From contig JARCMA010000227.1 of the NCBI GenBank assembly GCA_030248405.1, positions 1 to 36,077 of the forward strand: a stretch of 36,077 nt of DNA, given 5' to 3'. Both the position numbers and the translations under genes were made by a program. Shown in pieces: positions 1 through 36,077 of the stretch; the first letter of the stretch is position 1, and each line of letters starts with the position of its first letter. The notes below the pieces were generated by a model. It did not search any database, was not told where the DNA came from, and saw only the letters and a program-made list of their open reading frames with translations. Source of the stretch: Microcoleus sp. MP8IB2.171. GTDB taxonomy: Bacteria; Cyanobacteriota; Cyanobacteriia; Cyanobacteriales; Microcoleaceae.

Positions 1-62
1 ATTTTAGATTTTAGATTTTAGATTTTAGATTTTAGATTTTAGATTTTAGATTTTAGATTTTA
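1..62. repeat. Heptamer tandem repeat (ATTTTAG)n
   Basis: About 9 consecutive ATTTTAG units at the window edge. Confidence 0.95.
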
Positions 63-271
63 GAAACACTCCTGAACACGCTCCCACCAAAGATTTTTTC
101 CTTCTTGCTAACATCCGTTACATCCGTTAGACAATCCGTTGCCGAACTTCCTGCTTCTCTAAATCAAGTTGCCGGCTTTTTTTCATAGAAAAAGAGCGAA
201 TAATAAACTCGCTCTAGAGAAAGTAGAAGACACCAAACCTAAATCAAAACAAAAGTGAAGCTTCGGGAGAT

Positions 272-1039
272 TTAGCTAACTTCAGTAATGCTCAGAATTT
301 TGCCACCAGTTTTCTGGATATTTTGAATTTGCTGAGACAGTTGAGTATAGCCGACTTCATAGCTCATATTGCTCATTCTGACCTTAGCGCCACCAGATTT
401 GGCCGCGGTAATCCGAAAACGCTTGCCCGTAGTGCTAGAAGTTCCACTCAAACTAATGCTAGAAAGTTTGATTTTTTGAGGTATATTGCTAGCAACAGTC
501 GCAATTAACTGAGCTTTATTGCTGCTATCGCTAGTGGATGCTCCTCCGAGCAAAGAAATCATCCGATTAAAACCGACATTCTTGATGCCGGTTTGACTGC
601 GAATGCTCCGAGGGTAGGGGACGACATTTTCGCCAAAGTTTTGGGTATAATCGTCACTATCGATATAAGAATCGATTTCGGCTTCATAGCCTTTGCCGTT
701 GCAAGTTTGGACGTGCTGAGCAATTTCTGTTTGTTCCAGAGGAGCGCGACCGAGCAAATGCTTGCAGTTTAACTCAATGAACCGATAGGGAGAATTGGTG
801 TTAAAAAAGAGAGATTGATACAGTTCTGATTTTGCCACTTGTCTGACAAATCCACGTACTGTAATATCGCCATTGCGGAGTAAGGATTCGGCACTGGTGA
901 GACGCTGACTTTCCATCAAGTGGACGTTTCCTAATACTTGGCGGTAAGCAGCACGAATTACTAATTGTAAATCGTCTTCTGTTGCATTAGAGCGTAGTTC
1001 TACGGGGTCACTGACGAAAGTTGCTGTTAAACTGGACAT
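272..1039 (-). CDS. Phycobilisome rod linker polypeptide, phycoerythrin-associated (CpeE/CpeD-like)
   Basis: 255 aa; linker core motifs ([40 protein letters not shown]) and CpcD-like C-terminus (KRFRITA...KILSITEV). Confidence 0.88.
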
Positions 1040-1350
1040 GGTTTTTTCCTAGACTTAATAAAGTTGTTTTGGACAGTCAAAAAATGTTAGTGTTTCTAGT
1101 GATTTTTCTGTTAACAAATAATTCTGAAGTCACAAAAAATTCAGAAGAAATCGGTCACAAAAAAAGTCAGAAGGCTTGAGGATTGCGTCAAAATCAGAAG
1201 TCAGAAGCAAGAGAGAGAGTATCCCTGTTTGGCAGAAAGATTGTTTTGCTGTGGGGTGAGCCAGAAAGCCCACCTTTTAGTACAGGCTTTCTGGTCTTTG
1301 CCACAAAAAGTACATTTACTGCCAGGATACTCGCCTCATCACTCTATGGC

Positions 1351-2118
1351 TTAAGCAACTTCGGTGATGCTGACAATTTTTCCGCCAGCGCGATGGATGC
1401 GCTGAATTTGCGGAGTCATCTTCCCACCAGAGACAAGATATTCAGTGTTGCTAAGTCGGCGAGGGCTATCAAATTTAGCTCCCTTGACTACAATCTTGAA
1501 CATTTTTTCGGTGGCATCTTTGGAAGCACTAATGCGACCGCCTGTGGTTGGTAAAGTAATTTTGTTACCACTATTACCGGCTACGAAGTCAACTAAGCGA
1601 GAAGCGGTAAAAGCACTGTCAACTCCTGCATAACCTTGATACAAGGAAAGAGTGCGATTATAGCCAACTTGCTTTTGTCCGACTTGACTTTTTGCCCCTT
1701 GATAGTAAGGGACGACGTTTTCTCCAAACTTGTCCTGATATTCTTGACTGTCGAGGTAGGAATCAATTTCTGCCTCGTAGCCTTTTTCGATACAGGTGCG
1801 AATGTGCTCGGAAAGTTCCGCTTGGTCTAAGGGAGCGCGACCTAACAAATGTTTAAAGTTGAGTTCGACAAAGCGGTAGGGAGCGCAGGATTCAAAATAC
1901 CGACTGCGATAGAAGTCAGATTTTGCTACAGCGCGGACAAATTCCCGTACTGTCATCGCACCATCGCACAACTGCGATTCTGGCACTGTCAGGCGTTCAC
2001 TTTCCATCACATGGGGATTACCCAACACTTGTTTGTAAACTGCCCGAATTACAGCCTGGGTATCATCGGCATTGCTAGTAGACCAAAGTTCTACTGGCGT
2101 ATCTAAAATCACACTCAT
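1351..2118 (-). CDS. Phycobilisome rod linker polypeptide, phycoerythrin-associated (CpeD/CpeE-like)
   Basis: Linker core plus CpcD-like C-terminus; likely start MSVILDTPVELW at 2118 with AGGAG just upstream, so the ORF start at 2202 is too early. Confidence 0.88.
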   Translation of the reverse strand: MSVILDTPVELWSTSNADDTQAVIRAVYKQVLGNPHVMESERLTVPESQLCDGAMTVREFVRAVAKSDFYRSRYFESCAPYRFVELNFKHLLGRAPLDQAELSEHIRTCIEKGYEAEIDSYLDSQEYQDKFGENVVPYYQGAKSQVGQKQVGYNRTLSLYQGYAGVDSAFTASRLVDFVAGNSGNKITLPTTGGRISASKDATEKMFKIVVKGAKFDSPRRLSNTEYLVSGGKMTPQIQRIHRAGGKIVSITEVA

Positions 2119-2230
2119 GGAGTTTCTCCTAAGACTAAATAACGCTTCAAAACTGGGAATTAAGGATTGCTTGCAAACACGCTCAGGGAGATAATTCCCC
2201 AAGTCGTGAAGCTAGAAGTTTGAGCGGTTT

Positions 2231-3106
2231 TTAATTGACAGCGGTGATGCTGGCAATTACGCCGCCTTGTTTGTGGATGCGTTGATATTCTTGGGAAAGT
2301 CTGGAAAACGGCACTACATAAACTTGGTTACTCTGCCGAATTTTTTGAATCCGATTCTTAGCAGAAGTGCGATAGCCAGTGACTTCGATACGGAAAACCT
2401 TACCCTCGTCACCAGAACCCACGTTGTAAACACTTTTAACAGCCCGCTGTCTATCGGGAAATGACCAACCATCCCCAACTGAACCGCCGGAAGGAGGAAT
2501 GATTGCTACAGGGGTTTCCTGAATCACGTATTTGTTCAGGACAGGGGATTTTCCAGACAGACTTCCTTTGAAATCGCTGCTGGAAGCACCACGCAAGAGA
2601 GCAAACATATGAGTAAACCCAACCATGTTTTGTCCTGGTTGGGTTTTGTAGCCTCGGTAGTAGGGAACGATATTTTCCCCGTAGGCATTTTGGTATTCAT
2701 CGCTGTCGAGGTAAGAATCAATTTCTGCCTCGAAGCCTTGGGTATCTAAGATAGTGCTATGTCCTCTCATCTCTTCTAGGCCATCGGGAGCGCGACCTAG
2801 GAGATGTTTGAAATTGAGTTCCACAAAGCGGTAGCGAGGACAAGTATCGAAAAAGCGAGAACTGTAAACATCTGATTTTGCAAGAGCGCGGACAAATTCG
2901 CGTACACTCAATTCACCGCGTTTGAATTGCGATTCAGGAATTGTCGCCCGTTCGCTTTCCATGACGTAAGCATTACCCAAAACTTGCCGATAGACGGCAC
3001 GAATAATGGTTTCTACTTCTTCTTCTGAACGTCCTGGAATCAGTTCTAAACAGGGTGTTTCTTCAAATAAACTGACTCCAAGTCGAGATGCAGGTCCAAA
3101 AACCAT
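2231..3106 (-). CDS. cpeC: Phycobilisome rod linker polypeptide, phycoerythrin-associated (CpeC-like)
   Basis: 291 aa from MVFGPASRLG; linker core, longer middle segment, CpcD-like C-terminus; ORF extension to 3307 is probably non-coding. Confidence 0.75.
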   Translation of the reverse strand: MVFGPASRLGVSLFEETPCLELIPGRSEEEVETIIRAVYRQVLGNAYVMESERATIPESQFKRGELSVREFVRALAKSDVYSSRFFDTCPRYRFVELNFKHLLGRAPDGLEEMRGHSTILDTQGFEAEIDSYLDSDEYQNAYGENIVPYYRGYKTQPGQNMVGFTHMFALLRGASSSDFKGSLSGKSPVLNKYVIQETPVAIIPPSGGSVGDGWSFPDRQRAVKSVYNVGSGDEGKVFRIEVTGYRTSAKNRIQKIRQSNQVYVVPFSRLSQEYQRIHKQGGVIASITAVN

Positions 3107-3307
3107 TTTAAAAATCTCCACTATTGTGTTATGTGAAAATATACCATAATTAGATGTTATATTAGAAAACTTTACATAATTTAACATAGCCTGGGAGGTG
3201 GCTGCTTCACGTACTACAGGTAGTTTTTTTGGTGCAGGAGTATTTTTTGGCGATAGGTGTGGCTGTAGTATGTGCTGCGATCGCCTGTAAATTATTCCCA
3301 CGAACAA

Positions 3308-3907
3308 TTAGATCTGTGGTAGTTCTGTGGCAAAACTTTGACGCTTTTCAAACCATAAAGAGCCATTATCTGATCCCCAAATCTGTTGATGAGTATTTAC
3401 ATCCATACCGCGATCGAGACTGCTCCAGGTTGTTTCGGTAATTTCTACGTCACTGATGAGGTAGGTTGAACAACCTTTTTTTTCGATGAGACACTGGTTT
3501 CCTGGTTCTACACTACCACGAAACATTTCTCCTTCTCGTTTGAAAACCATAGAGCAATTGTAGCGCCGTTGAATACAATCGGGTGTAATTGTCTTGAGTA
3601 TGCTTAATTCCCGTGCTGCGCCGGCGTACTGCACTGCATCGTTGAGACTATAATTTTCTATATAAATTTGTGATCCCTGGTCAATTAATTTGTGCACTCC
3701 TTGACGGTAGGGAGTCCACATATCATGGTCATAAACCTGCTCAGAGTAAAATCCAATGGCATTGAAAAACTCAAAGGGTAATGGCCGGAAAAATATATGT
3801 ATATGGGCAAATTGTTGGGGCTTTTGAAAGGATTGTTTGTAGTTGCTGAAATCTCCTGCCATCCACTGAGCGAGAGTGATTAAATCGTTGCTTTTAACTG
3901 AATTCAT
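3308..3907 (-). CDS. cpeT: CpcT/CpeT-family phycobiliprotein chromophore lyase
   Basis: 199 aa; LAQWMAGDFSNYKQSF, HIHIFFRPLP, YRQGVHKL, GSVEPGNQCLIEKKG pattern of the CpeT/CpcT family. Confidence 0.85.
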   Translation of the reverse strand: MNSVKSNDLITLAQWMAGDFSNYKQSFQKPQQFAHIHIFFRPLPFEFFNAIGFYSEQVYDHDMWTPYRQGVHKLIDQGSQIYIENYSLNDAVQYAGAARELSILKTITPDCIQRRYNCSMVFKREGEMFRGSVEPGNQCLIEKKGCSTYLISDVEITETTWSSLDRGMDVNTHQQIWGSDNGSLWFEKRQSFATELPQI

Positions 3908-4184
3908 AAGCTTTTTTTAACTTGGTTATATAGCACTTGTCAAGGGAGGTACTGATTAGTAATTGGCGATTGGTAAAAAGGTAATTGGTAATTTGCGGCG
4001 AGTACCTCACTTGATTGAGAACCGCTATACCATTTATCAAAACTCTGGCTACGCAACAATTATTCGGCTTGTTTCATTGACTCTTTAGGTAAGGTGCGTC
4101 GCCCCGATATTGTCGATGAACATTAGGGATTGTTTGTGGCGACGCACCCTACAAATACTGTTGCATGATTTTTGATAATTGGTG

Positions 4185-4718
4185 TTATTTCGCGGAGAGC
4201 GATCGAATTTCTGAGGAAAATGATGCGGTTACTACTCCACTTCCTTTACTTGTTTTGATGAGGGAAACACGAAAGCGCAGGTTGGGATTGGCGAACCAAA
4301 TTTTTTCTTCGGCTGCGGCGTTATCGTAGCTTGTCAGGAGGACAAAGGTGTCATCGTCTGTGATGTGATAGTCTGCGGCGGCGGGAATGGTTTCGGCATA
4401 TCCTTGGTCTCGCAGTAATTTACCGCGATTGGGGACTGTCGGATCTGGGATTGGTACGAGGATACAACTGCCCTTCATTTCGGCGTTTTCGTCCCAATCT
4501 GTGTGTCCCTCCCAGGTCATTTTGAAGGGAGTGACTGCTTCGGTTGGGTCTATGTCGTAGGACTTGCAGAGGTCGATTACGGCTGTGTCATCGGGTGAGA
4601 CTGCAACGATATCAATCACTGACTCGATCGCTTCAAAGTGTCGGAATGTCAAGTGATGGGCGCTGCGCTGCGATCGCCATTGTCCGAGGGAGTTGTCTAC
4701 AAATTGCTGGATGTTCAT
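4185..4718 (-). CDS. cpeS: CpcS/CpeS-family phycobiliprotein lyase
   Basis: 177 aa; MNIQQFVDNSLGQWRSQRSAHHL N-terminus and WEGHTDWDE..KGS..LVPIPD pattern. Confidence 0.82.
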   Translation of the reverse strand: MNIQQFVDNSLGQWRSQRSAHHLTFRHFEAIESVIDIVAVSPDDTAVIDLCKSYDIDPTEAVTPFKMTWEGHTDWDENAEMKGSCILVPIPDPTVPNRGKLLRDQGYAETIPAAADYHITDDDTFVLLTSYDNAAAEEKIWFANPNLRFRVSLIKTSKGSGVVTASFSSEIRSLSAK

Positions 4719-4828
4719 GGAGATTATTGTACAAGCTGATTGACACAGATATTATTGTCAATAATTTTAAGATTGACAATATCACCACAGCTTGCGGGTA
4801 TTGGTATTGTAGTATGTTGTTTGAGGAT

Positions 4829-4901
<73 letters not shown>

Positions 4902-5068
4902 GCATCTAGGCTACTATAACACAACTGTTCTGAAAAATCAACTATTTTTGTATTTTTTTTTGCCGATCGCCCGCTGGCGAGTTTTCTGTAAGGGCTTAGG
5001 AGTTGATGGCGGCGGCAATTCCCGAAGCAGATCTCGTTTTGAGCTTCAAATTGCTCCAACAGCAAAAA

Positions 5069-5114
5069 GATCGATCGCCCCCAATCACAAATCGCGGGCG
5101 ATCGATCTTTGTGT
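5069..5114. terminator. Long inverted repeat, possible bidirectional terminator
   Basis: AAAGATCGATCGCCC ... GGGCGATCGATCTTT, HIP1-rich arms in a gene-poor gap. Confidence 0.4.
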
Positions 5115-5320
5115 AAATTTATTGTAAATTTAATTTAAGGGCGATCGCTCAACCGCATTTATAGCCTCGATCAAAAAGATGAGGTATTCACCAATGAATT
5201 AACAATTCCTCAATCCCCCAATCAAAAATCAACAATCAAAAATGTCAAATTCTACCTCTTTATGAGAACAGCTATATATTGACTTAGGAATTAAGTCTTC
5301 TATCTTCTGCCTTTAAAAAT

Positions 5321-5391
5321 GGGTGATATAGGAATTGAACCTATCTGGTACTGGTTAAAAGCCTGGTGCATAACCGCTCTCCCAACCACCC
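5321..5391 (-). tRNA. tRNA-Lys (TTT)-like, degenerate D arm
   Basis: Acceptor GGGTGGT/ATCACCC pairs with one G-T; T arm intact; loop CTTTTAA; D stem not clearly formed; two anticodon-stem mismatches. Confidence 0.55.
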
Positions 5392-5436
5392 TAAAAAAAT
5401 AATTTTATCTGTAATTACTCAAAAACACATCAAAAC

Positions 5437-6006
5437 TCAGCCCAGCATTTTATCACCCAAAATATAAGGCAACAATTTAGCGATATTTCTAGCATCATCA
5501 ATTCCTCGGTGATGAGTTCCTTCTAGAGGTAAACCCGCAAGTTCTAAGGCTTTTTCCATGCCGTACCGTTTTGGCAAACCTTGGGTTTCTGAAAACACTT
5601 TTTTGAGATTGACGTGAGGATAAGCAATGGGAAAAGGGAGTTGATGAAAGTTGCTATCCTTTTTAAATTGTTTGCGATCGAAGTCGCCCCAGGAACCAAA
5701 TACACCGTTTGAGTAACCAGACAGCCAGTTTTTCAGCATAGCGCTTGCTTCTGGGTAAGTTGGATCGCGATCGACTTGCGTTTGGGCGATCGATGTTAAT
5801 GACGTGCAGAATTCGGTAAGAATGGGATGGCGTATGGGTTTGACGAAGCTTTGAAATTCATCAACGATTGTTAGTGTTGTGGATTTTATCATCACTGCTC
5901 CAATTTCGATAATTTCCATGTCATTTCGGGCGATCGATCCTTTGTCGCAGCAGGTTGCTTCAAGATCGAGCACGAGATAATAGTTGAACTGTTTTAAATT
6001 AATCAT
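5437..6006 (-). CDS. 3'-5' exonuclease (DEDDh, KapD/ERI-like)
   Basis: YYLVLDLEATCCD, EIIEIGAV, LPLEGTHHRGIDDARNIAKL motifs. Confidence 0.85.
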   Translation of the reverse strand: MINLKQFNYYLVLDLEATCCDKGSIARNDMEIIEIGAVMIKSTTLTIVDEFQSFVKPIRHPILTEFCTSLTSIAQTQVDRDPTYPEASAMLKNWLSGYSNGVFGSWGDFDRKQFKKDSNFHQLPFPIAYPHVNLKKVFSETQGLPKRYGMEKALELAGLPLEGTHHRGIDDARNIAKLLPYILGDKMLG

Positions 6007-6021
6007 AATTTAACCTAAGTT

Positions 6022-6603
6022 TTAATCGTCGCCGTGTTTCACTCGATAATGCAGCAGCATGAAACCGTTGCTGTAAATTTGGCGATCGCCTAGTTCCAGA
6101 TTCGTCGGTGCGATCGCCCTCGCAAACATCGGAATTCCCGCCCCGATGACTACCGGATTCAACTTGACAATCATCTCGTCAATCTCAGAAAAAAGAGTTG
6201 CCGCTAACTCACCGCCACCGCACAGCCAGATATCTTTACCCGTTTCCTGCTTCAATTCCTGAACCAATCCAACAGCATTGTCCGAAACCAGTGCAACATT
6301 CCGATCTGGGCTGGCTGGCATACTGCGCGAAAAGACATACTGTTTCAAGCTGGGATAAGGATTAGTCAAACCCACATTTAGCCCGACTTCATAGGTTTTG
6401 CGTCCCATCAAAACAGCATCAAACTGCTTGTTTCCGGCGCGAATTCCTAGTGCTTCGTGAAGGTGCGCCGGAATAGTTTCGGGAAAGCGATCGAACAAAT
6501 CGGCAAAATGTTCTCCTGACATCGGAAAACAATCAAATGAGCCATCTTCGCGAGCAATAAAACCATCAACGGTGCAAGCAACGTAATATATTAGTTTTCT
6601 CAT
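6022..6603 (-). CDS. Dihydrofolate reductase family protein (RibD C-terminal-like)
   Basis: MRKLIYYVACTVDGFIAREDGSFD, DAVLMGRKTYEVGL, DIWLCGGGELAATLF. Confidence 0.88.
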   Translation of the reverse strand: MRKLIYYVACTVDGFIAREDGSFDCFPMSGEHFADLFDRFPETIPAHLHEALGIRAGNKQFDAVLMGRKTYEVGLNVGLTNPYPSLKQYVFSRSMPASPDRNVALVSDNAVGLVQELKQETGKDIWLCGGGELAATLFSEIDEMIVKLNPVVIGAGIPMFARAIAPTNLELGDRQIYSNGFMLLHYRVKHGDD

Positions 6604-6770
6604 ATTTAACGTTTTTTAAGAAGTTTTGGGAATCACCAAGGCTGAAACCATCCTAGCAGTAGTGCTTTTCAAGTGCGCGATCGCCCACATCCCCACAGTC
6701 GATCGTCGGAAAGGGCGATCGGTACTCCGAAAGAAGATAAGCTGATGTCAACTAAATATGACTGCTGAAA

Positions 6771-6941
6771 ATGGCCGAACAAGATGAAGCTTCCAAAACC
6801 ATAAAAGTCACAATGCCCAACCGAATCCATCAAAAGCTCAAGAAGCTGTCTGACGAGTCAGGAATATCCATGTCTAAACTGATGCTCCTGGCAACTATCA
6901 AGGAATATAAGCTCATTGATGATAAAGATACCACCGAATAA
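6771..6941 (+). CDS. Small ribbon-helix-helix-like protein (56 aa)
   Basis: MAEQDEASKTIKVTMPNRIHQKLKKLSDESGISMSKLMLLATIKEYKLIDDKDTTE; absent from the supplied ORF list (below length cutoff). Confidence 0.7.
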   Translation: MAEQDEASKTIKVTMPNRIHQKLKKLSDESGISMSKLMLLATIKEYKLIDDKDTTE

Positions 6942-7012
6942 CCCCATTTAGTACCCAGTCTTACCCCATTATGCTATCCTTTAGGGAAATAGTCAACCCT
7001 GGAGGTGTACTT

Positions 7013-7243
7013 ATGACTCAAGATCAACTCGAAGCCCTTGTCGATGAACTCGGCTTAGTGGCTGTCGTTAGCCTGCTGGCAACTATTTGCCACAACAAAG
7101 CCCGACAAACCTTGTGCATGAAGGGACAAGGGGCTACTCCTTATACCTCTTGGAACAGCAATGGCTTCTTGCTGAAGCAGTTGATGACCAGACTGCGCCC
7201 GATCGGCAGTTGCGATCGGGATGTCAACCTTAACAGCAACTGA
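7013..7243 (+). CDS. Hypothetical small protein
   Basis: MTQDQLEALVDELGLVAVVSLLATICHNKARQ...; GGAGGTG upstream of the ATG at 7013, which is preferred to 6971. Confidence 0.6.
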   Translation: MTQDQLEALVDELGLVAVVSLLATICHNKARQTLCMKGQGATPYTSWNSNGFLLKQLMTRLRPIGSCDRDVNLNSN

Positions 7244-7658
7244 GGTTCAACCCGTGCAAGGGCGTAAAGCATTGATTTGAGTCGGTTAACTGCCGAGTAT
7301 GTATGCTTTAACTGTCAGAGTACGGGTTGAAACTCGTCGCTTTTGAATCACGAATGGAGAGGACGGGACTCGAACCCGCATCGATCGACAGCAGCTTTCA
7401 GGAAACGCGCTTCCTTACTGCCCGCAAGCAGACGGGAACTGCCCCCATCTCGGACTGTTAATTCCTTTCAGTGCCTCTGCAACCCGCTGCCAGTTTGCGG
7501 TTTCAGGGAACGTCGCGAAGCAACTTTTTACCCTACTCAACAAACGCGATCGTCCTTTTGAGAGCCGCTTTACCTAGTTTTTACGGTGCCATTCCAATTA
7601 GGCGACCTCCCCAAATTTCCTCCTATTGCTAATTAGGTGGAAATAAATAAATGCAAGA

Positions 7659-7765
7659 ATGTCATTGCGAGGAACGAAGCAATCGCAGGCTTTTCGGATT
7701 ACTTCGTTGCAATAATGTCATTGCGAGGAACGAAGCAATCGCAGGATTTTAGGATTACTTCGTTG
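7659..7765. repeat. Direct pair of ~51-bp repeats (ATGTCATTGCGAGGAACGAAGCAATCGCAGG...ACTTCGTTG)
   Basis: Two near-identical copies at about 7659 and 7714; each has ACGAAG/CTTCGT complementary segments. Confidence 0.85.
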
Positions 7766-7846
7766 TCTTTTGGGACAGGTAATATATATGTCCATCTACT
7801 TACAGGATAACAAATCTATCTGCAAAATCCCAGAATATTTCATTAA

Positions 7847-7931
7847 GGAAGATGAAGGAATCGAACCCTTACAGGTGTTACCTGTACCCTTGTTTTCAAG
7901 ACAAGTTGCGAACCATTTAGCGGCATCTTCC
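7847..7931 (-). tRNA. tRNA-Ser (TGA)
   Basis: Acceptor GGAAGAT/ATCTTCC; loop CTTGAAA; long variable arm; T arm AAGGG TTCGATT CCTT. Confidence 0.88.
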
Positions 7932-7976
7932 ATGATGTAAAATATCCATGATTCCTATGGCTAAAACATAGGAAAT

Positions 7977-8047
7977 CCACCGGGGAGGTACTGCCCCTCC
8001 TACCTCTGCGTTATCAGCACAGATCCTCGCTTCTCGGATTCCGGTGG
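7977..8047 (-). tRNA. tRNA-Ile (GAT)-like, atypical T-loop
   Basis: CCACCGG/CCGGTGG acceptor, ATCC/GGAT D stem, CTGTG CTGATAA CGCAG anticodon arm, GGAGG GGCAGTA CCTCC T arm (no TTCRANT). Confidence 0.55.
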
Positions 8048-8068
8048 TGAACAAATTCCTGCCACATC

Positions 8069-8121
8069 GCACCGATCATTGTAGGGACACAGCACTGCTG
8101 TGTCCCTACAATGATCGGTGC
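8069..8121. repeat. Perfect 53-bp palindrome (26-bp arms, 1-nt centre)
   Basis: GCACCGATCATTGTAGGGACACAGCA-C-TGCTGTGTCCCTACAATGATCGGTGC. Confidence 0.95.
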
Positions 8122-8145
8122 AATCAACCGGATTTGAAATTAAAA

Positions 8146-8227
8146 GGAAGATGAAGGAATCGAACCTTTACAGTTGCCTGTACCCTGGTTTTCGAGGCCA
8201 GTTGCCAACCGTTTAGCGGCATCTTCC
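8146..8227 (-). tRNA. tRNA-Ser (CGA)
   Basis: Acceptor GGAAGAT/ATCTTCC; CTGGC CTCGAAA ACCAG; long variable arm. Confidence 0.88.
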
Positions 8228-8230
8228 AAG

Positions 8231-8305
8231 GGTGCCTGACGGGACTCGAACCCCCTATTACTGGTTCCACAAACCAGCGCCGCTACCAGTTTGGCTTCAG
8301 ACACC
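8231..8305 (-). tRNA. tRNA-His (GTG)
   Basis: 8-bp acceptor GGTGTCTG/CAGGCACC (G-1:C73); CTGGT TTGTGGA ACCAG. Confidence 0.88.
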
Positions 8306-8309
8306 AGAT

Positions 8310-8403
8310 GGAATCAAGGAGAATCGTAGGCGAAGCCTTCCCGAAGGGTACTCCTAACCTCTTGCGTGCAAAGCAAGCGCTCTACCAATTGAGCTATGAC
8401 CCC
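8310..8403 (-). tRNA. tRNA-Ala (TGC) with ~23-nt insertion in the T-loop
   Basis: GGGGTCA/TGATTCC acceptor with G3:U70, CTTGC TTTGCAC GCAAG, T stem AGGAG/CTCCT separated by 29 nt instead of 7. Confidence 0.8.
8327..8349. mobile_element. Small dispersed repeat-like palindrome inside the tRNA-Ala(TGC) T-loop
   Basis: taggcgaagccttcccgaagggt: AGGC/GCCT and CCTT/AAGG self-complementary segments; resembles cyanobacterial SDR sequences from memory. Confidence 0.65.
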
Positions 8404-8408
8404 TTTTG

Positions 8409-8485
8409 TGGTGGATGCTGGTCGGACTCGAACCGACATTTTCCTAGTTGCGAACTAAGTGCTTTTCCGATTAAGCTACAGACCC
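8409..8485 (-). tRNA. tRNA-Ala (CGC), encoded CCA, bulged acceptor stem
   Basis: GGGT-CTG/CAG-C-ATCC pairs with one bulged C; CTTAG TTCGCAA CTAGG; ACCA encoded; G3:U70. Confidence 0.75.
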
Positions 8486-8490
8486 AATAT

Positions 8491-8567
8491 TGGTGGATTG
8501 CGGTCGGATTTGAACCGACATCTTTCTAGCAGCCAGCTAGATGCTTTTCCAGTTAAGCTACGAACCC
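8491..8567 (-). tRNA. tRNA-Ala (GGC), encoded CCA, bulged acceptor stem
   Basis: GGGTT-CG/CG-C-AATCC pairs with one bulged C; TCTAG CTGGCTG CTAGA; ACCA encoded; G3:U70. Confidence 0.75.
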
Positions 8568-8574
8568 ATTCAGT

Positions 8575-8647
8575 AGGAGTGGTAGGACTTGAACCCACAA
8601 CATTCGAGGTAGAAGCTCGACACTCTATCCAGTTGAGTTACACTCCC
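8575..8647 (-). tRNA. tRNA-Arg (TCT)
   Basis: TCGAG CTTCTAC CTCGA; GTGGG TTCAAGT CCTAC; A73. Confidence 0.88.
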
Positions 8648-8696
8648 GTATTTTTTGTTGATTTGCGATATTAATAGGACTAACGCACGGGTGGCC

Positions 8697-8762
8697 AGAA
8701 ACCGGGTTTTTTGCGAAAATACTTCGTTTTTACTCGCAAATTCGGTGAAAAACCCGGTTTCT
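8697..8762. repeat. AGAAACCGGGTTTTTT...AAAAACCCGGTTTCT hairpin repeat, copy 1
   Basis: Inverted terminal arms; same family as copies 2-5. Confidence 0.9.
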
Positions 8763-8843
8763 TCGATCCAATACGTAAGTTTTGCAATATAAAAAATTAA
8801 CCATTCAATGGAATCAACCTCCTTAAATTAAAGTAAAAACAAC

Positions 8844-8915
8844 GAGAGTGGCAGGACTCGAACCCACAACATCCGCGTCCGAAGCGCGGCGCTCTATCCA
8901 TTGAGCTACACTCCC
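8844..8915 (-). tRNA. tRNA-Arg (TCG)
   Basis: CCGCG CTTCGGA CGCGG; 72 nt canonical cloverleaf. Confidence 0.9.
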
Positions 8916-8978
8916 CTAAATTGGTAGTCCTGACAGGATATTACCCCGCTCTTGCTTGTAGCAAACAGGACTCCAAAA

Positions 8979-9049
8979 GCGGATGATGGGACTCCAACCC
9001 ATGCGCTGAGAATGGCACGCTCTGATGCTAGCTTTTACATCACACCCGC
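8979..9049 (-). tRNA. tRNA-Gly (GCC), T-loop variant
   Basis: GCGGGTG/CATCCGC; loop GTGCCAT; U73; T-loop TTGGAGT lacks C56; weak anticodon stem. Confidence 0.65.
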
Positions 9050-9108
9050 AAACAAATTTGATATTTCAGCTTACACAAAACTCTCAATTATCAACAGTTA
9101 TAAAACCT

Positions 9109-9187
9109 ATCAACTATCAACTGTCAACTATCAACTGTCAACTATCAACTATCAACTGTCAACTGTCAACTGCCAACTGTCAACTGT
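9109..9187. repeat. Heptamer tandem repeat (TCAACTR)n
   Basis: About 11 consecutive TCAACTA/TCAACTG units with minor variants. Confidence 0.93.
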
Positions 9188-9199
9188 TTAATTAGCCAA

Positions 9200-9269
9200 G
9201 CGGATAACGAGGCTCGAACTCGTGCCTAGAGTTTGGAAGACTCGAATGCTACCGTTACACTATATCCGC
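9200..9269 (-). tRNA. tRNA-Gly (TCC)
   Basis: GCGGATA/TATCCGC; loop CTTCCAA; ACGAG TTCGAGC CTCGT; U73. Confidence 0.9.
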
Positions 9270-9313
9270 AATTAGTTTAGCGATTTTATCTGTTTAACCT
9301 CAACATACAGCCT

Positions 9314-9757
9314 TTACAAAATTGTCAAGTAAGTTTGCGTTGGACTGATGGGTAAAGTTACTAACCGCTGATTTTTCAAATCTAATTCAATTCCCAGAGC
9401 TTCCAGAGGAATCACGCCTAATAAAGGATTCATACCTCCCGGCAATTCCAAACACTCAAACGTACCTTCGCGTCCTACCAAATAAATTTTAGCATCCTGA
9501 AAAATTCTGGCTTTGCTAATGCCATTTGCCGTCTCTACATCCACTTCTTTGAGCAATTCTAAACCAAGTTGAGCAATGATACTTGCAGGTAAGCACAATG
9601 TTGTTGCACCTGTATCAACTAGCACGTTATTTAGAGTGACTGAACGGATTTGGTCGGGAGGCATAAATCCTCGGGCTGCAACATTCTGATCGGCGCGGTT
9701 AGTCACGGTGAGTGTGGTAATAATTTTTCCCATTGAGGTGTTGTCAGTTGCTAGCAT
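9314..9757 (-). CDS. Retropepsin-like (clan AA) aspartic protease family protein
   Basis: 147 aa with NVLVDTGATTLCLP active-site motif and LLGVIPLEALGIELDLKNQRL C-terminal motif. Confidence 0.85.
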   Translation of the reverse strand: MLATDNTSMGKIITTLTVTNRADQNVAARGFMPPDQIRSVTLNNVLVDTGATTLCLPASIIAQLGLELLKEVDVETANGISKARIFQDAKIYLVGREGTFECLELPGGMNPLLGVIPLEALGIELDLKNQRLVTLPISPTQTYLTIL

Positions 9758-9891
9758 AGTTTAACCTTGAACTACTCTACCTCAATTATGGCAAGTTTTT
9801 GGGAAACTGTTTTGTTGCAGCAAAACGACAACTGCAAATTTGGGAAGGTGGCGATCGCAATTCTGCCTAAAGAGCGATCGTATTTTCCCAA

Positions 9892-9962
9892 GCAGGTGGC
9901 GAGAGTTGAACTCGCAAGAAAGCTTTACAAGAGCCTCATGTTGCCAATTACATCACACCTGC
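9892..9962 (-). tRNA. tRNA-Thr (TGT)
   Basis: GCAGGTG/CACCTGC; AGGCT CTTGTAA AGCTT; GCGAG TTCAACT CTCGC. Confidence 0.9.
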
Positions 9963-9967
9963 ATTTT

Positions 9968-10046
9968 TGGTGGCGGGGGCAGGAGTTGAACCTGCTATTA
10001 AGAGGCTTATGAGACCTCCAAGCCTACCCAGGCTACGTCACCCGCA
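9968..10046 (-). tRNA. tRNA-Met (CAT), initiator-like, encoded CCA
   Basis: GAGGT CTCATAA GCCTC anticodon arm; GCAGG TTCAACT CCTGC; 3' CCACCA; irregular acceptor base and D stem. Confidence 0.7.
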
Positions 10047-10058
10047 ATGTCACCAAAT

Positions 10059-10131
10059 GCCCCTGGCTGGATTTGAACCAGCAACCTTCTCGTTCTAAGC
10101 GAGACACCTCTTCCAATTGGGCTACAGGGGC
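10059..10131 (-). tRNA. tRNA with TAG (Leu) anticodon and short variable loop
   Basis: GCCCCTG/CAGGGGC; TCTCG CTTAGAA CGAGA; variable loop AGGTT (5 nt); A73. Confidence 0.82.
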
Positions 10132-10180
10132 AATTTTGTTTAGTTAACCTAACATCTTGAACAATTCTCAACAAGCTTTG

Positions 10181-10246
10181 AGAAACCGGGTTTCTGACAA
10201 AAGATATCGGGTTTTATGCAAAGTATTTGCCAGAAACCCGGTTTCT
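10181..10246. repeat. AGAAACCGGGTTT hairpin repeat, copy 2
   Basis: AGAAACCGGGTTTCTG...CAGAAACCCGGTTTCT. Confidence 0.88.
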
Positions 10247-10295
10247 GCCACAGGTGCAATATCTCAGGTTAAGAGGACTTATGCGCTCAGACTAA

Positions 10296-10360
10296 AGAAA
10301 CCGGGTTTTTATCTAATCTGTGGGTTAGTGCGAAAATTTTTCGTAAAAAACCCGGTTTCT
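10296..10360. repeat. AGAAACCGGGTTTTT hairpin repeat, copy 3
   Basis: AGAAACCGGGTTTTT...AAAAAACCCGGTTTCT. Confidence 0.9.
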
Positions 10361-10402
10361 GACCCCATATATAAGTCCCTCCAATATTTATGAAAAATTC
10401 AT

Positions 10403-10475
10403 GCTCCCGACAGGATTTGAACCTGTAGAAAAATAAGTTCTCGACCTAGCGCGTCTGCCGTTTCGCCACGAGAGC
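10403..10475 (-). tRNA. tRNA-Leu (GAG), shortened variable arm
   Basis: GCTCTCG/CGGGAGC; Leu-like D arm GGCGAAACGGCAGACGCG; CTAGG TCGAGAA CTTAT; 6-nt variable loop; A73. Confidence 0.78.
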
Positions 10476-10504
10476 AAATAACAGAAATTGGCGATTAGCC
10501 AAGT

Positions 10505-10577
10505 ACCCCTGACAGGATTTGAACCTGCAAAACACCGATTCTGATTCGATGATGTTTTCCAATTACATCACAGGGGT
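10505..10577 (-). tRNA. tRNA with CAG (Leu) anticodon and short variable loop
   Basis: ACCCCTG/CAGGGGT; ATGT/ACAT D stem; ATCGA ATCAGAA TCGGT; variable loop GTTTT; A73. Confidence 0.75.
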
Positions 10578-10582
10578 AAAGT

Positions 10583-10655
10583 CGGGATAGCAGGATTTGA
10601 ACCTGCAACCTTCGGCTCCCAAAGCCGCCGCGCTACCAAGTTGCGCCACATCCCG
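10583..10655 (-). tRNA. tRNA-Pro (TGG)
   Basis: CGGGATG/TATCCCG; CGGC TTTGGGA GCCG; A73. Confidence 0.9.
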
Positions 10656-10660
10656 TTCAT

Positions 10661-10741
10661 GCTCCCGGTGAGACTCGAACTCACAATCTAAAATAGAACA
10701 GATTTTAAGTCTGCCGCGTCTGCCAATTCCGCCACAAGAGC
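10661..10741 (-). tRNA. tRNA-Leu (TAA), class II
   Basis: GTGGCGGAATTGGCAGACGCG D arm; GCAGA CTTAAAA TCTGT; long variable arm; A73. Confidence 0.9.
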
Positions 10742-10764
10742 AAGTAAAAACTTAGTTAAAAAAT

Positions 10765-10841
10765 TGGTACTCCTGACTGGATTTGAACCAGTAACACACA
10801 AGGTTTGAGCTTGCCGCCTCTGCCAATTGGGCTACAGGAGC
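10765..10841 (-). tRNA. tRNA with CAA (Leu) anticodon, short variable loop, encoded CCA
   Basis: GCTCCTG/CAGGAGT; GCAAG CTCAAAC CTTGT; variable loop GTGTT; ACCA encoded. Confidence 0.8.
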
Positions 10842-10872
10842 ATCATCATTACTGCTGTTAGAAAAGCAGAAC

Positions 10873-10945
10873 TCGGAAGGCAGGGTTTGAACCTGCATTG
10901 TTCCGCTTTCAAAGAGCGGTGCCATGCCAATTAGGCGACTTCCGA
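10873..10945 (-). tRNA. tRNA-Gln (TTG)
   Basis: TCGGAAG/CTTCCGA; CCGCT CTTTGAA AGCGG; G73. Confidence 0.9.
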
Positions 10946-10954
10946 ATAATTGAA

Positions 10955-11027
10955 TGCCGGGGTAGGCTTTGAACCTACAAACTGATGCTTCAGAGGCATC
11001 CGACTTTGCCAATTTGTCCACCCGGCA
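10955..11027 (-). tRNA. tRNA-Gln (CTG)
   Basis: TGCCGGG/CCCGGCA; GATGC CTCTGAA GCATC. Confidence 0.9.
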
Positions 11028-11058
11028 ATTTAAACAGGAATTGCACATTTCTAACCAA

Positions 11059-11124
11059 AGAAACCGGGTTTTTTACCTAATCTACGGACTACAGCGAAGA
11101 ATTTTCGTAAAAAACCCGGTTTCT
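11059..11124. repeat. AGAAACCGGGTTTTTT hairpin repeat, copy 4
   Basis: AGAAACCGGGTTTTTTAC...GTAAAAAACCCGGTTTCT. Confidence 0.9.
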
Positions 11125-11158
11125 GGCCACCCGTGCGTAATTCCTATAAAAAAATGGC

Positions 11159-11229
11159 TGCCTCAGTAGGACTCGAACCTACAACCATCACGTTAACAGC
11201 GTGCAGCTCTACCATTGAGCTATGAGGCA
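11159..11229 (-). tRNA. tRNA-Asn (GTT)
   Basis: TGCCTCA/TGAGGCA; loop CTGTTAA; G73. Confidence 0.9.
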
Positions 11230-11236
11230 ACGCAAT

Positions 11237-11308
11237 CCCCCAAGTCAGTGTCGAACTGACGGCCTCTTGTTCTTCACACAAGCGCTCTACCAACTGAGCT
11301 ATCGGGGG
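11237..11308 (-). tRNA. tRNA-Phe (GAA)
   Basis: CCCCCGA/TTGGGGG; CTTGT GTGAAGA ACAAG; A73. Confidence 0.9.
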
Positions 11309-11313
11309 AAAAC

Positions 11314-11399
11314 GGAGAAGGAGGGATTTGAACCCTCGACGGTTGTTAAGCCGCTCTTTCTTAGCAGGAAAGCGCCATAAGCCTCTCGGCCACCTCTCC
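11314..11399 (-). tRNA. tRNA-Ser (GCT)
   Basis: GGAGAGG/CTTCTCC; CTTTC CTGCTAA GAAAG; long variable arm; G73. Confidence 0.92.
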
Positions 11400-11408
11400 T
11401 CAATGAGC

Positions 11409-11482
11409 GAGAACGGAGGGATTTGAACCCTCAAATTTTCAGTTGTGCAAACTGAATTGTTGTCCAGTTACAACACATTCTC
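11409..11482 (-). tRNA. tRNA with GCA (Cys) anticodon, G73
   Basis: GAGAATG/CGTTCTC; TCAGT TTGCACA ACTGA; GAGGG TTCAAAT CCCTC. Confidence 0.75.
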
Positions 11483-11517
11483 TCGATCGCAATTGCATAT
11501 TACATACAGTTGCAAAT

Positions 11518-11598
11518 GGGTCGGGCTGGAATTGAACCAACAACGCTTTAAGCTACTGTTTTACAGACAGCTACCCACACCAATAGGAGGGCCAACCC
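11518..11598 (-). tRNA. tRNA-Tyr (GTA)
   Basis: GGGTTGG/CCGACCC; CTGT CTGTAAA ACAG; class II variable arm; A73. Confidence 0.88.
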
Positions 11599-11611
11599 AA
11601 TATTGAAAATT

Positions 11612-11686
11612 TGGTAGGTCGCCGAGGAATTGAACCTCGATCCATCCGCTTAAAAGGCGGCTGCAAAACCATTCTGCCAACGACCC
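11612..11686 (-). tRNA. tRNA-Lys (TTT), encoded CCA
   Basis: GGGTCGT/GCGACCT; GCCGC CTTTTAA GCGGA; ACCA encoded. Confidence 0.88.
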
Positions 11687-11692
11687 ACGCAA

Positions 11693-11766
11693 AGTGCTGA
11701 CGGGAGTTGAACCCGCAAATCACTTGGGTGAAAACCAAGCGGCTTAAACCATTTGCCTACAGCACT
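11693..11766 (-). tRNA. tRNA-Glu (TTC)
   Basis: AGTGCTG/CAGCACT; CTTGG TTTTCAC CCAAG. Confidence 0.88.
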
Positions 11767-11768
11767 AT

Positions 11769-11800
11769 TGATTTTAGATTTTAGATTTTAGATTTTAGAT
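11769..11800. repeat. Heptamer tandem repeat (ATTTTAG)n
   Basis: Four consecutive ATTTTAG units. Confidence 0.9.
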
Positions 11801-11860
11801 TGGGAATTTGCAATTTTTGATTGCGATTTTTGATTGCTCCTGCGAATCAGCAAAAACAGA

Positions 11861-11933
11861 GGTTAGGGCGGGAGTTGAACCCGCGAAATTCGGTTTTGCA
11901 GACCGACGCTTTGAGCCGCTCAGCCACCTAACC
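11861..11933 (-). tRNA. tRNA-Cys (GCA)
   Basis: GGTTAGG/CCTAACC; TCGGT CTGCAAA ACCGA; U73. Confidence 0.9.
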
Positions 11934-11937
11934 TGGG

Positions 11938-12008
11938 AGTCCCGACGAGGTTTGCACTCGCAATCTTCACCTTGAGAGGGTGACGGCTTGACTTTTGCCT
12001 GCGGGACT
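11938..12008 (-). tRNA. tRNA-Glu (CTC), T-loop variant
   Basis: AGTCCCG/CGGGACT; TCACC CTCTCAA GGTGA; T-loop TGCAAAC. Confidence 0.75.
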
Positions 12009-12013
12009 TTGAC

Positions 12014-12086
12014 GGGAGTAACGAGACTTGAACTCGCAACCTTTCGCTCGACAGGCGACTGCTCTAACCGGTTGAGCTATACCCCC
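12014..12086 (-). tRNA. tRNA-Asp (GTC)
   Basis: GGGGGTA/TACTCCC; loop CTGTCGA; G73; first intact gene of the array in the direction of transcription. Confidence 0.9.
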
Positions 12087-12136
12087 GTGATAATCAACAA
12101 TAAAACTCTTGCAAAAGTCCTTGTAATCAAATTTTC

Positions 12137-12201
12137 GGACGGGCAAGATGCCCATCCCACAAAAAGTTTTTTCTCTTGTGGGATGGGCATCTTGCCCGTC
12201 C
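12137..12201. repeat. Perfect 26-bp inverted repeat with 13-nt loop
   Basis: GGACGGGCAAGATGCCCATCCCACAA ... TTGTGGGATGGGCATCTTGCCCGTCC. Confidence 0.93.
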
Positions 12202-12425
12202 TAGCTATTTTTGCAAGAGGTCTAATATTTTGTCCTTGAATTACTTAAGTTTGGGCGGCTGGCGGTTGATTCCGCGTACTACAACCCGATCGGGCTTTTG
12301 TTGCCGGAGTCTACACCGCCAAATGTCCGCAATTATGTGACATGATTAATTATCTATTCAGTTTTCAAGGTTCGTATTGCTTGTGGGCTAAAGCTTTGAA
12401 GCTCTTTCCCCTTTGCTATATATTT

Positions 12426-12455
12426 ATACTACATTACGTACTACAGAACTGTCAA
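12426..12455 (-). promoter_or_regulatory. Candidate sigma70-type promoter for the tRNA array
   Basis: Minus strand TTGACA-18 nt-TAGTAT (then AAATA), upstream of and oriented toward the array. Confidence 0.4.
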
Positions 12456-12594
12456 GGGGGTAATACAACTTTTTTTTAAATTGTTTTTTTTTCAATGGTG
12501 TCGATCGCCCCAACCAACACTCCCACTCCCCCGAACCCACGAAAAATCAGGACATTCGGCTGCTAAACTGGTGCTGTAGCGCGTGGTAAATCCG

Positions 12595-13052
12595 ATGCTG
12601 AAACTGTACTACACTCCGATCTCTCTGAATTCTCGCCGTCGCGCGAGGTGGCACTTCTGGAAAAGCAGATTGAGTTTGAGCCGATCGCACTTAACCTCGA
12701 CGGCGACCAATTTGGGCCGGATTTTCTAGCAATTAACCCCTTCCACCGCATACCGGTGTTGGTGGATGGAGATTTGACTTTGGTTGAGTCGCTGGCAATT
12801 CTCGATTATATAGATGCAAAATATCCCACGCCCCCACTGCTACCAACAGAGGCGAAAGCCTTGGGAATTGTGCGGATGGTGTCCATGCTGACTTTAAATG
12901 AACTGTTACCGGCAATGTTTCCCTTAACCAGGCAAATGCTGGGTGTGCTGGGAGACATTGAGGAAAAATTGGCACAGTCAAAGATCTACCGGGCGATTGA
13001 AATCGCGGCTATACAAACAATGTCCACCTCCGTGGACTCAAGAAACTTCTAA
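12595..13052 (+). pseudogene. Glutathione S-transferase family, frameshifted and truncated
   Basis: MLKLYYTPISLNSRR in one frame (ATG 12595), LLEKQIEFEPIALNLDGDQFGPDFLAINPFHRIPVLVDGDLTLVESLAILDYID in another from about 12648; C-terminus lost into repeat sequence. Confidence 0.75.
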
Positions 13053-13137
13053 CATCCTAAATATATCGGGTGATTGAAATCGCCCTTAATTTCTTCAACC
13101 CGCGTCGGCGGGTTTCGTCTGTGTCGGCGCGATTTCA

Positions 13138-13190
13138 ATCGCCCGCTTCCCATCGCCCGCTTCCCATCGCCCATTTCCTGTCGCCCGCTT
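13138..13190. repeat. 14-bp (2x7) tandem repeat TCGCCCGCTTCCCA
   Basis: About 4 imperfect consecutive units. Confidence 0.7.
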
Positions 13191-13298
13191 TGACCCCGCT
13201 GTCGATCGCCCGCTGAGACATATTTATCAAAAATAAGGTTTATTTTCCCTGAAATTCCCATTATCATGATCGGCAGTGTGGAGTGAAAGGAATCCCAA

Positions 13299-14231
13299 GT
13301 GACCGGAAATCATCTGTTTCAAAGACTGAGAAAAAAATGGCGTTTTGTGGCGATCGCCCTGGCAGCGGCTGCGATTAGCTTGATCATCGGTATGCTGCTG
13401 CCAGGAAACCAACAAGGAAGCGACAACCCTGCAACCGCTGCGGTGCAGGTGCAGAACCTTAACCAATCCTTAACCGTAAATCCGTTAGTAAAAGAGGTTG
13501 GGGACAATCAAATAGCGTTTAATGTCGATCGCACAATTGAGCAATTTCTGACTGTATTAGAATCAAAAGAAAAACGTCTCACATTTGTACCACCAGAGCA
13601 GTTTCAGGGAACAACTGTTTTTGAGGGAAAAATTAAAGATTCTGAGAAAGTTATTGCTTTAACAGTTGATGACGGCCCGTGGCCGGAAACGACTGAACAA
13701 ATGCTCGATATTTTTAAGCAAAATGATGTTAAAGCCACATTTTTTTGGATAGGTAAATCTCTAGAAAGTTCTCCTGACATTGCTCGTCGAGTTGTGGCTG
13801 AAGGTCACGCGATCGGCAATCATACGTGGCATCACTGGTACGATCAGATGGATGCGGCGACGGCGGCTGATGAAATCGATCGCACGGCTAAACTTATTTA
13901 CGAAACGACGGGAGTTAAGACTACTTTTTTCCGCCCGCCGGGGGGAGTTTTGAATAATGGCTTGGCTAAGTATGCTAAAGAGCAGAATTATGCTGTTGTG
14001 ATGTGGTCGGTAACTTCTGCGGATACCGATCCGCGCGCTCAACCGTCGGCTTTTGTGAATAATGTGTTGAAGGGTGCGAAGCCGGGGGCGATCGTTTTGA
14101 TGCACGACGGCGGGGGCGATCGATCTCGTACTGTTAAGGCTTTACCGGAGATGATTGCTGGTTTGAAACAGCAGGGATATCGGTTTGTGACGATTCCTGA
14201 GTTGCTGGAAATGCAAGGGCAATCAGCGTAA
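13299..14231 (+). CDS. Polysaccharide deacetylase (NodB homology) family protein
   Basis: N-terminal TM segment; IALTVDDGPWPETTEQML, HAIGNHTWHH, TTFFRPPGG motifs. Confidence 0.92.
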   Translation: MTGNHLFQRLRKKWRFVAIALAAAAISLIIGMLLPGNQQGSDNPATAAVQVQNLNQSLTVNPLVKEVGDNQIAFNVDRTIEQFLTVLESKEKRLTFVPPEQFQGTTVFEGKIKDSEKVIALTVDDGPWPETTEQMLDIFKQNDVKATFFWIGKSLESSPDIARRVVAEGHAIGNHTWHHWYDQMDAATAADEIDRTAKLIYETTGVKTTFFRPPGGVLNNGLAKYAKEQNYAVVMWSVTSADTDPRAQPSAFVNNVLKGAKPGAIVLMHDGGGDRSRTVKALPEMIAGLKQQGYRFVTIPELLEMQGQSA

Positions 14232-14583
14232 GTTGTGCGGGCGATTGCTTGTCTTGGGAGCATCCCGATTTTGTAAAAAGCGTTTTTTAGGAGTGCTAGC
14301 AAAATTGGGATGCTCCCCTCGACTAAGGAATACACAGCACACAGGTTATTTAAATCTGTATCCGAGTTACAAAAAATATTATATCGGATATTGAATCAGG
14401 GAGAACTGATAATTAAATGGCACAGAAAAGTTAAACATAAAGGTAATGCTGAAGCGTGAAAGTTAAATGGAAAAGAGCTTAATGCTGTTAGAACGTGCTA
14501 CCATTGGGTGGCACAAGCACGGCTCTTGGTATTACCCTTTTATGGTATACTACTTTATGTCAATAGTACGAAGGAGAAATGTA

Positions 14584-15375
14584 ATGAATTTTAGAACTTT
14601 TATTGATATGTCAAAGTGGGGAATCTTACTGAGAATTCTTCCCCTTACAGCACTATTCTGCTTAACGAAATGGTTTGTTCATCAGATGCATTGGGGACTG
14701 GGTAAGTCCGATAGTCAGATCGGTTCTCTGTTGGCGGCGGTAACATTCATCTTGGCATTTGTGTTGAACGGAACCCTGAGTGATTACCGTGCCAGCGAAG
14801 ATATGCCAGACCAGATTGTGAATGCGGTTGAAACGATTCAAGATACAAATTTGCTGATTGCCGCCCGCCAGCCCGACTATGACCCAACTCTGCTTACTCA
14901 AGGTTTAGTTGAGATCCTGAACTCTGTTCTACTCTGTTTAAAACAAAATAAGCCATTCTTAAGAGTTGAAAATACTGTTACGAACCTCAACCAATTGTTG
15001 GTTCCATTGTCAAAGTTTTGCGAAGCTCCTTTGATGGCTCGCCTTCAAGGTGAACAGGGAAAAGTTCGTCTGGTTATTGCCCGAATTCAAAGAATTCGTA
15101 ATACAGACTTTCTGCCATCCGCCTATGGCTTGCTCCATACTCTGATAATTGCCGCAAGCTTTGCTCTGTTGACAACTTATACCGAATATTTCATTGCCAA
15201 TTTGTTGGTTTCAGGTTTTCTATTTACGTCATTCATGTATTTGTTGTTTCTCATCTACGATCTTGACAATCCTTTTGAGTACGACGGTAAATCAAGTGCG
15301 GATATTGATTTGTCACCTCTAGAGCATTCGTACCATCGACTGAGTACGAGTCTATCGGAAATCAATGATCCTTAA
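14584..15375 (+). CDS. Bestrophin-like / DUF4239-like membrane protein
   Basis: Several hydrophobic segments; LLIYDLDNPFEY C-terminal motif; GGAGAAATGTA upstream of ATG 14584. Confidence 0.6.
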   Translation: MNFRTFIDMSKWGILLRILPLTALFCLTKWFVHQMHWGLGKSDSQIGSLLAAVTFILAFVLNGTLSDYRASEDMPDQIVNAVETIQDTNLLIAARQPDYDPTLLTQGLVEILNSVLLCLKQNKPFLRVENTVTNLNQLLVPLSKFCEAPLMARLQGEQGKVRLVIARIQRIRNTDFLPSAYGLLHTLIIAASFALLTTYTEYFIANLLVSGFLFTSFMYLLFLIYDLDNPFEYDGKSSADIDLSPLEHSYHRLSTSLSEINDP

Positions 15376-15941
15376 ATACCTGTGTAATTAGTTGGTGGCG
15401 GGAGTAACCAATTAATGATACAGATTTCTCAGGAATGTTTGAAATTAAATCAGTAAGGTAGTATCTGCCAACCCGTTGAGCGCGACTTTTAACTTCCAAC
15501 GGATGTGAAGACGTGCTACATCCCAAAGCGAATCGCTCGATGATTCCCACCAAAGATGATAAATTGCCCCTTTCTATCCAGACTGTCGCACGGCTTTTTT
15601 CCACTCCTTTTCCATCTTGATCGTGAAGCTATCTTCTGAAAGATATCCTCTGATTAAGATCAGCGCTTCAGACAATCCTTGGGATAGTTCAATCAAGAGG
15701 AGGTAAGGTTGATCCATACTGTTATTTTGTTGTTATTCCAAGTTTAAGTTAATTTGCCTACTTGGCGCTCAGATTTATCAATTTAGCCCGCCTTGCTATT
15801 CCCAAAAGCGGAACTGATTTTCCAAGGATTTTTGAAGGGTTTTTTCTATTACTTAGAGAAGACTTCTATCGCAACGGCAAAAATTAACACTGACGAAAAT
15901 GCCGATCGCCCAAATCCCTAAAAAAACACCGATTAATTCCC

Positions 15942-16736
15942 GTGCCCGCATCTCCACAACCCAGCCCAAACCACCGTCACTGGCTGCACTCCTTAGATAC
16001 CTGCCCGAGTACCAACACCTGGGCGATCGCCCGCGCGGCCCAACTGCACCACGGAGATGTAGTATTTACTAAGCGGCAAACCAGCGGGCGCGGGCAACAC
16101 GATCGCACCTGGCACGCCCCAAGCGGTGTTTTGACTGCTAGTTTTGTACTCGACAACCTTAATCCCAATCTGTTGCCCGGACTCAGTTTAGCAGTCGGTT
16201 TGGCCGTGATTTTCGCGATCGAGGATTTAGTTCCCGAATGTCGCGATACGTTGCGGCTGAAATGGCCAAATGATGTTTGGATCGATCGCCACAAATTAGC
16301 CGGAATTCTCTGTGAAGCCACTTCCGGCAACAATTTTGGCACTCGCGCCGTTGTGGGAATTGGACTCAACCGCTGCGTAGATTTTGCGGCTGCGGGATTG
16401 GATGCCAGGGCGATCGGCAATGCGGTAAGCCTGCATTCTATTGCTAGTAATGTACCCGATGAACTGTGTTTGCTCGATCGACTGCGGCACTATTTACTCC
16501 AACTAGCCGATATGTTTTCCACCACCGACAGGCCACCCGAAAAGTCCGGTTTAGCGCTACTTTTGCCGGAATTGCGCCGCCGCGATGCGCTGATTGGGTG
16601 TAATGTGGCGATCGAGCTTGCCTCGGAAACCATCTGCGGACAAGCGGCGGGTATTGACGGATGCGGCCGGTTGTTAGTATGCTTGGCGGGCGATCGAATA
16701 CAAGCAATTACCTCCGGGCGAGTGCGATTAAATTAA
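15942..16736 (+). CDS. birA: Biotin--[acetyl-CoA-carboxylase] ligase
   Basis: TCPSTNTWA, QTSGRGQHDRTWHAPSGVL, LRLKWPNDVWIDRHKLAGILCE, VVGIGLN. Confidence 0.93.
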   Translation: MPASPQPSPNHRHWLHSLDTCPSTNTWAIARAAQLHHGDVVFTKRQTSGRGQHDRTWHAPSGVLTASFVLDNLNPNLLPGLSLAVGLAVIFAIEDLVPECRDTLRLKWPNDVWIDRHKLAGILCEATSGNNFGTRAVVGIGLNRCVDFAAAGLDARAIGNAVSLHSIASNVPDELCLLDRLRHYLLQLADMFSTTDRPPEKSGLALLLPELRRRDALIGCNVAIELASETICGQAAGIDGCGRLLVCLAGDRIQAITSGRVRLN

Positions 16737-16806
16737 AAATCATTAATCACACCAAATCCGCCTTTAATACCGCCGACTTCTTCTTCTTCAGTCCGCGGAG
16801 GCGGAC

Positions 16807-16894
16807 TTCGTTTGTGTAGTCGCGGTTTCTAACCGCCGACTCTTATTTACTTCGTTTGTGTAGTCGCGGTTTCTAACCGCCGACTCTTATTTAC
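16807..16894. repeat. 44-bp tandem duplication (cttcgtttgtgtagtcgcggtttctaaccgccgactcttattta)x2
   Basis: Two identical adjacent copies. Confidence 0.92.
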
Positions 16895-16982
16895 CAATTC
16901 TCAATTCTCAATTACTAATTACCGATTACCGATTACCGATTCCCAATTCCCAATTCCCAATTATCAATTCCCAATTCCCAAA
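16893..16982. repeat. Heptamer tandem repeats (ATTACCG, ATTCCCA, ATTCTCA)
   Basis: Runs of 7-bp units between birA and the OmpA-domain gene. Confidence 0.88.
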
Positions 16983-16983
16983 T

Positions 16984-19900
16984 TTAATTTACCACCTCAA
17001 ATATGACCAATCTGCTCAGCCACAGCGGTTGATTAGCCTCCACACCTTCAGGACGGCCCTTAGTAGAAGCAACTTGAATTCTATTGCCATTTATCCCTTG
17101 TTTAACCAGAGCAGCTTTCACATTTATCGCCCTTTCCAGAGCCAACTTTTGATTTTCCGCAGGACTGCTGTTAAAATCGCTGTAACCAACTACCCTCAAA
17201 CTCTTCGTGCTATTTTCCTCCATATATTCCTTGACTTTCCCAAGCTTTTGTGCTACGTCTTTCGGCGATAAAATTGCCGAACCCACACCAAAATAAAGGC
17301 GAACATCTATCGCCTGTGACGGCGGTTGAGTGCCTATTCCCACTGTATTTGTTACAGACTTCACCCCCGGAATTTTCTCAAAAGCTTGAGTGATTTTCTG
17401 AGCATCTGTCGCTTTGCTCACGCTCCCTGCAACGGCGACTTTTCCCTCTGCATAGCGAGCCGAGATATTAATGCTTTCTAATTTATTCAAAAGAGCCACA
17501 GTCCGCTTGACATCGGCTTCTGTTAAAACTGGATCTGGAGGTACTTCAACGGCTATAATTTTATTGTCAATTCTTAATTTGGGAGCGGCTTGCTGAGCGA
17601 TTTTTTCTGCTTTCGCTCGCAGCTTTTGATTCGGCACTCGTCCCGAAATCTCCAACACTTGATCTTTAACATCTGCCACAAGACGATAAACCGATAACTC
17701 TGGAACAGATTGTAAAGCTAAATTTGTATCTGCTTCTAAAGTCGCTGAAATTCCGCTGCGGTATTGATGAATACCCCAAGGTACGCCAATTAAACCTAAC
17801 GCTGCCAAACCGATTATTGGTAAAATTGGAATTTTAGCAGATTTAACTTTTACCTCTGTATCTATTAACTTTTGCAAATTCAATTTTACTTCTGGAGGTA
17901 CACTGGTTGGATCTCCGTTAAATGCCTGAATTTTATCCCCGTATTCTTGAACAATATTTTTGAATATCGCTCGCATTTTGTACTTAAACCACTGGCGAGT
18001 TCCTCCTTGGATAACTACTGCTAAATAACACGAACCGGCTACTTCCAATACGATCGAAGATGTCCCGTATTCTATGGCATCAATCTCTGCAATATTTCCC
18101 GATTGAGATATGCAGTCGTTGACAAAAGAGCGAATAGCAGTCAGCATCCCCGATATCATTTCTGATTCTAGCTCTTCGCTTTCAGACGGCTGCACTGCCG
18201 AAATTACTAAGCCTGATGCTGCTTGGATTAAAAATACAGCTTTAACAGTCAATGGTGTTGTTTCTTTCATCAGCAATTCAGCTTCAGAAATTCCCTGCAA
18301 TTTGGCTTTAATTTTGCGAGTAATTCCCTCTGGGCTTAAGGATGATTCGAGTTTTTCGTTGATATGCCGCATCGTCTCGGCCATGTATTTTAAAATTGTG
18401 CTGCCGATGATCGGATAGAGTGCATCTGACATGGCTTCTTGTTTGAGAGCAATTTGCTGTCTGATGGCAGAGGCCATTTCCGGTGCGATCGCCATTGCAA
18501 TTTCATCGGGCGATTCACTGATTCTGTTGCTGATTCCCACAGGAAGAGACGCGGCTATGGCTAATCCCATCGACTGCCTGTTTTCTCGGGTTTTGATATT
18601 AATTACTTCATCAATTATCGGAGCTATGGTTTCGGCAAATAATTGTCTTGACTCATTAATTGTTTGGAGCATCATTTGCGGGAAAATCATTTTAATTTTC
18701 GCCACTAATTCTTCCCGATCGCCTCCCCATTCCGCATCAGTTATTTTGCGATCGAGCTCCTCTACTTTACCGTTGAGATTGTAATTATAACCTACCGCTT
18801 CATCTAATAATGGTAAAATAGATTGGATGACCGACTTTTCCAGTTGGGTGTGATGGCTAACCATCAGCTCGTCAATCAAAGGTTTTAGTAAATCGGTAAA
18901 CAAGTCTGTCGATTCATAAATCCGGTGTTCGATCGCCACAATCTGTTGTTCGATATTCGCGAGTCTTTGATCAATCCTTTTATTCTGAATGATGGCATCG
19001 ACAGCGGGGGCGATCGCAGATTCTATCTCTAGCTTTGCTTCCCCGATGTTTCGGGACAGCATTTCTACAATCACTGGCATTATTCTTGCCATCAACCCTT
19101 CTATCTCGGCTAAAACTTGCTGTTGAACTTCGACAATCTTAGTTTCATTATTTAATATTTGTGCTGCAATACCGCTGTTTTGAATAGCCGTGTTGACACC
19201 AGGTGCGATCGCCTCTCTCACCTCTAACTTTGTCTCCTCGATTTTCCGGTTCAGCGACTCGATCATTAACGGCATTAACCTTGCCATTATATCTTCCGGC
19301 TGAGATTTTTGCTGTCGCTGAAGATTATTTAGTCTACTTTCTACATCGCTCAATTTTCCTTGAACTTCTCTTTGAAGAATTGCTGATTCTATCAAAGGTT
19401 CAATCGTCGCTGCTACCTGTAATTTTGATTCATCGATTTTTTGATTCAGCAAATCAGTTATTGCGGGCATTAGCATCGCCATTATCTCTTCTGGCTTCTG
19501 AATTGGCGACTGTTGTGTAGCCAGTCGGCTTTCGATGATGCTCAATACTTTTTCTTCTATTTCTACCCAAGCTATTCTTACCTGTACTGAGGGGGTAACA
19601 GCTTCTACAATCTCTGATTTTAATTCACTAATTTTGCGGTTCAGCAATTCGCTAACTACTGGTACTAGCTGCTTGATTAAATCTTCCGGTTGCTGCTGGT
19701 AACGCTGCTGAATATTCGCAACTCTATCTTCAATTCTTACTACGTGTTCTTCAAGTCCGTTTTGATTGTGAATTACTTGATTGACTTTTGGTGCGATCGC
19801 CGAAGCTACCTCTAACTTAGATTCCTCTACCTTGCGGGTTAGCAGATCGCCCACCACCGGCATCAGCCGTTGCATTAACTGTTCTGAATTCGGCAGTTGC

Positions 19901-20592
19901 TGCTGGTTGAAGTTAGCAATTTGATTTTCCAAATCCGCTAATTTTGCCTGCAATTCGAGCGGATTATTATTATTACTGCTAGCGAGTGCGATCGCCTTTT
20001 TTAATTCCGACTTCAACCCCTCTAATTCATCTCTCACTAACTCAGGAATTAACGGTTTCAGTAAAGTCATCAACTCTTGGGGTTCAGACATCAACTTCTC
20101 AAAATTTTCTAACCTTTGTTCCACGCTCAAAACATTACTGTAAAATTCCGGTAAATCCCTTTCAAACAGCAGTTGCTGCAACCGCTTAAACTCCTCTACT
20201 GCTTGTTCTAACTCTTCCTCAGACGGTCGATTTTTTTTAGATACCTTCCCGGCTATAGATAAATCTGGTTCCTCATTATTGTTTTCTCGTCTTTGAGAGG
20301 GGATCTCTTCATCATTAGTTAATACTTCCGGTACAATACTCGGTGATTCGATCAGAAAAGACAATTGTTTGCGCCGATTTTCCTCATCCTCTAATCGCTG
20401 AACCGACTTTTCCGAAAGCGGTAATTTCAGCTCGCTTGGCTCTTTTTTGGATTTTTTCAATAACTGAAATTCAGTCAGTATGATTAGCAATTCCTGAAGT
20501 TGCTCTCCAGCTTTAGAACTTGCCTGAGTTGCATCAGAAACTTCTTTTTCTGACTGATATATTTTGCCTGAATTATCATTATATTCTGCCAT
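16984..20592 (-). CDS. Large repeat-containing protein with roadblock-like, TM, BON and C-terminal OmpA-like domains
   Basis: 1202 aa; repeats of the type (L)MxRLMPxxxxLLxRKIEESKLEVxxAIAPxV; TM IPILPIIGLAALGLIGVPWGI; two BON-like units; YFGVGSAILSP...RVVGYSDFNSSPAENQKLALERA OmpA-like end. Confidence 0.8.
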   Translation of the reverse strand: MAEYNDNSGKIYQSEKEVSDATQASSKAGEQLQELLIILTEFQLLKKSKKEPSELKLPLSEKSVQRLEDEENRRKQLSFLIESPSIVPEVLTNDEEIPSQRRENNNEEPDLSIAGKVSKKNRPSEEELEQAVEEFKRLQQLLFERDLPEFYSNVLSVEQRLENFEKLMSEPQELMTLLKPLIPELVRDELEGLKSELKKAIALASSNNNNPLELQAKLADLENQIANFNQQQLPNSEQLMQRLMPVVGDLLTRKVEESKLEVASAIAPKVNQVIHNQNGLEEHVVRIEDRVANIQQRYQQQPEDLIKQLVPVVSELLNRKISELKSEIVEAVTPSVQVRIAWVEIEEKVLSIIESRLATQQSPIQKPEEIMAMLMPAITDLLNQKIDESKLQVAATIEPLIESAILQREVQGKLSDVESRLNNLQRQQKSQPEDIMARLMPLMIESLNRKIEETKLEVREAIAPGVNTAIQNSGIAAQILNNETKIVEVQQQVLAEIEGLMARIMPVIVEMLSRNIGEAKLEIESAIAPAVDAIIQNKRIDQRLANIEQQIVAIEHRIYESTDLFTDLLKPLIDELMVSHHTQLEKSVIQSILPLLDEAVGYNYNLNGKVEELDRKITDAEWGGDREELVAKIKMIFPQMMLQTINESRQLFAETIAPIIDEVINIKTRENRQSMGLAIAASLPVGISNRISESPDEIAMAIAPEMASAIRQQIALKQEAMSDALYPIIGSTILKYMAETMRHINEKLESSLSPEGITRKIKAKLQGISEAELLMKETTPLTVKAVFLIQAASGLVISAVQPSESEELESEMISGMLTAIRSFVNDCISQSGNIAEIDAIEYGTSSIVLEVAGSCYLAVVIQGGTRQWFKYKMRAIFKNIVQEYGDKIQAFNGDPTSVPPEVKLNLQKLIDTEVKVKSAKIPILPIIGLAALGLIGVPWGIHQYRSGISATLEADTNLALQSVPELSVYRLVADVKDQVLEISGRVPNQKLRAKAEKIAQQAAPKLRIDNKIIAVEVPPDPVLTEADVKRTVALLNKLESINISARYAEGKVAVAGSVSKATDAQKITQAFEKIPGVKSVTNTVGIGTQPPSQAIDVRLYFGVGSAILSPKDVAQKLGKVKEYMEENSTKSLRVVGYSDFNSSPAENQKLALERAINVKAALVKQGINGNRIQVASTKGRPEGVEANQPLWLSRLVIFEVVN

Positions 20593-20712
20593 ACTGAGCT
20601 ACCAAAAGTTGATTTTTATCGACCGAAGGAAATTACCAGCTTGCTTGCCGCCTCACCCCAGCGAAAATCAATAGGAATGACACAATTTTTCCAAGCGTCA
20701 GGCGTACTAAAG

Positions 20713-21810
20713 CTATCGCCCTATTTTAACTGCTGTTCTGCGACTAGCCAACTGAGCCGCTAACTGCAATGCTGCCTTCATGCTGGAGGCATCCGCAACC
20801 CCTTGACCTACAATATCAAAAGCTGTGCCGTGATCCGGAGATGTGCGGACAAAAGGCAAGCCAATTGTAGTGTTGACTGCTTTATCGAAAGCCATCAATT
20901 TTACTGGAATCAACCCCTGGTCGTGGTACATTGCCAAGTAACCGTCGTGAGCTTCTGTGGCTAAACCGTACCAAACTTTAGCCGGTTTTACCCACAGGGT
21001 ATCGGGGGGGACTGGCCCGTCTAACTGCACTTGAGGAAAGCGATCGCGCTGCGTTTCCAACCACGGTATCATCCAATCTTGCTCTTCATTTCCCAGTTTG
21101 CCATTTTCCCCACTGTGAGGGTTTAAGCCAGAAATCGCAATTTTCGGTCTTTCCAGCCCAAAATCTTCCCGCAAACAGTCTATCAGTAATTCTAGTTTTT
21201 CACTCAGTAATTCGGGACTCAACGCATCGGGGACTTGACGCAGGGAAATATGTGTGGTAGCGAGTAAAGTTACCAGCGTCCAGCCGCTGTGAGGAGATGT
21301 GGCGGCAAACAGCATTCCGAACCGCTGCGATTTCGCCCTTTCTGCGAGGAGTTCTGTTTGTCCGGGATAATTGTAACCGGCCGCCTGCCAGCAAGTTTTG
21401 GAAATGGGGCCGGTGACAATGGCCGAGAATTCGCCGGCAAGGGTACGGGCGATCGCCTGTTCCATATACGCAAAGCTAGCCGCCCCGCTAGCTGCACTAC
21501 CCACACCGGGGACAATTTCGCCCCACTTGCTGTCTGGTTCGATATCAATAATATTTAATGTTTCGGGATTTGCCGCTTCTGCTGCTGGATTGCTCGATCG
21601 CAACTTATCGTAAGTTTGCTGCAAAACTATCCTAGAACCTATAACCGTTACCATCAAAGCAGCAGCGGGATCTGCCAATGCCTTGAGAATCACTTCCGGG
21701 CCAATTCCCGCCGGATCTCCCAGAGTTACAGCTAGTTTTGATTCCCGATCGAGACTCAAGGCAGTTTTCTCCAACAAAATACAGGAATTTCGGCACTGAA
21801 ATTCTAGCAT
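20713..21810 (-). CDS. pdxA: 4-hydroxythreonine-4-phosphate dehydrogenase
   Basis: [47 protein letters not shown]; true start probably downstream of the ORF start. Confidence 0.95.
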
Positions 21811-21880
21811 TCATGTACCTGGTTGCCCCAAATTATATTATCTTTATTTAATGCGATCGCCCAATTAGACATATAAAACC

Positions 21881-21985
21881 ATGAATCCTGAAATTTTCAA
21901 TGCAGCCTTTTTGTCCTTTTCCCTAATTTTCGTGGGTATAGGCGGAGGCTTCCTCCTGCTCAAACTGCAAGGCGGCGAAGAATAA
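21881..21985 (+). CDS. petM: Cytochrome b6-f complex subunit PetM
   Basis: 34 aa MNPEIFNAAFLSFSLIFVGIGGGFLLLKLQGGEE; single TM, KLQGxEE end typical of PetM; not in the ORF list. Confidence 0.88.
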   Translation: MNPEIFNAAFLSFSLIFVGIGGGFLLLKLQGGEE

Positions 21986-22181
21986 GTTTTTGCAACAATC
22001 ATTCAGAAGTCTTCTAAATTAAGCCTTCTAGCTTCTGCCTGCCACCCATAGCCAGCCTGCTGCCGAAGCTTTTAAGTCCAAAATGAGAAAAAATCAGGCT
22101 TTTGTTAAGTTTTTATAAAAAACATAACGAAAACCTGATACTATCTTATAGAAAGTTTAAGATTCATAAATTAATCCCTAG

Positions 22182-23159
22182 ATGACTTTATTGATTGTAG
22201 GAGCCACAGGCACCCTCGGCCGCCAAATAGCCCGCCGCGCCCTAGACGAGGGCTACCAGGTGCGCTGTTTAGTCAGAAATTACAGAAAAGCTGCATTTTT
22301 GAAAGAATGGGGCGCTGAACTCGTACCGGGGAACCTTTGTCAGCCCGACAGCTTGATTCCTGCACTAGAAGGCGTCACTGCTATCATCGATGCAGCAACA
22401 GCCAGCGCGGCAGATTCTGTCAGCATCAAAAGAGTAGACTGGGACGGAAAAGTATCGCTAATCCAAGCAGCAGCAGCAGCAGGCATCAAGCGTTACATCT
22501 TCTTTTCCTTTCTCGATGCTGAGAAATATCCGCAAGTTCCCTTGTTGGAAATCAAGCGCTGTACCGAGCTTTTCTTAGCAGAATCCGGTCTAGATTACAC
22601 AATCTTGAGACCTTGCGGATTTTTGCAAGGACTGGTGAACCTGTACGCAATGCCGATTTTGGATGGTCAGGCAGTCTGGCTGCCCAACAAGCCGTCAGCC
22701 CTTGCTTATATGAACACTCAGGACGTGGCAAAGTTTGCCGTCCGAGCTCTTACCGTTCCCGAAACCGAGAAAAAAACCTTTCCGGTGGTGGGAAATCGAG
22801 CTTGGGATGCTGAGGAAATTGTGCGGTTGTGCGAGCGGCTTTCTGGCAAACAAGCCAAAATCACCCGCACGCCAGATGCCTTGTTGCAGGCTACTCGTCA
22901 ATTTGCTAAGTTCTTTCAGTGGAGTTGGAACGTAGCTGACAGATTGGCTTTTTCAGAAGTTTTAGCAGCCGGAAAACCCTTGAAAGCTTCGATGGATGAA
23001 GTTTATAGCGTCTTCGGAATTGACCCCAAAGAAACTACTACTTTGGAGTCTTATCTCGAAGAATACTTTAATCTGATTATGAAGAAGCTCAAGGAAATAG
23101 AGTACGAGCAGCTTAAGACTAAAAAACGGAGTAAACAAAAAATGCCCTTTACATTTTAA
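22182..23159 (+). CDS. ycf39: NmrA-like NAD(P)-binding protein, Ycf39 family
   Basis: [33 protein letters not shown]..., [18 protein letters not shown]. Confidence 0.9.
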
Positions 23160-23160
23160 A

Positions 23161-24078
23161 GTGCCGAAAGCTGGGATTATATACAACGACGTTAAACCTG
23201 TGGCTTGTCGCATCGCCGCAGAGTTGGAAGACAAGCTGACTGCCCGCGGCTGGGAGGTTTGCTCGGTTTCTGGTTCGGGAGGAATTCTGGGCTATTCTAG
23301 CCCCGATCGCCCGATGTGCCACAATCCGATCGACCAACTCGTCCCCCCCGGTTTTGACAGCGACATGGAGTTTGCAGTGGTTTTGGGCGGCGACGGTACG
23401 GTGCTGTCGGCATTTCGCCAAGTTGCTCCCATCGGAATACCGCTGCTGACTGTCAATACCGGTCACATGGGCTTTTTAACAGAAACTTACCTAAACTTGC
23501 TCCCGCAAGCTTTGGAAAAGGCGATCGCCGGAGAATACGAAATCGAAGAAAGGTCAATGCTGGCCGTGCGGCTGTTTCGGGACAATGCCTGCCTTTGGGA
23601 AGCGCTTTGTCTCAATGAAATGGTGCTGCACCGGGAACCGCTGACTTGTATGTGTCATTTTGAAGTGGCGATCGGTCAGCACGCCTCTATTGACATTGCC
23701 GCAGATGGAGTAATTATCTCGACTCCGACAGGATCGACAGCTTACGCCCTTTCTGCGGGCGGGCCTGTAATTATTCCGGGAGTGCCGGTGCTGCAATTGA
23801 TCCCTATTTGCCCCCATTCGATGGCTTCGCGGGCTTTGGTGTTTTCCAACACCGAGCCGGTCAAAATTTTGCCGGCGAGTCCGAATCGCCTGGTAATGGT
23901 GGTAGATGGGAACGGCGGATGTTATGTTTTGCCGGAGGATTGGGTGCAAGTCGAGCGATCGCCCTACCCAGCGCGTTTTGTTCGGATACAATCCTTTGAG
24001 TTTTTCCACATTTTGCGGGAAAAATTAGGCTGGGGTTTGCCTCACATTGCTAAACCGAGTTCCGTTGAGTTGCCTTAA
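23161..24078 (+). CDS. nadK: NAD kinase
   Basis: [48 protein letters not shown]. Confidence 0.93.
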
Positions 24079-24109
24079 TAGTTGTTGGTAATTAGCGGAG
24101 TGTAGCGGA

Positions 24110-24150
24110 GGGCTAAAGTCCCGTCCTTTTAGGGCGGGTTTTTCTTCGCC
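24110..24150 (+). terminator. Terminator-like hairpin after nadK
   Basis: CCCGTCC-TTTTA-GGGCGGG followed by TTTTTCTT. Confidence 0.5.
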
Positions 24151-24291
24151 TTCAGGTTTCTAAGTTTTTTCGCAGGATAAGGCTCGATCGGAATCTCCTA
24201 CGGAATCCTTAATTCTCGATCGAGATTCCGAACCATATCCAAGGTGAGGCAGCGTTTACGAGATAACGGTATAGTTGGAGTGTCTTCATTT

Positions 24292-24462
24292 CTATTCACT
24301 CTGCTTAGGACGGATTTCAAATTCTGAACGTGCCCGGAAGAAACAGACCTCAAACTCGAAGAAGAAATTAGCTTGCCCCAAAATCAAAGGTACATTGGTT
24401 GCTTGTGTCCAGGCAAATGCCAGGTCAATGATTTTGTAGGGAAATCTCTGAGCGTCAATCAT
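24292..24462 (-). pseudogene. Fragment resembling the C-terminus of retropepsin-like proteins
   Basis: 56-aa frame MIDAQRFPYKIIDLAFAWTQATNVPLILGQANFFFEFEVCFFRARSEFEIRPKQSE; starts inside the upstream ORF's stop (ATGATTGA). Confidence 0.5.
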
Positions 24463-24676
24463 TCTGTTCTTGTTGTTTTGTCGTCAGAAGATTCATTAAA
24501 ACATTGGCAGCCTCAGAGCAATTGTAAGGCGACCAGACCGGATACTCTCGATCGGCAACAAAAAAGTTTGTTGCATCTTCTTCTTTGACCAGTTCTGTTG
24601 CCAGAAACTGCATCAGCCGAAGCTTGTCAATTTTTGAAAGTTCCTGGATTTTGGACTTGAGTTCAGCCAATGGCAT
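24455..24676 (-). CDS. Small antitoxin-like hypothetical protein
   Basis: 73 aa MPLAELKSKIQELSKIDKLRLMQFLATELVKEED...; overlaps the next frame. Confidence 0.5.
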   Translation of the reverse strand: MPLAELKSKIQELSKIDKLRLMQFLATELVKEEDATNFFVADREYPVWSPYNCSEAANVLMNLLTTKQQEQND

Positions 24677-24963
24677 TTAAAAATCTCCTCGTTTGAGGTT
24701 TGGCGAAAAGATTGGATCTACTAGCTTGTTGCATGGGTGCGCGATCGAATCGTATCTATTGATTCTACCAATTTTCTGTAGGTCAAGCTCTCGATCGAGA
24801 TTCCGAATCCTCTCGAAAGTCAAGCAGCGTTTGCGAGATAACGGCTAAGATAAGCGGCGGCAAAAAAATTCACACTCAGCGCCCATGTCTTTCGTCCGTC
24901 CGCTTTATCGACTTGTTAGCCCGGTGCTCGCTACAACTAATTTAGTACCTCCATATGACCGAC

Positions 24964-25986
24964 TTATAATCTTGTACTATCTTTGTTGCTTTTGCCAATG
25001 TTACATTTTTTGCAAAGGGTCTGTAGATTAATCATGTCATCAGAACCACCTTTTGACCGAGGAATGATATGGTCAACTTCTAATAAAACTCCATCCTCTC
25101 GTGAGGATCTACCGCAGCTAAGACATTTCCATTTATCCCTAGCCAGAACTGCCCACCATTTACCAGCACGGACAAAAGAATAACTATCTAGCTCAGGAAT
25201 CTCTGAAAGCCCAAGATTTTCTTCCTCTTCTCCTTCTTCTATCTCATCCTCAATATTGGGAAGCTTGACATACCATTCCTTAAACTGTTCAAGCATTTTT
25301 GCAAGCTCAGGTTCTTCTCCCTCAGCGATACAAATAAATGACTCCTCCAACGCATAGAGTAATACGAATGCAATAATTAATTCATCAAACCCTCGTCCAG
25401 AACTCACAGGGAAATAATATTTCGGTGAAAAGAGCGTTATATATTTGTCCTTTAAAAGAATTAAATTATGCAAAGGTAGGAATGAATTATAAGAAATATG
25501 AGCTAAGGATAATAATGGAAGCAGAATCTCGCTGTGCTTTTCGACTAAGGCTGAAATTTCGGCTATGTGGGCATCATCAACATATTGACGAAATGGTAGT
25601 AAATTAACGTGCATCGTACCATTAGGCAACACATTGAATGTCAGATATGAAACGTGCAGAACAAAAGGAGTACCATCTCTTTTGATAATTCTCAGAGGTC
25701 TATCACGCCTTCTTTTTCCTGCCACTCCAATATGAACAAAGCCATAGTCTTTATTTTCCTTAGCCTTCTCACGATGACTAGGACAATAAACAAATGTCAT
25801 TCTATCGTATGGGTTAACATGGTAAACATCCGCTACAACATCAAGGGTGTGACGTAAGAGTATCTCTAAACGTGGAAAAAAATAGTTCTGTAAAGTTGAG
25901 AGTCTAGTCTTAGTATCAGGAATATTAAAAATTTGAGTATCTCTTTTCTCAAAAATTAATTTATCAATGCTGTTAGAGCCTTGCAC
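24964..25986 (-). CDS. HNH endonuclease domain protein
   Basis: 340 aa; C-terminal CLSCGRSSREDGVLLEVDHIIPRSKGGSDDMINLQTLCKKCN HNH motif; N-terminal ~230 aa unrecognised. Confidence 0.85.
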   Translation of the reverse strand: MQGSNSIDKLIFEKRDTQIFNIPDTKTRLSTLQNYFFPRLEILLRHTLDVVADVYHVNPYDRMTFVYCPSHREKAKENKDYGFVHIGVAGKRRRDRPLRIIKRDGTPFVLHVSYLTFNVLPNGTMHVNLLPFRQYVDDAHIAEISALVEKHSEILLPLLSLAHISYNSFLPLHNLILLKDKYITLFSPKYYFPVSSGRGFDELIIAFVLLYALEESFICIAEGEEPELAKMLEQFKEWYVKLPNIEDEIEEGEEEENLGLSEIPELDSYSFVRAGKWWAVLARDKWKCLSCGRSSREDGVLLEVDHIIPRSKGGSDDMINLQTLCKKCNIGKSNKDSTRL

Positions 25987-26410
25987 GTTCTTAACTCAAC
26001 TGGTATTCAAATATATGTGGTAAGAGCTTGCTAGTTTGCACTATTCCCAATTTTTAGGGTGAGATCATCCAACAGATAGCTCTTATGGACTACTCCAACC
26101 CTAAACAAAGCTGGCTAACTTATAATTGTATCGCAGTTGCGGTACAATACTGGATATAATCGAATAATACCGCAGCTTGATGATGATGTATGTCAACCTG
26201 TTCTTACTCCCTATCGGAATCTCCTTTCCTCGATCGAATTCGCCGCACGATTCGACTCAATCACTTAAGCCACCGCACTGAAAAAAGCTATCTTTATTAG
26301 ATTTTAGATTAGAGAGCATTTAGAGTCGATCTCACACTCTCGGCGATCGGCTGTATGAAGGCATGAATATTCAAAGAGCAACGGGATTGACTACTATTTC
26401 TACTGACGCT

Positions 26411-26839
26411 TTAAACTGTCCAATCTTCGATCGATAACCCTGTTACTTTACCAAAATCTCTATGATTACGGGTTAACAAAATCAACCCACGGAACATGGC
26501 AATTGCCGCGATCCGAGCATCCATCTTTGCCAGTTGAATCCGTTGTGACTGTAATCGATCAAATGTTGTAGCCGCACCTGTATCGAATGAGACAAGGGGC
26601 AACACTTTGAAGTCACTAACGAGCCGCGCCATCATTGTATACCCTCTCACTACGTCATCCGGGTTACGAGCACGATTAATATAAGCGTGACAGCCAAGCA
26701 TCTGTTCATGAAACGTTACAGTCGATACGGCAAAATCTGATAGCGGGTACTGAGCCATGCGCGTCGAAAGGTTGCTAAAATCTATGCCTGCTTGACGTTG
26801 AAGAATACTCAGATGATCTGTATCCAGTAAATATTTCAT
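26411..26839 (-). CDS. PIN-domain (VapC-like) toxin
   Basis: MKYLLDTDHLSILQRQ..., KMDARIAAIAMFRGLILLTRNHRDFGKVTGLSIEDW. Confidence 0.88.
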   Translation of the reverse strand: MKYLLDTDHLSILQRQAGIDFSNLSTRMAQYPLSDFAVSTVTFHEQMLGCHAYINRARNPDDVVRGYTMMARLVSDFKVLPLVSFDTGAATTFDRLQSQRIQLAKMDARIAAIAMFRGLILLTRNHRDFGKVTGLSIEDWTV

Positions 26840-27051
26840 AGCTCATCTTGAGCTTCGAGGAGAGACTCATCCCCTTGGCGAATCGCTCGTCCATAGGCAA
26901 GTAGCTCTTCAAAGGCAGGTTCATCTTTGAAAGACCCTATAATTTGTTGCAACCAATTCGTCGGTTGAGAAGCCACAATTTGCTTCTGCAACTCAGAGAT
27001 CGCTGCTTCCACTGCTGCAAGCCGTTCCTCTAAAGAAGTGTTAATTGCCAT
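26836..27051 (-). CDS. Cognate antitoxin-like small protein
   Basis: 71 aa, ATGA-type overlap with the PIN toxin. Confidence 0.7.
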   Translation of the reverse strand: MAINTSLEERLAAVEAAISELQKQIVASQPTNWLQQIIGSFKDEPAFEELLAYGRAIRQGDESLLEAQDEL

Positions 27052-27138
27052 TTGAGTTTCCCTAATTAATCCTTCCTATCCTATAAAAAATGATGAAAAA
27101 ATACCCCTTGGGCGACAAGTTTTCATCAAAAAGTAATT

Positions 27139-27378
27139 TCATGCCGATAAGGTCGCGGTCATAAACCGACGCTCACGGTCAGCAGCATAAGCAATACAGG
27201 CTTTTAAATCTTCTCGCGTCAAATCGGGGAAATCATCTAGAATTTCTGCTTCGGTCATCTCGGAAGCCAGGTACTCAAGCACTTCATAAACCGTAATTCG
27301 CAAGCCGCGTACACAAGGCTTACCACCGCGTTTATTTGCTTCGATCGTGATGTGGTCTCGGTAGTTCATAAGAAACAC
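27139..27378 (-). CDS. DUF433 family antitoxin-like protein
   Basis: ITIEANKRGGKPCVRGLRITVYEVLEYLASEMTEAEILDDFPDLTREDLKACIAYAADRE. Confidence 0.88.
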   Translation of the reverse strand: MFLMNYRDHITIEANKRGGKPCVRGLRITVYEVLEYLASEMTEAEILDDFPDLTREDLKACIAYAADRERRFMTATLSA

Positions 27379-27382
27379 TCGG

Positions 27383-27475
27383 TAATACCATTTTTCTGTG
27401 AAGCTGCATAGAATGTATCCTTTACAGGAAAGGATTTCAGGCTTCCCATTCTGTGCAGCTTCATACAGAATTACT
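27383..27475. mobile_element. MITE-like inverted repeat element
   Basis: CTGTGAAGCTGCATAGAATG ... CATTCTGTGCAGCTTCATACAG arms. Confidence 0.6.
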
Positions 27476-27540
27476 ATAAGTGGGAAACTCAGCGTCTTCA
27501 GACCTGAGAGGGAAACGACCTGCCAACTGCCAAAGTTTTA

Positions 27541-27675
27541 TTCTTCTACCCGATAGCCCAATTCTGCCAAACGAGTGCGCGACTGCCGCCACTTCGGCTG
27601 CACCTTGACAAATAACTCCAAATATACCTTACCCTCAATCAACTTTTGAATCTGTTCGCGGGCCGCACTGCCGAT
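27541..27675 (-). pseudogene. Duplicated 3' fragment of era
   Basis: ~135 bp at ~90% identity to 29203-29337; ends GYRVEE-stop. Confidence 0.88.
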
Positions 27676-27979
27676 CGATGGGAATATTTTGGAGGAGGTC
27701 TAGGTGTTTTTGAATGCGGTTTAGTTCGTTTTTGTCGATCGCGCCATAGTACAGTTCGGCTCTGGTGATAACGCTAATAGTTAGGTTATGGCTACCGATT
27801 TGACGTATACCATTTTTCTTTCATATGTGCTATGGATGAAGTCTGAGCCCCCCCGCGAGTTCGGGGGGGTTGGGGGGGTAATATCTAGCGCTACTTTATG
27901 AAATTGGTAGTAGTTCTTGAATGATAGCGTTGTTGTTTTTATAAAACTCAACGAGGATATTGGTGTCACACAAAATCAT
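27672..27979 (-). pseudogene. PIN-domain toxin (VapC-like), interrupted and 3' truncated
   Basis: MILCDTNILVEFYKNNNAIIQEL ... [insert] ... RQIGSHNLTISVITRAELYYGAIDKNELNRIQKHLDLLQNIPI; ATG overlaps the antitoxin stop. Confidence 0.85.
27808..27910. mobile_element. 103-bp MITE-like insertion in the PIN toxin gene, TA target duplication
   Basis: TACCATTTTTC ... GAAATTGGTAG termini, flanked by TA at 27806-27807 and 27911-27912. Confidence 0.65.
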
Positions 27980-28212
27980 TGATTTTCTTGACCCCATGCG
28001 TCTTTGCGAATGTCGTCTAAGGTGATATTTTTCCCTTCCCAAATTCCCGCTAGGGCGAAAAAGTCTTGATTTTGCTCAAGGGGTGTTTGGGGTTGTTTTT
28101 CTTGTTGTCGATGGGCTTGAAATTCCAGAAATTCGATATATTCAATAACTTTATTGCGCTGTTCGGGGGGAAATTGTTGGATTTTTTGGATTGCCATTTC
28201 TAGGGTTAACAT
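27976..28212 (-). CDS. VapB-like/DUF2281-type antitoxin
   Basis: MLTLEMAIQKIQQFPPEQRNKVIEYIEFLEFQ..., partner of the interrupted PIN toxin. Confidence 0.75.
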   Translation of the reverse strand: MLTLEMAIQKIQQFPPEQRNKVIEYIEFLEFQAHRQQEKQPQTPLEQNQDFFALAGIWEGKNITLDDIRKDAWGQENQ

Positions 28213-28287
28213 GGGTTTATCCTTGGTTAGCTTTCGTACTATTTTAACGATTTACACAAACATTTTTTGTAACAAGCTTTTTCAATT

Positions 28288-28887
28288 TTAAGGTGTTGTT
28301 TCTGGGGTAAGGTCGAGGTTTCGATAAATTTGCTCGATCGCAAAACTTAGGTTAATGCTTTTGAGTTCTATGGTGTCGCCTGCTTGGTAGTTAATGATCA
28401 GCCATTCGCCTGTATCTTTTTTATGATACAAGTCTATTTCGATGCTGGTGGAACTGACTAATAAATAATCTTGTAAGGCTGGATTTTTACTGTACATTCT
28501 AAATTTGCCGCCGCGATCGTATGCTTCGGTGCGAGGAGAGAGAACTTCAACGATGAGGCTGGGATAGGTAATATATTGGGTTGTGGTTTTATCGCGATCG
28601 TCGCAGGTGACGCTGACATCGGGGTAGGTGTAGTTATTTGTGCCGACAATGTTAATTCTTAGGTCTGAAGTTGCGGTGTCGCAGCTACTCCCTTCTAAAT
28701 GATTACTAAATAATGTGATAAATTTGGCAGCAAGTAAGCTATGGTTTTTACTGCCGCCGCTCATCCCACAGATGCCCATAGGATAAACTTGACCGTTGAT
28801 CAATTCGTGTTTTTCTAGTTGCTTTTCTTCCCAAGCAAAGTATTCTTCGGGGGAGAGTTGGGGAAAGTTTTCTTTAATGGCAATCAT
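28288..28887 (-). CDS. Uma2 family endonuclease (DUF820)
   Basis: LSPEEYFAWEEKQLEKHELINGQVYPM, YPDVSVTCD, PSLIVEVLSPRTEAYDRGGKF. Confidence 0.93.
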   Translation of the reverse strand: MIAIKENFPQLSPEEYFAWEEKQLEKHELINGQVYPMGICGMSGGSKNHSLLAAKFITLFSNHLEGSSCDTATSDLRINIVGTNNYTYPDVSVTCDDRDKTTTQYITYPSLIVEVLSPRTEAYDRGGKFRMYSKNPALQDYLLVSSTSIEIDLYHKKDTGEWLIINYQAGDTIELKSINLSFAIEQIYRNLDLTPETTP

Positions 28888-28919
28888 GGGAAATCATTCC
28901 TTGGTTAGCTTTGGTACTA

Positions 28920-29043
28920 TAGCAGTCCTAAATCAGTTGTGTAATTCTTGTAGGGGCAACCCTCCGTGGTTGCCCTCTTTACGCTGGGGGTAGGCACGGG
29001 GGCACTACCCCTACAAATATGTACAAATCATTTAGGATTGCTA
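28920..29043. mobile_element. 124-bp MITE with TA target duplication
   Basis: TAGCAGTCCTAAAT ... ATTTAGGATTGCTA termini; empty-site homolog at about 28227-28282. Confidence 0.85.
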
Positions 29044-29055
29044 TATTTTAACGAT

Positions 29056-29202
29056 TTACACAAACATTTTTTGTAACAAGCCTTTTTTGAATTGCTTAGT
29101 TAATTCGATTTGTTGGGCAATGGCTTCAATCTTTTTATCGATCGCTGTCAAAAAATTAGCTATTTTTTCTGGTTCTTCTTTGGATGGAACTTCAATAGTT
29201 TC
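29056..29202 (-). pseudogene. Type I restriction specificity subunit (HsdS) C-terminal remnant
   Basis: ETIEVPSKEEPEKIANFLTAIDKKIEAIAQQIELTKQFKKGLLQKMFV-stop. Confidence 0.8.
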
Positions 29203-30160
29203 AATCTTCCACGCGATAGCCCAATTCCGCTAAACGAGTGCGGGACTGCCGCCACTTCGGCTGCACCTTGACAAATAACTCTAAATACACTTTACCCTCA
29301 ATTAACTTTTGAATCTGTTCGCGGGCCGCACTGCCGATCGACTTGAGCATACTGCCGCTTTTACCGATTAAAATACCTTTTTGGGAATCCCGTTCTACGT
29401 GAATCGTCGCCAGAATGCGGGTAATTTTCGCTTCTTCTTGAACAATGTCGATCGCAATTGCTACGGAATGCGGCACTTCTTCCCGCGTCAGCAGCAAAAT
29501 CTGTTCCCGAATCAACTCGCCCATAATAAAGCGTTCCGGCTGATCTGTGACCAAATCGGGCGGATAATAATAGGGCCCAACCTCCAGATGTTCGATTAAC
29601 AATTGTTGCAGCGGCTCGACACCCTCGCCCGTGAGAGCGGAAAACTTGACGACTGGCCACTCAGGATTGACAATTTGTTCGTAAGTGCGATCGATCAACA
29701 CGGAATCCTCCGGTTGTTCGTCCAACTTATTCATCCCCAAAATCACCGGAATTTTGCAATTGCTGAGAATTTCGATAATATATCGATCGCCCCCACCCGA
29801 TTCCACCGAACCATCCACCACAAACAGCACCACATCCACAGACTGAATCGCCGTGCGCGCATTCTGCACCAAAACCTTACCCAGTTGGTGATGTGGCTTG
29901 TGAATTCCCGGAGTATCGACAAAAATAATTTGTGCCTCATCCGTCGTCAGGATGCCCCGCAGCCTGTTGCGCGTCGTCTGAGACACCGGCGAAGTAATCG
30001 CAATTTTCTGCCCCACCAACTGATTCATCAGCGTGGATTTGCCGACATTCGGCCGCCCGATAATACCCACAAAGCCCGATTTGTAACCCGCAGGAGCCGC
30101 GGGAACACTCATGATTTCCGATAAGTCTATAATTTTTTTGCTATCTTCCACTAAATTCAC
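29201..30160 (-). CDS. era: GTPase Era
   Basis: GIIGRPNVGKSTLMNQLVGQK, FVDTPGIHKP, NKLD, KH-domain C-terminus. Confidence 0.96.
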   Translation of the reverse strand: MNLVEDSKKIIDLSEIMSVPAAPAGYKSGFVGIIGRPNVGKSTLMNQLVGQKIAITSPVSQTTRNRLRGILTTDEAQIIFVDTPGIHKPHHQLGKVLVQNARTAIQSVDVVLFVVDGSVESGGGDRYIIEILSNCKIPVILGMNKLDEQPEDSVLIDRTYEQIVNPEWPVVKFSALTGEGVEPLQQLLIEHLEVGPYYYPPDLVTDQPERFIMGELIREQILLLTREEVPHSVAIAIDIVQEEAKITRILATIHVERDSQKGILIGKSGSMLKSIGSAAREQIQKLIEGKVYLELFVKVQPKWRQSRTRLAELGYRVED

Positions 30161-30616
30161 CTATTTCAAGCCCCTTCTCTGCCTATTGTCGCTTGAAAAC
30201 ACTCAAACGCCCATCGATGCACTGTAGCATCTTTCTCGCCCTGGGGCGAGCGCGTAACACTCAAAGGGCGATCGAGCTGCTGGGACAGTGTTAAGATGTG
30301 ATGTGCGATCGGTAAAACTTGATATCTGAGACAAAATTTGATAAAGTTCCAATGACATCGATCGAAAATGAATCATTCTGGTAAAACCGACTCCCCAATG
30401 CTGTAACAACTTCAGATGTGTAAATATCTAACTCAACTGAAACTTTTCTACAGCTTGTCAGGCAAACCAGTTTTAACATTTTTGAAGATGTTTGGTAATA
30501 AATTAGGTAAATTGAACTCAAACTCAAAAGCTCAATATCATCAGGCGCTTTCTCAATAAAAGCTAGTGTCTTTTGAGCATACCTAAATTAGTGCTAATCG
30601 TCATAAAGTTGAGGAG

Positions 30617-31057
30617 ATGAATCAGATGAAATCGAAATTATTTTGGAGTTGCTGCACCGTTTTGGTAGCAAGCTTGCCTGTTTCCGCCTTGGCTCAAACA
30701 AGCCCTCCCACAAGCCCTGAAGCAGGTATTGACTACAAGGGTGGATCGAAGAAATACCAGTTGCTACCGGGCAGAATCCAGGACAGAACCTTGCCCAGAG
30801 CTTTTGACTTTCCAATTATTACCAATGTTGCTACTGACACTAGCATCACCTCGGATTTCCTAATTACCGATCAGTTTCGCGCCCCAGCGGGTCGTACAGA
30901 ATACACCGGAGCTCTCACCGCCTGGGCAGCATCAATCAGAGAATGTCTCGCCAAACAACCACTCTTGATTCGAGCCAGCACTAAGAACCCGATTCAGATT
31001 AATGGCAAAGTAGGCACGATTGTCAGAAACGCAAATAACCGTGCAGTTTGCAAATAA
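30617..31057 (+). CDS. Secreted hypothetical protein
   Basis: 146 aa; signal peptide MKSKLFWSCCTVLVASLPVSALAQ. Confidence 0.7.
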   Translation: MNQMKSKLFWSCCTVLVASLPVSALAQTSPPTSPEAGIDYKGGSKKYQLLPGRIQDRTLPRAFDFPIITNVATDTSITSDFLITDQFRAPAGRTEYTGALTAWAASIRECLAKQPLLIRASTKNPIQINGKVGTIVRNANNRAVCK

Positions 31058-31232
31058 GCCAGCAATATCACAGGGGCTAAATTGACTGTAATTGCTGTAA
31101 GGGCGGGTTCACCAATATCTCCCATGCAAGCATCAATACACTAAACCCGTCACCGCAGCGATATTGGGGTCAATCGAGGTCAGTTGATATAACTTCCGCT
31201 ATCTTAAAGATAAAAACTAGAGAGTGTTTTTG

Positions 31233-31271
31233 AACAAAAAGAGCAATAGAAAACCTATTGCTCTTTTTGTT
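31233..31271 (+). terminator. Terminator-like hairpin
   Basis: AACAAAAAGAGCAATAG ... CTATTGCTCTTTTTGTT, 17-bp arms. Confidence 0.7.
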
Positions 31272-31338
31272 GGCGAAATTTCAATTAATATCGATTAGGA
31301 CTTCTATGATATCGGCTGAAACGACATCATATAAGAGG

Positions 31339-31398
31339 TTTGTAGTGAGGAATGCAAGTCCTTAAACTATGATAAGGACTTGCATTCCTCACTGCAAA
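31339..31398. repeat. 60-bp inverted repeat (26-bp arms, 25/26 match)
   Basis: TTTGTAGTGAGGAATGCAAGTCCTTA ... TAAGGACTTGCATTCCTCACTGCAAA. Confidence 0.92.
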
Positions 31399-31498
31399 CG
31401 ACATAATTACGCAGAAACCAGCTTTTTTCCCAAAAATCCCGTGGAACCGGAGGGATATGGATTTTAACAGCCGGTTTATGAAAGTTTGTCTGCGTAAT

Positions 31499-31771
31499 TC
31501 ACGATTTAGTAGCGCAAAATTCATGTGTACTCAGTAAAATTTCCCCATAATCAGGAATCCAAGCTAGCCACTGTTCTTCCGAACATTCACACAACAGCCA
31601 CGCTTCGTCAAAGCTGAATGCGGTTGGCGGATTGAACAATTTAACCCACATAGAAGGAGCCAATTTTGGTGCAGGTATGGCGCAGCCAAATTTTTCCCAG
31701 TCGCGGACACCGGCGAAGCTTCCGGGCGTTGCTTGAGATTGCCAAGTACGAATATCTGTTTGCAGTTGCAT
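31499..31771 (-). CDS. Hypothetical protein
   Basis: MQLQTDIRTWQSQATPGSFAGVRDWEKFG...; start at 31771 preferred over 31825. Confidence 0.55.
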   Translation of the reverse strand: MQLQTDIRTWQSQATPGSFAGVRDWEKFGCAIPAPKLAPSMWVKLFNPPTAFSFDEAWLLCECSEEQWLAWIPDYGEILLSTHEFCATKS

Positions 31772-32069
31772 AATTACTCCTGTCTGTCGAGCTAAGAGTC
31801 TGCACTCCTTGCGGGGTTTTAACAACCCAGAGCGGCAGATAAATTTTGATTATGTAGTCTATGTTACTGAATTATCTGGATCAATGTGTAGCTTGTTGCA
31901 AAAATTTACAATCGAGAGGGGAAAAGTGGCTCAAAGGTGGAAAGGTCGATCGGCTATTTGGGCGATCGACAATTATCAATTACGATCGTAAAAACATCGG
32001 ATTCACAGCAACCGCACCCGACGGCTAGGAGGTTCTTAATTCCTCAGTCTTGGACGCACTCCGACTCTG

Positions 32070-32133
32070 AGAAACCGGGTTTTTTACCGAATCTGTGGGC
32101 TGCAACGAAGTAGACGCAAAAAACCCGGTTTCT
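32070..32133. repeat. AGAAACCGGGTTTTTT hairpin repeat, copy 5
   Basis: AGAAACCGGGTTTTTTAC...AAAAAACCCGGTTTCT. Confidence 0.9.
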
Positions 32134-32140
32134 GATCCTC

Positions 32141-32755
32141 ATGCAATATCCATCCGTTACATCCGTTAAAAAATCCGTTGCCGAACTTCTTTATAGTATG
32201 AACCCAACCGAAAAATCCCACTGGAAAACCCTAGATAGATTTGTAGAAATCAACTCTCATTGGGTCAAACTAATCGCCGAACATCTCCAAACAACCGAAG
32301 GACAAATAGTAGAATATTGGCGAGTAGAAAGAGCAGATTCAGTTGTAATATTGACCGTTCAAGCTGACAAATTGCTATTTCCCCCACCGATGTATCGCCC
32401 CGGCGTAGCAGCAGCAACTCTCGACTTTCCCGGCGGTCGTGTACCAGAAGACACAACGCCAGCAGCGGCAGTTCCAGGTATAATCAAAAAAGAACTAGGC
32501 TTGACAGAAAGTGCGATCGCCCGCATCGAACCCATTAACACCGTCGGCTGGGCAATAAACAGTTCCTTCTCCAATCAAAAACTCTACGGTTTTGTTGCAG
32601 AATTGCACCCGACAGCCACAGTAAACCCCGAACTTCTCGGTGCTGAATATCCTGTCACCCCAGACGGAATTCGCGACTTGCTTAAAAAATTAACTTGCCT
32701 CCAATGTCGAGCATTACTGCTAGAATGGCAAAACCAAGACAATTTTAGATTTTAG
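32141..32755 (+). CDS. NUDIX hydrolase-like protein
   Basis: DFPGGRVPEDTTPAAAVPGIIKKELGL Nudix-box-like; true start likely the internal MNPTEKSHW. Confidence 0.7.
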   Translation: MQYPSVTSVKKSVAELLYSMNPTEKSHWKTLDRFVEINSHWVKLIAEHLQTTEGQIVEYWRVERADSVVILTVQADKLLFPPPMYRPGVAAATLDFPGGRVPEDTTPAAAVPGIIKKELGLTESAIARIEPINTVGWAINSSFSNQKLYGFVAELHPTATVNPELLGAEYPVTPDGIRDLLKKLTCLQCRALLLEWQNQDNFRF

Positions 32756-32781
32756 ATTTTGGATTTTAGATTTTAGATTGT
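32744..32781. repeat. Heptamer tandem repeat (ATTTTAG)n
   Basis: TTTTAGATTTTAGATTTTGGATTTTAGATTTTAGATT; supplies the end of the upstream ORF. Confidence 0.88.
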
Positions 32782-32836
32782 CCCGCGACGCTAGCCGATT
32801 GACGATTTATTAAAACCAACATCACCGAAACTAATC

Positions 32837-33592
32837 ATGCCTCTCAATAATGAAGTTGCTGTCGAATGCCTCGACGTTACATATCGTCTCAACCGCAGGC
32901 ATTTAGTAGAAAAACTCAATTTCAAAGTGCTGCAAGGAGAAGTTTTAGTATTGCTGGGACGCAGCGGTAGTGGCAAAACTACTACCATGAAATTGATTAA
33001 CAATTTACTAACGCCAACCAGCGGCGAAGTGCTTGTCATGGGAAAACGGACAACTGAGTGGGATTCAATTCAACTGCGACGAAAAATTGGCTATGTAATT
33101 CAAGAAATTGGTTTGTTTCCCCATTTTACCGTCGAGCAAAACGTCGGTTTAGTCCCAAAGTTGGAAGGCTGGGAGGGCGATCGTATTAAATCTCGCGTCC
33201 GGCAACTGTTAGAATTAGTCAACCTCGACCCCCAGCAGTTCGCCAAACGCTATCCCCATCAGTTATCCGGCGGACAGCGGCAGCGGGTAGGCGTCGCTAG
33301 AGCACTGGCGGCTGACCCTCCGATATTGTTAATGGATGAACCGTTTGGTGCTTTAGACCCCATTACTCGTCTGGAATTGCAGCGAGAATTCGGTCAATTG
33401 CAGCAGCAACTGGGTAAAACTGTGATTTTTGTGACTCACGGCATTCAAGAAGCTTTTTTGTTAGCTTCTAGAATTGGTTTGATGCAAGATGGACGATTGA
33501 TTGAATTGGCAACACCTGATGATTTTCTCAAATCTCAGCATCCAGAAGCTCGCGCATTTCTTGAATGTTTGCAAGTAGCTAAATTTGAATAA
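32837..33592 (+). CDS. ABC transporter ATP-binding protein (glycine betaine/choline OpuBA/ProV-like)
   Basis: LLGRSGSGKTTTMKLINNL, LSGGQRQRVGVARALAADPPILLMDEPFGALDPITR. Confidence 0.92.
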   Translation: MPLNNEVAVECLDVTYRLNRRHLVEKLNFKVLQGEVLVLLGRSGSGKTTTMKLINNLLTPTSGEVLVMGKRTTEWDSIQLRRKIGYVIQEIGLFPHFTVEQNVGLVPKLEGWEGDRIKSRVRQLLELVNLDPQQFAKRYPHQLSGGQRQRVGVARALAADPPILLMDEPFGALDPITRLELQREFGQLQQQLGKTVIFVTHGIQEAFLLASRIGLMQDGRLIELATPDDFLKSQHPEARAFLECLQVAKFE

Positions 33593-33644
33593 TTTAGCAT
33601 AAATTTGATAATATAGTTTTAGTAACTAAGCTGATAATCAAACG

Positions 33645-34106
33645 ATGCACAGTCTTTACGAGACAGACTTCTATGCTTGGACGCAAGAACAAGCCAAGTT
33701 ACTTCGCAAGTGTCAGTGGAGTCAACTTGACTTGCCAAATTTAATTGAGGAGATTGAATCTTTGGGCAAACAGGAACGTCAAGAACTTAGAAATCTTTTG
33801 AGCATTTTGCTGGGACATTTGCTGAAGTGGCAATATCAGCCCCAGCAGCGGAGTCGTAGCTGGCTGTCTACAATTCGAGTGCAGCGGCGGGACACTCAGA
33901 GACTGATACAAGACAACCCAAGTCTGAAACCTTACTTGCAAGAAGCTTTCCCAGAAGCTTATCAAAACGGTAGAGATTTGGCAGTAGGAGAAACCGATTT
34001 ACCTCTCAAAACATTTCCTCAAAATTGCCTTTACAGCTTAGAGGAAATTCTGGATTCTCGCTTCTATCCTGGTGAACCAAGTCCTGAAATGGAAAATGAT
34101 TTATAA
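33645..34106 (+). CDS. DUF29 family protein
   Basis: LYETDFYAWTQEQAKLLRKCQWSQLDLPNLIEEIESLGKQERQELRNLLSILLGHLLKW. Confidence 0.93.
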   Translation: MHSLYETDFYAWTQEQAKLLRKCQWSQLDLPNLIEEIESLGKQERQELRNLLSILLGHLLKWQYQPQQRSRSWLSTIRVQRRDTQRLIQDNPSLKPYLQEAFPEAYQNGRDLAVGETDLPLKTFPQNCLYSLEEILDSRFYPGEPSPEMENDL

Positions 34107-34139
34107 GATTGACAGCAATCAGTAATAACCAATTACCCA

Positions 34140-34790
34140 ATGATAAATTTTATCAACCGCTATGGCGCTGAGATAATTCAGCGCGCCAGTGAACACTTAT
34201 ATTTAGTAACTGTTGCAATTTTTATCGCTATTATTGTGGGGATGCCCCTAGGAATTTTAGTCACCAGAAAACCCAAATTGAAAAAGCCAATTTTGGGATT
34301 TGCTAATATTATGCAAACAATTCCCAGTTTAGCTTTGTTTGGCTTGCTAATCCCGGTGCCAGTAGTGGGCGGAATAGGCGATCGCACGGCAATTATCGCC
34401 CTCACTCTGTATTCTTTACTGCCAATTATCCGGAATACTTATACTGGTATTGTCGGCGTCGATCCAGCGATTACGGAAGCCGGAAGAGGCATGGGAATGA
34501 CTGATATGCAACTGTTATGGCAAGTGGAAATTCCCCTGGCGCTGGGCGTAATTTTGGCGGGCGTGCGAGTTGCTACGGTAATTGCGATCGGGCTAGCAAC
34601 GATCGCCGCTGCAATTGGTGCCGGCGGCTTGGGCGTGTTTATTTTTCGCGGCGTTGCTACCGTCAACAATCAGTTACTTTTGGCTGGGGCAATTCCGGCC
34701 GCTTTAATGGCCTTAGCTGCCGATTTTGGGCTGGGTTTGGTAGAAGCGCGCCTCTCGAAAAGTACATTAAAAACTATTAATGAGGACTAA
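34140..34790 (+). CDS. ABC transporter permease (OpuBB/ProW-like)
   Basis: HLYLVTVAIFIAIIVGMPLGILVTR, NIMQTIPSLALFGLLIP, GVDPAITEAGRGMGMTDMQLLWQVEIPLALGVILAGVR. Confidence 0.92.
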   Translation: MINFINRYGAEIIQRASEHLYLVTVAIFIAIIVGMPLGILVTRKPKLKKPILGFANIMQTIPSLALFGLLIPVPVVGGIGDRTAIIALTLYSLLPIIRNTYTGIVGVDPAITEAGRGMGMTDMQLLWQVEIPLALGVILAGVRVATVIAIGLATIAAAIGAGGLGVFIFRGVATVNNQLLLAGAIPAALMALAADFGLGLVEARLSKSTLKTINED

Positions 34791-35412
34791 AATCCTGGCT
34801 ACCTTCCGTCAGCGTTGTCACTCTCTGCGAACCAGAAGCATTCGCAGGATTTGCTATCAGATTGCGGATTTCATTTGAGCGTTCAAGGTACTCTCGATCG
34901 CTCAAAACAGCTTGGCTCCCCTCCAGCGAAATAGCATCTGCCAAATCGATCCAAGAACGGCAACCGCCGTATTCAGGAATGTAGGGAATTTCGCGGCTTT
35001 CTGCAAGGCGATAAGCCCGCAGCAATAAAATATAAATTGGCTGAGTTTGTTTCCATTTTAGGCGATCGCTGACAAAACTTTCATTCCAAATATGGTAAGG
35101 AAATAGCGCCGTAATTGCCGGTTCCCAAGCTACCAAAAAAACATCAGTAATCTCCGCCCAACTACCAATTCTAATAACTTCAAGATGCCAACCAGATTCG
35201 ACAGTCTTGACTTGATGTGCAAACTCCGGCTTTAATAAACCCGGCTGTTGGTGTTCAAAAGTTGGATACAGCAAAACCTGTTTGTCAGTGACATTGAACT
35301 GTCCTGCTTGCTCGCGAATTCCCCCCTTCCGCAACAGCACAATCGTTTGACCTTGTTCCAAAGCATTAACTGCTACATTCCATTCTTTCAGCGCCCTAGT
35401 AGTTGATTTCAT
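34777..35412 (-). CDS. DUF1802 family protein
   Basis: ALKEWNVAVNALEQGQTIVLLRKGGIREQAGQFNVTDKQVLLYPTFEHQQPGLLKP. Confidence 0.88.
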   Translation of the reverse strand: MKSTTRALKEWNVAVNALEQGQTIVLLRKGGIREQAGQFNVTDKQVLLYPTFEHQQPGLLKPEFAHQVKTVESGWHLEVIRIGSWAEITDVFLVAWEPAITALFPYHIWNESFVSDRLKWKQTQPIYILLLRAYRLAESREIPYIPEYGGCRSWIDLADAISLEGSQAVLSDREYLERSNEIRNLIANPANASGSQRVTTLTEGSQDFSPH

Positions 35413-35490
35413 AGGAATTTAGTTGGGTTTTAACAAGAGTAACAAAAATCGGTACTTTCAAGCAAGTACAGCCATTTGTTCCTGTTAAAA

Positions 35491-35522
35491 TAAGGTAGTC
35501 CTGACTATGCAGGACTACCTTG
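35491..35522. terminator. Hairpin, terminator-like
   Basis: AAGGTAGTCCTG-ACTATG-CAGGACTACCTT flanked by A-rich/T-rich sequence. Confidence 0.55.
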
Positions 35523-36077
35523 TTTTGATAAAGACAATAATTGGTTGGACTACATAGTGGGCCAACTACTTTTATCTTTATTACTCTAACTATAAAATAA
35601 TCGTCTCTTCTGTCTCCAAGCTATCCTCTACTATCACACCAGTATATTCAGCAATTTTGTCGTTAGTTTTTTTCAGGACTTTACTTAAATCCTTAATAAA
35701 TTTTAACTATTATCGCATATTAAGTACAAAACAACCATATTTATATTTGTTAAAATTTAAATCTTATTCAAAAAGCTTAGATTATACTTATTTATAGTGC
35801 ATTGAAAATTGTTTTTTAATTCGGTTCTGTCATAAATATCAGTATCCCTACTGAAATACCGACTGCTCTTCAATTTTTTATTAGTGAAAATACGCACATG
35901 AGTATTACTATTTTCGGTTACAACCTCAGCGAAGCCATTTACGAAAGTGTCAATACTATTATCGCTCTTTCATCACTATGGACAAAATAAAACAACGGCA
36001 TACCAACTTTATCCAGAGTCTAATGTTGTATATCCACGAAATTTATTCATCATATTTAATAGTTCTAGAAATCCGGC

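Follow-up and report, generated by a model that had tools for sequence, protein, structure and literature searches.

A 36,077 nt stretch of the Microcoleus sp. MP8IB2.171 genome (contig JARCMA010000227.1; this whole stretch is referred to as the window) carries a long run of tRNA genes on one strand, and the question it raises is whether these genes belong to the ordinary decoding set, are passive cargo, or form a specialized operon. ARAGORN and Rfam combined support 30 tRNA units, all on the minus strand, between 7847 and 12087 (Table 1). ARAGORN called 25 tRNAs in 8145–12087, every one on the minus strand, and the remainder (Glu-CTC, Tyr-GTA, Ala-TGC, Gly-GCC and Ser-TGA) were recovered by Rfam. 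Ser-CGA, Ser-TGA and Met were matched best by the tRNA-Sec model of Rfam, with scores that fall short of its own cut-off. With 30 closely spaced units in 4.2 kb on a single strand, the locus has the gene arrangement of an L-array. A preliminary description, made from the sequence letters, had counted 31 minus-strand tRNA or tRNA-like units; its anticodon readings agree for 30 of them, but the 31st, an "Ile GAT-like" unit, finds no support from ARAGORN, Rfam or the arrays of relatives. This unit is best explained by a decayed tRNA-Val TAC at 8922–8972, the only tRNA-like stretch besides the 30 units, which is without a D-arm in comparison with the intact Val-TAC of relatives. Beyond 7847 the array strand continues to a tRNA-like RNA of 258 nt and, farther off, to the units at 5320–5391 and 4828–4901. 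The 258-nt RNA lies just 3' of Ser-TGA, outside the interval (7847–12086) of the preliminary description, which took in the tRNA units and missed this element.

Table 1. Features of the tRNA array locus, in window coordinates.
Feature	Position	Strand	Basis
Array promoter: TTGTATTAC - TTGACA - 18 nt - TAGTAT; TGTAGTAT (TrcR operator sequence) over -10 hexamer	12426..12468	-	Sequence; operator from PMC10272220
tRNA-Asp GTC, first gene of array	12011..12087	-	ARAGORN; Rfam 64.7 bits
tRNA-Glu CTC	11937..12008	-	Rfam 49.3 bits; called by ARAGORN in relatives but not here
tRNA-Cys GCA	11859..11933	-	ARAGORN, Rfam
Low-complexity sequence in slot of relatives' Met-CAT and Trp-CCA	11767..11858	-	Comparison with relatives
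tRNA-Glu TTC 11692-11766; Lys TTT 11612-11686	11612..11766	-	ARAGORN, Rfam
tRNA-Tyr GTA, weak	11517..11598	-	Rfam 33.1 bits
Unit read as tRNA-Cys GCA ("second Cys")	11407..11482	-	ARAGORN; comparison with relatives
tRNA-Ser GCT 11313-11399; Phe GAA 11235-11309; Asn GTT 11155-11229	11155..11399	-	ARAGORN, Rfam
tRNA-Gln CTG 10954-11027; Gln TTG 10871-10946	10871..11027	-	ARAGORN, Rfam
tRNA-Leu CAA, short variable region, CCA encoded	10765..10841	-	ARAGORN; comparison with relatives
tRNA-Leu TAA, longer variable arm, 10659-10742; Pro TGG 10581-10655	10581..10742	-	ARAGORN
tRNA-Leu CAG 10503-10577; Leu GAG 10401-10476; short variable regions	10401..10577	-	ARAGORN; comparison with relatives
tRNA-Leu TAG (short variable region) 10057-10132; Met CAT 9968-10042; Thr TGT 9891-9962	9891..10132	-	ARAGORN
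Inserted ORF, retropepsin-like aspartyl protease family	9314..9757	-	Pfam PF13975 1.6e-7
tRNA-Gly TCC 9199-9269; short direct repeats ~9093-9192; degenerate tRNA-Gly GCC 8978-9049	8978..9269	-	ARAGORN; Rfam 31.6 bits (Gly GCC)
Remnant of tRNA-Val TAC, D-arm deleted	8922..8972	-	Comparison with intact Val-TAC of relatives
tRNA-Arg TCG 8843-8915; Arg TCT 8573-8647; Ala GGC 8495-8567; Ala CGC 8413-8485	8413..8915	-	ARAGORN, Rfam
tRNA-Ala TGC, ~26 nt repeat inserted in T loop	8309..8403	-	Sequence, Rfam
tRNA-His GTG 8230-8304; Ser CGA 8145-8227; Ser TGA 7847-7931	7847..8304	-	ARAGORN, Rfam
Structured RNA: tRNA acceptor stem (G3:U70, A73), D-arm, T-arm, hairpin for anticodon arm, ~185 nt multi-helix insert	7355..7612	-	Multi-genome alignment
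Lys-TTT-like tRNA (ARAGORN: Leu TAA, 37.9 bits); 9 further array loci have a related unit nearby	5320..5391	-	ARAGORN, Rfam
tRNA-Lys CTT, identical in 12 congeners, beyond array	4828..4901	-	ARAGORN; locus comparison

The array is supernumerary to the housekeeping tRNA set. Other contigs of the same genome carry 34 tRNA genes covering 17 amino acids, plus a tRNA-Asn gene interrupted by a group I intron (RF00028, 76.5 bits); this list was compiled from search hits, with scoring that covered part of the candidates. Housekeeping genes for Glu and Ile were not located among the search hits on other contigs, and an approximate Synechocystis-like Glu query had no match in the genome, a result that proves nothing. 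The preliminary description had named two outcomes that would overturn its reading, namely units that are mostly pseudogenes without a conserved array, or units that are the sole genomic copies. Neither was found: most units score well, the array is kept in relatives, and tRNA genes are present elsewhere in the genome.

The array promoter carries TGTAGTAT, which is the footprinted TrcR operator of the Anabaena trn operon and overlaps the -10 box there (PMC10272220). Of the 40 arrays compared, 35 have the octamer in the 700 bp upstream, nearly always preceded by TTGACA. A TrcR ortholog is encoded in the same genome, with a TrcR-type site upstream of its gene, and its residues L44 and A72 are in register with the Anabaena mutants (register counted by hand). 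The best 80 TrcR relatives, which are 77–99% identical, are spread across cyanobacteria; a search for TrcR in phages gave no match, and TrcR homologs are reported from two Nodularia phages (PMC10272220). Because the promoter combines TTGACA with an octamer kept upstream of so many arrays, and because the genome encodes TrcR, the array is probably repressed by TrcR and induced by translational stress.

As the preliminary description proposed, the Microcoleus array is a further member of the L-array class typified by Anabaena, with Asp-GTC in first place, a common gene order, the TrcR operator over the -10 box and separate housekeeping tRNAs. The long tRNA array (trn operon) on the delta plasmid of Anabaena sp. 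PCC 7120 is likewise a one-strand operon of supernumerary tRNAs, in whose scheme Asp-GTC, the leading gene here, is also named (PMC10272220). It comprises 26 units on a plasmid, whereas the Microcoleus array comprises 30 and is chromosomal; the latter also has the 258-nt RNA at its 3' end, which the comparison with Anabaena does not cover. Gene order is shared as well with plasmid arrays of Nostocales and Leptolyngbyales (Nostoc sp. C052, HK-01 and TCL26-01, Tolypothrix PCC 7712 and Kovacikia minuta), which have similar short-arm Leu tRNAs. The octamer is present in four of these five and was not found for HK-01. Unlike the Microcoleus array, three of the five are flanked by plasmid partition-type genes on one side and by an HNH gene on the opposite one, and the 258-nt RNA is missing from the named plasmid arrays.

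The best matches of the array outside Microcoleus are plasmids, yet within the genus its flanks are ordinary chromosomal genes common to congeners, and orthologous arrays occur in synteny in about 24 of 29 congeners. Because the flanks are conserved, inheritance in Microcoleus looks vertical, at a conserved chromosomal locus, and recent horizontal spread is therefore not demonstrated here. The same evidence bears on the idea that the array belongs to a prophage or a phage-derived block, which we regard as highly improbable. Clusters of tRNA genes do occur in phages and single array tRNAs match many of them, but among the phage matches listed the shared part is at most 4% of the array, and neither the chromosomal flanks nor the plasmid matches fit a phage origin.

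The gene list has nonetheless drifted. Trp-CCA and a second Met-CAT, which follow Cys in many relatives, are missing from this array, so that the earlier report of no Trp holds, and that of no Val is correct for intact genes. Two Cys units were also reported and both do read as GCA; the anticodon of the slot at 11407–11482 is GCG, GCA or ATA in other Microcoleus, however, and this is therefore not a conserved Cys tRNA. Gly-GCC and Tyr are weak, Ala-TGC is split by a repeat, and the described invasion of the array by repeats is real. DNA homologous to the inserted ORF is found at four related array loci. With Val, Trp and one Met lost and several units weak, the array may be partly decayed. Elsewhere in the window, a small ORF at 6771–6941 is RHH-like (E 0.012), evidence too weak for it to be taken as a plasmid-partition relic.

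These gene losses, the T-loop insertion, the repeats and the inserted ORF are what would be expected if the array were cargo, neutral or selfish, that persists by chance while it decays and whose tRNAs go unused. This seems improbable to us, as stems vary with pairing kept across the tRNA families, the operator octamer is retained upstream of most arrays, and a related Anabaena array is induced and aids survival according to work cited in PMC10272220. The Leu tRNAs illustrate the first point. Four of the five anticodons (CAA, CAG, GAG and TAG) are borne by tRNAs with short variable arms, the TAA arm being longer, and across array families the anticodon stems of these short-arm tRNAs vary widely while remaining paired; in Leu-CAA, 153 of 155 pairs are kept among 13 different stems. 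They pose a clean question about tRNA recognition by the leucyl-tRNA synthetase of bacteria.

The 258-nt RNA has the ends of a tRNA, with ~215 nt separating its D- and T-arms. Across 20 copies, 98.4% of 1140 cells are paired, and at 12 base pairs both partners have changed, where shuffles gave 3.7 (0/500) and sliding gave 1–5; RNAalifold recovers the same core helices. Single-sequence folding was not informative (z -0.54), so that the structure is shown only by cross-genome comparison. G3:U70 is present in 20 of 20 copies and A73 in 19 of 20, and the invariant G3:U70 suggests that the RNA accepts alanine. The element is kept while its flanks diverge, and across the sequences searched the outcome was bimodal, with model scores of 111–123 bits or nothing. 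Copies usually share the strand of the array and follow Ser-TGA on its 3' side, most of them at a distance of no more than 0.8 kb. Microcoleus vaginatus HSN003 is among the strains that have both the array and this RNA. The RNA is absent from about half of the array-bearing congeners and from all plasmid arrays examined; one genome (G279) has it without an array within ~9 kb, and it may have its own promoter. Searches of Rfam, phages and plasmids with the RNA gave no match, and it is apparently undescribed.

Several known RNA classes resemble this element in part. Like the group I introns of cyanobacterial tRNAs, one of which interrupts tRNA-Asn in this same genome, it places an insert of a few hundred nt within a tRNA gene, and its first 28 nt match the array tRNA-Gln. 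That it is an ordinary tRNA with an intron is still unlikely: RF00028 has no match to it up to E=10, although the model detects the Asn intron readily, and no uninterrupted version was found. In alignment A2 a CCGN/NCGG hairpin precedes the insert, no complementary anticodon-stem half follows it, and no exon sequence rebuilds a 5-bp anticodon stem with a 7-nt loop, leaving no spliceable anticodon arm. With tmRNA (RF00023) it shares the alanine-type acceptor stem, the T-arm and a long insert between D- and T-arm, and its stress-operon context would suit an additional tmRNA for the tagging of stalled proteins. This reading is more doubtful again, since the tmRNA covariance model matches just 15 T-arm positions (11.1 bits), the D-stem is paired, unlike that of tmRNA, a normal tmRNA is encoded elsewhere in the genome (G000:C651), and no tag frame is conserved, close to half of the copies having a TAG in the candidate frame (alignment A2, column 181). 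A tag peptide from the 42-aa ORF at 7415–7543 was also considered and rejected, as the ORF is not conserved among copies. YrlA and other tRNA-like Y RNAs join a tRNA-like domain to another folded domain, as the 258-nt RNA does, but RF02553 did not match it. All three identities are rejected by the Rfam search.

We return to the L-array model, which taken as a whole, with a TrcR-held stress operon and an accessory 3' RNA, we consider likely. The array would be an operon of supernumerary tRNA genes with one promoter upstream of Asp-GTC, kept off by TrcR through the operator overlapping the -10 box. Impaired translation, which lifts TrcR repression in Anabaena, would do the same in Microcoleus, and the long transcript would be cut into tRNAs that join the housekeeping pool. 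Long inherited at one chromosomal place, the array would have been losing genes and collecting repeats there. The 258-nt RNA, with its tRNA ends, would probably be cut out as a tRNA is; lacking a normal anticodon loop it could not decode, but it keeps the alanine identity signal, and it may play an accessory part in this stress response by mimicking a tRNA, either to accept alanine or to bind protein. More tentatively, we suggest from comparative sequence data that it could represent a novel family of structured RNAs with tRNA ends. Such an RNA, processed from the stress tRNA operon or made next to it, would carry alanine and act in the translation-stress response without decoding, for example in ribosome rescue or by trapping alanyl-tRNA synthetase, EF-Tu or a tRNA-repair protein.

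These results extend a stress system described only recently to a cyanobacterium that is widespread and forms mats and crusts, and they show that the gene list of the array can drift while its promoter and repressor site persist. More surprising is the 3' RNA, which is conserved and covarying, combines tRNA ends of the alanine type with a large folded insertion, and is absent from Rfam; it would bring a new sort of RNA into the response to translational stress.

ARAGORN predicted 25 tRNAs on the minus strand between 8145 and 12087, and a permissive Rfam scan brought the total to 30 units at 7847-12087. Of these, 27 score above the tRNA gathering score, and three (Ser-CGA, Ser-TGA and Met) match best to the tRNA-Sec model, below its cut-off. 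The preliminary description had counted 31 units; ARAGORN and Rfam bear out its anticodon readings and 30 of the units, and give no support for the 31st, an Ile-GAT-like unit. A Val-TAC relic lacking the D-arm lies between Gly-GCC and Arg-TCG, recognised beside the intact Val-TAC genes of relatives. In the slot preceding Ser-GCT, most Microcoleus have the anticodon GCG; some, the window among them, have GCA and others ATA, indicating that the meaning of this slot is unstable. At four compared loci (L024, L049, L050 and L173), ARAGORN detected units that would decode stop codons and are possibly suppressor tRNAs: three loci have an array unit with CTA, for UAG, and one has a unit with TTA, for UAA, lying beyond the array. 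Two of the three hairpin repeats with AGAAACCGGGTTTTTT ends are inverted copies (84%), and similar sequence occurs elsewhere in the same genome and in relatives.

Features of the array region and of the housekeeping tRNA-Asn locus
Feature	Position	Strand	Details
RHH-like ORF, 56 aa	6771-6941	+	Pfam RHH_3, E 0.012; near array 3' end
3' RNA	7355-7612	-	7-bp acceptor stem, D-arm, T-arm, A73; beyond the array limits of the preliminary description
Hairpin repeats with AGAAACCGGGTTTTTT ends	8671-8763, 10184-10364, 11058-11150		
Slot with drifting anticodon, before Ser-GCT	11407-11482		window reads second Cys
Group I intron in housekeeping tRNA-Asn	L210, contig G000:C315, ~9617-9990		RF00028, 76.5 bits

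The array was described as supernumerary, and this holds: on the other contigs ARAGORN predicted 34 tRNAs, which together represent 17 amino acids. No housekeeping Ile or Glu gene was identified on these contigs of the 90% complete assembly, in which candidates were scored in part. The housekeeping tRNA-Asn is present, split by a group I intron; matches to this intron and the 3' exon were seen in many congeners.

Across arrays, the Leu units (CAA, CAG, GAG and TAG) are 74-79 nt long with short variable regions, the exceptions being one 82-nt CAA and one 81-nt TAG. The Ser and Tyr units of the arrays measure at least 82 nt, as do the four housekeeping Leu genes detected in the window genome. 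In the short Leu units, the anticodon stems vary freely in sequence yet remain paired (153/155 cells in 13 stems for CAA, 144/145 in 11 for TAG, 79/80 in 11 for GAG, and 69/70 in 8 for CAG), which argues that these units are maintained as tRNAs. The discriminator base of the window's short Leu units is A, as expected for leucine tRNAs.

Assignment to the Anabaena-type class of long tRNA arrays is upheld by shared gene order and by the exact TrcR operator sequence in the promoter. BLAST detected plasmid arrays of similar gene order in Nostoc, Calothrix, Tolypothrix and Kovacikia. At the Anabaena trn promoter, the repressor TrcR binds TGTAGTAT, which overlaps the −10 box (PMC10272220). The window array promoter (TTGACA, 18 nt, TAGTAT) has the identical octamer overlapping TAGTAT. 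For 35 of 40 arrays, the 700 bp preceding the first detected tRNA contain the octamer, a count that takes in arrays with uncalled first genes. The TrcR ortholog of the window genome shares 97-99% identity with its counterparts in several Microcoleus strains, has an operator-like motif directly upstream of its gene and, by hand count, carries Leu at 44 and Ala at 72, the sites of Anabaena mutations. Induction of the Microcoleus array would follow by analogy with Anabaena. Three plasmid arrays have an HNH endonuclease gene immediately upstream of the promoter end (L024 5502-6023, L055 6845-7381, L057 5585-6121) and ParA-type genes at the opposite end.

In the complete or near-complete genomes among the 30 Microcoleus compared, the main chromosome-sized contig carries the array. 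Its recurrent neighbours are polysaccharide deacetylase and birA genes flanking the 5' end and a RibD_C/DHFR-like gene flanking the 3' end, each at about half or more of the compared genus array loci. Chromosomal location and recurrent flanks suggest that the array has been inherited at a single locus that repeatedly gained insertions and lost sequence.

The 3' RNA, of 258 nt, is a tRNA-ended RNA in which ~215 nt separate the D-arm from the T-arm: first a hairpin whose stem is CCGN/NCGG and whose loop is oversized, then a ~185-nt insert. It is very likely a real structured RNA. In a hand-drawn structure of 57 pairs, 98.4% of cells are paired across 20 copies, and 12 pairs have changed on both sides versus 3.7 in shuffles (0/500 reach 12), with a covariation score of 0.142 versus 0.095. 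Pairing falls to 37-55% in a slid-partner control, over which a structure drawn from the same sequences has an advantage. Unaided, RNAalifold recovered the same acceptor stem, D- and T-arms, hairpin and core helices of the insert; in its structure, 12 pairs have changed on both sides.

The acceptor stem has G3:U70 in 20/20 copies and A73 in 19/20. Together these form the alanine identity signal for AlaRS, and charging with alanine appears plausible. Decoding of codons is unlikely, as the anticodon loop lacks the normal form. By covariance model and by reading frame, the RNA is not a tmRNA. Nor is it a group I intron: Rfam gives no match, yet detects the one in tRNA-Asn of the same genome. Any stated function would be speculative.

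The 3' RNA was found in 11/30 Microcoleus genomes (94-99% identity to the window copy, with diverging flanks; two of these genomes were found by only one of the searches) and in nine further genomes from six other families (81-91%). A covariance model of its inner 102 nt scored 111-123 bits in 17 of the order's 293 genomes, with no other matches among them. Searches for a core motif gave no match in IMG/VR and, beyond the genus, a single 2-mismatch match in a 386-genome phylum sample. Searches with the insert gave no significant plasmid match and no phage match, and no Rfam family covers the RNA.

Most carriers have the 3' RNA downstream of Ser-TGA on the array strand, often at a distance of 0.1-0.8 kb, and it is probably part of the array operon. 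The gap is ~3.8 kb in G013 and ~1.5 kb in G108; in G094 and G071 the RNA directly precedes a Ser-TGA gene, with no full array close by, and in G279 no array occurs within ~9 kb. It is thus usually, not always, the array's last member. Its first 28 nt resemble the array tRNA-Gln, suggesting that it may have arisen from a gene of this type. Beside its full copy, G013 carries another, incomplete copy of the RNA's 5' end (L034 14002-14040; G013:C1:457951-458039). Several congeners (L060-L067, L042) have a TTTGCTATCxTATAG-like sequence, absent from the window, shortly before the RNA, which could be its own promoter. The apparently new part of this locus is the added 3' RNA, without which the array would belong to an already known kind.
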